Both the position numbers and the translations under genes were made by a program. The notes beneath the pieces were generated by a model. That model made no database searches. It worked only from the letters and a program-made list of their open reading frames with translations, and was not told the origin of the DNA. From NCBI GenBank assembly GCA_001899765.1, contig MKWM01000018.1, positions 1-64,000 of the forward strand: 64,000 nucleotides of DNA, written 5' to 3'. This DNA comes from Thiobacillus sp. 63-78 (GTDB lineage: Bacteria; Pseudomonadota; Gammaproteobacteria; Burkholderiales; Thiobacillaceae). Every line of letters starts with the position of its first letter. Position 1 is the stretch's first letter. Shown here one piece after another: positions 1 through 64,000 of this stretch.

Positions 1-177
1 CTGGCTGTCGTTCATGATGTCGTACACCATGCGGTGCACGTCCTTGTGGTCCATCGGCGGCAGGTTGATGCGGCGGATGTCGCCGTTGACGCGAATCATC
101 GGCGGCAGACCCGCCGACAGGTGCAGGTCGGACGCCTTGTTCTTGACGGCAAATGCCAGCAGTTCGGAAATATCCAC
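1..177 (-). CDS. pilT: Type IV pilus retraction ATPase PilT, N-terminal part
   Basis: The first 59 codons of a gene that runs off the left window edge. The protein begins VDISELLAFAVKNKASDLHL and continues with SAGLPPMIRVNGDIRRINLP, the typical PilT N-terminal domain. PilT is the cytoplasmic hexameric ATPase that powers pilus retraction and twitching. The Walker motifs lie outside the window, so activity cannot be judged. I chose the GTG at 177 because GAACGAGG lies just upstream at Shine-Dalgarno distance and no ATG precedes the conserved start. It is divergent from yggS, an arrangement common in proteobacteria. Confidence 0.9.
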   Translation of the reverse strand, partial: MDISELLAFAVKNKASDLHLSAGLPPMIRVNGDIRRINLPPMDHKDVHRMVYDIMNDSQ

Positions 178-264
178 GCGTGCCTCGTTCAGTGTTGGAT
201 GGGGTTTTGTCAGATAATAAGCGCTATGGATAACGGCCCGACAACACGCAAACTTGAGCCGGGG

Positions 265-969
265 ATGACGGCTGCGGATTCCACGCCAGCCGAGCGTTTG
301 CATGCCGTGCGGACGCGGATTGCGCACGCCGCCGCAGCGGCGGGACGCACGCCGGCGGCGGTGCAGTTGCTGGCGGTGAGCAAGACTTTCGATGCGGCGG
401 CGATACGCGCCATGGCCGCCTGCGGCCAGCGCGAATTCGGCGAGAATTATGCGCAGGAAGCGCTGGAAAAACAGGCGGCCCTGCACGACCTGCCGCTGGT
501 GTGGCACTTCATCGGACCGATCCAGCGCAACAAGACGCGGGCGATCGCCGAACATTTCAGCTGGGTGCACAGCGTCGACCGGCTGCAGATTGCCGAGCGC
601 CTGTCCGACCAGCGGCCGGCCGGCCTGCCGCCCCTGCAGACATGCATCGAGGTGAATGTCAGCGGTGAGGCGAGCAAGGGCGGCGTCGCCCCCATCGAAC
701 TGCCCGCGCTGGCGGATGCCGTATCGAAGTTGCCGCAGCTGCGGCTGCGCGGACTGATGGCGATTCCTGCGCCGACCGCCGACGCGGCGGCACAGCGTGC
801 CGCGTTCCGGCGAGTGCGTGAACTATTTGACGATCTGAACGCGCGCGGTCATGCGCTCGATACCCTGTCGATGGGCATGTCGGGCGATCTGGAAGCGGCG
901 ATTCTGGAGAGCGCGACCATCGTCCGGGTCGGAACCGCCCTCTTTGGTGAAAGGACCAGGTATGCATAA
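265..969 (+). CDS. yggS: YggS-family PLP-binding protein (PLP homeostasis)
   Basis: 234 residues, close to the family's usual length. The fold is that of the alanine-racemase N-terminal barrel. The PLP lysine is Lys40 in LAVSKTF, followed by the family motifs FGENYAQEA, WHFIGPIQRNK and MGMSGDLEAAI. Members bind pyridoxal phosphate and keep its cellular level balanced; no catalytic reaction is firmly assigned. I prefer the ATG at 265 because the protein then starts like other members. An in-frame ATG at 226 would add 13 residues, and neither start has a strong ribosome site. The stop codon overlaps the proC start by 8 bases, indicating one operon with proC and yggT. Confidence 0.92.
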   Translation: MTAADSTPAERLHAVRTRIAHAAAAAGRTPAAVQLLAVSKTFDAAAIRAMAACGQREFGENYAQEALEKQAALHDLPLVWHFIGPIQRNKTRAIAEHFSWVHSVDRLQIAERLSDQRPAGLPPLQTCIEVNVSGEASKGGVAPIELPALADAVSKLPQLRLRGLMAIPAPTADAAAQRAAFRRVRELFDDLNARGHALDTLSMGMSGDLEAAILESATIVRVGTALFGERTRYA

Positions 970-1777
970 AGTGAGTTTCATCGGCGGCGGCAACATGGCG
1001 GCCGCCATCATCGGCGGGCTGATCGCCAGCGGCGCCCAGCCCGCCGACATCGAAGTGGTGGAAATCAACGCCGACGCGCGGGCGCAACTGTCCGCGCGCT
1101 TCGGCGTCGTGGTCCATGCAGAGCTGTCACGCGCGCGCCTGCATCCCCTGGTCGTACTGGCGGTCAAGCCGCAGACCTTGCCGGAGGTGGCGTCCGCGCT
1201 GGCGTCGCGTCTGGCGGATCATCTGGTGATCTCGATCGTCGCCGGGGTGCGGCTGACGGACCTTGCGCGCTGGCTGGGCGGGCATCGGCGCATCGTGCGC
1301 ACCATGCCCAACACCCCCGCGCTGGTCCAGGCGGGAATTGCCGGCCTGTATGCGCCGCCGGATGTCGATCAGGCCGCGCGCTCGCAGGCCGAGGCGGTGT
1401 TACGGGCCGTGGGCGGCGTGGTGTGGGTGGAGGATGAAGCCCGGCTGGATGCGGTCACCGCGGTGTCGGGCAGCGGCCCGGCCTATGTGTTCTATTTCAT
1501 CGAATCGCTGGAGGCAGCAGCCGTGGCGCAAGGGCTGCCGGCCGCCACGGCGCGCCAACTGGCGCTGCAGACCTTCTTCGGCGCCGCCAAGCTGGCGCTC
1601 GAATCGGGCGAGGAACCGGCCGTCCTGCGCCAGCGTGTGACCTCCAAGGGCGGCACCACCGAACGCGGCGTTGCGGCGCTGGAGACGGCGGCAATCAAGC
1701 GGGGGATCGGCCAGGCAGTGGAGGCCGCCAGCCGGCGCAGCGCCGAACTGGGTGACGAACTGGGACGGCTCGCATGA
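962..1777 (+). CDS. proC: Pyrroline-5-carboxylate reductase
   Basis: 271 residues. It catalyses the last step of proline synthesis, NAD(P)H-dependent reduction of 1-pyrroline-5-carboxylate to proline, in the cytoplasm. The N-terminus has the Rossmann motif FIGGGNMAAAIIGGL. MPNTPALVQAG and the C-terminal signature around VSGSGPAYVFYFIE and SKGGTTERGVAAL are intact. The ATG lies inside the end of yggS, so translation is probably coupled. The yggS-proC-yggT order is widely conserved in Proteobacteria. Confidence 0.96.
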   Translation: MHKVSFIGGGNMAAAIIGGLIASGAQPADIEVVEINADARAQLSARFGVVVHAELSRARLHPLVVLAVKPQTLPEVASALASRLADHLVISIVAGVRLTDLARWLGGHRRIVRTMPNTPALVQAGIAGLYAPPDVDQAARSQAEAVLRAVGGVVWVEDEARLDAVTAVSGSGPAYVFYFIESLEAAAVAQGLPAATARQLALQTFFGAAKLALESGEEPAVLRQRVTSKGGTTERGVAALETAAIKRGIGQAVEAASRRSAELGDELGRLA

Positions 1778-1796
1778 TTCAAAAAACCATGGTTGA

Positions 1797-1931
1797 ACCA
1801 CAGAGACACAGAGCGCACAGAGGAAAACCAGTGCGCGACAGAATCCCGAGGATTCGCCCGCTGGGTGAGAGGCATGCTCTCGGCAAGCCCTTGTGTCTCT
1901 GGTTTTCTCTGTGTCTCTGTGCCTCTGTGGT
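1797..1931. repeat. CACAGAG-type inverted-repeat element, copy 1
   Basis: An imperfect inverted repeat filling most of the proC-yggT spacer. The left arm (1797-1830) is built from short direct repeats of the ACCACAGAG/CACAGAG type ending in AAAACC. The right arm (1901-1931) is its reverse complement, starting GGTTTTCTCTG and ending CCTCTGTGGT. About 70 bases of unrelated sequence lie between the arms. RNA from it could fold into a long hairpin ending 12 bases before the yggT start codon. The same arms recur at 31813-31948 with a different centre. No transposase is attached. Function is unknown. Confidence 0.8.
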
Positions 1932-1943
1932 GAGGGGGGTGGC

Positions 1944-2519
1944 ATGATTTCCGGCGCGCTGATCTTCCTGATCCAGACACTGGGCAACCTGTTCGTGATT
2001 GCCGTGTTGCTGCGCTTCATGATGCAGCTGTTCCGGGTGCCGTTTCGCAATCCTTTTGCGCAATTCATCGTCGCCGTCACCGATTTTGCGGTCAAACCCG
2101 CGCGCCGTGTGATGCCGGGTCTGTATGGCCTGGACTGGGCCTGCCTGCTGCTCGCCTGGCTGGTCGAGCTGGTGGTGGTGACGTCGGCTTACTGGCTGAA
2201 CGGCTTTCCGTTCGCCCTGGCGGGCGTCAAGGTATGGCCGGTAATGTTCGGACTGGCGGCGGTGCGCCTGATCAGTCTGACGGTGTACATGATCATCGGT
2301 CTGACCGTGTTGCGTGCCGTGTTGTCATGGGTCAACCAGAATACGCCGTTGATGCCGGTGGTCTATGAACTGACCGAACCCTTCCTGCGTCCCTTGCGGC
2401 GCATCGTCCCGATGGTCGGCCAGGTCGATTTGACGCCGCTGGTGCTGTTCATCCTGTGCCAGCTGGTTCTGATGGTCCCGGTGATGGCGCTGGAACGTGT
2501 GTTGCTTGGTTCGCTCTGA
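1944..2519 (+). CDS. yggT: YggT family integral membrane protein
   Basis: 191 residues with two tandem YggT units, each with hydrophobic helices and the recurrent pattern ending in PFLRPLRRIVP (second copy) and PARRVMPG (first copy). The family lies in the inner membrane and is linked by context to cell division or osmotic tolerance; its biochemical role is not established. The ATG is preceded by GAGGGGGG, which falls just outside the right arm of the inverted-repeat element. It overlaps the next gene, so it is operonic with proC and yggU. Confidence 0.9.
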   Translation: MISGALIFLIQTLGNLFVIAVLLRFMMQLFRVPFRNPFAQFIVAVTDFAVKPARRVMPGLYGLDWACLLLAWLVELVVVTSAYWLNGFPFALAGVKVWPVMFGLAAVRLISLTVYMIIGLTVLRAVLSWVNQNTPLMPVVYELTEPFLRPLRRIVPMVGQVDLTPLVLFILCQLVLMVPVMALERVLLGSL

Positions 2520-2820
2520 ACAGCCCCCCGTCTGGGCGCGCCGCAACGGCGCGGATTGGCTGCTGGAACTGCACGTGCAGCCCGGGGCGAAAACCACCGC
2601 CGTGGTGGGCGAGCATGGCGGCCGCCTGAAACTAAAGATTGCCGCGCCAGCGGTCGATAACAAGGCGAATGCGCATCTGCTGGCCTGGCTGGCTACGCAA
2701 CTGGGGCTGCCGAAGTCGGCGGTGCGCCTGGTGCGGGGCGAAAGCTCGCGGCAGAAGACCGTGGCGGTGTGCGGGGTCGACGCCCCCTGGCGTGAAATCG
2801 GAAAAAACAGTCAAACATGA
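2497..2820 (+). CDS. yggU: DUF167 / YggU family small protein
   Basis: About 107 residues. LELHVQPGAKTTAVVGEHGG, KLKIAAPAVDNKANAHL and the RGESSRQKTVAV block match the DUF167 (YggU) family, small cytoplasmic proteins of unknown function that usually follow yggT. The start is uncertain: there is no ATG, and GTG at 2497 or TTG at 2506 are the candidates, both overlapping the end of yggT. The TTG start gives an N-terminus closer in length to relatives. The stop codon overlaps the ATG of the GTPase gene (ATGA). Confidence 0.88.
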   Translation: MCCLVRSEQPPVWARRNGADWLLELHVQPGAKTTAVVGEHGGRLKLKIAAPAVDNKANAHLLAWLATQLGLPKSAVRLVRGESSRQKTVAVCGVDAPWREIGKNSQT

Positions 2821-4721
2821 GCATCCATCTGGAACAGGAAGTCGCCGAATACAGCGAACGGCGCTTGCGGCTGGCCACCGCGATCACCGACTACGCCGAC
2901 TGGCTCGACCGCCAGCACGGCATCGACGCCGAGCGCACCCTGCGGCTGGCCGATACCGCGTCCGGCCTGCGTCAGGACAAGCTGGTGGTGGCGTTCGTCG
3001 CCGAGTTTTCGCGCGGCAAGACCGAGCTCATCAACGCCCTGTTCTTTGCCAGCCACGGCCAGCGCCTGCTGCCGTCCGACGCCGGGCGCACCACCATGTG
3101 TCCGACCGAACTGTTCGCCAATGCGGACGAGCTTCCCAGCCTGTGCCTGCTGCCGATCGAAACGCGCCGCCGCAGCGACTCGCTGGCGCGCTTGAAGCAC
3201 ATGCCGATCGAGTGGTGCAGGATATTGCTCGACCCCGCCGACCCGCGCCAACTGCAGGAAAGCCTGAAAAAACTGACCGAGACCAAGTCCATGCCGGCCG
3301 TGGACGCCATCGAACTCGGCCTGTGGAACGGCGAGGATGCCGGTGAACGTCATCTGCTGCGCGCGGACGGCACCGTGGACGTACCGGCCTGGCGCTATGC
3401 CATGGTGAATTATCCGCATCCCCTGCTGCAAGCCGGGCTGACGATCCTCGATACCCCGGGCCTCAATGCGCTGGGCGCCGAACCCGAGCTCACCCTGTCG
3501 GTGATCCCGAACGCGCACGCGGTGATGTATCTGCTGGCCACCGATACCGGCGTGACCCGCTCGGATCTCGAAATCTGGCAGAAACACGTCCACCGCCATT
3601 CCAACTATCACGTGGCGATCCTCAACAAGATCGACATGCTGTGGGACGAACTCAAGAGCGATGCCGAGGTGCAGGCGACCATCGAGCGCCAGGCGGAGGA
3701 AACCGCGCGCGTGCTGAAGCTGCCGCGCAGTCGCGTATTCGCCGTGTCGGCGCAGAAGGCGCTGGCCGCCACCATCCGCGGCGATGCGGCGTTGCGCGTG
3801 CGTTCCGGCATCGAAGCGCTGGAATATCTATTGGCGCATCAGGTCATCCCCGCGCGTCGCGACATGCTCTACCATGCGGTCAGCCGCGAAGTGACGGCCC
3901 TGCTCGACGAGAGTCGGGTGGATCTGGCCGCGCGGCTCAAGCGCAACAGCGACGAACTGATCCAGCTGACCCAGCTGTCGGGCAAGAATCGCGAACTGAT
4001 CGAACAGACACGCGCCAGCCTGCAACTGGAAAAGGACAGCTACGACGCGACGGCCAGCCAGTTCCGCACCACCCGGAAAATGGTGCAGGAGCAGGGCGAA
4101 CACCTGCTTTCGAATCTGTCGGCGGATACGCTGGACGCGATTCTGCAGAGCGGCCGCGCAGCCATGGAAATCAGCTGGACCACCCGCGGACTGACCGGCG
4201 GCATTCGCCACCTGAGCGAAGAGATGGGCAAACGTTTCCAGCAGGCGACCCGACTGGCCGACAGCATGCTGGATGCGCTCGAACAGGCCTATATGCGTTT
4301 TCATCACACACACAAGCTGCCAAAGATGCAGGTGCCGCGGCTGGACCTGGGGGTCTATCGCAACCGGCTGGATACCTTGATGCGCGAGACGGAAGCCTTC
4401 TGCAAGGATCCTGCCAACCTGATGCTGGAAAAACGTTTCATGATCCGGCGTTTTTATGCCGGACTGGCCGAGGAGGCACGCAAGGCGTTCAAACTTGCGC
4501 GGCTGGAAGCGGAACGCTGGCTGCGCATCGCGCTCGACCCCATCATGACGCGCATCCGCGAGCACAAGCAATATCTCGATACGCGGCTGGCCAGCCTGCA
4601 GCGAATTCTGGAAAACATGGGCACGCTGCATGGCCGCATGGTGCAGATCAAGCAGGAAATCAACACGCTGCGCCACGACAAGGTGGAGCTCGGACGCATG
4701 GCCGGGCAGCTCGCGGCTTAG
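2817..4721 (+). CDS. Dynamin-family large GTPase
   Basis: 634 residues. The GTPase domain shows G1 AEFSRGKT with Lys68, G3 DTPG at residues 212-215 and G4 NKID at 270-273. Long helical, charged segments follow (roughly residues 350-634), as in dynamin-like stalks. I see no clear transmembrane helix, so it is probably cytoplasmic or peripheral. Bacterial dynamins remodel or protect membranes, but no substrate can be named here. It is translationally coupled (ATGA) to yggU at the end of the yggS operon, so it is probably co-transcribed with the YggT membrane protein. Confident in family, not in role. Confidence 0.85.
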   Translation: MSIHLEQEVAEYSERRLRLATAITDYADWLDRQHGIDAERTLRLADTASGLRQDKLVVAFVAEFSRGKTELINALFFASHGQRLLPSDAGRTTMCPTELFANADELPSLCLLPIETRRRSDSLARLKHMPIEWCRILLDPADPRQLQESLKKLTETKSMPAVDAIELGLWNGEDAGERHLLRADGTVDVPAWRYAMVNYPHPLLQAGLTILDTPGLNALGAEPELTLSVIPNAHAVMYLLATDTGVTRSDLEIWQKHVHRHSNYHVAILNKIDMLWDELKSDAEVQATIERQAEETARVLKLPRSRVFAVSAQKALAATIRGDAALRVRSGIEALEYLLAHQVIPARRDMLYHAVSREVTALLDESRVDLAARLKRNSDELIQLTQLSGKNRELIEQTRASLQLEKDSYDATASQFRTTRKMVQEQGEHLLSNLSADTLDAILQSGRAAMEISWTTRGLTGGIRHLSEEMGKRFQQATRLADSMLDALEQAYMRFHHTHKLPKMQVPRLDLGVYRNRLDTLMRETEAFCKDPANLMLEKRFMIRRFYAGLAEEARKAFKLARLEAERWLRIALDPIMTRIREHKQYLDTRLASLQRILENMGTLHGRMVQIKQEINTLRHDKVELGRMAGQLAA

Positions 4722-4812
4722 CCCGCGACAGGAACAGGCTGCTCGGTCGGCCAGGCGATTCATCGAGCAGCTCACTGCGCAAGGTGCTCGGTTTACTGAA
4801 GAAAGGCGAGGC

Positions 4813-5658
4813 CTACGGGGCCACGACGCGCCGGGCCTGATACACCAGCAGCGGTAGCGCAAGGCGATTGATGAAATTGGGCAGGCGCAGCGGCTTGAGC
4901 AGCATCTTCACCGTCATGTCGTATGGATAGGCGATGCGTGCCCAATGCCCCGCCATGTGCTGAAAGCGCTGAAAATCCTGCGGGCCGAATGTCTGATCCG
5001 GGTGGTGCACGGTCACCGCATTCTTCAGCGCGAGGTAGGCATCCTCCTGACCGATCTCGCTCAGCCGATGGCGCAGCACGCGCGCCACTTGCCAGCGTGA
5101 CGGGTGCTCTGTCTCCCGATAGCGCAGAAAAAAATGATAGAAATATTTGTAGTGTCCCACTTCATCATGATGGATATGCCCCGTCAGCGCGGACAACACC
5201 GGCTCCGGGCTGACCTGATGCAACAGGCCATACAGCCCCGAGGTGCCGGTTTCGATGACGCAACGTGCAACCATCTCCAGCGCGCGCGTGGGCGCCAGCA
5301 ACTCGGGTTTGCAATAGGGGCGATAATCGGCACAGAATCCGTCGAACGCCGCGGGCCAGTCAAACCCCGGCCACACCGTCTCCACGTAGCGCCGCAGAGC
5401 CCGCCCGTGCTGCAGCTCTTCCGGTTCCCATTGCTCACGCAGCCAGCCACTGGCTTCGGAATCGTCCGCCATGTAGTCCAGCAGATTCCGGGTATACAAG
5501 TCAGACAGGCTTTCCACGAACGATGCGGCGGCCAGCACATACAACCAGGTGTCCTCGCGGACGATACGTTCATGCGCGATGCGGTCAAACGCAATCTGGT
5601 CGATCGACCAGCGATGGTGCGGCGTAGCGGGAGACGGTCGGGTATCCGGTGTCGGCAT
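4813..5658 (-). CDS. Ferritin-like di-iron protein of unknown function
   Basis: 281 residues, all-helical. Likely metal ligands are Glu49 (FVESLSDL), the EELQH block (Glu80/81, His84), a glutamate in ALEMVARCVIETG, and HHDEVGHYKYF, which supplies an ExxH pair. This is the two-fold E...ExxH pattern of ferritin-like di-iron oxidases and hydroxylases. No signal peptide, so cytoplasmic. The substrate is unknown. The ATG at 5658 has AGGCGA upstream. It is a single gene between two plus-strand operons, with its own promoter and a palindrome overlapping the predicted transcription start. Confidence 0.72.
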   Translation of the reverse strand: MPTPDTRPSPATPHHRWSIDQIAFDRIAHERIVREDTWLYVLAAASFVESLSDLYTRNLLDYMADDSEASGWLREQWEPEELQHGRALRRYVETVWPGFDWPAAFDGFCADYRPYCKPELLAPTRALEMVARCVIETGTSGLYGLLHQVSPEPVLSALTGHIHHDEVGHYKYFYHFFLRYRETEHPSRWQVARVLRHRLSEIGQEDAYLALKNAVTVHHPDQTFGPQDFQRFQHMAGHWARIAYPYDMTVKMLLKPLRLPNFINRLALPLLVYQARRVVAP

Positions 5659-5679
5659 GGGGGTCGCCTGATTGATACG

Positions 5680-5721
5680 CTAGTCAGACTAGGATAATCG
5701 CCGCAGGTTCGCCACTGTCAA
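5680..5721 (-). promoter_or_regulatory. Promoter of the ferritin-like gene with palindromic operator
   Basis: On the minus strand, TTGACA (5721-5716) is followed after 16 bases by GATTAT (5699-5694). This predicts a transcription start near 5687. Exactly there lies the 13-bp palindrome CTAGTCAGACTAG (5680-5692). A palindrome over the start site is the usual geometry of a repressor operator. No regulator gene is adjacent, so the cognate protein is unknown. Promoter assignment is by eye. Confidence 0.5.
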
Positions 5722-5939
5722 AATCATCCCGTGGCGCGCCGGTAACCGGAATGGAATTTTCCGGGGCAACGGCACTCCCAGCTTCTAGCGCCCGTCCGGC
5801 GCCAACCCTTGCCACAACAAGGACTGGGCGCGCAAGAAATATTGCCGCCCGGACCGGACGGGATTAAAATGCCGCACTTTTCGCTTAAATTTTGCGGCTT
5901 GCCCCTGGGCAGGCCGCTGTTGCCTGAGCCTACACCACA

Positions 5940-11875
<5,936 letters not shown>

Positions 11876-11937
11876 CGCCCGCCGCGCGCGGGGGCGGCAG
11901 GCCGCACCCGTGTCCGTCCAGCGGGGTATGCTGCGGC

Positions 11938-13395
11938 ATGGCCATCGACCGCTCTTGCCGGATGCTTTCAGCACCTTACTACCCACGTTCATTCACCATC
12001 CTGGTCATCGTCGCCATGGGCGTGCTGATCGTGCCGCTCGCCAGCGGCCTGATCAATGCGGTGCACGTGCTGCAGGGCGTGGTCGACACCCAGCGCCAGT
12101 TCACCCGCAGCAGCCTCGCGGTCACGCGCGACGTGCGCCAGATCGTCGAATCGGTCAGTCAGTTGCAGCGCGCCGCGGGGCAATACCATTTGTTGAAGGA
12201 TGCCGAACTGGGCCCGGCCTTGCGGCAAAGCTTCGACGAACTGCACGCCCAGCTGGCGCAACTCGACACGCTGCTCGCCGACCCCCGTTCGCGCACCGCA
12301 CTGGCCACGCTGCAGGCACGCAGCCAGGCGCTGTATCGTCAGGTGCGGCCGGGCGAATTCCTGGCCAGCGAACAGTTCCAGGCGCTCGGCCCGGCTTTCG
12401 ACAGCCTGCATGATGTCGCGCGCACGCTGCTCGTCCAGGCGGACACCGCGGTGCAGCGCGAATTGCAGACGCTGGAAGGAACCGTGCAGGCCACCCGCCG
12501 GCGGCTGATCCTCCTGGCGCTGGCATTGATTCCGTTGACGCTGCTGCTGGCCGCCGTGTTTTCCTGGATGATCAACCGTCCGATCAAACAGCTCAAATCG
12601 TCGATCCAGCAGCTCGGTCTGGCCGACCTGCGCCCCCTGCCTGCCATCAGCGGGCCGCAGGACATCGTCGAACTGGGGCGGGAAATCGACTGGCTGCGCC
12701 AGCGCCTGCAGGCGCTGGAAGAGCAGAAACTGCGTTTCCTGCGCCACGTGTCGCATGAACTGAAAACGCCGCTCGCCTCGCTGCGCGAAGGCGTGGCGCT
12801 GTTGAAAGACGAACTGGCGGGCAGTCTCAACCTGCGCCAGCGCAGCATCGTCGGCATCATGGACAGCGGCAGCCGCGACCTGCAGAAACGCATCGAAGAC
12901 CTGATCCGCTACAGCAGCATGGTGCGCGGGGCGGCCCCTGCGCCCGCCACGCCGCACGCGCTGAGCGACACACTGAACACCGTTCTGGCACGGCAAAAAC
13001 TGGCGCTCGATGCGCGCCGTATCGAGGTCGTGACGGCGTTTGCGGCGCCGGTGCTCCACACCGAACGCGGCCAGCTGGAAACCATACTCGACAATCTGTT
13101 GTCGAATGCGGTCAAATTCAGTCCCGAGGGCGGGCGCATCCTGGTGAAGAGCGTGGCGGTCGAGGGCTCGGTCGAAGTCTGGGTATGCGATCAGGGCGAT
13201 GGCATCCCCGAAGACGAGCGCGCGCGCGTCTTCGAGCCGTTTTTTCAGGGCGCGCGTCAACCGGCGAGCACGGTGCGGGGCAGCGGACTCGGCCTGTCGA
13301 TCGTGCGCGAGTCGCTGCGAGCGGTCGGCGGCGACGCCGAGGTGATCGACCATCCGCCCTGGTCGACCTGTTTCCGGCTACGCTGGCCCCATTAA
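11938..13395 (+). CDS. glrK: Sensor histidine kinase, GlrK/QseE type
   Basis: About 485 residues. A transmembrane helix (FTILVIVAMGVLIVPLASG) is followed by a roughly 150-residue helical periplasmic part, a second helix (LILLALALIPLTLLLAAVFSW), a HAMP-like linker, and the phospho-acceptor His273 in RHVSHELKTP. The ATPase domain has DNLLSNAVKFS (N box), CDQGDGIPEDE (G1) and GSGLGLSIV (G2). The neighbours are a QseG-like lipoprotein and a sigma54 activator, the glrK-qseG-glrR order of enterobacteria, which supports this assignment over a generic kinase. An ATG at 11962 is an alternative start. The three genes are tightly packed and probably one operon. Confidence 0.85.
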   Translation: MAIDRSCRMLSAPYYPRSFTILVIVAMGVLIVPLASGLINAVHVLQGVVDTQRQFTRSSLAVTRDVRQIVESVSQLQRAAGQYHLLKDAELGPALRQSFDELHAQLAQLDTLLADPRSRTALATLQARSQALYRQVRPGEFLASEQFQALGPAFDSLHDVARTLLVQADTAVQRELQTLEGTVQATRRRLILLALALIPLTLLLAAVFSWMINRPIKQLKSSIQQLGLADLRPLPAISGPQDIVELGREIDWLRQRLQALEEQKLRFLRHVSHELKTPLASLREGVALLKDELAGSLNLRQRSIVGIMDSGSRDLQKRIEDLIRYSSMVRGAAPAPATPHALSDTLNTVLARQKLALDARRIEVVTAFAAPVLHTERGQLETILDNLLSNAVKFSPEGGRILVKSVAVEGSVEVWVCDQGDGIPEDERARVFEPFFQGARQPASTVRGSGLGLSIVRESLRAVGGDAEVIDHPPWSTCFRLRWPH

Positions 13396-13410
13396 CCCGA
13401 CACGCAACGA

Positions 13411-13890
13411 ATGACCTTCAAATCCGTCCTGCTGGCCAGTCTTTTGCTGACGCTGAACGCCTGCGTCGTCCCGCCGCTGCCCGGCCAGACGACGGCTCCC
13501 GTCAGCCGGGCATCCGGCATGAGTGCGTCGGCACTCTTGAGCGAGCTGTCGCGGGTGGCGGCGCTATCGCCCGAACAGCGTCGGCGCGAATTGGCCGCGC
13601 TGGACAATGAGCGCCGCCTGGACGACCTCAAACGCTTCCAGCAGGCCGCCCTGCTGGAGCGCGAAGAGAGCGTGGACGCGTACGAACGCAGCCTCCGGAG
13701 CCTGGCTGCGATCGACGACGCCGATCCTCGCGCGCATACGCTGCTCGACCTGATGAAGAAATCGCTCACGGCGCGTATCGAGCTCCGGCAGCAGACCGCA
13801 CGCGCGCAGGAACTGCAGGACAAGCTCGACCAGATCAAGGCGCTGGAAAAAACCCTGCAGCAGCGCAACACGCTGCCCAAGCCGCCATGA
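13411..13890 (+). CDS. QseG-like lipoprotein
   Basis: 159 residues. A signal peptide ends in a lipobox (LNAC, Cys18), so the mature protein should be lipid-anchored. The rest is charged and helical, probably coiled coil, with no enzyme motif. Its place between the kinase and the sigma54 response regulator matches qseG in the enterobacterial glrK-qseG-glrR operon, where the outer-membrane lipoprotein binds and stimulates the kinase. That role is inferred from position and architecture. The stop overlaps the glrR start by 4 bases. Confidence 0.75.
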   Translation: MTFKSVLLASLLLTLNACVVPPLPGQTTAPVSRASGMSASALLSELSRVAALSPEQRRRELAALDNERRLDDLKRFQQAALLEREESVDAYERSLRSLAAIDDADPRAHTLLDLMKKSLTARIELRQQTARAQELQDKLDQIKALEKTLQQRNTLPKPP

Positions 13891-15239
13891 AAAAACCTGC
13901 CATCCTGGTCGTGGACGACGATGCGGCGCTGCGCGAGCTGATCACGCTGCGGCTGGAAGCCAACGGATTCAAGGTCGAGGCCGTCGATAGCGGTGAAGCC
14001 GCCCTGGCCCGGCTGGCGCTGGCGCGGCCCGATGCCGTGCTGACCGACATGCAGATGGGCGGCATCGATGGCATGGCCCTGTTTCGGGCCATCCATGCGC
14101 GCGACCCGGCGTTGCCGGTGATCGTGCTGACCGCACACGGCACCATCCCGGACGCCGTGGCCGCCACCCAGCAGGGCTTGTTCGGCTATCTGACCAAACC
14201 CTACGATGCGCCTACGCTGGTCGACCTGCTGAAGCGCGCCACCCGGCTGGCCGGCAGCGGCCCCGACGTCAAGGATGACGGCTGGCGCAGCGAAATCGTC
14301 ACCGTCAGCCCGGTGATGGACACGCTGCTGGCCGAAGCCCGTCTGGCCGCCCAGATCGACGCGGCCCTGATGATCCAGGGCGAATCGGGCACCGGCAAGG
14401 AATTGCTGGCGCGCGCGATTCATCGTGCCAGCCCGCGCCACGCCAAACCCTTCGTCGCGATCAATTGCGGGGCGATTCCGGCCGAACTGCTCGAATCGGA
14501 ATTGTTCGGCCATGTCAAAGGCGCCTTCACCGGCGCGGGCCGCGATCATCCCGGCCTGTTTCTCAGCGCGCAGGGCGGGACCGTGTTTCTGGACGAAATC
14601 GGCGACATGCCCGCGCCGCTTCAGGTCAAGCTGCTGCGCGTGCTGCAGGAGGGCGAGGTGCGCCCGGTCGGCGCGACCGAGACACGCGCGGTCGACGTGC
14701 GCATCCTCTCGGCCACGCACCGCAACCTCGAGGAGGCCATCGTCAGCGGGGAGTTTCGCGAAGATCTGTATTACCGGCTGAACGTGGTCAACCTGACGCT
14801 GCCGCCGCTGCGTGAACGGCGCGAGGACATTCCGTTGCTGGCGCAGCACTTCCTTGCCGTCCTGACGGAGAAATACCAGCGCCGTATCCATGGCTTTACC
14901 CCCGATGCGCTCGACATGCTGGTGGCGGCCGACTGGCCCGGCAATATCCGTCAACTGCACAATGCGCTGGAACAATGCTGCGCCCTGTGCACCACGGCCA
15001 CCATCCCGGCCGCACTGGTCGGCCGCGCCCTGCGCGACAAGCCCGCCGACATCCAGCCGCTGGCCGAGGCGCGCGCGGCCTTTGAGCGTAATTACCTCAT
15101 CACCCTGCTGAAACTGACCCGCGGCCAGGTCAGCGAAGTGGCGCGGCTGGCAGGACGCAACCGCACCGAAGTCTATCGGCTGCTGCAACGCCACGATCTC
15201 ACGCCCGCCCTGTTCAAGGACCGCGACGACACCGACTGA
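13887..15239 (+). CDS. glrR: Sigma54-dependent response regulator, GlrR type
   Basis: 450 residues with three domains. The receiver has acidic residues at 10-12 and phospho-acceptor Asp54 (LTDMQM). The AAA+ domain has Walker A GESGTGKE with Lys171, the sigma54-contact loop GAFTGA at 212-217, Walker [11 protein letters not shown] and the arginine finger region DLYYRLNVV. The C-terminus is a Fis-like helix-turn-helix ([21 protein letters not shown]). All residues for activating sigma54 polymerase are present. Two TGTC-N10-GACA sites and two sigma54 promoters lie immediately downstream and are its likely targets. Confidence 0.9.
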
Positions 15240-15240
15240 C

Positions 15241-15258
15241 TGTCGGGCAACGGCGACA
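15241..15258. promoter_or_regulatory. Predicted GlrR binding site 1
   Basis: TGTCGGGCAACGGCGACA, an exact TGTC-N10-GACA inverted repeat, which is the site described for GlrR upstream of glmY in enterobacteria. It starts one base after the glrR stop codon and lies about 72 bases upstream of a sigma54 -24/-12 element. It differs by one base from site 2 at 15678-15695. Confidence 0.75.
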
Positions 15259-15329
15259 TCCAGCCGGCCCACACGGCGCCCGATCCGTCCATCTGACGGA
15301 ACGCGATTGATTCATCAGGCTATTTTTTC

Positions 15330-15346
15330 CTGGCACACACTCTGCA
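15330..15346 (+). promoter_or_regulatory. Sigma54 promoter of the DUF1328 gene
   Basis: CTGGCAC then ACACTCTGCA. The GG (15332-15333) and GC (15344-15345) are separated by exactly 10 bases, the invariant spacing of -24/-12 promoters. The predicted transcription start is near 15357, giving a leader of about 42 bases before the ATG at 15399. Confidence 0.78.
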
Positions 15347-15398
15347 CTGAGGGGATAGCGTCTTGAGGCGCGTTCATCAACGCTCAGAGGAGAAGACC

Positions 15399-15566
15399 AT
15401 GTTCGGATGGGCCGTCACATTCCTGATCATCGCCATCATCGCCGGGATTTTCGGCTTTGCGGGGGTAGCCGGCACCGCCGCCTGGGTGGCCAGAATCCTG
15501 TTTGTGGTGGGTCTGGTCGCGTTTCTTGTGATGTTGGTCACGGGCCGCCGCCCCCCCGTCGCATAG
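15399..15566 (+). CDS. DUF1328 (YtjA-type) small membrane protein
   Basis: 55 residues forming two hydrophobic helices ([18 protein letters not shown] and [15 protein letters not shown]) with a short basic tail. It matches the DUF1328 family of tiny inner-membrane proteins of unknown function. The ATG has AGAGGAGAAG upstream, a strong ribosome site. It lies behind a sigma54 promoter and a GlrR-type site, so it is probably induced when the neighbouring kinase senses its signal. A GCCCGG-tca-CCGGGC hairpin follows at 15590-15604. Confidence 0.88.
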
Positions 15567-15677
15567 CCCGCACGCCGGACTTTTTTCGCGCCCGGTCACC
15601 GGGCCGCCACGGCATGTCGCTGCGCGTATACAAAAAAAGCATGTCAAAACAAATTGTTACAAGCCTATGGGTTCATC

Positions 15678-15695
15678 TGTCGGGGAACGGCGACA
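15678..15695. promoter_or_regulatory. Predicted GlrR binding site 2
   Basis: TGTCGGGGAACGGCGACA, an exact TGTC-N10-GACA repeat differing at one base from site 1. It lies 85 bases upstream of the second sigma54 promoter. Conservation of the spacer as well as the arms suggests it is a duplicated or strongly constrained site. Confidence 0.75.
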
Positions 15696-15748
15696 ACGTA
15701 GGGCGATTCCCTTCGCCAAACCCCGGGCAGATCACGGCATACATCAAA

Positions 15749-15761
15749 TAAGCATTTGATT
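15749..15761. promoter_or_regulatory. Predicted IHF binding site
   Basis: TAAGCATTTGATT matches the IHF consensus (YAA-N4-TTGATW) at every defined position. It lies between GlrR site 2 and the sigma54 promoter, in an AT-rich stretch, where IHF bends DNA at sigma54 promoters. Confidence 0.6.
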
Positions 15762-15779
15762 CAATTGATTAAAAATTAT

Positions 15780-15796
15780 CTGGCACGGTCATCGCT
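15780..15796 (+). promoter_or_regulatory. Sigma54 promoter of the EF-hand operon
   Basis: CTGGCACGGTCATCGCT, with GG (15782-15783) and GC (15794-15795) exactly 10 bases apart and the extended TGGCACG of the consensus. The predicted start is near 15807, about 46 bases before the ATG of the first EF-hand gene. Confidence 0.78.
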
Positions 15797-15852
15797 AGAG
15801 CTCCGCCTGAGTGCTTCCGCATTCTTGAATCCATCCATTACAGGAGATCAGC

Positions 15853-16167
15853 ATGAAATCTATCAATCGTCACCTCTGGACTCTCGGCCTGGCCGGCGTA
15901 TTGGGCGCCACCGCGTCCATCCCGGTCCTGGCCGCGTCAGGCTCGTCCGGTTTCAAAAGCTATGACAAAAATGGCGACGGCCAGATCAGCCTGCAGGAAT
16001 ATCAGGCGAAAGGCGGCCAGGAGCAAACCTTCCGCCTGATCGACAGCAACGGCGACCACAGCGTGAGTCCGGACGAATTCGCCAAGCAAGGCACGTCATC
16101 CGCCACCCAGGGCGCGCCGGCATCGCCCGCCGCACCGGCCATGCCTGCGCCCGACGATCGCCTCTGA
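15853..16167 (+). CDS. Exported EF-hand calcium-binding protein
   Basis: 104 residues. A signal peptide (to about residue 27, PVLAA) is followed by two EF-hand loops: residues 38-49, DKNGDGQISLQE, fully canonical, and 64-75, DSNGDHSVSPDE, with His in place of the usual Gly at loop position 6. The C-terminal tail is Ala/Pro-rich and probably disordered. A periplasmic or envelope calcium-binding role is inferred. The ATG has CAGGAGATC upstream. It is the first gene behind the second GlrR/sigma54 promoter and 43 bases before a second EF-hand gene, so the two are probably co-transcribed. Confidence 0.8.
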   Translation: MKSINRHLWTLGLAGVLGATASIPVLAASGSSGFKSYDKNGDGQISLQEYQAKGGQEQTFRLIDSNGDHSVSPDEFAKQGTSSATQGAPASPAAPAMPAPDDRL

Positions 16168-16210
16168 TCAGCGTGACGGAACCTGAAACCCTTCATATAT
16201 GGAGAGCATC

Positions 16211-16690
16211 ATGACCACACACCATCGCAGTCTTCTGACGCTTGCGCTTGCCGGCATACTGGGTGCGGGCGCCGTCGGACAGGCCCAGGCGGCGGCCGTC
16301 GACTTCAAGACTTACGACAGCAATGGCGACGGCAAGATCAGTCTGCAGGAATACGAAGCCCAGGGCGGCCAGGCCAAGGCCTTCAAGGAAGGCGACAGCA
16401 ATCACGACAACGCCCTCGATCGCGATGAGCTCGTCAAGGCCCACTCGAACGCCGACCGCATCGCGGCAGGCAAATACGTGGATGACGCCTGGATTACGAC
16501 CAAGGTGAAAACCCTGCTGCTGAAAGATGAGGGCGTGAAGGGCCTCGATGTGAACGTGGAAACCCACAAGGGCATCGTGCAACTGGCCGGCTGGGTAAAC
16601 AATCCCTCGCAGGTCGCCCAGGCGGAAAAAATCGCCCGCGGCGTGGAGGGCGTCAAAACGGTGGAAAACGATCTGCAGGTCAAACGCTGA
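16211..16690 (+). CDS. Exported EF-hand protein with C-terminal BON domain
   Basis: 159 residues. A signal peptide ends near AQAAA (25-29). EF-hand loop 1 is at 36-47 (DSNGDGKISLQE). The second is at 62-73 (DSNHDNALDRDE). A BON domain spans about 88-158 (ITTKVKTLLLKDEGV ... KGIVQLAGWV ... VEGVKTVENDLQV), like OsmY, a periplasmic lipid-associated fold. The ATG at 16211 is preferred over 16199 because GGAGAG sits 4 bases before it. The combination suggests calcium-responsive attachment to the envelope; that is inference. It shares its leader style and EF-hand 1 with the preceding gene, suggesting duplication. Confidence 0.82.
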   Translation: MTTHHRSLLTLALAGILGAGAVGQAQAAAVDFKTYDSNGDGKISLQEYEAQGGQAKAFKEGDSNHDNALDRDELVKAHSNADRIAAGKYVDDAWITTKVKTLLLKDEGVKGLDVNVETHKGIVQLAGWVNNPSQVAQAEKIARGVEGVKTVENDLQVKR

Positions 16691-16752
16691 GCGTGGCGTG
16701 CCGGCGGCCGCGTGCGGCCGCCGGCCTGCGCGGTGGCAACCGGGAGAATCAC

Positions 16753-16923
16753 ATGTATCGGACCCTGTCATGTCTCGACGATGAACACATGCAACTGTAC
16801 GAATGGAGCGGGGCGGGAGCGGGGATTACCCTGGCCGGCGTGGCGAAAGCGCCGCGAGCCCCACGGGCCTGGCACGCGTTGTGTGGCGTGATGGTGCTCC
16901 TGACCGCCCTGCTGGCGCTTTGA
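16753..16923 (+). CDS. Hypothetical 56-residue membrane protein
   Basis: A small open frame with a good ribosome site (GGGAG before the ATG), a polar N-terminus (LDDEHMQLYEWSGAG) and one C-terminal hydrophobic helix (HALCGVMVLLTALLAL). No family recognised. It begins 62 bases after the EF-hand/BON gene in the same direction, so it may be the last gene of the GlrR-controlled unit. It could also be spurious. Confidence 0.45.
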   Translation: MYRTLSCLDDEHMQLYEWSGAGAGITLAGVAKAPRAPRAWHALCGVMVLLTALLAL

Positions 16924-17011
16924 ATGGCGGCGCTCACCCAGGCCCGGCCGGACAGGCGGGCAAGCCGGTCCATTCCGGGTGCCCCCCGCCCATGCAGCAG
17001 AAAATCGGTGC

Positions 17012-18169
17012 TCAGAACGCGTAGCTGTACATCAACTGCCAGTTCAGTTGGCTGTGCTCGATCACCATGCCGCCATTGCCGCCGATAGCCGGACTCGGAC
17101 CCGTTCCGGTCACCGAGGCCTTGGGCGAATAGCTCAACGCGAAATTCACCGTGGACTGCTTGCTGAAGGCATAGCCAAAGCCCGCCGTGTAGTGGTGTTC
17201 GACGATCGCCGGCCACAGGTAGTTGACGAACTGATCCGGAATCGGATTCTTGCCGTAGTTGTAGCCGATGCGGCCGGTCAGGGCCTCGCTGAATTGGTAG
17301 GCGAGACCCAGCGACAGCACGATCTGGTTGTTCCAGTCCTGCTGGAACGGGGCGACGACGGCGCCGTTCTTGTAGATCGTCACGGTATTCATGCTGTCGC
17401 CCCACAGCACGTCCTTGACGTCGGCCGCGACCATGAGGCGGTCGTTCGCCTGCCAGGCCAGGCCTAAACCCACGGTAGCGGGCATGTCGAAGCCCTTCAC
17501 CTTGTAGAGGCCATCCTTGAGGTCAGGCAGATTGCCGGCTGACTGATAGACGCCGCCGACGGTGAGCGCGTCGGCCAGCCTGTAGGTGAAGCCGAGCTTG
17601 GCCGCCAGGCTGTAGCCTTTGGCCGCGCCGGTGAAGTCGCTGCCGTCCTTGAAGTGGATGCCGTATCCGCTGACCGCCATATCCATCCCGCCCCAGACGA
17701 TATCGACGCTGCCGCCGAGATTGAAGCGATCACTGAGCGCGTAGGCCAGCGGGAAAATCACCCGCCCGACGCTCACCTGCGCCATGTCGCCGCTGGCGTA
17801 TTCGGTGCCCATGCCGCCCTGGCCGTAGATGCCGGCGCCGTAGGTCAGCTTGCCCTGCCGGGTCGCGTAGCCGAATGCCGGCATGTAGAAGGCGTCCGCG
17901 CTGGATTTGCCGATGCCCATGGACGTCTTGACGTCGGGTCCGACGAACCCCAGCATCGCGTCGACCCGGCTGCCTTCCGCCATCAGGCCCAGCGTGGCCG
18001 GATTGTTCGCCATGGCGGCCGTGCCGTTGTCGTAGGCCATGGACGCACCGCCCATGCCGGTGGCAATGGGGCCGTAGCCCTCCATGAGCATGCCGTTGGT
18101 CGCCAGGGCCATGCCGGGCACAGCCATGCCCAGGGCGGCGAGCGCGGCCGCACATTTATTCAGTTGCAT
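17012..18169 (-). CDS. FadL/TodX-family outer-membrane transport protein
   Basis: 385 residues. A signal peptide (AALAALGMAVPGMALA) is followed by the FadL-type N-terminal plug signature NGMLMEGYGPIATGMGGAS and NNPATLGLMAEGSR, then alternating beta-strand sequence ending in aromatic SYAF, the usual outer-membrane insertion signal. FadL-type barrels pass long-chain fatty acids, hydrocarbons or aromatic compounds across the outer membrane; the substrate here is unknown. GGAGGAA precedes the ATG at 18169. It is a single gene, convergent with the GlrR-controlled genes. Confidence 0.87.
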   Translation of the reverse strand: MQLNKCAAALAALGMAVPGMALATNGMLMEGYGPIATGMGGASMAYDNGTAAMANNPATLGLMAEGSRVDAMLGFVGPDVKTSMGIGKSSADAFYMPAFGYATRQGKLTYGAGIYGQGGMGTEYASGDMAQVSVGRVIFPLAYALSDRFNLGGSVDIVWGGMDMAVSGYGIHFKDGSDFTGAAKGYSLAAKLGFTYRLADALTVGGVYQSAGNLPDLKDGLYKVKGFDMPATVGLGLAWQANDRLMVAADVKDVLWGDSMNTVTIYKNGAVVAPFQQDWNNQIVLSLGLAYQFSEALTGRIGYNYGKNPIPDQFVNYLWPAIVEHHYTAGFGYAFSKQSTVNFALSYSPKASVTGTGPSPAIGGNGGMVIEHSQLNWQLMYSYAF

Positions 18170-18533
18170 CGGGGTTCCTCCAGGAGAATTATAAATTTTA
18201 GAAAATCCGAAAATTCTAACTTTTTTACATGCCTGATTGAACTGACAGGCTGGCGTGAGCGCAAATTAAAAAATCGGGCTGGGCAAAACAGGGCGGGAAA
18301 TCTTCCGTTCGTCGGCCATGAATCGGCACTTTCCGGAAAAACTTGAGCCTTGCGGCGTCACATTGCGGGACATGTGGCGACCTGCTCAAACAACCCGCTG
18401 ACACCACACGCCTGGTGTGCGGGCACCCCATCGAACGGCATGGACGCCCGCGCCTGCCGGCCGTTTCGGGGGTGGCGACGCAAGCCTGCTAAACTGCGGG
18501 CTTTGTGTCACGGCTCCAAATCGGGCCCACGCC
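18170..18533. other. Intergenic region between fadL-like gene and hemE
   Basis: 364 bases with no credible gene. The left 70 bases are AT-rich (AATTATAAATTTTAG) and should hold the promoter of the FadL-like gene. GCCTG-N10-CAGGC (about 18231-18250) and CACAC-GCCTG-GTGTG near 18407 are short hairpins of unknown meaning. I could not define a clear hemE promoter; TAAACT near 18490 is a weak -10 candidate. Confidence 0.4.
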
Positions 18534-19613
18534 ATGTCCGCCCTCAAGAACGATACCTTCCTGCGCGCGCTGCTGCGCCAGCCGACCGACTACACCCCGT
18601 TGTGGCTGATGCGCCAGGCAGGGCGCTACCTGCCTGAATACAATGCCACCCGCGCCCGGGCCGGCGACTTTCTCACGCTCTGCAAGACGCCCGACCTCGC
18701 CACCGAAGTGACGCTACAGCCGTTGGCGCGCTATTCCCTCGATGCCGCGATCCTGTTTTCCGACATTCTCACCGTGCCCGATGCGATGGGGCTCGGACTG
18801 TATTTCGCACAGGGCGAGGGGCCGCGCTTCGAGCGTCCGCTGCGCGACGAATGGGAAATCCGCGATCTTTCCGCCCCCGACCCGACCGACAAACTGGGCT
18901 ACGTGATGGACGCGGTCCGCTCGATCCGCCGTGCGCTCGATGGCTCGGTGCCGCTGATCGGCTTTTCCGGCAGCCCCTACACGCTGGCCTGCTACATGAT
19001 CGAAGGCGGCGGCTCGGACGACTACCGCCATATCAAGACCATGCTGTACAGCCGCCCCGACCTGCTGCACCGCATCCTGGAAGTGAACACCCGGGCGGTG
19101 ACCGACTATCTCAACGCGCAGATCGAAGCCGGCGCGCAGGCAGTGATGATCTTCGATTCCTGGGGCGGCAGCCTCACCCCCCACGCGTACAGGGAATTCT
19201 CGCTCGACTACATGGAACGCATCGTCGCCGGTCTGATCCGGGAACGCGAGGGTCGCCGCGTGCCCAGCATCGTCTTCACCAAGGGCGGCGGCAACTGGCT
19301 GGAATCCATGGCCGCCATCGGCGCCGATGCCGTCGGTCTGGACTGGACGCTCGACATCGGCGAGGCACGCCTGCGTGCCGGCAACCGGGTAGCGCTGCAG
19401 GGCAACCTCGACCCCAGCGCCCTGCACGGCACACCGGACATCATCCGCAGCGAAGTTGCGCGTATCATCGACCGTTACGGCAACCACCCCGGCCACGTAT
19501 TCAACCTCGGCCACGGTATTTCGCAATTCACCCATCCGGACAACGTCAGCGTGCTGGTCGATGCGGTACACGGCTACAGCCGCGCGATCCGCGCAGCCCC
19601 GCACGCACCCTGA
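18534..19613 (+). CDS. hemE: Uroporphyrinogen decarboxylase
   Basis: 359 residues, the normal length. It converts uroporphyrinogen III to coproporphyrinogen III in haem synthesis by removing four carboxyl groups, in the cytoplasm. The N-terminal signature [15 protein letters not shown] carries the conserved arginines. [15 protein letters not shown] has the key aspartate, and [16 protein letters not shown] and [11 protein letters not shown] complete the active site. The ATG at 18534 gives the N-terminus usual for the family. Confidence 0.97.
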
Positions 19614-19699
19614 TCCGCCAGCGGGAACCGCCGAGGCTCCGGAACCTTTTCGCCCGACACCCCTCCTGAACACTCAACCTTCATTCACCAGGACTCCCC

Positions 19700-20545
19700 A
19701 TGAAACGATACCTGATCGCCCTGTTTACCCTGTTCATCAGCTTCGGTCTTGTCACGCAGGAGGCCGACGCCCGCCGTCTGGGCGGCGGCAAATCCTTCGG
19801 CATGCAGCGCAGCGTTCCCGCCAAGAAGACGGTCAATCCTGCCCCGCAATCTCCGCAGCAAGCCGGCGCCCCCGCGCAGGCCACGCCGCAGAAACGCAGC
19901 TGGATGGGGCCGATCGCCGGACTCGCCGCGGGTCTGGGCCTGGCCGCCCTGGCCTCCCACCTGGGCCTGGGCGAGGGCATGGCGAACATCCTGATGCTGG
20001 CCCTGCTGGCGATGGTCGCATTCATGCTGTTCCGCTTCCTGATGCGGCGCCATACGCCGAATGCGCCCGCCATGCAGTACGCCGGCGCGGCGCCCGCGGG
20101 AATGAATCCCGGCGCGCCTGCCGGGTTCGAACAAGCGTCTGCCGGCGCCTCCGGCAGCGCCGGTTCCGCCGCCTTCCCGCCCGGGTTCGATCCTGACGCC
20201 TTCGCGCGCGAGGCCAAGCTCAACTTCATCCGCCTGCAGGCCGCCTTCGACGCCGGCAATCTGGACGATCTGCGCAGCTTCACCACGCCCGAAGTATTCG
20301 CTGAAATCCGCATGCAGCTGGCCGAACGCGGCGACGCCGCGCAAACCACGGACGTGATGACGCTCGACGCCGAGGTGCTGGAGGCCGTCGACACCGACAA
20401 TCGCCACGTCGCCAGCGTCCGCTTCACCGGACTCGTCCGCGAGGCGGCCAATCAGGACGCCACGCCACTGGACGAAATCTGGCATCTCAGCAAGCCCATC
20501 CACGGCCAGGGGGGCTGGGTGATCGCCGGAATACAGCAGGCCTGA
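19700..20545 (+). CDS. Tim44-like domain membrane protein
   Basis: 281 residues. A signal-like N-terminus ends at QEADARRLGGG, typical of bacterial Tim44-domain proteins. A Pro/Ala/Gln-rich linker and a hydrophobic segment (GMANILMLALLAMVAFMLFRFLM) follow. The C-terminal Tim44/MBA1 domain starts near FDPDAFAREAKLNFIRLQAAFDAGNLDDLR. The mitochondrial relative tethers the import motor; bacterial members have no settled function but are membrane-associated. It has its own downstream terminator. Confidence 0.85.
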   Translation: MKRYLIALFTLFISFGLVTQEADARRLGGGKSFGMQRSVPAKKTVNPAPQSPQQAGAPAQATPQKRSWMGPIAGLAAGLGLAALASHLGLGEGMANILMLALLAMVAFMLFRFLMRRHTPNAPAMQYAGAAPAGMNPGAPAGFEQASAGASGSAGSAAFPPGFDPDAFAREAKLNFIRLQAAFDAGNLDDLRSFTTPEVFAEIRMQLAERGDAAQTTDVMTLDAEVLEAVDTDNRHVASVRFTGLVREAANQDATPLDEIWHLSKPIHGQGGWVIAGIQQA

Positions 20546-20560
20546 GCCCGGCAAAAACAA

Positions 20561-20599
20561 GCCTCCGCACCCCGTCATGGCCTGCGGAGGCCGATTTTT
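20561..20599 (+). terminator. Rho-independent terminator after the Tim44-like gene
   Basis: Stem GCCTCCGCA (20561-20569) pairs with TGCGGAGGC (20583-20591), followed by GATTTTT. It lies 15 bases after the stop codon. Confidence 0.85.
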
Positions 20600-20888
20600 G
20601 GCCGTCCGGAAGCATTGACTTATGCACACTATTGAGGCACGAGACTTTTTTTCATGACAAACCCTTGACAGTCCCGGCAAGTCCACAAGTGACTGAATAA
20701 TATAAATTTACTGACCTGCCCGCTTTTTAGTCCGCAGGGCCTCTTCGTTTAAACACGGGCATTTGGGGGGAGTCAACACAAATCGTCCACACAATTATCC
20801 ACAGCTTGCGTGGACAAATCAAAATACCCTTTGATTAACAACCGCTTAGTGAAACCACCCCGACACCTGGCCAGGATACTCCGCTGAC
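20600..20888. promoter_or_regulatory. AT-rich, DnaA-box-rich spacer upstream of priA
   Basis: No gene. It contains TTATGCACA (20620-20628) and the perfect DnaA box TTATCCACA (20795-20803). Near-matches are TCGTCCACA (20783-20791), TTGTCCACG on the minus strand (20817-20809) and AAGTCCACA (20679-20687). Between them lies TGAATAATATAAATTTA (about 20693-20709), a strikingly AT-rich run for this genome. The layout resembles a small origin or a DnaA-regulated promoter of priA. Which of these it is cannot be told from sequence alone. Confidence 0.55.
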
Positions 20889-23048
20889 ATGCCGTCCATC
20901 CTCCAGGTTGCGCTCGACACCCCGCTTCACCGGTTGTTCGACTATCGCCTGCCAGCGCAACCCGGTACGGTGCGGCCGGGCCATCTGGTCGAAGTTCCAT
21001 TCGGCCGCACCCGGCAGACCGGAGTCGTGCTTGGCCTTCAGAGCGACAGCGCCATCCTGGCCGACAAGCTGCGCGATGTGATCCGGGTGCTGGACGACCG
21101 GCCCGCACTGTCGCCTGACATCCTTCGCCTGGCCCGGTTCTGCGCCGAGTATTATCACTTTCCGCTGGGCGCGATCCTGCTGGCCACCCTGCCGCCACGC
21201 CTGCGCAACGCCATGCCCTTTGCCGCCGAGACCCCCTGGCTGACACTGACCGAAGCCGGGGCCACGGCGCAACCGGGTGCGCGAGCGCGGGCGCAGCGCG
21301 CCCTGCTGGAGACCCTGCGAAAGTCATCGCCATCCCGGGCAGCATTGCGCGCGCAGAAACAGTCCCGTCATGCCGCCGCGCTGGTCGCCTCCGGCTGGGC
21401 CGTCTGGTCGCGACTGCCGGCCCATGCGGCCATCGCCCCCCCCACGACCGGCGCCCCCGCCGCGACGGCCGGGCAGCAGCTGGCGCTGGATCACCTGTTG
21501 CCCGCCCTCACGCAATTTGGCGTTCATCTGATCCATGGCGTCACCGGCAGCGGCAAGACCGAGCTGTATCTGCGTCTGATCGACTCGGTGCTGACGACCG
21601 GCAGACAGGCGTTGATGCTGATTCCGGAAATTGCCCTGACTCCGCAACTGACCCAGCATGTCCAGCGCCGTTTTCCCGGGCGCCGCATCGCCACCCTGCA
21701 CAGCGGATTGAGCGAGACCGCGCGCGTGGAAAACTGGCTCGCCGCGCCCGACTGCGACATCCTGCTCGGCACCCGGCTGTCGGTGTTCGCGCCGCTGCCG
21801 CGTCTGGGGCTGATCGTGGTCGACGAGGAACACGACGGCTCGTTCAAGCAGCAGGACGGTCTGCGTTATTCAGCGCGCGATGTCGCGATCGCGCGAGGCA
21901 AGCAGGCCGGTATTGCGGTGGTGCTCGGCTCGGCCACCCCCTCGCTGGAAAGCTACGCGCAAGCCCTGAACGGACGCTATCAACTGATCGAACTGAAGCA
22001 GCGCGCAGTCAGCCAGGCGCGGCTGCCGGACATCGAGCTCGTCGATCTCCGCCACCTTCCGGTCGACAACGGCCTCACCCGCCCCGCGCTGACGGCGCTG
22101 GCCGACACCCTGGCGCGCGGCGAGCAGAGCCTGGTGTTCCTCAACCGGCGCGGTTACGCCCCGGCGCTGTACTGCCCGAGCTGCGCCTGGGTGTCGCCCT
22201 GCCCGCGCTGCTCGGCGCGGCTGGTGCTGCACCGCACCGCGCACCGCCTGAAATGCCACCACTGCGGCTACGAGGCGCGCATTCCGGCCGAATGTCCGGG
22301 CTGCGGCAACCCCGACCTGAAACCGCTCGGCCAGGGCACGCAGCGGCTGGAGGAGACGCTGGCCACCCTGCTGCCCGCCGCGCGCATCCGCCGCATCGAC
22401 CGCGACAGCATGCGCCCGCGCGCCTGGGCCGAACTCGGCGAAGCGGTGCACGGCGGCACAGTCGACATCCTGCTCGGCACCCAGATGCTGGCCAAGGGCC
22501 ACGATTTTCCCAACATGACGCTGGCGCTGATCCTCGACACCGACGGCGCGCTCTACAGCCCCGATTTCCGCGCCACCGAGCGCCTGTTCGCCCAGTTGAT
22601 GCAGGTGGCCGGACGCGCCGGGCGTGCCGACAAGCCCGGCCGCGTGCTGATCCAGACCGCGTTTCCCGACCACCCGCTGTTCCGCTACCTGCAGCGCCAC
22701 GACTACGCCGGCTACGCCCACGAACTGCTGGCCGAGCGCCGCCAGCTCGATCTGCCACCGTTCACCCGCCAGGTATTGCTGCGCGCCGAAGCGACGACCA
22801 TGGACGCCGCGCTGGCCTTCCTGCAGCGTGCCGCTGCGCTGGCACCCGATATGGCCGACGTCAGCGTATTCGGCGCCGTGCCGGCGCCCATGGCGCGCGT
22901 GGCCAATCTCGAACGTGCACAGCTGCTGATCCAGTCGGCGAACCGGCCCGCCCTGCAGAAATTCGTGCACGACTGGCGGCCGCGGCTCGACACCATCAAG
23001 CCGCGCGTGACACGCTGGTCGCTCGACGTCGATCCCCTGGTGTTTTGA
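20889..23048 (+). CDS. priA: Primosomal protein N' (replication restart helicase PriA)
   Basis: 719 residues. It recognises stalled forks and reloads the replisome. The N-terminal DNA-binding domain includes LFDYRLPAQPGTVRPGHLVEVPFG. Walker A is GVTGSGKTEL with Lys223, and the DEEH box is in VVDEEHDGSFKQQ. The zinc-binding cysteines are in CPSCAWVSPCPRC and CHHCGY ... CPGCGN. The helicase C-terminal motifs include GTQMLAKGHDFPN and QVAGRAGRADKPG. It is complete. Its upstream region is unusually rich in DnaA boxes. Confidence 0.97.
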   Translation: MPSILQVALDTPLHRLFDYRLPAQPGTVRPGHLVEVPFGRTRQTGVVLGLQSDSAILADKLRDVIRVLDDRPALSPDILRLARFCAEYYHFPLGAILLATLPPRLRNAMPFAAETPWLTLTEAGATAQPGARARAQRALLETLRKSSPSRAALRAQKQSRHAAALVASGWAVWSRLPAHAAIAPPTTGAPAATAGQQLALDHLLPALTQFGVHLIHGVTGSGKTELYLRLIDSVLTTGRQALMLIPEIALTPQLTQHVQRRFPGRRIATLHSGLSETARVENWLAAPDCDILLGTRLSVFAPLPRLGLIVVDEEHDGSFKQQDGLRYSARDVAIARGKQAGIAVVLGSATPSLESYAQALNGRYQLIELKQRAVSQARLPDIELVDLRHLPVDNGLTRPALTALADTLARGEQSLVFLNRRGYAPALYCPSCAWVSPCPRCSARLVLHRTAHRLKCHHCGYEARIPAECPGCGNPDLKPLGQGTQRLEETLATLLPAARIRRIDRDSMRPRAWAELGEAVHGGTVDILLGTQMLAKGHDFPNMTLALILDTDGALYSPDFRATERLFAQLMQVAGRAGRADKPGRVLIQTAFPDHPLFRYLQRHDYAGYAHELLAERRQLDLPPFTRQVLLRAEATTMDAALAFLQRAAALAPDMADVSVFGAVPAPMARVANLERAQLLIQSANRPALQKFVHDWRPRLDTIKPRVTRWSLDVDPLVF

Positions 23049-23079
23049 GATCTGCTGTTTTGAAGTCTGCTGTTTTGAT
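23041..23079. repeat. Short tandem repeat at the end of priA
   Basis: A 15-base unit, TGTTTTGARRTCTGC, occurs at 23041-23055 and 23056-23070, with a third partial copy from 23071. The priA stop codon (23046-23048) is inside the first copy. Probably replication slippage. Confidence 0.75.
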
Positions 23080-23183
23080 GCCTCGCACGCGGCGCTTATA
23101 ATCCCCGGCTACCCATTCGACACTGAGCCTCCGATGGCGCTCGGGACCGGGGCGCGCACGCCGCTCCGTCCTCTTTAGTAAAC

Positions 23184-24857
23184 ATGCCCAACACCCATCC
23201 GCTGAAAGACCAGATCGCGCTCCTGATCGGCGAAGCCCTCGAAACAGTGGCGCCCGGCGCCCCCGTCAGCCTCGACATCGAGCGTCCGAAGAATCCCGCC
23301 CACGGCGACTTTTCCAGCAACGCCGCGATGCAGCTGGCGCGCCCGCTGAAGAAGAATCCGCGCGAGCTGGCACAGCGCATCCTGACCGAACTGCCGGCCT
23401 CGCCCTTGATCGCCAGGACGGAAATCGCCGGCGCCGGCTTCATCAATTTCCATCTGACGCCGGCCGCCTGGCACGGCGTCGTGCCGCAGATCCGTGCCGC
23501 TGGCGGCGCATACGGCCGCGGCAACGCCGGTGCCGGCCACAAGGTGCTGGTCGAGTTCGTTTCCGCCAACCCGACCGGCCCGCTCCACGTCGGCCACGGC
23601 CGCCAGGCCGCGCTCGGCGACGCGATCTGCAACCTGTACGCGGCGCAGGGCTGGGAGGTCTGCCGCGAGTTCTACTACAACGACGCCGGGGTGCAGATCG
23701 CGACGCTGGCCGCCAGCGTGCAGGCGCGCGCCAAAGGACTGCAGCCGGGCGACGCCGACTGGCCGGAAGCCGCCTACAACGGCGACTACATCGCCGACAT
23801 CGCGGCCGACTTTCTGGCCGGGAAAAGCGTCCGGTCGGACGACCGCGCATTCACCGCGTCGGGTGACGCCGACGACCTCGACTCGATCCGCCAGTTCGCC
23901 GTCGCCTATCTGCGTCACGAGCAGGATCTCGATCTCCAGGCCTTCGCGGTGCGCTTCGACCACTATTATCTGGAGTCGAGCCTGTACACCAGCGGGCGCG
24001 TCGAGGCGACGGTGCAGAAACTGGTCGACGCCGGCAAGACCTACGCGCAGGACGGCGCGCTGTGGCTGCGAACCACCGACTACGGCGACGACAAGGACCG
24101 CGTGATGAAGAAGTCCGACGGCACCTACACCTATTTCGTACCCGACGTCGCCTATCACATCGCCAAATGGGAACGCGGTTACGAACGCGCGATCAACATC
24201 CAGGGCAGCGACCACCACGGCACCATCGCGCGGGTACGCGCCGGCCTGCAGGCGGCAGGCGTGGGCATCGCCGAGGGCTACCCGGACTATTTGCTGCACA
24301 CGATGGTCAGGGTGATGCGCGGCGGCGAGGAGGTGAAAATCTCCAAGCGCGCCGGCAGCTACGTCACCCTGCGCGACCTCGTCGAATGGACCAGCAAGGA
24401 CGCGGTGCGCTTCTTCCTGCTCTCGCGCAAGCCGGACACCGAATACATCTTCGACGTCGACCTTGCGCTGGCAAAGAACAACGACAACCCGGTGTACTAC
24501 GTGCAGTACGCGCACGCGCGCATCTGCCGCGTGTTCGAGGAATGGGGCGGGCTGCCCGCCACGCTCGACGGCGCCGACCTCGCAGCGCTGACGGCCGCGC
24601 ACGAGCTCGCGCTGCTGCGGCGCCTGACCGAATACCCGGAAACCGTCGCCGCCGCCGCGCGCGAACTGGCGCCGCACCTGCTGGTGCACTACCTGCAGAC
24701 GCTGGCGGGCGATTTCCACGCCTGGTACAACGCCGAGAAATTCCTCGTCGACCATGAGGCGACGAAACGCGCCCGTCTCGCACTGGCCGACGCCGCCCGC
24801 ATTGCGATCGTCAACGGCCTGGCCTTGCTCGGCGTATCCGCCCCGGAGAAAATGTAG
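23184..24857 (+). CDS. argS: Arginyl-tRNA synthetase
   Basis: 557 residues, class I synthetase that attaches arginine to tRNA-Arg. The N-terminal additional domain is followed by the HIGH-equivalent motif [17 protein letters not shown], a KMSKS-equivalent KISKRAG and the anticodon-binding DALR domain (from about [14 protein letters not shown]). It starts 135 bases after priA. The next gene begins 2 bases after its stop, so it is probably the first gene of an argS-SPOR-dsbA operon. Confidence 0.97.
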
Positions 24858-24859
24858 CC

Positions 24860-25408
24860 ATGGCAAAACCCGCTTCCCGCAAATCCGGCCGCGCAGGCGG
24901 CGGCTCCATTTTCACCGGCGTGCTGATCGGCCTCATCGTCGGGGCCATTCTCGCCGTGGGCGTGGCGCTGTGGGCGACCGGCTTCAACCCGTTCAAGTCC
25001 GGCAAGCAGGCCAGCGCGCCCACCAAGCCCGTTACGCCCGCACCCGCCACGCCGGCTACGCCTGACACCGCTCCCAGCTTCGATTTCTACAAGGTGCTGC
25101 CGGACAATACCTCCGGCGCCCTGCCTCCGGCTGCCGCCCCCGCCCCCCCTGCGCCTCTGCTCTATCTGCAGGCCGGCGCGTTCCAGCGGGCCGACGAAGC
25201 CGACAACCTGAAGGCGCAACTGGCCTTGCTGGGTGTCGAGGCCGTCATTCAAACCAGCGAGGTGGCCAACAAGGGTGTGCTGCACCGTGTACGCATCGGG
25301 CCTTTCCACACCGCCGACGAAGCGAATCGCACCCGCAGCCTGCTCGCGCAGAACAATATCCCGGTCACACTGGTCAAAGAAGTTCCCACTCAACAGGAGA
25401 CGCCTTGA
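24860..25408 (+). CDS. SPOR-domain (FtsN-like) membrane protein
   Basis: 182 residues. A short basic cytoplasmic N-terminus, one transmembrane helix (GVLIGLIVGAILAVGVALWATGF), a Pro/Ala/Thr-rich periplasmic linker and a C-terminal SPOR domain (from about LYLQAGAFQRADEADNLKAQL). SPOR domains bind glycan strands stripped of stem peptides at the division septum. This architecture, downstream of argS, is typical of FtsN-like proteins in betaproteobacteria, but I do not claim it is the essential FtsN. The stop overlaps the dsbA ATG by one base. Confidence 0.87.
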   Translation: MAKPASRKSGRAGGGSIFTGVLIGLIVGAILAVGVALWATGFNPFKSGKQASAPTKPVTPAPATPATPDTAPSFDFYKVLPDNTSGALPPAAAPAPPAPLLYLQAGAFQRADEADNLKAQLALLGVEAVIQTSEVANKGVLHRVRIGPFHTADEANRTRSLLAQNNIPVTLVKEVPTQQETP

Positions 25409-26061
25409 TGTTTGCCCGCACCCTGGCTTTTTTTGCCGCCGCCGTGTTGTCCTTGTCCGCGCTCGCCGCGCCCGAAGAAGCGTTCGAAGGGCGCGATTAC
25501 GCACTCGTCAGCGCACCGCAGCCGGTTGCGACCGGCAAGAAAATCGAAGTCCTGGAGTTTTTCTGGTATCGCTGTCCGCATTGCAACCAGCTTGAGCCGG
25601 GGCTGGAGGCATGGCTGAAGAAACTGCCCAAGGATGCCCAGGCCCGCCGCGTGCCCGCCGTGTTCCGCGACGACTGGATGCCCGGCGCAAAAATCTATTA
25701 CACGCTGGAACAGATGGGCCTGCTGAGCCGTCTGCACCGGAAGGTGTTCGACGCCTATCACGTGGACAATCTCAACCTCAACGACCCGGCGGTGCTGGGC
25801 GGCTGGATGGCGAAGCAGGGCGTGGACCGCAAGAAATTCGAAAGCCTCTACAACTCCTTCTCCATCCAGTCCAGGGCCATGCAGGGCGCACAACTCGCCG
25901 CCGCCTACGGCATCACGGGCGTACCGGCCTTTATCATCGACGGCAAATACACGACGTCGGAATCGATGACCGGCAGCGAACCCCGCCTGTTCGAGGTGCT
26001 TGACCAGTTGATCGTCAAGGCACGCAATGAACGCAGCGGCCAGAAAAAGCCCGCGAAGTAA
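25408..26061 (+). CDS. dsbA: Periplasmic thiol:disulfide oxidoreductase DsbA
   Basis: 217 residues. A signal peptide ends around ALAA (residues 18-21). The thioredoxin-fold active site CPHC is at 56-59 (FFWYRCPHC), the same dipeptide as E. coli DsbA, and the cis-proline loop is GVPAFII. It introduces disulfides into exported proteins and is normally reoxidised by DsbB, which is not in the window. CAGGAG precedes the start. It is coupled (TGATG) to the SPOR gene. Confidence 0.94.
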   Translation: MFARTLAFFAAAVLSLSALAAPEEAFEGRDYALVSAPQPVATGKKIEVLEFFWYRCPHCNQLEPGLEAWLKKLPKDAQARRVPAVFRDDWMPGAKIYYTLEQMGLLSRLHRKVFDAYHVDNLNLNDPAVLGGWMAKQGVDRKKFESLYNSFSIQSRAMQGAQLAAAYGITGVPAFIIDGKYTTSESMTGSEPRLFEVLDQLIVKARNERSGQKKPAK

Positions 26062-26066
26062 GCCTG

Positions 26067-26855
26067 TTGCCGCCGCACTCGCTCAAGGGATCGGATAGGC
26101 CGTTACGGGTATTCATCACCGGGGCCAGTTCCGGTCTCGGTGCCGCCCTGACGCAATACTACGGGGCAGCGGGCGCGCAGCTGGGGCTGGTCGGGCGCCG
26201 CGCGGACGGCCTGCAGGCCGCCGCCGCCGGGCTGGATGCGTATGCCCTCTATCAGGTCGACGTACGCGACGCGGCAGGCATGCAGCAGGCTGCCATGGCG
26301 TACCTGAGCGATGTCGGCGCACCCGACATCGTCATTGCCGCGGCCGGCATCAGTGTCGGGACGCTCACCGAATTCGCCGAAGATGCTCCGGTGTTTCGCG
26401 CAGTGATGGAGGCCAACGTGCTGGGGCTGGTGCACACGTTTCAGCCGTTCATCGGCGCCATGCCGCCAGGGAGCGTGTTGTGCGGCATTTCCAGCGTGGC
26501 CGGAATACGCGGCCTGCCGGGCGGCAGTGCCTATTCGGCCTCGAAGGCCGCCGCCACGGTTTACCTGGAGGCCCTGCGGCTCGAATTGAAAGCCCGGGAT
26601 ATTGCCGTGGTCACCGTGGCGCCGGGCTACATCGATACCCCCATGACGCGGGTCAATCCGTACGCCATGCCGTTCAGGATGTCGGCGGAAACCGCTGCCG
26701 CCAAAACGGCTCGCTGCATCGCCCGCCGTCGCCGCTACAGCGTGATCCCCTGGCAGATGGCGTGGGTCGCGCGCATGCTGAAATGGCTCCCGATTCCGGT
26801 CTATGATGCAGTATTCGAAAAAGCGCCGCGCAAGCCGCGTAATCTGCCTACATAA
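26067..26855 (+). CDS. Short-chain dehydrogenase/reductase
   Basis: 262 residues, classical SDR fold. The cofactor loop is TGASSGLG, NNAG-type region AAAGIS, catalytic Ser in CGISSVAG and the YxxxK motif in YSASKAA. An NAD(P)-dependent oxidoreductase of unknown substrate. There is no ATG upstream of the cofactor motif; the TTG at 26067, 6 bases after the dsbA stop, is the only reasonable start and leaves a 17-residue leader before FITGASSG. The gene probably belongs to the argS-dsbA operon. Confidence 0.82.
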   Translation: MPPHSLKGSDRPLRVFITGASSGLGAALTQYYGAAGAQLGLVGRRADGLQAAAAGLDAYALYQVDVRDAAGMQQAAMAYLSDVGAPDIVIAAAGISVGTLTEFAEDAPVFRAVMEANVLGLVHTFQPFIGAMPPGSVLCGISSVAGIRGLPGGSAYSASKAAATVYLEALRLELKARDIAVVTVAPGYIDTPMTRVNPYAMPFRMSAETAAAKTARCIARRRRYSVIPWQMAWVARMLKWLPIPVYDAVFEKAPRKPRNLPT

Positions 26856-26887
26856 TTACGCCACCCCTATCCTCTGTCGGAGAAGCA

Positions 26888-27520
26888 ATGCCCACCCCTC
26901 TGCACATCATCCTGATCGACGATCATCCGCTCTTGCGCATGGGGGTGGCGGGTTACATTCAGCAGGAGCCGGACCTGATGCTGACCGCGCAGCTGGCCAA
27001 CGCCGCCGAGCTGCGCGCCTGGATCGAAGCCGGCAACAAGGCCGACGCCGCCCTGCTCGATCGCTCGCTCCCCGATGCCGATGGCCTCGACCTGGTGTCC
27101 GATCTGCGTGACCTCGGCATCAAGGTCATCATGCTCACCATCGCCGATTCGGACGAAGAAATCTCCGAAGCCATTTCCTCCGGCGTCGACGGCTACGTCG
27201 TCAAATCCAGCGACCCCGATCAGGTGCTCGCCGCCATTCGCAGCGTATGCGACGGCCAGAGCAGTTTTCCGCTCAACATCATGCAGAAGATGGCGCGCGG
27301 CGAACTCAACAACAATGCCCTGGCCGCCCTGACCGCGCGGGAAATGGAAATCGTCGACCATGTGAAGGAAGGGCTTTCCAACAAGGCCATCGCCTACAAG
27401 ATGACCCTGTCGGAAAACACCGTGCGCAACCACCTGCGCAACATCATGGAAAAGCTGGGTTTACGCAATCGCGTACAGGTCGCCACGCTGGCGCTGAAGG
27501 AAGACAGAAAGCGGCATTAG
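26888..27520 (+). CDS. NarL/FixJ-type response regulator (orphan)
   Basis: 210 residues. The receiver has the acidic pair Asp11/Asp12 and phospho-acceptor Asp58 (ALLDRSLPD). The C-terminal LuxR-type helix-turn-helix is LTAREMEIVDHVKEGLSNKAIAYKMTLSENTVRNHLRNIMEKLGLRNR, here read as consecutive blocks. A DNA-binding regulator activated by a kinase that is not encoded nearby. The ATG has CGGAGAAG upstream. Targets unknown. Confidence 0.85.
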   Translation: MPTPLHIILIDDHPLLRMGVAGYIQQEPDLMLTAQLANAAELRAWIEAGNKADAALLDRSLPDADGLDLVSDLRDLGIKVIMLTIADSDEEISEAISSGVDGYVVKSSDPDQVLAAIRSVCDGQSSFPLNIMQKMARGELNNNALAALTAREMEIVDHVKEGLSNKAIAYKMTLSENTVRNHLRNIMEKLGLRNRVQVATLALKEDRKRH

Positions 27521-27538
27521 TCCAAACGCGCTCCGTTC

Positions 27539-27570
27539 AAAAAAACGCGACCGCCTGGCCGCGTTTTTTT
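27539..27570. terminator. Bidirectional terminator between the response regulator and glmS
   Basis: AAAAAAACGCG (27539-27549) pairs with CGCGTTTTTTT (27560-27570) around a 10-base loop, giving a U-run for either strand. It separates two convergent genes. Confidence 0.88.
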
Positions 27571-27586
27571 GCGTCGCCCGCCGCCA

Positions 27587-29416
27587 TTACTCCACGGTCA
27601 CGGATTTCGCCAGATTTCTGGGCTTGTCCACATCCGTCCCTTTCTGCAGGGCGGCATGGTAGGCCAGCAACTGCAACGGCACGGTATGCAGGATCGGCGA
27701 CAGCGGGCCGTTGTGTCCGCCGGGCAGTTTGATCACGTGGACATAGGCAGATTCCTCGATCGACACGTCGCCGTCGGCGAACACGTAGAGCTCGCCGCCG
27801 CGTGCCCGCACTTCCTGCAGGTTCGACTTCAGCTTTTCGATCAGCTGGTCGTTGGGCGCGATGGTGACGACCGGCATGTCTTCGTCGACCAGCGCCAGCG
27901 GTCCGTGCTTGAGCTCGCCCGCCGGGTAGGCTTCGGCGTGGATGTAGGAAATCTCCTTCAGCTTCAACGCGCCTTCGAGGGCGATCGGGTAGTGCACGCC
28001 GCGGCCGAGGAACAACGCGTGGTGCTTGTTGGCGAAGCGCTGCGACCAGGCTTCGACCTGCGGTTCCAGCGCCAGCACCTGTTGCAGCTTGTTCGGCAGG
28101 CTGCGCAATGCGGCGAGGTGCCCGGCCTCCTGTTCGGGCGTCAGCCGGCCGCGCAGCTTCGCCAGCACCAGCGTCAGCAGGAACAGGCTGGCCAGCTGGG
28201 TGGTGAACGCCTTGGTCGAGGCGACGCCGATCTCGGGGCCGGCCCGGGTCAGGAACTTGAGCCGCGAGGCGCGCGTCAGCGCTGATTCCGCCACGTTGCA
28301 GACGGTCAGCGTCTTGTCCTGGCCCAACGCGATGGCATGGTGCAAGGCCGCCAGCGTATCGGCCGTTTCACCCGACTGCGAAATGGTGACGATCAGCGCG
28401 TCGGGGTTCGGCACACTGGTGCGGTAGCGGTATTCGCTGGCGATTTCCGCATAGGCCGGGATGCCGGCGATCTCCTCCAGCCAGTAAGTGGCCACTTTCG
28501 CGGCATGATAGCTGGTGCCGCAGGCGAGGAAGATCACCGCATTCACCTGGCCCAGCACCTCGGCGGCGTCGAAACCGAACCATTCGGGCTGGACGCGATC
28601 CTGCGCCACCGCGGTCAGCAGGGTGTCGGTCAGCGCACGCGGCTGCTCGTGGATTTCCTTCTGCATGAAGTGGCGGTAGCTGCCGAGTTCGGCCATGTCG
28701 GCCGACAGCTCGGACACATGCACGCTACGGTCGGCCTTGTTCCCCGCCGCATCGAGCACCGTCACCGCCAGCAGGCCGATGTCGGCGACGTCGCCTTCTT
28801 CCAGATACATCACGCGCTGGGTCACCGGCAGCAGCGCCGAGACGTCGGAGGCAATGAAGTTCTCCTCGATGCCGAGGCCGATCAGCAGCGGGCTGCCCTT
28901 GCGCGCGCATACCAGGTGATGGGGCGCATCCTCGCTCACCACGCCGATGGCATAGGCGCCTTCGAGCTCGGCCACCGCGGTCCGGGTCGCCGCCAGCAGA
29001 TCCTTCGACTGGCGGAAATAATGCTCGATCAGGTGCGCGATGACCTCGGTATCGGTTTCCGACGTGAAGGCGAAGCCTTCCGCCTTCAGACGCGCCCGCA
29101 AGGCTTCGTGGTTTTCGATGATGCCGTTGTGCACCACCGCGAGACGGCCGCTGACGTGCGGATGCGCATTGGCTTCCGAGGGCGCGCCGTGCGTCGCCCA
29201 GCGGGTATGCGCAATACCCAGGTTGCCGTGTATCTGCCGGGCGGCGCACGCTTCGGCCAGGCCGGCGACGCGGCCGACGCTGCGCACCCGCCGCAGGCCG
29301 TCGTTGAGGGTGACGAGACCGGCGGAATCGTAACCGCGGTATTCCAGCCGCCGCAGGCCCTCGAGCAGAATGGGGACAACGTTACGCTGCGCTACCGCGC
29401 CGACTATGCCGCACAT
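27587..29416 (-). CDS. glmS: Glutamine--fructose-6-phosphate aminotransferase
   Basis: 609 residues. It makes glucosamine-6-phosphate, the first step towards UDP-GlcNAc. It begins MCGIVGA, with Cys2 the glutaminase nucleophile, and [12 protein letters not shown] is the class II amidotransferase signature. Two SIS domains ([29 protein letters not shown]) bind the sugar phosphate. The C-terminus LAKSVTVE is the usual one. It follows glmU with a 2-base gap in one operon. No glmS ribozyme or GlmZ-like site is evident. Confidence 0.97.
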
Positions 29417-29418
29417 AC

Positions 29419-30789
29419 CTAAGCTTCCTTTTTCTGTTTGACCGGCCGTTTCCAGTCGTCGACGGTAAATTGCTTCGCCCGCGATAGCGTCAGTTCACCC
29501 GCCGGGGCATCGCGCGTCAGCGTGGTGCCCGCGCCCAGCGTCGCGCCCTGGCCGACCGTGACGGGCGCCACCAGCTGCGTGTCGGATCCCACGAACACAT
29601 CGTCGCCGATGACCGTGCGGTGCTTGTTGGCGCCATCGTAATTGCAGGTGATGGTGCCCGCGCCGATGTTGACCCGCTTGCCCATGGTGGTGTCGCCGAC
29701 GTAGGACAGGTGATTGATCTTGGAGCCATCGTCGATCTGGCTGTTCTTGATCTCGACGAAATTGCCGACGTGGACGTCGCGTGCCAGCGACGTGCCCGGG
29801 CGAATGCGCGAGAACGGTCCCAGCCGGTTGGCCTCGCCGATCACGGCGTCGTCGATCAGGGTGAAGGCGTCGAGGCGGGTGCCGGCCGCCACCTTGACGT
29901 TGCGCAGCACGCAGTTGGCGCCCACTTGCACGTCATCGCCCAATTCCACAAGGCCTTCGAAGACGCAATTGACGTCGATCACGACGTCGCGCCCGCAGCT
30001 CAGCCGGCCGCGCACGTCGAGCCGGGCCGGGTCCATCAGGGTGACTCCGGCGTCGAGCAGCGCCTGGGCCGTCTCGCCCTGGTGAATGCGTTCGAGTTCG
30101 GCCAGCTGGGCCTTGCTGTTGACGCCCATGACCTCCCATTCCAGGGCCGGCTGGCAGGTCATCACCTCCATGCCGTCGTGCACCGCCATGGCGACAATGT
30201 CCGTCAGATAATATTCGCCCTGCGCGTTATCGTTCTTCAGCGCATGGATCCACTGCCTGAGATGACGGGTCGCCACCGCAAGGATGCCGGTGTTGACTTC
30301 CTGGATCGCCCGTTCGGCAGGCGTCGCGTCCTTGTGCTCGACGATGCGCCGCACCCGGTTGTCGGCGTCCCGCACGATGCGCCCATAGCCGTCGGGCTGC
30401 GCCAGCTCGACCGTCAGCAACCCCAGTTTGCCCGCCTGGGCCGCGGTGACGAGCGGCTGCAAGGTACGCGTATGCGTCAACGGCACATCGCCATACAGCA
30501 CCAGCGTCACACTGTCGTCGGACAGCTGCGGCAGTGCCTGCTTCACGGCGTGGCCGGTGCCCTGCTGTTCGGCCTGCAGCACAAACGTCAGCTTGTCGTC
30601 AGCCATCGCCTGCGGCACGGCCTCGCCGCCGAAGCCGTAGACCACGCAGATTCGTGCCGCATCCAGCGCATGCGCCGTATCCACCACATGACCCAGCAGC
30701 GGTTTGCCCGCCAGCGTGTGCAGCACCTTGGGCAGGCTGGAGCGCATCCGGGTGCCCTTGCCCGCCGCGAGTATCAGGATTTCAAGCAT
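29419..30789 (-). CDS. glmU: Bifunctional GlcNAc-1-phosphate uridyltransferase / GlcN-1-P acetyltransferase
   Basis: 456 residues. The N-terminal pyrophosphorylase domain has [15 protein letters not shown]. The C-terminal left-handed beta-helix acetyltransferase includes [14 protein letters not shown] and the later block around [14 protein letters not shown]. It performs the last two steps to UDP-GlcNAc for peptidoglycan and lipopolysaccharide. It is the promoter-proximal gene of a glmU-glmS operon transcribed leftwards. Confidence 0.97.
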
Positions 30790-30957
30790 GAAATGTATTC
30801 GGGTTGTCCGGGAGGGTGCATCGCATCAGCCGCATGGGAGCAAATCGCGCGCCAAGTATAAAGCCTGGATGAAGCCAGCAGGTCGATTGCGCGCACGTTG
30901 ACAAGTCTTTACGGGCATAAGCCTGAATTTTCCCGGGCCAGCAGCTAGAATCTCCGC

Positions 30958-31797
30958 ATGACCGACCTCGCCACCCTGCTTCCCCGCATCGAGCGACTGC
31001 TCGACCGCCTCGATGGCCCCGCCGCCCTTTCCGGACTGGACTGGAACAAAGTCCGCGCCGCACGCTGGGCGGCACAGACCCGCGAACTCAAACCCATCCT
31101 GCACCCGCAACGGGTGGCGTTGAAAGATCTGCTGGCGATCGATGCGCAGAAGCAGCAAGTGGGGGCCAACACGCGCCAGTTCGTGGCCGGCAAACCCGCC
31201 AACAACGTATTGCTGACCGGCGCACGCGGATGCGGAAAATCCTCGCTGGTAAAGGCCGTGCACGCCAGCTATGCGCCCAGGGGCTTGCGCCTGATCGAGG
31301 TGGACAAGGCCGGACTGCCGCATCTGCCCGATCTGTTCGAGCTGCTTGCGGACGTCGATTACCGTTTCATCGTCTTTATCGACGATCTGAGCTTTGCCGA
31401 GCACGAGCCCGGCTACGCCAGCCTCAAGGCGGCACTCGACGGTTCGCTGGCCGGCCCGTCGGACAACGTACTGATCTATGCCACCAGCAATCGTCGCCAT
31501 CTGATGCCCGAATACATGGCGGAGAATCTGGAAACGAAACACCTCGGCGGCGAGGTGCATCCGGGCGAGGCGACCGAGGAAAAAATCTCGCTGTCCGACC
31601 GCTTCGGGCTGTGGGTGCCGTTTCATGGCATGGATCAGGACACCTATCTCGCCATCGCGCGGCACTGGGCCGTGACGCTGGGCGCGCCGGCGAACGAAGG
31701 CTTCGATCGCGCGGCGCTGCAATGGTCGCTCGGGCGCGGCGCGCGCAATGGCCGGGTCGCCTGGCAGTTCGCACGCGACTGGGCAGGGCGCCAATGA
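30958..31797 (+). CDS. DUF815 family AAA ATP-binding protein
   Basis: 279 residues. Walker A is LLTGARGCGKSSLVKAVH, Walker B FIVFIDDLSF, and a sensor-like ATSNRRHLMPEYM follows, all typical of the DUF815 family of small AAA+ ATPases. Function is not established. It is the first gene after the divergent glmU promoter region. The ATG at 30958 has only a weak ribosome site. Confidence 0.88.
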   Translation: MTDLATLLPRIERLLDRLDGPAALSGLDWNKVRAARWAAQTRELKPILHPQRVALKDLLAIDAQKQQVGANTRQFVAGKPANNVLLTGARGCGKSSLVKAVHASYAPRGLRLIEVDKAGLPHLPDLFELLADVDYRFIVFIDDLSFAEHEPGYASLKAALDGSLAGPSDNVLIYATSNRRHLMPEYMAENLETKHLGGEVHPGEATEEKISLSDRFGLWVPFHGMDQDTYLAIARHWAVTLGAPANEGFDRAALQWSLGRGARNGRVAWQFARDWAGRQ

Positions 31798-31812
31798 AGC
31801 TGAACATTCTTT

Positions 31813-31948
31813 ACCACAGAGGCACAGAGGCACAGAGGAACACCCATCATGTATGGTTCCGACCCGATGCCGTGCCGAAGGTAGGCACCAGAAAAAGGCC
31901 ACGCCATAACCTTCCTGGTTTTCTCTGTGCCTCTGTGCCTCTGTGGTT
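31813..31948. repeat. CACAGAG-type inverted-repeat element, copy 2
   Basis: The left arm (31813-31841) starts ACCACAGAGGCACAGAGG with a third repeat unit. The right arm (31917-31948) is the reverse complement, starting GGTTTTCTCTGTGCC. The arms match copy 1 (1797-1931), including the terminal ACCACAGAG and inner AAAACC blocks, but the central 75 bases do not. It ends 15 bases before the ATG of the Nudix/ThiE gene, so it forms that gene's leader. Confidence 0.8.
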
Positions 31949-31963
31949 CCAGAGCTTTCCCAA

Positions 31964-32950
31964 ATGAATCCGGCATCCATCACCGAAGTCGCGGTAGCGG
32001 TACTGAGCCAGCCCGACGACCGCGCGCCGCGGGAGGGCCGCTGCGCAGCAGCGGGGTCCTCCTCGCGGGTGCTGCTGGCACGGCGGCCGGCCGGAAAGCC
32101 TTATGCGGGCTACTGGGAATTTCCCGGCGGCAAGGTGGAACCGGGTGAATCGCTGGACGCCGCGTTGGCACGCGAGCTGCGCGAGGAACTGGGGATAGGC
32201 GTCAGCCGCGCCTGCCGCTGGATTACCCACATTTTCGAATACCCGCACGCCAGCGTACGGCTGAATTTTTTTCGCGTGTTCGAATGGCAGGGCACGCCGC
32301 ACCCGCATGAGGGGCAGGTTTTTTCCTGGCAGCGCCCCGACGCGGTCGAGGTCACGCCGCTGTTGCCCGCCAATTTCCCGATTCTGAAGGCGCTCACGCT
32401 GCCTCCGGTGCTGGGAATTTCGTACGCCGAGGCGCTCGGCGTGGACAGCTTCCTGGCGCGCCTGGATGTGGCGCTCGCCAACGGTCTTCGGCTGATCCAG
32501 GTGCGCGACAAGACGCTGCCGGAGGAGGTGCGTCTGCAGCTTGCGCGCGAAACCGTGCGCCGTGCGCATCGGCATGGCGCACGCGTGCTGGTCAACGGTC
32601 CGCTGGAACTGGCGCGCGCCGCGGGGGCCGACGGCGTGCATCTTGATTCATCCATCGCCGCCAGGCTGGGTACGCGTCCCGACTGCGAGTGGGTGGGCGT
32701 GTCGTGCCACGACGGCGCCGAACTGGCGCATGCCGCCGTTCTCGGCGCGGACTTCGCCCTGCTGTCGCCGGTGCTGCCGACGCTGACGCACCCGGGCGCG
32801 GCTACGCTGGGCTGGCCGATGGTCTCCTCACTCGCGGCGGCCAGCCCGATCCCGGTATACGGGCTGGGCGGCCTGACGCGCGACGACGTGATGCGGGCGC
32901 GGGCGCACGGCGCGCATGGCGTGGCATTGCTGCGCGGGGCGTGGACATGA
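31964..32950 (+). CDS. Nudix (MutT-like) hydrolase fused to a ThiE-like domain
   Basis: 328 residues. Residues about 5-140 are a Nudix domain with the complete box [20 protein letters not shown] plus ELGI. From about 150 a thiamine-phosphate-synthase-like (TIM barrel) domain follows: [43 protein letters not shown]. This fusion is a known proteobacterial arrangement. The first domain probably cleans up oxidised nucleotides such as 8-oxo-dGTP; the role of the second is uncertain. The ATG at 31964 is taken because the frame upstream is repeat-element sequence. The stop overlaps the next ATG. Confidence 0.87.
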
Positions 32951-33360
32951 GGCGGGTACTGCCGCCGCTGCTGCTGGTGATGGCCCTGGCGGCGATCGCC
33001 GTCGCCGGCTACTGGCTGCAGCGCCCCGCCGAAGCCCGCGTCATCGCATGCGCCGATCCCTCGACCGACTGCCGCTTCAGCCATCGCGGCGTCACGGTGA
33101 CGGTACATTTTTCAGCCCATCCGACACCGCTCGAAGCATTCGAGCTCGGCGTCAACGCCCCGCAGGCCACCCGGGTGCGTGCGGAATTCCAGATGAATGG
33201 CATGGAAATGGGTTTCAACCGCTATGATCTGCATCCAGCCGGAAACGGCGTCTTCGTTTCGGGCGTCACGCTGCCGGTATGCGTCAGCGGACGACGCGAC
33301 TGGACGCTGTATCTCGAAATCGACGGGACACATTACGCGCTACCCTTCAGTACACGTTGA
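32947..33360 (+). CDS. Hypothetical membrane-anchored periplasmic protein
   Basis: 137 residues. An N-terminal hydrophobic helix ([19 protein letters not shown]) anchors a beta-rich domain with [30 protein letters not shown]. The Met-rich loop and strand pattern recall YtkA/FixH-like periplasmic domains, which are linked to copper or oxidase assembly, but the match is only by eye. Two cysteines (in [10 protein letters not shown]) could form a disulfide. It overlaps the Nudix/ThiE gene by 4 bases. Confidence 0.6.
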
Positions 33361-33396
33361 AACCTTCCGTACAAGCAAGCGTCACAATGCCACGCC

Positions 33397-33402
33397 TATA
33401 AT
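33397..33402 (+). promoter_or_regulatory. Candidate -10 element of phoU
   Basis: TATAAT lies 30 bases before the phoU ATG. No good -35 lies 16-18 bases upstream, and I could not recognise a convincing Pho box, so an activator-dependent promoter is possible. Confidence 0.35.
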
Positions 33403-33431
33403 GAGAAGCGGATTATTGAGAGGCCAACGCA

Positions 33432-34133
33432 ATGCCAACTGAACACACCTACAGACAATTCGACGCCGAGCTGGAAGCCGTGCGCGCCAGTGTGCTGAAA
33501 ATGGGTGGGCTGGTCGAGGAACAGATCGTGAACGCGATCGAGGCGCTCGTGCAGGGCGACCAGCAACTGGCCGACCAGGTCGAGGCCAACGACCATAACG
33601 TCAATGCGCTGGAAGTGGCCATCGACGAGGATTGCACGCACATCATTGCCCGGCGCCAGCCCACCGCATCCGACCTGCGCATGGTGATGATGGTGGTGAA
33701 GACCATCACCGATCTGGAACGCATCGGCGACGAGGCCGCCAAGATCGCGCGCATGTCCCGGCTGATCCACCAGGCCGAGCGCATCAGCCTGCCGCGTTTC
33801 ACCGAGGTCAAATACATGGCCGATCTGGTGCTCGACATGCTGCGGAAGGCGCTCGACGGCTTTGCCCGCCTCGATGCCACCAAGGCGGTCGAGATCGCGC
33901 GTCAGGACCAGTCGGTGGATGAGGAATTCCGCCTCAACCTGCGCCACCTCATCACCTTCATGATGGAAGACCCGCGCACCATTTCGGTGTTCATCGACAT
34001 CCTGTTCGTCACCAAGGCCATCGAACGCATGGGCGATCACGCCAAGAACATGTCGGAATACGTGGTCTACATGGTGAAGGGCAAGGACGTGCGCCACACT
34101 TCGCTCGAAGAAATCGAGAAGGAAGTGCTGTAA
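33432..34133 (+). CDS. phoU: Phosphate-signalling regulator PhoU
   Basis: 233 residues, all-helical with two three-helix repeats. The metal-binding motifs are TDLERIGDEA and KAIERMGDHAKN, both intact. PhoU links the PstSCAB transporter to the PhoR kinase and dampens the Pho response. No pst, phoB or phoR gene is adjacent, unusual for phoU though it occurs. The stop is followed by a long perfect hairpin. Confidence 0.93.
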   Translation: MPTEHTYRQFDAELEAVRASVLKMGGLVEEQIVNAIEALVQGDQQLADQVEANDHNVNALEVAIDEDCTHIIARRQPTASDLRMVMMVVKTITDLERIGDEAAKIARMSRLIHQAERISLPRFTEVKYMADLVLDMLRKALDGFARLDATKAVEIARQDQSVDEEFRLNLRHLITFMMEDPRTISVFIDILFVTKAIERMGDHAKNMSEYVVYMVKGKDVRHTSLEEIEKEVL

Positions 34134-34147
34134 AGGCCCGCTCCGGA

Positions 34148-34185
34148 CAATGGAAACGGGCGCCCGCGAGCGCCCGTTTCCATTG
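34148..34185. terminator. Perfect 16-bp hairpin between convergent phoU and yggX
   Basis: CAATGGAAACGGGCGC (34148-34163) is exactly complementary to 34170-34185 across a 6-base loop. A/T runs within the stem and its convergent position suggest a bidirectional terminator. Confidence 0.8.
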
Positions 34186-34205
34186 CGACGTGACGTGACG
34201 CAGGC

Positions 34206-34481
34206 TTACTTGCTGGGTGGCACGTAGCCGGCAGCCTGATCGACGCTGCCGCCGCCAAAGAAATAGCGGTCCATCTGCTCCATCAGGTAGCTGCGCGCCT
34301 GCGGGTCCGCCAGATTGAGACGGTTTTCGTTGATCAGCATGGTCTGATGACGCTGCCAGCCCCCCCAGGCTTCCTTCGATACGTTTTCGAAAATCTTCTT
34401 GCCCAGATCGCCCGGCACCGGCTGAAAAGCCAGGCCTTCGGCTTCGCGCCCGAGCTTCACACAATTCACCATGCGCGTCAT
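34206..34481 (-). CDS. yggX: Probable Fe(2+)-trafficking protein YggX
   Basis: 91 residues, the family's length. It contains [40 protein letters not shown] and [11 protein letters not shown]. YggX protects iron-sulfur clusters against oxidative damage. The ATG at 34481 is preferred to an upstream frame extension because CAGGAGC lies 8 bases before it. It is the last gene of the long minus-strand block. Confidence 0.95.
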
Positions 34482-34498
34482 TTGCTGCTCCTGAAAAT

Positions 34499-34837
34499 TC
34501 AATCGTTCGATTCTAACCCAAGCCGCTTCCCGATTCGCCGGGCAAACACGGTCATTTCCTTGGCCGCCTGCTTGTCTCCACGCGCCTCGGCCACGGCGAT
34601 CCCCTGCTGGTAGGCCGCCAGGGCTTCGTTCCAGGCTTCGGCGTCGGCCAGGGCCTTGCCCAGCAATTTCCAGGCGGCGGAATACTTCGGGTCGAACTCG
34701 ACCGCGCGGCGCAGATGCCCGGCGGCGCTCACCGGATCGCCGTGCTTGAGGTATTCGTTGCCGAGCGCAAAGCGCAGCAAGGCGTTGTCACGGCCGGCGG
34801 CCAGCAGAGCGAGAAAGTTTTCCAGAGGATCAGGCAC
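34499..34837 (-). CDS. Small TPR-repeat protein
   Basis: About 112 residues with three helical repeats: [33 protein letters not shown], then [32 protein letters not shown], described here as separate blocks. A protein-binding scaffold of unknown partner. There is no ATG; GTG at 34837 overlaps the trkH stop by 8 bases and TTG at 34864 is the alternative. It is 17 bases before yggX. Confidence 0.75.
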
Positions 34838-36287
34838 GCCAGAAGGTCCGGGTAAAGACGACAAGCACGGTCAGCAGTTCCAGCCGCCCCAGCAGCATGG
34901 CGAGGGTGCAGATCCAGGTCTGGAAGTCCGTGAGGCTCGCGTAGGTTGTCGCGGGGCCCACCTTGTTCAGTCCCGGGCCTGCGTTGTTGATGGAAGCGAT
35001 CACGGCGGAAAAAGCGGTGACCAGATCCAGTCCACTCGCGGTCATCAGGAGCGTCATGACAATGATAGCGAGCACATACATGAATGCAAAGGCCAGCACG
35101 GCATAGATGACGTTGTTGGGCACCACGTGTCCGGCCAGCTTGACCGGCAGCCGCGCCGACGGATGAATCAGGCGGGCCAGTTCGCGTCGCCCCTGCCTGA
35201 ACAGGAGTTGCGCACGGATCATTTTCATGCCGCCGCCGGTACTGCCCGAGCAGGAGGCAAAGCCGGACAGAAGCAGCATCCAGAGCGGGGCGAAAATGGG
35301 CCACTGGTTGTAATCGGTGTTGGCAAACCCGGTTGTCGTGGCGATCGAGACGGTATTGAACACCGCGTAGCGCAATGCCTGAAGAAAATCAGGATAGACG
35401 TGCGTGACGTTCAGGAAAACCGCGATCAGCAGCGAACTTCCCAGGGTCACGATCAGGAACCAGCGCGCCTCGGGGTCGAGCCGGTAGACGGTCATCGACC
35501 GCTGCCGCCACGCCAGGAAATGCGTGGAAAAATTGATCCCGGCCACCAGCATGAACACTACCGTCACCGCTTCGATGGCTGGCGAGTCCCAGTGGCCGAA
35601 ACTGGCGTCGTGCGAAGAGAATCCACCCAGCCCCATCGTGCTGAAGGCATGCATGACCGCATCGAACGGCGCCATGCCGGCCAGCCAGAACGACAGCCCG
35701 CACGCGATCGAAATGCCGACATAGACCAGATACAGCCCCTTGGCGGTTTCCGTGATGCGGGGCGTGAGCTTGGTGTCTTTCATCGGCCCGGGCGTTTCAG
35801 CCTTGTAGATCTGCATGCCCCCCACGCCCAGCAGCGGCAGGATGGCAACCGCCAGCACGATCAGCCCCATGCCGCCCAGCCAGACCAGCAGGCCGCGCCA
35901 CAGATTGATGGAAAGCGGCAGCGCATCCAGGCCTGTCAGAACGGTGGAACCGGTGGTGGTGATGCCCGATACCGTTTCGAAATAGGCGTCGGTAAACGAG
36001 AGTTCCGGCAGATAGATCAGGAAGGGAAGGGTGGCGAAGGCCGGCAGACTGGTCCACGCCAGCACCACCAGCAGGAAGCCGTCCCGGGTCTGCAGCTCGC
36101 GCTGCGACTTGCGGGTGAACAGCCAGGTGAGCGCCCCCGCAGCGAACGTGACGACGATGGCCTCGTCGTAGGCGCGCTGCGCCCCGTCGGCCACCAGCCA
36201 GGACAGCGTCAACGGCAGCAGAAAGGTGGCCGAGAACAGCATCACCACTTTGGACAACACATTCAGAACGGGGGCAATGCGGGACAT
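34830..36287 (-). CDS. trkH: Trk potassium uptake protein, membrane subunit
   Basis: 485 residues with about ten hydrophobic helices. The repeated selectivity-filter loops include SGITTTGSTV, STMGLGGFS and TGFANTDYN. It transports K+ with gating by TrkA and nucleotide. It overlaps the trkA stop by one base, so the two subunits are co-translated. Confidence 0.95.
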   Translation of the reverse strand: MSRIAPVLNVLSKVVMLFSATFLLPLTLSWLVADGAQRAYDEAIVVTFAAGALTWLFTRKSQRELQTRDGFLLVVLAWTSLPAFATLPFLIYLPELSFTDAYFETVSGITTTGSTVLTGLDALPLSINLWRGLLVWLGGMGLIVLAVAILPLLGVGGMQIYKAETPGPMKDTKLTPRITETAKGLYLVYVGISIACGLSFWLAGMAPFDAVMHAFSTMGLGGFSSHDASFGHWDSPAIEAVTVVFMLVAGINFSTHFLAWRQRSMTVYRLDPEARWFLIVTLGSSLLIAVFLNVTHVYPDFLQALRYAVFNTVSIATTTGFANTDYNQWPIFAPLWMLLLSGFASCSGSTGGGMKMIRAQLLFRQGRRELARLIHPSARLPVKLAGHVVPNNVIYAVLAFAFMYVLAIIVMTLLMTASGLDLVTAFSAVIASINNAGPGLNKVGPATTYASLTDFQTWICTLAMLLGRLELLTVLVVFTRTFWRA

Positions 36288-37660
36288 CAGAAGAAGCCGA
36301 AGCCGACCTGGAGCAGTTTTTCCACCTTGGGAATGATGCGTTTGTTGAGCGCAAACACGATGAGATGGTCTTCCGCCTCGATCAGCGTGTCGTGGTGGAC
36401 GATGATGACGTCGTGGTTGCGGATGATCGCGGCAATCGTCGCACCGTCGGGCAGGTCAACCTCCTCGATGCGCCGCCCCACGACACGCGAGGTCTTGGCA
36501 TCGCCATGCACCACCACCTCCAGCACCTCGGCCGCGCCGCGCCGCAGCGAATGCACCGCCACCATGTCGCCGCGCCGGATCTTGGACAGCAAAGGCCCGA
36601 CCGTCGCCTGCGCCGGCGAGATGGCGATGTCGATTTCGCCGCCCTGCACCAGGTCGACATAGGCCGAGCGGTTGATCAGCGCAATCACGCGATGCGCGCC
36701 CATCCGCTTGGCCAGCAGCGCCGACATGATGTTGTCCTCGTCGTCGTTGGTGAGTGCGCAGAACACGTCCATGGACGCAATGTTCTCCTGCTCCAGCAAT
36801 TCCTCGTCGGTCGCGTCGCCCTGTAACACCAGCGTGCTGTGCAGCTGCTCGGCCAGCAGGTTGCTGACTTTCCTGTTGTGGTCGATCACCTTCACGTCGT
36901 AATCGCGCTCGATCTGCGCCGCCAGCCGCCGTCCGATGTTGCCGCCGCCGGCGATCATGACCTTCTTCACCGGACGTTCCATGCGGCGCAGCTCGCGCAT
37001 CACGGAGGAGATATCCTGTTTGCGCGCCAGAAAAAATACCTCGTCGCCGGGCTCGATCACGGTGATTCCCTTGGGCACAATGCCGCGGTCGCGTCGATAA
37101 ATTGCCGGAATGCGGCATTCCAGCCTGGGAATATGGCGCCTGATCTCCTGCAGCGCATGTCCGACCAGCGGGCCGCCGTGGTAAGCGCGTACCGCGATCA
37201 GGCGCACCTTGCCGTCGGCAAAATCCAGTACCTGCAGCGCTTCAGGATGCTCGATCAGCCGCCGCAGGGTATCGGTGACTTCCTGCTCCGGGCTGATGAC
37301 GTCATCGACGCCGAATTGCTCGGCCAGGAATTCGGGCGACAGCCCCAGGAAATCGCTCGAACGGATGCGCGCGATGCGCGTGGGCACATTGAACAGGGTG
37401 GAGGCGATGCGACAGGCCACCAGATTGGTTTCATCGCTTTGCGTGACCGCGACCAGCAGGTCGGCATCCTCGGCGCCGGCCTGTTTCAGCACGGAAGGAT
37501 GCGCGGCGTGGCCCCGCACGGCACGCAGGTCAAAGCGGTCCTGCAGCAGGGCCAGACGGCTCGCGTCGAGATCGATGACCGTGATGTCGTTGTTTTCGGC
37601 GGCCAGACTTTGGGCCAGATTGGCGCCGACCTGGCCTGCGCCCAGAATGATGATTTTCAA
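36287..37660 (-). CDS. trkA: Trk potassium uptake regulator TrkA
   Basis: 457 residues. Two RCK halves, each with a Rossmann NAD-binding motif (IILGAGQVGANLAQSL and MIAGGGNIGRRLAAQI) followed by a TrkA-C domain. A cytoplasmic ring that gates TrkH. It follows the ntrX-like gene by 15 bases in the same direction; ntrYX next to trkAH is a recurring order in several proteobacteria. Confidence 0.96.
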   Translation of the reverse strand: MKIIILGAGQVGANLAQSLAAENNDITVIDLDASRLALLQDRFDLRAVRGHAAHPSVLKQAGAEDADLLVAVTQSDETNLVACRIASTLFNVPTRIARIRSSDFLGLSPEFLAEQFGVDDVISPEQEVTDTLRRLIEHPEALQVLDFADGKVRLIAVRAYHGGPLVGHALQEIRRHIPRLECRIPAIYRRDRGIVPKGITVIEPGDEVFFLARKQDISSVMRELRRMERPVKKVMIAGGGNIGRRLAAQIERDYDVKVIDHNRKVSNLLAEQLHSTLVLQGDATDEELLEQENIASMDVFCALTNDDEDNIMSALLAKRMGAHRVIALINRSAYVDLVQGGEIDIAISPAQATVGPLLSKIRRGDMVAVHSLRRGAAEVLEVVVHGDAKTSRVVGRRIEEVDLPDGATIAAIIRNHDVIIVHHDTLIEAEDHLIVFALNKRIIPKVEKLLQVGFGFF

Positions 37661-37675
37661 GCGTGTTCCCCGGAC

Positions 37676-38950
37676 CTACAATTCTTCGTCGAGGCGGCGC
37701 CCATGCCGGATGTTGAGCTGTTTCAGCTTGCGATAGAGATGCGTACGCTCCAGCCCCGATTTGTCGGCGACCCGGGTCATGCTGCCGCCTTCCTTCTGGA
37801 TCAGGTGTTCGAAATACATGCGCTCGAAGGCGTCGCGCGCTTCGCGCAGCGGGATGTCGAGCGGGATGCCGCACGCGACGGTGGGGGCCGACAACTTCAT
37901 CGGAGCCAGTACGCGGTTGACGTCGGCCGCATCGATTTCGTTCGCCAGCGCAGTCACCGCCAGGGTGCGCACCACGTTGTTGAGTTGCGGCAGGTTGCCC
38001 GGCCAGTCGAAGTTGCGCAACTGGTTCAGGGCCGGCGTCGTCAGTCGCCGCACCGGGCAAACGCCGGTTTCCACCAGTTGCGCCAGCATGAAATTGCCGA
38101 TCTCGGGAATGTCCTCGCGATGCTCGCGCAAGGGCGGCACCTGGATGGCGAGGCTGGACAGGCGATAAAACAGACGGCTGTCGAACTCTCCGGCGGCGAC
38201 CATGAGATCGAGGCTGCGGCTGGATGCGCAGACCAGGCGCGCGCCGCTCCCTTCGATACGATCGAGCAGCAAGCCCAGCCCCTTTTGCTCCAGCCGAGCC
38301 AGTTCACTCACTTCGGGCAGGTAGAGCGTGCCGTTGCCGAGCGCCTCGACAAAACTCAACGGATCGGACACCAGCCGCGCACGATCCTTGATCTCGACCC
38401 AGGGCGTGGAAGGCTGATGCAGAAAATGGGCGCAAATTTCAAAGCCGCTGCCCGGTTCGCCCTGCAGCATCACCGGCGCGGTATTGCCGGCGATCTGGGA
38501 AAGGCGTTTTTTGAGTTCGAGGATCAAGGGGCTTTTGCCGAGCGCCGACAAGTCCATGCTGGCGGCGCGACGCGGCAGGGCGACACCGCGCTTGATCGCC
38601 TTGTTGACGGTATCGATCAGTTTGGCCAGTGCAACCGGCTTCTCCAGGAAGTCGGCGGCACCGAGGCGGGTGGCCTCCACGGCGGTATCGATCGTTCCGT
38701 GGCCGGACATCATGACCACCGGCATGGTCAGCAGCCCGCCGCCGGCCCACTCTTTCAGCAGGGTCACGCCGTCGGTGTCGGGCATCCAGATGTCGAGCAG
38801 CACCAGGTCGGGACGCCGCAGGGAGCGGAAGGCGCGTGCCGCTTCGGCATTTTCCGCCAGATGCACGTCATATCCTTCGTCGGTCAGAATTTCCGACAAC
38901 AATTCACGAATGCCCACTTCATCGTCCACGACGAGAATATGCCCGCTCAC
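37676..38950 (-). CDS. ntrX: NtrX-like response regulator with degenerate AAA+ domain
   Basis: 424 residues. The receiver is intact (Asp9/Asp10, phospho-acceptor Asp53 in LLDIWMPD). The central domain aligns with sigma54 activators but is degraded. Walker A reads GEPGSGFE, with Phe170 instead of the ATP-binding Lys. Walker B reads GTLYLPEV instead of LDEV. The GAFTGA sigma54-contact loop is absent. The C-terminal Fis-type helix-turn-helix (MTRVADKSGLERTHLYRKLKQLN) is intact. It should therefore bind DNA under phosphorylation control without driving sigma54 open-complex formation. It overlaps the kinase gene by 4 bases. Confidence 0.85.
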   Translation of the reverse strand: MSGHILVVDDEVGIRELLSEILTDEGYDVHLAENAEAARAFRSLRRPDLVLLDIWMPDTDGVTLLKEWAGGGLLTMPVVMMSGHGTIDTAVEATRLGAADFLEKPVALAKLIDTVNKAIKRGVALPRRAASMDLSALGKSPLILELKKRLSQIAGNTAPVMLQGEPGSGFEICAHFLHQPSTPWVEIKDRARLVSDPLSFVEALGNGTLYLPEVSELARLEQKGLGLLLDRIEGSGARLVCASSRSLDLMVAAGEFDSRLFYRLSSLAIQVPPLREHREDIPEIGNFMLAQLVETGVCPVRRLTTPALNQLRNFDWPGNLPQLNNVVRTLAVTALANEIDAADVNRVLAPMKLSAPTVACGIPLDIPLREARDAFERMYFEHLIQKEGGSMTRVADKSGLERTHLYRKLKQLNIRHGRRLDEEL

Positions 38951-41085
38951 GTGTTCTCTCCACCTGCCGCAAAAATGGGCAACACAATATGGATTGCCGC
39001 ACCACCCGATTTAAGGTTCTCGATCTGAATCTTGCCGTGATGCTCTTCGACAATCTTTTTGACGATGGCGAGACCCAGCCCCGTCCCCTTGGCCTTGGTC
39101 GTTGCATAGGGCTCGAACAGCCGCGTCATCAGGTGTTCCGGAAACCCGGCTCCATTATCCGTTACGGTCAAACAAACTGTGTACTTGATATTTTGGGAAT
39201 GCGTGCTGACTTCGACCTTCGGCGAGGGGTGGCCGACCAGCGCATCCTGCGCATTTTGCAACAGATTATGTATCACCTGGCGCAATAAGGTGGCGTCGCC
39301 CGCGATACGCGGCAAGCCGGCGTCGAGATTCATCACCAGACCGAGCGTTCTGGCATCGTACAGGGTCAGCACGTCACGGACCAAGGCATTGAGGTCGAGC
39401 GCCTCGAGCTTGGCGCGCGGCATCCGTGCATAGCCGGCAAAGGCGTCAACCATGTTCTTCATGGCGGCCACCTGATTGACGATGGTGTGCGTGGCGCGCG
39501 AAATGAATTCGGCATCGGCCGTTTCCAGGCGTCCGTCCAGCTTGCGCGCGATGCGTTCGGCGGAAAGCTGGATAGGCGTAAGCGGGTTCTTGATCTCGTG
39601 CGCGAGGCGGCGTGCCACCTCGCTCCAGGCGGCATTGCGCTCGGCATCGATCAGCTTGGTCACATCGTCGAATACCAGCACATACCCGCGCTCGACGCCC
39701 GACGGCAGGCGGGTGCCGCGCAGCAGCAGCGACTGGTTGCCACCGTGGCCGCCATAGTCGACCTGCTCCTGCCACTCGCCTTCGTGCTCGCCGAAGCGGG
39801 CCACCACCGTGGCCCCGAATGCGTGCAAGGCCTCGCCCGGCTGGCCCAGTTCCGCCAGTGGCCGGGCATCCAGGGCCGACGTGTCCACGCCCAGAATCTG
39901 CGCCGCGGCGCTGTTGGCCGTGCGCACGTGCAAGGCCTCGTCCAGCACCACCACGCCGGACGACAGGTTCGCCAGCACCCGTTCGAGAAAAGCCTTGGCC
40001 TGTTCGGTCTGCTGATGATTCTGCTCGACCTGTTCGCGCGCGTCGGAAAGCTGGCGGGTCATGCGGTTGAACGACTGGATCAGCACGCCCAGCTCGTCGC
40101 GGCTGGCCACCGATGGCATCTGCGAATAATCGCCCTTGGCCACCGCACGGGTGCCGCGCGCCAGCGTCCGCAGGGGCGCGCCGAGCCGTTCCGACAGCAG
40201 ATAGGCAATCACGAAGGTCATCAGCAAGGCCAGCATCAGGGTCAGGGTGAGCGCCACGCCGTAGATGCGCTTCAGCCCCAGTCGCGAAATCGAGATCTGC
40301 TGGTATTCCTGATACGCCTGCTGGACCGCCTGGGCGTCGTGCGCGAGCCGGGTCGGGACCGGCTGCACCAACTGCAGCACACGCGTCTCGCCGGTCAGCG
40401 AACGGGTATACACCGGCACGATGACGTGCATGATCAGGCCGCGTTCCGGAGCGTCCTCGATCCGGCTGTAAGGCTGCTGCTGCCGGACCTGCCACAGTAC
40501 ATTGCGGTCGGGCAGCACCGGCAGCAGGGTTTCACGCTCGCCACTGACGTGGGCCACGACGCCGCCGCGCTCGTCGAACAGGGTCAGTTCCTGCACCGCG
40601 CTTTGCTCGCGCAGGGTGGACAGGCTGGTGATGATCGAGCCCATGCCTTCGTCCGCCAGGGTCAGTGCCATGTGCTGGGCTTTTTTGTCGAGATCGCGCA
40701 GCAGGTCATCCAGCGCGGCCTGGCCGAGATTGACGCCGGAGGCCAGTGCATTGTCCACCCGCACGTCGAACCAGGTTTCGATCGAACGATTCAGGAAGAA
40801 GACCGATGCGCCGTAGACCACCAGCCCGGGCAGCATGGCGACCGCGCCGAACATCAGCAGCAGTTTCAGCGTGAGCTTGGCGCCGAAGATGCCGCGGCGA
40901 ATACGCTTCTGCAGCCACCACATGCGCCAGCCCAGCAGGATCAGCAGCGCCACCCCCAGGATGGCGCCGCCGATGAAAAGCGTGGGCAGCGTGTCGGAAA
41001 AAGTACTGCTGCCGTCGCTGGCATAAAACAGCAACGACAGCAGCACGATACCCAGGGTCAGGGCGACGACGATCAGGCTGCGCAT
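38947..41085 (-). CDS. ntrY: NtrY-like sensor histidine kinase
   Basis: 712 residues. Several N-terminal helices (LIVVALTLGIVLLSLLFY, LFIGGAILGVALLILLGW, LLLMFGAVAMLPGLVVYG) are followed by a periplasmic domain, another helix, HAMP, a PAS domain (LERVLANLSSGVVVLDEALHV), the phospho-His motif ARRLAHEIKNPLTPIQLSAER and the ATPase domain (HNLLQNAQDAL, GTGLGLAIVKKIVEEH). This is the NtrY layout, linked to nitrogen or redox sensing elsewhere; the signal here is unknown. The ATG at 41085 overlaps the DUF4390 stop by one base. Confidence 0.9.
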   Translation of the reverse strand: MRSLIVVALTLGIVLLSLLFYASDGSSTFSDTLPTLFIGGAILGVALLILLGWRMWWLQKRIRRGIFGAKLTLKLLLMFGAVAMLPGLVVYGASVFFLNRSIETWFDVRVDNALASGVNLGQAALDDLLRDLDKKAQHMALTLADEGMGSIITSLSTLREQSAVQELTLFDERGGVVAHVSGERETLLPVLPDRNVLWQVRQQQPYSRIEDAPERGLIMHVIVPVYTRSLTGETRVLQLVQPVPTRLAHDAQAVQQAYQEYQQISISRLGLKRIYGVALTLTLMLALLMTFVIAYLLSERLGAPLRTLARGTRAVAKGDYSQMPSVASRDELGVLIQSFNRMTRQLSDAREQVEQNHQQTEQAKAFLERVLANLSSGVVVLDEALHVRTANSAAAQILGVDTSALDARPLAELGQPGEALHAFGATVVARFGEHEGEWQEQVDYGGHGGNQSLLLRGTRLPSGVERGYVLVFDDVTKLIDAERNAAWSEVARRLAHEIKNPLTPIQLSAERIARKLDGRLETADAEFISRATHTIVNQVAAMKNMVDAFAGYARMPRAKLEALDLNALVRDVLTLYDARTLGLVMNLDAGLPRIAGDATLLRQVIHNLLQNAQDALVGHPSPKVEVSTHSQNIKYTVCLTVTDNGAGFPEHLMTRLFEPYATTKAKGTGLGLAIVKKIVEEHHGKIQIENLKSGGAAIHIVLPIFAAGGENT

Positions 41086-41693
41086 CAGGGTGAAGCGGTC
41101 GGCGGAGAAAGGGCCGGTGCCTCGAACGACCAGACGTACCAGGGCGTGGCCAGTTCCCAGCGGTCGCCGCCGACCGCGCCGATGGACAGCGGCTTGGGAA
41201 GCTGCGACGTGTCGAGCCGCAGGCGCAGGCGGGCGTCGTAGCGTTGACCGCTCTTCAGGGCGCCGCGCTCCAGCACCTGCCACGCATCCACCTGCCCCAG
41301 CATGGCCAGTGCCTCGCCCAGCGTGGCGGCGGTACGGGTGGCGTAGCCAGCTTCGACGACATAGCGCCGCAGCAGCAGATGGTAATAAATCCGCATCTTG
41401 CGCACGGAATCGACGATATCTTCGTCAAACCACCAGCTACGCGGCCGCGTCACGTCCAGTTCAAGCAGGAAATACAGGTTGATGCCCCGGTTCAGCGCAT
41501 CCTCCAGGGTGCTGTTGAGTACGATATTGGCTTCGCCATCCAGCACATAACCTTGCGGCGTGGCGCGGATGGCCGCCTGACTGATCGTGCTTTTGTCGCT
41601 GGCCTGCGCAGCGCTCGCGACCGCCAGCCAGAATCCCAGCAACAGCCCGGCCAGCCAGCGAAGGGCGGAATCACGTCTTGCGCAACAGGGCAT
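41085..41693 (-). CDS. DUF4390 exported protein
   Basis: About 202 residues. A signal peptide (LRWLAGLLLGFWLAVASAAQA) is followed by a beta-rich domain with NRGINLYFLLELDVTRPRSWWFDE and YYHLLLRRYVVEAG, matching DUF4390, a family found between rsmB and ntrY in betaproteobacteria. Unknown function; the operon hints at a periplasmic accessory of the NtrY kinase, which is inference. Starts at 41708 and 41705 are also possible; all overlap the end of rsmB. Confidence 0.82.
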   Translation of the reverse strand: MPCCARRDSALRWLAGLLLGFWLAVASAAQASDKSTISQAAIRATPQGYVLDGEANIVLNSTLEDALNRGINLYFLLELDVTRPRSWWFDEDIVDSVRKMRIYYHLLLRRYVVEAGYATRTAATLGEALAMLGQVDAWQVLERGALKSGQRYDARLRLRLDTSQLPKPLSIGAVGGDRWELATPWYVWSFEAPALSPPTASP

Positions 41694-42924
41694 AAAAGAA
41701 ACCATCATGCTCGGTATCCGGCAGCAGTGTTCCGTCTGACAAAGGTTCAGGAAGCGTACCGCGTTCGGCGTCCGGATGACGCGTCAGGAACGCACGCACT
41801 TGCCCGTCGTTTTCTTCATTGAATATCGAACAGGTGGCATGAAGCAATGTACCACCCGGCGCCAGCAGCCGCCAGAGCGCATCCAGCATAACGGCCTGTT
41901 GCGCGGCAAATTGAGCGATATCCCCGGGACGGCGCAGCCATTTGATATCGGGATTGCGCCGGACCACGCCGGACGCGCTGCACGGCACGTCGGCCAGGAT
42001 GCGATCGAAAAGCCGGCCGTCCCACCAGGCCTCCGGCTGCGCGGCATCGCCCGCACGCACGGTGGCGGTGAGACGCAGCCGCTCGAGATTGTCCTGCACG
42101 CGTCCCAGCCGGGCGGCGTCGACGTCGAGCGCGGTCAGGTCCACGTCCGCGCGTTCCAGGATATGACCGCTCTTGCCGCCGGGCGCCGCGCAGGCGTCCA
42201 GCACCCGTTCGCCAGGCTGCGCATCCAGCAGGCGCGCGGCCCACTGCGCCCCGGCGTCCTGCACCGACACATGGCCTTCGGCGAAGCCGGGCAGGCTGTG
42301 CACCGCCACCGCGCGGTCGAGCGTGACGGCATCCGGGCCGGTTTGATGCGCGGGCAGGCCCGCCTCGCTGAGGCGCTGCAGAGTGCCTGCGACGTCGCCG
42401 TGGCGGCGATTGACGCGCAGGGTGAACGGCGGATGCAGCAGACTGGCTTGCAGAATGCCCTGCCAGGACGCCGGATACTGAACCTGCAGCTTGTCGATCC
42501 ACCAGTCGGGATGCGACCAGCGCGCGGACGGCTGGGCGTCGGCGAGGCTGTCCAGTTCGGCCCGGCGGCGCTGGAAATTGCGCAGCACTGCGTTGGCCAG
42601 TCCGCGCCGCCAGCCCGGGCCCGCCGCCGTGACGGCGTTGTGCACCACGGCGTGGGCGGGTGCGCGCGTGTAGGCCAGCTGGTACAGCGCCACCCGCAGC
42701 AGCCAGCCGAGTTGCGGATCGGTCAACGGGCGTTCCAGCAGCGCGGCCAGCCAGGCATCGAGCCGGCCCAGCTGGCGCAGGCTGCCGTACACGATGTCCT
42801 GCAGCGCGCCGCGTTCGCCCGGCGTGTCCAGTTGCTGGAGTTGCTGCGGCAGGATCTGGTGCAGGGCCGTACCGGCCAGCACCGTTTCCAGCACGCCGGC
42901 AGCCCGTTGCTGCAGCTTACGCAT
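41671..42924 (-). CDS. rsmB: 16S rRNA m5C967 methyltransferase
   Basis: 417 residues. An N-terminal NusB-like RNA-binding domain (RGALQDIVYGSLRQLGRLD, AVVHNAVTAAG) precedes the SAM methyltransferase domain (VLDACAAPGGKSGHILE, LADVPCSASGVVRRNPD with the PC catalytic motif, HATCSIFNEEN with the second cysteine). It methylates C967 of 16S rRNA. It is typically linked to fmt and def, as here. Confidence 0.96.
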   Translation of the reverse strand: MRKLQQRAAGVLETVLAGTALHQILPQQLQQLDTPGERGALQDIVYGSLRQLGRLDAWLAALLERPLTDPQLGWLLRVALYQLAYTRAPAHAVVHNAVTAAGPGWRRGLANAVLRNFQRRRAELDSLADAQPSARWSHPDWWIDKLQVQYPASWQGILQASLLHPPFTLRVNRRHGDVAGTLQRLSEAGLPAHQTGPDAVTLDRAVAVHSLPGFAEGHVSVQDAGAQWAARLLDAQPGERVLDACAAPGGKSGHILERADVDLTALDVDAARLGRVQDNLERLRLTATVRAGDAAQPEAWWDGRLFDRILADVPCSASGVVRRNPDIKWLRRPGDIAQFAAQQAVMLDALWRLLAPGGTLLHATCSIFNEENDGQVRAFLTRHPDAERGTLPEPLSDGTLLPDTEHDGFFYALLRKT

Positions 42925-43003
42925 TGAAATAAAGCCCGAGGGAGGTCTGCTGAGTCATCGAAGTACGCCGCGGCGGGGAGCGGCGGATGATAGCAGGCCG
43001 CCG

Positions 43004-43855
43004 TCAGGCTGGGCGCGCCCTCTGCAGCAGCCGCGCGACGCGCGCCTCGGTGGCGGGGTGCGTGGAAAACAGCCCGGCCAGCCCACCCCCGGAAAGCGGA
43101 TTGATGATCATCATCTGCGCCGTCTCCGGATGCGCTTCGGCCGTCGGCATCGGCAGACCCTTGGCGTAGGCCTCGATCTTCCGCAAGGCGCTGGCGAGCG
43201 CCTGCGGGTCGCCCGATATTTCAGCGCCGCCGGCATCGGCGCCGAATTCGCGGGTGCGCGAGATCGCCATCTGGATCAGCATCGCCGCGATCGGCGCGAC
43301 GATCATGATCGCGATGGCGAGGAGGGGATTGGCCGAACGTCCTTCGCTGTCGCGGCCCCCAAAAAACAGGCCGAAGTTGGCCAGCGCCGAGATCGCGCCG
43401 GCGATCGATGCCGACACGGTCGAAATCAGGGTGTCCCGGTTTTTCACATGCGTCAGCTCATGCCCCATCACACCGCGCAGTTCGCGCTCGGAGAGCAACT
43501 GCATGATGCCGCTGGTGGCCGCCACGGCCGCATGTTCCGGACTGCGCCCGGTGGCGAACGCGTTCGGCTGCGCCTCGTCGATGAGGTACACGCGCGGCAT
43601 CGGCAAGCCGGCGCGTGCGGACAGCTCCTGCACCATTGCGTAGAAACGGCCGCCGCTGCCGGCATCGACTTCGCGCGCGTGGTACATGGAGAGCACCATG
43701 CGGTCGGAATTCCAGTAGGCGAACAGGTTCATGCCCGCCCCGAACAACAGCGCAATCAGCATTCCCTGGGTACCGCCGATCGCCGCGCCGATGGCGCCGA
43801 ACAGCGCGATGATTCCAGCGAACAGGATGGAGGTCTTGACCCAGTTACCGAACAT
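43004..43855 (-). CDS. htpX: Membrane zinc metalloprotease HtpX
   Basis: 283 residues. Two N-terminal helices, the HExxH zinc site in [11 protein letters not shown], two further helices and the downstream glutamate in [12 protein letters not shown]. It degrades misfolded inner-membrane proteins. The ATG at 43855 is chosen because GAGGAG lies just upstream; an upstream frame extension lacks family similarity. It interrupts the usual fmt-rsmB adjacency. Confidence 0.96.
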
Positions 43856-43923
43856 GCAAGGCTCCTCAAGACGCGCCCACAGGCACGCCAACGAGCGTTA
43901 GATGGGGATCGGCCAGCCGGGTT

Positions 43924-44844
43924 TCAATGACCGAGCCGGGTACCCGGTGCCACCGGCCGCCCGGCGAGAAATGCGTCGGCGCGCATCCGTTTGCCGCCTG
44001 CCGGCTGAATCTCCCGCAAGACCAGCGCGCCCCCGCCACAGGCGACGACCAGCCCCTCCGCGTCGGCGCGCAGGACGGTGCCCGGCTCGCCGGCATTCGA
44101 GACGGCCTTCGCCGCCCACACTTTCAGCGGCGCGCCGTCCAGCAGCGTCCATGCGCCGGGCGCCGGATGGTAGGCGCGCACGGCACGCGCCAGGACATCG
44201 GCTGGCTGGCGCCAGTCGAGCAGCGCTTCGTCCTTGCTGAGCTTGGCGGCATAGGTGGCCTGCGCCTCGTCCTGCGCCACCGGCACCCGCGTGGCGTCAT
44301 GCGCCAGCGCCGCGACGATGGCGGACGCGCCCGCCGCGGCCAGCACGTCGTGCAGGCTGGCGGCCGTGTCGTCGTCGCGGATCGGCACCACGCTCTTCGA
44401 CAGCATCGCCCCGGTGTCGAGGCCCGCGTCCATCTGCATGATGGTGATACCGGTCTCTGCGTCGCCTGCCAGAATCGCGCGCTGGATCGGCGCCGCGCCG
44501 CGCCAGCGCGGCAGCAGCGAGGCATGGATGTTGAGACAGCCGAGGCGCGGCAGGTCGAGCACCGCCTGCGGCAGGATCAGGCCATAGGCGGCGACCACCA
44601 TGACGTCGGCCGCCACGGCACGCAGTTCGGCCTGGGCCTCGGGCGATTTCAGGCTGACCGGCTGCGACACCGGCAACCCGCGCGCCAGCGCGGCCTGCTT
44701 GACCGCACTGGGCGTGAGCTTCATGCCGCGTCCGGCCGGGCGGTCGGGCTGGGTCAGCACCAGGGCGATGTCATGTCCGGCATCGGCCAGGGCATTGAGC
44801 GCGGCCGCCGCGAACGGCGGCGTGCCGGCAAAAATGATGCGCAT
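43924..44844 (-). CDS. fmt: Methionyl-tRNA formyltransferase
   Basis: 306 residues. It formylates initiator Met-t[22 protein letters not shown] starts the domain, and the active-site region is [24 protein letters not shown] with the conserved Asn-His pair. [11 protein letters not shown] follows. It lies 12 bases after def in the same operon. Confidence 0.97.
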
Positions 44845-44856
44845 GGCAAGGAAAGC

Positions 44857-45390
44857 TCAGAGCGAGGCACGCACCGGCGCCGCGTCGGGCCGATGTTCGC
44901 GCGCCTGCTTCAGCAGTTTGGTCCGGATGCGGTTGCGCTTGAGGCTGGACAGGTAATCGACGAATACCTTGCCCATCAGATGATCCATTTCGTGCTGGAT
45001 GCACACGGCCAGCAAGCCGTCGGCGTCGAGTTCGAACGACTGGCCGTCGCGGTCCAGCGCACGCACGGTGACGCGTTCCGCACGCGTCACCTTGTCGAAG
45101 ATCCCCGGCACCGACAGGCAGCCCTCTTCGCTTTCCTCGGTGCCGGACTGCGCGATGATCTCCGGATTGATGAAGACACGCAACTGGTCATGGGTTTCGG
45201 ACACGTCGATGACGATGACGCGCTCGTGGACGTCGACCTGGGTGGCGGCCAGACCGATGCCGGGCGCCGCGTACATGGTCTCGGCCATGTCGTCGACCAG
45301 CGTGCGGATGCGGTCGTCCACCCCCTTCACCGGCTTGGCGACGGTGTGCAGGCGCGCATCGGGGTAATGCAAAATATCGAGTCTGGCCAT
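44857..45390 (-). CDS. def: Peptide deformylase
   Basis: 177 residues. All three metal-site motifs are present: [16 protein letters not shown] (Cys ligand) and [10 protein letters not shown] (two His ligands and catalytic Glu). It removes the formyl group from nascent proteins, the partner reaction to Fmt. It is the first gene of the leftward def-fmt-htpX-rsmB block and is divergent from the LysM gene. Confidence 0.97.
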
Positions 45391-45506
45391 AACTAAAGTC
45401 TAAGAATTGAATGGGCTGGACGCGAACTTTGATGCAGAATCCGCGTTTTGTCGCGCACAACCCTAAATATGAGGCGGCAGATAGCCGTAAGCTAAGCGCA
45501 CAGTAT

Positions 45507-45524
45507 ATTTTCAACGCTGAAAAT
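45507..45524. promoter_or_regulatory. Inverted repeat upstream of the LysM gene
   Basis: ATTTTCA-ACGC-TGAAAAT lies in the divergent promoter region between def and the LysM gene, 33 bases before the GTG start. It could be an operator or a leader hairpin; nothing else identifies a regulator. Confidence 0.4.
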
Positions 45525-45557
45525 TAGACAGACTCTAAATAAATGGAGGGTTCCCCC

Positions 45558-46757
45558 GTGCGTCAACTCGTCGTTTCACTCGCCCTGCTGCTGGCCAGTA
45601 CCACCGTGCTGGCCGACACCCTTAAACTGCAGGACAACGCACCCGACCAATACGTCGTGGTCAAAGGCGATACGCTGTGGGACATTTCCGGACGGTTCCT
45701 CAAGGACCCCTGGCGCTGGCCCCAGATCTGGAAGATGAACCGGGCCGAAATCAAGAATCCGCACTGGATCTATCCCGGCGACCTGATCGTGCTCGACCGC
45801 AGCGGCAAGGAACCGCGCCTGTCGCTGGTCAAGGGCGACAAGGGTGGCATGGAGACCGTCAAGCTGTCGCCCGGCGTGCGCGCAACCGAGATCGGCAACC
45901 ATGCGATTCCACCCATCCCCGTCCGCGTGATTCACCCCTTCCTGTCGCAGCCCCGCGTGGTGGCCAAGGGCGCGCTCGACGATGCGCCCTTCATTCTGGG
46001 CAGCAACGTCGAACGGGTGGTGCTGGGTTCGGGTGACGATGCGTTCGCCACCGGCGGAAAACCGGGCGTCACGCGCTGGAATGTGCTGCGGCCCGGCAAG
46101 ACGCTGAAGGATCCGGAAACCGGCGAAGTCCTGGGCTATGAAGTCGAATACCTCGGTGACGCCCGCACGCTGACGGAAGGCGCGCCGCAAAAAATCCGCA
46201 TCACCCAGTCGGTGCGGGAAATCCTGCCCAAGGACAAGCTGGTGGAAGCGGACAACAGCACCACGTTCGAATACCTTCCGCATTCGCCTGAAGGCAGGAT
46301 CCGCGGCCGCATCATCTCGGCCTATGGCAGCCTGTCCGACAGCGGGCGCTACCAGACCGTCGTCATCAACCGCGGCAGCCGCGACGGCCTGGAGCCCGGC
46401 CATGTGCTGGCGGTGTACCGCGAAGGCCAGGCGGTGACGCTGACGCGCGACGAAAAAGACCGCATGGCCTGGGTCAATGAAAAATCCGCGGGGATTCCCG
46501 ATGGCGGCGCCTGGCTGTACAGCGACGTGCGCTGCCTGAAGGAAGACGGCAAGGCCACGTATGATCAAATCGTCGACGTGCGCAATTCCTTCCGCAGCAC
46601 CTGCCTTGGCAACAGCAGCGACCGTGCCGTCAAGCTGCCCGACGACCGCAGCGGCCTGGTCATGGTCTACCGGGTGTATGACCGCGTGTCCTACGCGCTC
46701 ATCATGCAGTCGGAAGGTCCGGTTTACCTGCTCGACGCCGTGAAAAACCCGGATTGA
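45558..46757 (+). CDS. Exported LysM-domain protein
   Basis: 399 residues. A signal peptide (SLALLLASTTVLA) is followed by one LysM domain (YVVVKGDTLWDISGRFLKDPWRWPQIWKMN, as a block from about residue 31) that binds peptidoglycan glycan chains, then a long domain without recognised motif. The family is conserved directly upstream of dprA in many betaproteobacteria; a cell-wall role is inferred. GTG at 45558 is chosen over the ATG at 45543 because GGAGGG sits 7 bases before the GTG and would lie inside the gene otherwise. Confidence 0.88.
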   Translation: MRQLVVSLALLLASTTVLADTLKLQDNAPDQYVVVKGDTLWDISGRFLKDPWRWPQIWKMNRAEIKNPHWIYPGDLIVLDRSGKEPRLSLVKGDKGGMETVKLSPGVRATEIGNHAIPPIPVRVIHPFLSQPRVVAKGALDDAPFILGSNVERVVLGSGDDAFATGGKPGVTRWNVLRPGKTLKDPETGEVLGYEVEYLGDARTLTEGAPQKIRITQSVREILPKDKLVEADNSTTFEYLPHSPEGRIRGRIISAYGSLSDSGRYQTVVINRGSRDGLEPGHVLAVYREGQAVTLTRDEKDRMAWVNEKSAGIPDGGAWLYSDVRCLKEDGKATYDQIVDVRNSFRSTCLGNSSDRAVKLPDDRSGLVMVYRVYDRVSYALIMQSEGPVYLLDAVKNPD

Positions 46758-47872
46758 ACGAACTGGACGCCTGGCTGCGCCTCGCCCTCCTTCCGGGGGT
46801 GGGCAACACCAGCCTGATCCGCCTGCTCACGGCCTTCGGCTCTCCGGAGGCCGTTTTGTCGTCCGGCCGCGGCGCGCTGGCGGCCCACCTCACGCCGGCC
46901 CAGTGCGACACCCTGCTGGCCGGCCCCGACGCCGTAGCGCTTGACGCCGCCCTGGGCTGGCTCGACCAGCCCGGCAACAGCCTGATGACCCTGGCGGACG
47001 CGGATTATCCCAAAACCCTGCTCGAGATCGCCGATCCGCCGGCCATGCTGTACTGCAAGGGGACACGCGATCTGCTCAACCGGCCCGCGCTGGGCATCGT
47101 CGGTAGCCGTAACGCCACCCCGCAGGGCGTGCGCGATGCCGAGGCCTTCGCCCACGCGCTGTCGGATGCCGGACTCACCATCGTCAGCGGGCTCGCGCTC
47201 GGCATCGACGCCGCGGCGCATCGCGGCGGGCTGGCCGGCGCGGGTTCGAGCATCGCCGTCATCGGCACCGGACTCGACCGCATCTACCCCGCGCGCAACA
47301 AGGCGCTGGCGCATCAACTGGCAGAAAATGGCCTGATCGTGTCGGAGTTTGCACTCGGCACGCCGCCCCTGCCCGGCCATTTTCCGCGCCGCAACCGGCT
47401 GATCAGCGGCCTCGCGCGTGGCGTGCTGGTGGTGGAAGCCGCACCCGGCAGCGGCTCGCTCATCACGGCACGCGTAGCCGCCGAACAGGGACGCGAGGTA
47501 TTCGCCATCCCCGGCTCGATCCATTCTCCGCTGGCGCGCGGCTGCCATGCGCTGATCAAGCAGGGCGCCAAACTGGTCGAATCGGCCGCCGACATTCTCG
47601 ACGAACTGGCCTGGCCGCAACGGCTGGGTCCGCCAGTGCTGCGCCAAGACCGTCCGCAGGACGAGTGTCTGGCGGCGGACCCCTTGCGGGTACGGCCGGA
47701 AACTCCGGCCGACCCAGTCCTGGATGCGCTGGACGGCGCGCCCACAACGCTCGATACCCTCGCACAAAGAACCGGGTTGACGCTGGATGCGCTTTCGGCG
47801 AAGCTGTTGACGCTTGAACTGGATGGGCACATTGCGTCCTTGCCCGGCGGGCGTTACCAAAAAATCCACTGA
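46754..47872 (+). CDS. dprA: DNA-processing protein DprA
   Basis: 372 residues. The SAM-like N-terminus (LRLALLPGVGNTSLIRLL) precedes the Rossmann domain (GIVGSRNATPQG, SGLALGIDAAAHRGGL, GTGLDRIYPARN, SLITARVAAEQGREVFAIPGS) and a C-terminal winged helix. DprA protects incoming single-stranded DNA and loads RecA in natural transformation. There is no ATG; TTG at 46754 overlaps the stop of the LysM gene by 3 bases (TTGA). Confidence 0.94.
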   Translation: MNELDAWLRLALLPGVGNTSLIRLLTAFGSPEAVLSSGRGALAAHLTPAQCDTLLAGPDAVALDAALGWLDQPGNSLMTLADADYPKTLLEIADPPAMLYCKGTRDLLNRPALGIVGSRNATPQGVRDAEAFAHALSDAGLTIVSGLALGIDAAAHRGGLAGAGSSIAVIGTGLDRIYPARNKALAHQLAENGLIVSEFALGTPPLPGHFPRRNRLISGLARGVLVVEAAPGSGSLITARVAAEQGREVFAIPGSIHSPLARGCHALIKQGAKLVESAADILDELAWPQRLGPPVLRQDRPQDECLAADPLRVRPETPADPVLDALDGAPTTLDTLAQRTGLTLDALSAKLLTLELDGHIASLPGGRYQKIH

Positions 47873-47876
47873 CACT

Positions 47877-48323
47877 ATGCTCGATATCCTGGTTTATCTG
47901 TATGAAAGCTTCCGCATGGCGGAGCTGGCGCCCGATCGCGACGCGCTGGAAAAACGTCTGTTTGCCGCCGGGTTCGAAGAATCCGACATCAATGCCGCCC
48001 TCGACTGGTATGCCAATCTGACCGGCAGCGCCACCCACGAACGGCTCGCGCAGGCCTACGACCGCCATTACGCCGCCGAAGAGCTGGAGCGCCTCAACGA
48101 GGCCTGCCGCGGCGAACTCGCGTTTCTGGTCGGCGCCGAAATACTCGACCCCGAATCGCGCGAATGGGTCATATCCGGTCTGATGGCGCTGGGCGGCGAG
48201 GACATCGAGCCCGACCACGTGCGCTGGATGACGCTGATCGTGCTGTGGAGCCGCGGCCTGATCGAACATTTCACCCATCTGGAAGACATGCTGCTGAATC
48301 ACGAGCCTGGACGTTTGCACTGA
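47877..48323 (+). CDS. smg: Smg protein (DUF494)
   Basis: 148 residues. MLDILVYLYESFRMAELAPDRD and GLMALGGEDIEPDHVRWMTLIVLWSR, read as blocks, match the Smg/DUF494 family, small acidic cytoplasmic proteins of unknown function located between dprA and topA, as here. It starts 4 bases after dprA. Confidence 0.94.
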   Translation: MLDILVYLYESFRMAELAPDRDALEKRLFAAGFEESDINAALDWYANLTGSATHERLAQAYDRHYAAEELERLNEACRGELAFLVGAEILDPESREWVISGLMALGGEDIEPDHVRWMTLIVLWSRGLIEHFTHLEDMLLNHEPGRLH

Positions 48324-48334
48324 ATCGAATAACC

Positions 48335-50868
<2,534 letters not shown>

Positions 50869-50872
<4 letters not shown>

Positions 50873-51249
50873 GCGCTCCGCCCAGGCTGCTCATGCTCAA
50901 TGCCTTCATCAGCACGGCGGGCTACAAGAAGCTGTATCAGGACCTCGGATTCGAGGTCGCCACCGAGTGGTCGGAACGCAAGGCCATCAGTCTGCTGCGC
51001 AAAATCTCTCCCGCCGTGATCGTGGCCGATTTTTACCATCAGGCCGATTTCCGTGACCGCCTGTCCAATCTCGAATCGCTGCTGGCTGCCGCACAGAGCG
51101 CGCCCCATACCCGTATTCTGGTGTTCTACGAAGCGGCGCACCAGGCCGTACTCGACAAGGTCCGTGCGCGTTTGCGGATCGACGCGGCACTGTGCTTGCC
51201 CGTTCAGGAAGATCAACTGCGTAGCACCCTGCAGGCCTGGCTGGACTGA
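50869..51249 (+). CDS. Small pseudo-receiver-like protein coupled to topA
   Basis: 126 residues. The length and predicted alternating strands and helices resemble a CheY-like receiver, with Asp54 (VIVADFYHQ) where the phospho-acceptor would be. The acidic pair near residues 10-12 is replaced by LNA, and the conserved Lys before the last helix by Leu-Pro (CLPVQEDQL). So it is probably not phosphorylated in the normal way. The family is only inferred. It overlaps topA by 4 bases and should be co-translated with it. Confidence 0.6.
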
Positions 51250-51399
51250 AGGCCTTTTCCGGGCATTGGCTCCGACGCGGCATGGCGCGGGCGTTCTGCC
51301 GATCCGCGTTGGCGCGACCGGCCTGCTATGCTCAGACGGCAAACCCACCGTACGGATTGACGGCGGCATGATCGCCGGCAACCGGAGAATGGATCGAAC

Positions 51400-54099
51400 A
51401 TGGCCGCCCCGCGCACCGACTCCCCGCACGTCTCGCGCCGCGCCTCCGCGGCGGGGGTGGAGCAGGCGCGCGCCGCCGCGCAAGGCCGCGACAGTCCGGA
51501 GTGGCGCCGCTGGGGGCCGTACCTCAGCGAACGCCAGTGGGGGACCGTGCGCGAGGATTACAGCGCGGACGGCGACGCCTGGAATTATTTCAGCCACCAG
51601 GAAGCGCGCAGCCGCGCGTATCGCTGGGGCGAGGACGGCATTGCCGGCCTCTGCGACAAATACCAGCACCTGTGCCTGGCGCTGGTGCTGTGGAACGGGC
51701 AGGACCCGATCCTCAAGGAACGGCTGTTCGGGCTCACCAACAGCGAAGCCAACCACGGCGAGGATGTGAAGGAGCTCTACTACTACCTGGACGCCACCCC
51801 GACCCACTCCTACCTCAAGATGCTTTACAAGTATCCGCAGTGTGCGTTTCCCTACGCCCGCCTGGCGGAAGAGAACCGGCGCCGCACCCGGGACATGCCT
51901 GAATTCGAACTGGCCGACTGTGGCGTGTTCGACGATGACTGCTATTTCGACGTCTATGTCGAATACGCCAAGGCCGGCCCGCACGACATCCTGATGCAGG
52001 TGACCGCGCACAACCGCGGCAAGCAGGCCGCGCCCTTGCATGTCCTGCCGCAACTCTGGTTCAGGAACGAATGGGCGTGGGGCGAGCCGGATGCCAGGCC
52101 GGAGCTGTCGATCGGCGACGCGGGCGGCATCGAGGCGCGCCACGCCCGGCTGGGCACCTATTACTGCTATCTGGACGGCGCCCCCGAACGGCTGTTCTGC
52201 GACAACGACACCAACACCCCGCGCCTGTACGGCACGTCGGATGCGGGCTATTTCAAGGATGCGTTCCACGATTACGTGGTCGACGGCCGGCACGAGGCGG
52301 TCAACCCGGCACGCACCGGCACCAAGGCCGCCGGACACTTCATTTTCGAGGTGCTCGCCCATGGCAGCGTGACGGTTCGCCTGCGCCTGACGAACACCCC
52401 GCTGATGCAACCGTTCGGGGATTTCACGCCGATTCTGGCGCAGCGCCGCGCCGAGGCCGACGCCTACTACAGCGAATTGCAGACGGGCATCGACGACGCG
52501 GACGCACGCCTGATCCAGCGCCAGGCCCTTGCTGGCCTGATCTGGAACAAGCAGTTTTATTACTTTGACATCCCACGCTGGCTGAATGGCGACCCCGGCC
52601 TGCCAGCGCCGCCACCGGCACGCAAACAGGGGCGCAACCACGATTGGGGCCACCTCAATAATGCCGACGTGATTTCAATGCCCGACAAGTGGGAATACCC
52701 CTGGTACGCGGCGTGGGATCTGGCCTTCCACTGCATCCCTCTGGCCATGATCGATCCGGAATTTGCCAAGGACCAGCTCGTTCTGATGACACGCGAGTGG
52801 TATATGCACCCCAACGGCCAGATGCCCGCCTACGAGTGGGCGTTTGGCGATGTGAACCCGCCGGTTCACGCCTGGGCCGCGTGGGAGGTGTACAAGACCG
52901 AACGCGACGCCCACGGCGGCAAGGGCGACACGGCGTTTCTGGAGCGCATCCTGCACAAGCTGCTGTTCAACTTCACCTGGTGGGTGAACCGCAAGGACCC
53001 GGCCGGACATAACGTCTTTCAGGGCGGATTTCTTGGCCTCGACAATATCGGGCTGTTCAACCGCAGCACGCCGCTGCCCAATGGCGGCACCATCAACCAG
53101 GCCGACAGCACCAGCTGGATGGCCATGTACTGCCTGAACCTGATGCGTATCTCGCTTGAGCTTGCGCAGAGCAACCCGGTCTACGAGGACATTGCGACCA
53201 AGTTCTTCGAGCACTTCCTCTACATCGCCCGGGCCATGAACAATATCGGCGACGAAGGCATCGGCCTGTGGGACGAGGAAGACCAGTTCTTCTACGACGT
53301 GCTGCGTTTTCCCGATGGCCGCATGCTGCCCCTGCGGGTGCGCTCCATGGTCGGCCTGATTCCGTTGTTCGCCGTCGAGATCATCGAGCCGGACATGCTG
53401 GAACGTCTCCCCAACTTCAAGCGCCGGCTCGAATGGTTCATGAAATATCGCCCGGAACTGGCCGCCCTGGTTTCCCGCTGGCTGGAACCCGGACGCGGCA
53501 ACCGCCGCCTGCTGTCGCTGTTGCGTCCGCATCGCATGCGGCGCGTGTTGCAGCGCATGCTGGATGAAAACGAATTCCTGTCCGACTACGGCGTGCGCTC
53601 GCTTTCCCGCGCCCACCTCGATCAGCCCTGTACCTTTTCTCTCGACGGCCGCTCCATCAGCGTGAGCTACGAACCGGGAGAGTCGACGTCCGGCCTGTTC
53701 GGCGGCAATTCCAACTGGCGCGGGCCCATCTGGTTCCCGGTCAATTATCTACTGGTGGATGCCCTGTACCGTTTCGCCGATTTTTACGGTCCGGCGCTGA
53801 AGGTGGAATATCCGACCGGCTCCGGTCATGCGCTGAGTCTCGATCAGGTCGCCGACGCGCTGACAGGCCGGCTCACCGCCCTCTTTCACCGGGACCGGCA
53901 CGGCGACCGTCCGATATACGGAGGCGCGGACAAACTTCGCAGCGATCCCCACTTCCGCGACCATATCTTGTTCCACGAGTATTTTCACGGCGATAGCGGA
54001 CGCGGCATGGGCGCCTCGCATCAGACGGGATGGACCGGCCTGATCGCGAAACTGCTGCAACCCCGTTCATTACGCTCCGTGTGGCCTGCTTCGGATTGA
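51400..54099 (+). CDS. GH63/MGH1-like glucosidase family protein
   Basis: 899 residues, cytoplasmic (no signal peptide). The N-terminal block [20 protein letters not shown] and [11 protein letters not shown], and [21 protein letters not shown], are characteristic of the bacterial glucosidase family related to GH63 mannosylglycerate hydrolases. The (alpha/alpha)6 catalytic part contains [30 protein letters not shown] and [18 protein letters not shown]. It probably cleaves an alpha-glucosidic or mannosidic compatible solute or storage sugar; the substrate is unknown. It stands alone among housekeeping genes, with 150 non-coding bases before and a possible gene remnant after, so it may be an insertion in the lineage. 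Confidence 0.85.
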
Positions 54100-54100
54100 C

Positions 54101-54238
54101 CTAGTTTGAGCGAACAGGGTTGGCTCCGTTCTTCATGTTGCGACGAAGCGATCGCGCAGCAATCGGGTCGAGTACTTCTAGCTGGTTGATAGCCCGAAGC
54201 GCCACATCCCTGTCACCTTGAGCCAGATTGGCGTCGAT
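54101..54238 (-). pseudogene. Possible 3' remnant of a lost gene
   Basis: A minus-strand open frame of 45 codons closed upstream by TAA and with no start codon. It reads DANLAQGDRDVALRAINQLE then VLDPIAARSLRRNMKNG, ending at TAG 54103-54101. The sequence has protein-like composition and lies in an otherwise non-coding 216-base gap, so it may be the tail of a decayed gene. I cannot name its family. It may also be chance. Confidence 0.25.
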
Positions 54239-54315
54239 TTAAAAGCATTCAAAAACACAAACGTCACAGGTTACCCTTCACCATGGCGGAAGGGGCCTTA
54301 TGAGGGTCCAGCGGC

Positions 54316-55635
54316 TCATGGTCGGGTCTCGGCATGGTCCACTGGTTCGGTGCGGACACATGCGATCAGCACCTTGTCGACCCGGTTCTTGTCCATGTCC
54401 ACGACTTCGAAGCGGCAGCCGTTCCATTCGAAGTAGTCGGCGACGGCGGGGATGCGGCCCAGCATGTGCATGAGGAAGCCGCCCAGCGTGTTGAAGGCGT
54501 TCTCTTCCTCGCCGGGCAGATCCTCGTCGATGTCCAGCACCGACTTGAAGCGCTCGACCGTCACCCCGCCGTCCATCAGCCACGAACCGTCCTCGCGTAC
54601 CACGACGTCCTGGTCCGCGTTGACATCCTCGGAGGGCAGTTCGCCGACGATCGACGTCAGCACGTCGGTGAGCGTCACCAGGCCCTGCAGTTCGCCGTAC
54701 TCGTCGACGATCAAGGCCGATTGCAGCCGCGCCTTGCGGAAGTTCTCGAGCAGTTGCGTGGTGCTCACCCCGGCTGGCACGTACAGCGGTGGGCGCAGCG
54801 CATGCGTGACGTCGAGTGGCTCATTGCCCAGTGCCGCCTTCAGCAGGTCGGAGGTGCGAAGAACGCCCACGATATGGTCCAGGCCGTCACGGCAGACCAC
54901 AATACGCGTGTAGGGACTTTCCGAAATGCAGCGTCGGATCTCCGCATCCGGATCGTTCAGGTCGAGAACATAAATGTCCTTGCGCGGCGTCATGATCGAC
55001 TCGATGCGCTGCTCGTCCAGGCGTAGAACGTTGGAGACGATGGCCTGCTCGCTTTCATGGAACACGCCGGCTTCTGAGCCCTGTTCCATGAGCACCTTGA
55101 TCTCGTCATCCGTGACGGGCGGCTCCTCCTTCCGGCGCACGCCGGTCAGGCGCAGGAGCAGGCTGGACGAAGCGGACAGCAGCCACACGAGAGGTCGAGT
55201 CGACCGGGCCAGCCAGATCATTGGCCGGGAGATGATGGAGGCAATGCCTTCGGGGGCCATCAGCGCGAGTCGCTTGGGTACCAGTTCTCCAACCACGACG
55301 GAAAAATAGGTCAGGCCAGCCACCACGATCGTCAGTGCGATCATCTTGGCGTAGGGCTCGATCAGGGGAAAGCCGGAGAGCCATGTGGCAAACGGGTCAG
55401 CCAGTGCTGCTTCGCCGATGGCGCCGCTCAGAATGCCGATCGTCGTGATCCCCACCTGGATGGTGGAGAGGAAGTTCGAGGGTTCCGCGTGGAGCGACAG
55501 GGCCGAGTGAGCGCCCGGGCTGCCGTCATCGGCGAGTCGTTGCAGTCGGACTTTGCGGGAGGAGACGACGGCGATTTCCGACATTGCGAAAAGGCCGTTG
55601 AGAAGAATCAGAAACAGAAGTAGCGCTATATCCAT
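54316..55635 (-). CDS. CorC/HlyC family protein (DUF21-CBS)
   Basis: 439 residues. A DUF21 transmembrane domain (four helices within residues 1-180, including FLSTIQVGITTIGILSGAIGE) is followed by a CBS pair (VSNVLRLDEQRIESIMTPR ... LVTLTDVLTSIVGELP) and a C-terminal CorC/HlyC transporter-associated domain (GGFLMHMLGRIPAVADYF). Such proteins are linked to magnesium or cobalt handling; the haemolysin label is historical. The ATG at 55635 starts directly before the first helix and is preferred to the longer frame. Confidence 0.9.
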   Translation of the reverse strand: MDIALLLFLILLNGLFAMSEIAVVSSRKVRLQRLADDGSPGAHSALSLHAEPSNFLSTIQVGITTIGILSGAIGEAALADPFATWLSGFPLIEPYAKMIALTIVVAGLTYFSVVVGELVPKRLALMAPEGIASIISRPMIWLARSTRPLVWLLSASSSLLLRLTGVRRKEEPPVTDDEIKVLMEQGSEAGVFHESEQAIVSNVLRLDEQRIESIMTPRKDIYVLDLNDPDAEIRRCISESPYTRIVVCRDGLDHIVGVLRTSDLLKAALGNEPLDVTHALRPPLYVPAGVSTTQLLENFRKARLQSALIVDEYGELQGLVTLTDVLTSIVGELPSEDVNADQDVVVREDGSWLMDGGVTVERFKSVLDIDEDLPGEEENAFNTLGGFLMHMLGRIPAVADYFEWNGCRFEVVDMDKNRVDKVLIACVRTEPVDHAETRP

Positions 55636-55798
55636 GGTGAAGTCGCCCAGCGCCGGAATGGCGCTGCGACCCCTGAATGATGGGGCGGGCATTTTAGCAC
55701 TCGCGCCAGGGGCGCTTCAGCGGGGCGCCACAGGCCACGCGCCGCTTGGACACTTTCGCAACGGCCCATTGCTGAACCTGGATAAAGCTTTCTCGGTA

Positions 55799-55834
55799 AT
55801 GCAAAGGCCAACCAAAGACGGTTGGCCTTTGCAT
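55799..55834. terminator. Perfect 15-bp hairpin downstream of gyrB
   Basis: ATGCAAAGGCCAACC (55799-55813) is exactly complementary to 55820-55834 across AAAGAC. It lies about 80 bases after the gyrB stop (minus strand), so it is probably the gyrB terminator. There is no long U-run. Confidence 0.7.
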
Positions 55835-55913
55835 GTCGTGTCACCTTTTCCAGAATTCAGCGACACGCAACCGCTTCTGGTGACGCTATTTTCGTTGACC
55901 TGCACTACAAAGC

Positions 55914-58427
<2,514 letters not shown>

Positions 58428-58468
58428 CTAAGTGAAATCGGCGGGTGTCGGGCGTACTGCGGCCCGGC

Positions 58469-59572
58469 TTAGATGCGCATCGGCATCACCACGTATTTGA
58501 AGCCCGCTTCGCCTTCGCTGGTCAGCAGCATGCTGCTGTTGGCATCGCCCAGCGACAGGGTGATGTCTTCGGTACTGACCGCCCCCAGACCATCGAGCAG
58601 GTAGGTCACGTTGAAGCCAACGTCCAGCGGATCGCCGTTGTAACTGACCTCGATTTCGTCGGCGGCTTCTTCCTGCTCGTTGTTGTTGCAGACGATGCCG
58701 AGCGTGTTTTCGCTCATCACCAGGCGCACGCCGCGGAATTTCTCGTTCGACAGGATCGCTGCGCGTTGCAGCGCCTGGATCACATTCTGGCGGTTGGCCT
58801 TGAGTTGACGCGGCTGGCTGACGGGAATGACGCGCTGATAGTCGGGAAATTTACCGTCGACCACCTTGGTCACCAGCTCGGTGCCGGGCAGGGTGATGGT
58901 GACCTGATTGGTGCCGATGCGCAGTTCGACCGGATCCTCTACATCGCCCAGCAGCTTGGAAAGCTCGACCACAGTCTTGCGAGGAATGATGACCTCGCGC
59001 GCTTCGGCTTCGGTTTCCAGCTGGGTCTCGGCATAGCTCAGCCGGTGGCCGTCGGTGGCCACGACACGCAACTGCTTGCCGTCCAGTACCAGCAGCATGC
59101 CGTTGAGGTAATACCGGATGTCCTGGCTCGCCATGGCGAACTGCACCAGCTGCAACAGGCGCTTCAGCGTTTTCTGCGGCAGACGGATGGCTTCACCCAG
59201 ACCGGCCCCGGTTTCCACCCGCGGAAAATCGGCAGCGGGCAGGGTTTGCAGGGTGAAGCGGGATTTGCCTGCGCTGACCACGACCTGGCTGTCCTTGGAG
59301 TCGAGCTTGACCCTGGCGGAATCCGGCAGCGCGCGCACGATGTCGAACAGCTTGCGTGCCGCGATGGTCAGGGCGAAATCCTCACCGGCCTCCACATCCA
59401 GCTGCGTGCTCACCTGCAACTCCAGGTCGGTCGCCAGCAGGGTCAGCTTGCTGCCTTTTTTTTCCAGCAGAAGATTGGACAGGATGGGCAGGGTGTGGCG
59501 GCGTTCCACGACGCCGACCACCGCGGTGAGGGAAGCCAGGAGGGTGTTGCGTTCGCTTTGTACTAATAGCAT
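58469..59572 (-). CDS. dnaN: DNA polymerase III beta sliding clamp
   Basis: 367 residues, three clamp repeats. It begins MLLVQSERNTLLASLTAVVG, has RHTLPILSNLLLE and ends with FKYVVMPMRI, the usual C-terminus. It encircles DNA and tethers polymerase. CAGGAAT precedes the ATG at 59572. It is separated from dnaA by 179 bases containing two DnaA boxes. Confidence 0.97.
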   Translation of the reverse strand: MLLVQSERNTLLASLTAVVGVVERRHTLPILSNLLLEKKGSKLTLLATDLELQVSTQLDVEAGEDFALTIAARKLFDIVRALPDSARVKLDSKDSQVVVSAGKSRFTLQTLPAADFPRVETGAGLGEAIRLPQKTLKRLLQLVQFAMASQDIRYYLNGMLLVLDGKQLRVVATDGHRLSYAETQLETEAEAREVIIPRKTVVELSKLLGDVEDPVELRIGTNQVTITLPGTELVTKVVDGKFPDYQRVIPVSQPRQLKANRQNVIQALQRAAILSNEKFRGVRLVMSENTLGIVCNNNEQEEAADEIEVSYNGDPLDVGFNVTYLLDGLGAVSTEDITLSLGDANSSMLLTSEGEAGFKYVVMPMRI

Positions 59573-59751
59573 TTATTTATTCCTGAGAACCATAATAAAG
59601 GCGGCCTGAAACTGGGGATAAGTCTTTTTTGTCAATTGAAACAAATGTTTGTTACGCGTTTTGGAATGTGGATAAGGGCGGGGAAATACGGGAGGAATGG
59701 GGATGGATTTCCCGCTCTGCACGCACGATCCGTTTTATCCACATTTCATCC
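59573..59751. promoter_or_regulatory. dnaA-dnaN spacer with two perfect DnaA boxes
   Basis: TTATCCACA occurs on the minus strand at 59675-59667 and on the plus strand at 59735-59743, in opposite orientation 59 bases apart. AT-rich sequence (TTGTCAATTGAAACAAATG) lies near 59630. It could regulate dnaN or be part of the origin. Confidence 0.6.
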
Positions 59752-61092
59752 TCAGCCTGTCAGGGTTTGTAGCAACACCAGATAGTCACGGCCGATATCG
59801 GCTTCGGTCTCGCGCAGTTCGGCCACCTTGCGGCAGGCATGGATCACCGTGGTGTGGTCGCGCCCGCCGAAGGATTCGCCGATTTCCGGCAGGCTCTGGT
59901 TGGTGAGCTCCTTGGCCAGTGCCATGGCAATCTGGCGGGGGCGCGCCAGATTGCGGGTGCGTTTCTTGGAGAACATGTCGGCGACCTTGATCTTGTAGAA
60001 ATCGGCGACGGTTTTCTGGATGTTCTCGATCGAGACGATGCGCGAAGTCGAGGCGATAAGATCGCGCAGCGCTTCTTTCACCAGTTCCAGGGTGATGGGT
60101 TTTTCATGAAAGCGCGAAAAAGCGATCACCCGTTTCAGCGCGCCTTCCAGTTCGCGGACATTGGAACGCACCTGCTTGGCGATGAAGAAGGCGGCGTTTT
60201 CGTCGAGCTTGACGCTTTCCGCCTGGGCCTTGGCCAGCAGGATCGCGACCCGCATTTCCAGTTCGGGCGGCTCGACGGCTACCGTCAAACCCCAGGCGAA
60301 GCGGGATTTCAGGCGATCGTCCAGGCCGCTGATTTCCTTGGGAAAGGTATCACAGGTGATGACGATCTGTTTCTTGTTTTCGATCAGGGAGTTGAAAACG
60401 TAGAAAAACTCTTCCTGGGTACGGTCCTTCTTGGCGAGAAACTGGATGTCGTCGATCAGCAGCAGGTCGAGCGACATATAGCGCCGTTTGAGGTCGTCGA
60501 ACTGTTTGTTGAGGTAAGCCTTGACCACATCGTCCACATAATCGTTGGCGTGAATGTAGCTGATACGCGCATCCGGATTGGCCAGGCGCACGGTGTTGCC
60601 GATGGCCTGCAGCAGATGGGTCTTGCCCAGCCCCACGCCGCCATAGACGAACAGCGGATTGTAGGCCATGCCTGGATTGTCGGCGATCTGCAATGCGGCC
60701 GCGCGCGCCAGCTGGTTGGCGCGGCCGGAGACGAAGTTGTCGAAGGTGAAGCCAGGATTGATGCGCATCCCCATCTGCGCGGGAACCGCGACATTGGCCG
60801 GCGACGGGATCGAAGCGGTGACGGACGGCGCGGCGTGCGCACGCGGGGCGCTGGTTTTTTTGCCCAGGGCATAGGTAATCGAGATGGGGCGCGCATAAAA
60901 TTCCTGCGCCCAGCCGTCGATGTGTTCGGCGAATTTCTCGCGCACCCAGTCCATCACGAAATGATTGGGCGCCAGAATGCGCATGTCGCCGTCAGCATCT
61001 TCAAACACCAGGGGCTTGATCCATGTGCTGAACTGCTGCTGGGTCAGGTTGGCGCGAAAGCGCTCTTGGCAAAGGTCCCAGAAAGAATCCAT
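59752..61092 (-). CDS. dnaA: Chromosomal replication initiator DnaA
   Basis: 446 residues. Domain I starts [20 protein letters not shown]. The AAA+ domain III has [16 protein letters not shown] and [12 protein letters not shown]. Domain IV has the DNA-binding signature [16 protein letters not shown]. It binds DnaA boxes and opens the origin. The ATG at 61092 is chosen because the family begins here; in-frame ATG 61122 and TTG 61131 upstream would add residues with no family counterpart. No start has a strong ribosome site. Confidence 0.96.
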
Positions 61093-61159
61093 AATCAAGG
61101 GTTGAATGGCATGAAGCGGCATGGGATTCAAACGTGAATCTTACTCCTCTTCCATGAGG

Positions 61160-61168
61160 TTATCCACA
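61160..61168 (+). promoter_or_regulatory. DnaA box in the dnaA-rpmH spacer
   Basis: TTATCCACA, perfect match, 68 bases upstream of the dnaA start. It is the only perfect box in this 230-base spacer, which is few for an origin; it may serve dnaA autoregulation. Confidence 0.7.
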
Positions 61169-61208
61169 GGCATGACGCGCCGGACAGGGGCCATGCCTTC
61201 CGCTGAAC

Positions 61209-61238
61209 TTGACACGCTCCCGATTGGACAGGTCTAAT
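61209..61238 (+). promoter_or_regulatory. Sigma70 promoter of rpmH
   Basis: TTGACA (61209-61214), an 18-base spacer and TCTAAT (61233-61238), 6/6 and 5/6 matches. It gives a leader of about 78 bases before the rpmH ATG. Confidence 0.75.
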
Positions 61239-61322
61239 ACGCGGTTTTTTCAACAGATTTTTTTGTGTTCGGCTCGTCTGCCTTGTATGGGCCGGCCCGT
61301 GCCTGTTAGATAAGGATATGCC

Positions 61323-61457
61323 ATGAAACGTACTTACCAGCCTTCCACCGTCCGCCGCAAGCGTACCCACGGTTTCCGCGCCCGCATGAAAACCAAGGCT
61401 GGCCGGGCCGTGATCAATGCGCGTCGCGCCAAGGGCCGCGCGCGTCTGGCCGTCTGA
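61323..61457 (+). CDS. rpmH: 50S ribosomal protein L34
   Basis: 44 residues, too short for most gene finders. The sequence starts [18 protein letters not shown] and is the complete, highly basic L34. TAAGGATATGCC gives the ribosome site (AAGGA). Its stop codon TGA (61455-61457) overlaps a CTG that is the likely start of rnpA. It is divergent from dnaA, the classic origin-region order. Confidence 0.98.
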
Positions 61458-61882
61458 TCAACGCACCTCTCCATCCAGCGGGCGTACGTTTCCGCAATGC
61501 CCGTCTGGTCGACAAGGCTGATTTCGATCGGGTATTTGCTGCCAACCAACGCGCGCGCACAGATTATCTGATGGTGATGGCGCGGCCCAATCAGGTGGGA
61601 TATCCCCGATTGGGCATGGTCATCGGTAAGCGGCTGCTTGCGCGTGCGGTGGATCGCAACCGCGTCAAACGCTGCGTACGTGAAAATTTTCGTCAGGCGA
61701 TGTCGGAACTGCCCGCGTGCGATTTTGTCGTTCGTCTCATTGCCAGGCCGGCTCCGGGCGACGAGGTGCGGGATTTATTGCGTACCTTCGCGCGTGCGGG
61801 TCATCGGGCCATGGAAAAATGGCCCGCCCTGGCGCCAGGCGAAGCTCCGAGCGCCAGCCCGGCGCCTCACCCCAACTCATAG
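61454..61882 (+). CDS. rnpA: Ribonuclease P protein component (non-ATG start)
   Basis: About 142 residues. The conserved N-terminal block is [20 protein letters not shown] and the RNA-binding RNR motif is in [18 protein letters not shown]. It supports the RNase P RNA in maturing tRNA 5' ends. The frame is open from 61310 yet has no ATG, GTG or TTG before 61571, and starting at 61571 would delete the conserved N-terminal third. The best candidate is CTG at 61454, forming CTGA with the rpmH stop; ATC at 61457 is the next option. Gene identity is certain, the start is not. Confidence 0.85.
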
Positions 61883-61893
61883 TGCACCGTTCC

Positions 61894-63540
61894 ATGGATA
61901 ACCAGCGGCTGATTCTTTTTATCGTCTTTTCCTTCTCGCTTCTTTTGTTGTGGGAAGCCTGGCAGGAGAAGCATGCGCCCCCGCCGCCGCCGGCCACGGC
62001 GATGAACGCCCCGGGCGCGGCCGCCAATACGCCGCCTGTTCCGGATCAGGGGTTGAACGCGCCGCCAGCGGCGCCGGCGCAGGCCGGATTGGTGAAGGGC
62101 GCCCGAGCGATCGTGGAAACCGATGTGTTGCGTGCCACGATCGACGCGAATGGCGGCGATCTTCGCCAGCTTCAGTTGTTGTCCTATCGCGAAACGCAGG
62201 CACGCAATCAGGTTTTCACGCTGTTTGAAGACAACCCGACCGAACCCTATCTGGCACAGAGCGGACTGCTCGGCAAGGACATGCCGACGCACCGCAGTGT
62301 TTTCCAGCTCAATCCGGGGACCTACCGTCTGACCCGCGGCGCCTCGCAAGTGGAAGTTCCTTTGGTCTGGAACGACCCCGCAACAGGCGTTCGCGTCGAA
62401 AAGACGTATATTTTCAAGCGCAACAGTTATGAGATCTCAGTCAGGACACGGGTGATCAACCATGGCACGCAGCCGGTCGACCTGACGCCGTATTATCAGC
62501 TCACCCGGCATTCCGGAGCGCCGCGTGGCTCGTCTTTCTTCCTGCATACCTTTACCGGCCCGGCGTTCTATACCGATGCCAAGAAATTCCAGAAAGTCAC
62601 GTTCAAACAGATCGGGGAAGGCAAAGCCGAATTTGAAAAAACGGCCGACAACGGATGGGTGGGTCTGGTGCAGCATCACTTCGTGGCGGCCTGGTTACCC
62701 GAAGGCAGCGTCAAGCGCGAATATTACGCCCGTTCATTGGGGCATGATCTGTATTCAGCGGGCGTCATTCTGGCCGAAGGCACGCTGGCGCCGGGCCAGC
62801 AGAAAGTCTTTACCGTGCCCTTGTATGCCGGACCGCAGACGCAGAAATTTCTGGAAGCCGCCGCGCCCGGCCTGGATCTCGCGCGGGATTATGGCTGGCT
62901 GACGCCGCTGGCTTTCCCCATCTACTGGTCGCTGGCAAAAATCGAGCACTTCGTCGGCAACTGGGGCTGGGCCATCATCATCCTGACCGTTCTGCTCAAG
63001 CTGGCGTTGTTTCCGCTGTCGGCGGCAGGCTACAAGTCGATGGCCAAGATGAAAAAACTCACGCCGCGCCTGCAGAAATTGAAGGAAGTCTACGGCGACG
63101 ACCGGGCCAAGCTGCATCAGGCGATGGCGGACATGTACAAGACCGAGAAAATCAACCCGCTCGGCGGCTGCTTCCCGATCCTGGTCCAGATTCCAGTGTT
63201 CATCGCACTGTACTGGGTGTTGCTGGCCGCGGTGGAAATGCGCGGCGCACCCTGGCTGGGCTGGATCACCGACCTGACGGCTCCGGATCCTTTCTACATC
63301 CTGCCGATCATCATGGGCATCACCTCGATTCTTCAGGTCAAGCTCAACCCGCAGCCGATGGACCCGATGCAGGCCAAGATCATGATGGTCATGCCGGTGG
63401 CGTTTACCGTGATGTTCGTCTTTTTTCCGGCGGGTCTCGTACTGTACTGGATCGTCAGCAACATCCTGTCCATCGCCCAGCAGTGGGTGATCAACAAGCA
63501 GGTTCAGGACGGTGACAAGCCTGCCGCCGGCAAGGCCTGA
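61894..63540 (+). CDS. yidC: Membrane protein insertase YidC
   Basis: 548 residues. The N-terminal signal-anchor helix ([15 protein letters not shown]) precedes a Pro/Ala linker and the large periplasmic domain. The conserved C-terminal insertase core includes [41 protein letters not shown] and [15 protein letters not shown]. It inserts and folds inner-membrane proteins with or without SecYEG. It starts 11 bases after rnpA, leaving no room for yidD, the usual gene between them. Confidence 0.97.
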
Positions 63541-64000
63541 CCTGATTGCCGCCATCGCCACCGCCTCCGGGCGCGGCGGGGTGGGTGTGATAAGAATATC
63601 CGGCCCCGACATTGCGCCGCTTGCCCGTGCGGTGCTCGGGTCCGTTCCCGCGCCGCGCCGCGCCACTTTCAGCCGTTTTCTCGATCGCGAGGGCGAGACC
63701 CTCGACGAGGGAATCGCGCTCCATTTTGTCGCGCCTCATTCGTTTACCGGCGAACACGTCCTGGAATTGCAAGGCCATGGCGGGCCGGTCGTGTTGAATC
63801 TGATTCTGGCGCGTTGTCTTGAACTTGGCGCGCGGCTGGCCGAACCGGGGGAGTTTTCGCGCCGCGCCTTCCAGAACGGGAAGCTCGATCTGGCGCAGGC
63901 CGAAGCCGTGGCGGACCTGATCGAGGCCGCGTCTGCCGAGGCGGCACGCTCGGCGGTACGCTCACTGTCGGGAGCATTCTCCGCACGGATCACGGAACTG
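63512..64000 (+). CDS. mnmE: tRNA modification GTPase MnmE, N-terminal part
   Basis: 163 codons before the window edge. The formyl-tetrahydrofolate-binding N-terminal domain is clear: [38 protein letters not shown] and [29 protein letters not shown], given as blocks. With MnmG it modifies the wobble uridine of several tRNAs. There is no ATG; GTG at 63512 overlaps yidC by 29 bases. The GTPase domain lies beyond the window. Confidence 0.92.

Follow-up and report, generated by a model that had tools for sequence, protein, structure and literature searches.

A GlrR-type site code paired with sigma54-like promoters beside glrR in Thiobacillus and related bacteria, with envelope protein genes as predicted targets

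Can the DNA-recognition code of a bacterial enhancer-binding protein persist in a distant lineage while the genes that it governs are exchanged? The question is raised by a locus of Thiobacillus sp. 63-78 (Burkholderiales), within a stretch of 64,000 nucleotides (contig MKWM01000018.1, positions 1 to 64,000; hereafter, the window). A sequence-only reading of this stretch had described two near-identical GlrR-type sites, each paired with a sigma54 promoter, next to the glrR gene itself, and had proposed that the code known from the enterobacterial small-RNA gene glmY is conserved here with a different regulon. Its basic observations proved accurate: both TGTC-N10-GACA sites lie at the coordinates claimed and have 17 of 18 bases in common, the gaps to the -24/-12 elements, given there as 70 to 90 bases, are 72 and 85 nt with exact GG-N10-GC spacing in both elements, and the glrR stop codon (15237-15239) ends one base before site 1. 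To this we add a distal site upstream of the second one, two IHF-like elements, and the finding that site 1 is only weakly conserved (Table 1). Open reading frames (ORFs) with ribosome-binding sites lie directly downstream of both promoters, and RpoN is encoded in the genome. A simple scan for a sigma70 promoter in the region from 15100 to 16900 returned none.

Table 1. Features of the glrR locus, in coordinates of the 64,000-nt window
Feature	Coordinates	Strand	Remarks
Glutamate synthase genes	5940-10424 and 10421-11875		
Sensor histidine kinase gene, GlrK/QseE relative	11938..13395	+	HAMP, HisKA, HATPase_c; start codon uncertain
Small putative lipoprotein gene, qseG position	13411..13890	+	N terminus lipobox-like by eye
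glrR, response regulator/sigma54 activator gene	13887..15239	+	REC, AAA+ with GAFTGA, HTH
UAS1, predicted GlrR-type site of promoter 1, TGTCGGGCAACGGCGACA	15241..15258	+	Matrix score 17.4
IHF-like TTGATT	15307..15312	+	24 nt upstream of promoter 1
Promoter 1, sigma54-like -24/-12 element, TGGCACACACTCTGCA	15331..15346	+	GG-N10-GC exact
DUF1328 small membrane protein gene, predicted promoter 1 target	15399..15566	+	PF07043, E = 3.7e-14
Distal UAS of promoter 2, TGTCGCTGCGCGTATACA	15615..15632	+	Right arm degenerate; 63 bp upstream of UAS2
Proximal UAS2 of promoter 2, TGTCGGGGAACGGCGACA	15678..15695	+	Matrix score 19.1, window maximum
IHF consensus YAA-N4-TTGATW, TAAGCATTTGATT	15749..15761	+	Its TTGATT 25 nt upstream of promoter 2
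Promoter 2, sigma54-like -24/-12 element, TGGCACGGTCATCGCT	15781..15796	+	GG-N10-GC exact
Putative secreted EF-hand protein gene, predicted promoter 2 target	15853..16167	+	PF00036 and related models; signal peptide by eye
Putative secreted EF-hand + BON (OsmY-like) protein gene	16211..16690	+	PF04972, E = 1.1e-21; EF-hand models

The gene order kinase-lipoprotein-regulator is that of E. coli, and the kinase is related to E. coli GlrK (33% identity over 485 aligned positions), while the window GlrR is 55% identical to its E. coli counterpart and, as seen in the alignment of the two, carries the GAFTGA motif. Pfam searches recovered REC, sigma54-interacting AAA+, and HTH domains in it, the HTH_8 model reaching just 16.9 bits (cut-off, 22). 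In a tree of 87 sequences, the window and E. coli proteins were placed in a single clade of 48 (support, 0.924) that is free of paralogs; one presumed GlrR ortholog (L021) fell outside this clade, possibly reflecting a wrong ORF pick. The best NCBIfam model listed for the window protein is the GlrR equivalog NF011695, with 574.8 bits, below the cut-off of 763. By the tree, the window regulator is thus a GlrR ortholog, albeit one outside NCBI's equivalog. The HTH region of 165 sequences classed as GlrR orthologs yielded the consensus A-RNRTeFY-LL, which differs from that of 38 sequences classed as paralogs; the window protein matches it, but with V replacing F. The putative lipoprotein encoded in the qseG position gave no significant match to E. 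coli QseG in BLASTP (E = 7.1) and none to Pfam or NCBIfam models up to an E value of 0.01.

We evaluated how often sites of this kind would arise by chance. The bare TGTC-N10-GACA pattern by itself proves little: the window contains 3 matches where 0.86 would be expected, a count attained in 4 of 100 shuffles, and the whole genome contains 52, compared with 28 for the reversed control. The third match in the window (29691-29708; score of 12.4 with the site matrix described below) is probably due to chance, since no sigma54-like element was paired with it in the scan. A composite pattern, consisting of TGTCK-N8-MGACA followed after 58 to 88 nt by TGGCAC-N6-YGC, was found genome-wide at the two window places only and nowhere with the reversed control; the combination of site and sigma54 element is not a product of chance. 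A composite with a less strict sigma54 element (50 to 80 nt, TGGC-N9-GC) occurred in the genome at 5 places against 3 for the control, and a genome search with TGT-N12-ACA recovered 12 places forward and 10 in reverse (control, 9 and 7), counts so near to the control that this search is nearly powerless.

Extension of the composite search to 300 genomes of the order recovered it in 35, the source genome included, against 3 with the reversed control. A GlrR protein (E value of 1e-135 or better) is encoded in 120 of these 300 genomes, and the composite is linked to it: 33 of the 35 composite-bearing genomes have it, versus 87 of the other 265 (Fisher's P of about 1e-12). The two composite-bearing genomes without GlrR (G158 and G263) both lack TTGATW at its standard place (see below), which is weak evidence because 54 of 86 glrR-linked units also lack it there. 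In the wider class, few genomes contain the composite (10 of 274, the source genome included; reversed control, 4). We then assembled 141 glrR loci with flanks of up to 5 kb, comprising every GlrR hit from the order (128) and 13 more from the family, the window among them. When the spacer between the arms was varied from 4 to 16 in these loci, TGTC-N10-GACA was associated with 91 sigma54-like promoters (element score of ≥13) and any other spacer with at most 5, while the reversed ACAG-Nn-CTGT was found upstream of such elements 0 times at n = 10 and at most 7 times at any n. Even with the sigma54 requirement dropped, the N10 form occurs within 700 nt downstream of glrR in 72 of the 141 loci, versus ≤6 for other spacers from 2 to 19.

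After merging, these sites resolve into 86 units in 80 of the 141 loci, with 73 units situated directly downstream of glrR on the same strand; another 6 lie upstream in divergent orientation, 6 lie downstream but on the opposite strand, and 1 lies inside glrR. The sequence-only reading had called for a search near glrR in other betaproteobacteria; the outcome bears it out, the TGTC-N10-GACA pattern being conserved with sigma54-like elements in 67 of the 128 loci of the order sample and all 13 additional family loci. As most of the genomes are related, the locus counts are not independent; clustering at 80% GlrR identity reduces the 141 loci to 69 clusters, of which 41 contain a unit. The remaining 61 loci had no unit at the thresholds used, and the arrangement is therefore common, not universal. 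Among these 61, the sequence of one ends less than 300 nt from glrR; downstream, a bare TGTC-N10-GACA occurs in one and TGT-N12-ACA in a further nine. In an earlier set of 80 loci, units were sought in L001-L031 only (the rest, at ≤44% identity, and L030 served as paralogs); a manual tally found sites of the exact type paired with a sigma54-like element (score of ≥12.5) in 16 of those 31. Seven family loci represented by short flanks only (L126-L132) displayed units in three cases (L127, L128, and L132). As a separate observation, 6 of the 128 GlrR hits contain one in-frame stop (G266, G121, G206, G160, G038, and G097) and are either decaying copies or sequence errors. In two metagenome-assembled genomes labelled Desulfobulbaceae and Nitrospirota (L005 and L024), genes for GlrR relatives are likewise closely followed by sites and sigma54-like elements; if these bins are clean, the code would extend beyond Proteobacteria.

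The units share a recurrent internal organization. Exact sites number one in 48 units, two in 37, and three in 1, and 34 of the 38 adjacent site pairs are 62 to 68 bp apart. The gaps between site and promoter cluster about one helical turn apart, with one group at 72 to 77; for all 86 units the phasing is R = 0.54 at 10.5 bp (best value, 0.57 at 10.7), and with one downstream unit per 80%-identity cluster (n = 35) it is R = 0.52 at 10.5 bp (P of about 8e-5). TTGATW is present in 37 of the 86 gaps, compared with a mean of 9.1 and a maximum of 15 in 100 shuffles, and the full IHF consensus YAA-N4-TTGATW is present in 20 of the 86 units, compared with 0.38 in shuffles. Of 40 TTGATW occurrences, 32 start 24 to 26 nt upstream of the -24 element, accounting for 32 of the 86 units and leaving 54 without TTGATW at this place. 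Both window promoters fit this position rule as consensus matches, promoter 1 with TTGATT and promoter 2 with the full consensus.

To compare the sites with those of enterobacteria, we used a matrix built from 118 distinct sites of glrR loci, with the window and enterobacterial sites left out. It takes the form TGTCGCY-N4-RGCGACA, where the arms are invariant by construction and the inner bases are free; the left inner bases of the window sites are unusual, with G where 73% and 53% of the sites have C. When applied to 10 kb around glrR of E. coli K-12, the matrix ranked as its top three hits the TGT-N12-ACA sites upstream of glmY (scores of 23.9, 23.6, and 18.4; next, 8.3), two of which are 63 bp apart. 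Together with the sites near other glrR genes and the protein genes downstream of them, this ranking upholds the proposal that the DNA code is conserved and the regulon is different, as far as sequence comparison can indicate.

Within the window, the two promoters are not supported alike. In an alignment of 16 near-relative loci, the window included, TGTCG of the distal promoter 2 site is present in all 16 and both arms of that site are intact in 12 (the right arm is TACA in the window and three relatives), and UAS2 has both arms intact in 8, the remainder differing by one arm base; UAS1 is exact in both arms in 3 only (the window, L289, and L291). The promoters themselves are kept nearly throughout: TGGCAC of promoter 1 is retained by 15 of the 16 loci, and TGGCA of promoter 2 by every one. 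This arm conservation identifies promoter 2 with its site pair as the conserved unit and site 1 as the weaker part. Thus, the earlier description of two near-identical sites, each with a sigma54 element, stands, but their implied equivalence does not, for the second arm of site 1 is mostly broken in near relatives. One could go further and regard promoter 2 alone as a full GlrR unit, with UAS1 decayed or marginal and promoter 1 served either by another activator or, from about 270 to 365 bp downstream, by the paired sites at 15615 and 15678 in the role of an enhancer. Sigma54 enhancers can work from far and from either side, promoter 1 outlasts UAS1 in the alignment to the extent that five relatives keeping it (L296, L297, L162, L299, and L300) have no recognisable site, and UAS1 scores below UAS2 (17.4 versus 19.1). 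However, UAS1 of the window is intact and, at 72 nt from promoter 1, belongs to the phased group of gaps of 72 to 77; promoter 1 has its TTGATT at the standard 24 nt; and six further relatives retain the TGTC arm and differ by a single base in the right arm, which reads GACG or GACC. That promoter 2 is the only full GlrR unit is, in our view, a serious though rather unlikely possibility.

It is far less probable that an NtrC-family activator of sigma54 other than GlrR binds the sites. Such bacteria commonly encode several of these activators, some of which use TGT/ACA palindromes, but the co-occurrence with glrR in 33 of 35 genomes, the adjacency to glrR, and the top rank of the E. coli glmY sites with the same matrix all point to GlrR. 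That the inverted repeats are RNA hairpins (e.g., a terminator after glrR, as the complementary arms and the start of site 1 one base past the glrR stop might suggest) or due to chance is hardly credible, given a spacer preference and a sigma54 association that are far from chance. A simple scan found no terminator-like site between 15100 and 16900; in the minimum-energy folds of both sites the TGTC and GACA arms are unpaired with each other (z-scores of -1.84 and -0.95), the fold of site 2 being a shifted 4-pair hairpin.

As for what GlrR would control, the sequence-only reading had favored protein genes over glmY, and our searches agree with this prediction. Rfam models gave no match up to an E value of 1 between 11000 and 18500 of the window, and GlmY (RF00128) was found in none of 21 genomes searched, including the source genome, with a positive E. 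coli control; a small RNA of a known family at the window promoters was rejected on these grounds, and what follows the promoters is the above-mentioned ORFs with ribosome-binding sites. The EF-hand and EF-hand-BON genes are probably on one transcript. The EF-hand-BON protein attains 71 bits with the NCBIfam OsmY model (cut-off, 174). It also weakly matches the lanmodulin model NF053806 (31 bits; cut-off, 135), and might have a metal-binding role other than calcium.

Across the glrR loci, the first genes after the units were picked automatically as ORFs, so that some picks may be wrong; 81 of the 86 were compared with Pfam, five being set aside because they were too short or not plausible (L252, L235, L255, L208, and L247, the last inside glrR). 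The 81 comprise BON (23), EF-hand (up to 22), glycosyltransferase family 2 (12), bactofilin (5), glycine zipper (5), MdoG (3), DUF1328 (3), and CsbD (1) proteins, with family counts that overlap within proteins and with many first genes matching no family (e.g., that of L182, without a Pfam match). All three glycosyltransferases checked pass the curated cut-off for the glucan synthase MdoH.

Units also occur away from glrR. Among 30 loci examined from the composite search, 15 places are not beside glrR, and at only 2 of these (L104 and L088) does Pfam assign the following gene to a recurring target family, in both cases BON; at the remaining places, either the next gene could be placed in no recurring family or the match seems fortuitous, several of them falling in coding DNA. 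In L089, an unlinked unit is followed by a gene for a 51-residue protein that appeared DUF1328-like by eye, had no Pfam or NCBIfam match, and was not counted. Separately, units away from glrR in L105, L108, and L109 precede small putative secreted proteins that are alike by eye, two of them sharing an SGSAN-NAQW stretch. Of the 52 sites in the source genome, 50 were scored and 17 regions were inspected; one convincing further unit emerged, on another contig (L321:1509-1695; G000:C73:145508), most of the other sites lying inside long open frames without a strong sigma54-like element. This unit was found through its site score and not through proximity to glrR: its site TGTCGTCATATGACGACA is the best of the 50 (24.2), a partner with one imperfect arm lies 78 bp on, and the sigma54-like element TGGCCCGCCTGTTGCT lies 74 nt beyond the partner, ahead of a gene whose product has a bactofilin domain by Pfam (E = 6.4e-18). 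Units on contigs other than that of glrR thus precede the same target families, namely, BON (L104 and L088) and bactofilin (the source genome), and in L251 a bactofilin unit by Pfam lies about 3.4 kb from glrR. At another place in the source genome (L336:1333-1450; G000:C46:52132), a good sigma54-like element, TGGCATGTAATATGCT, stands 84 nt after TGTCCGGTTGTCATGACA, ahead of an ORF that may encode a secreted protein; TGTCCGGTTGTCATGACA is probably the site of another activator, as its GlrR matrix score is only 4.5.

Hence, we consider it very probable, from these sequence comparisons, that the GlrK/GlrR two-component system drives the neighboring envelope genes. By analogy with the known biology of these families, an envelope signal would activate the kinase, perhaps via the lipoprotein; dimers of phosphorylated GlrR would bind the TGTC-N10-GACA sites; IHF, at its fixed place just upstream of the promoter, would bend the DNA; and the AAA+ hexamer of GlrR would open the sigma54 polymerase complex. 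Promoter 2 would serve the EF-hand and EF-hand-BON genes and promoter 1 the DUF1328 gene. The genome comparison supports the predicted code, its pairing with sigma54-like elements, the link to glrR, the pairs spaced mostly by 62 to 68 bp, the phasing, and the fixed IHF-like element in many units. The GlrR code is conserved, a position beside glrR is common, and in this group the proteins controlled appear to be those of the envelope. More tentatively, and with doubts slightly outweighing confidence, we propose that GlrR is a broadly conserved regulator of envelope maintenance, with a grammar of TGTCGC-N6-GCGACA-like pairs 62 to 68 bp apart, phased with the promoter and often accompanied by IHF at 24 to 26 nt, and with a regulon mainly of BON/OsmY-like, EF-hand, MdoG/MdoH periplasmic-glucan, glycine-zipper, DUF1328, and bactofilin proteins; the enterobacterial glmY circuit would then be one lineage's rewiring. 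The GlrR/QseF literature that we examined concerns enterobacteria, via GlmY, rpoE, and reports of epinephrine sensing, and conserved envelope targets in genomes where GlmY was not found would reveal the role of the system outside the gut. It would also illustrate cleanly how the targets of a DNA-recognition code can be exchanged without loss of the code itself, and the site matrix and target list can be used for tests in many species.

Searches of the open-access literature (subscription papers lie outside it) recovered nothing on QseF with sigma54 in betaproteobacteria, nothing on GlrR in Betaproteobacteria, nothing that joins BON, EF-hand, and RpoN or a GlrR regulon and periplasmic glucan, and, for bactofilin with RpoN, only matches that appear unrelated, judged by title. 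A survey of Acidithiobacillia names GlrR systems, and its retrieved passages contain no GlrR binding site (PMC12194929). The closest known system is the enterobacterial GlrK/QseG/GlrR (QseE/QseG/QseF), which is similar to that of the window in gene order, in GlrR (55%) and GlrK (33%) identity, in the TGTC-N10-GACA site, in the pair 63 bp apart, and in the sigma54 promoter. It differs in that its regulator is associated with glmY, whereas the units described here lie downstream of glrR and before protein genes, in genomes of which 0 of 21 have GlmY; in that an IHF-like element lies 24 to 26 nt from the -24 element in many of the units studied here; and in its QseG, to which the window lipoprotein has no detectable similarity. 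At E. coli glmY, IHF is reported to aid QseF, according to passages of one study (PMC6075780). Excerpts of a study of the Proteus mirabilis glmY-qseEGF locus give the consensus TGTCN10GACA, with three putative QseF sites, two IHF sites, and sigma54 (PMC8745638); the consensus is like that of our units, but its target glmY shares one operon with qseEGF. At E. coli rpoE (rpoEP2), GlrR/QseF acts with sigma54 on an envelope stress gene, as stated in parts of a further report (PMC6358824); the target there is a sigma factor, whereas the predicted targets here are envelope proteins. Since, according to the passages of these E. coli studies, both known targets, glmY and rpoE, likewise have a role in the envelope (PMC6075780 and PMC6358824), the purpose of the system may be shared even though the genes differ.
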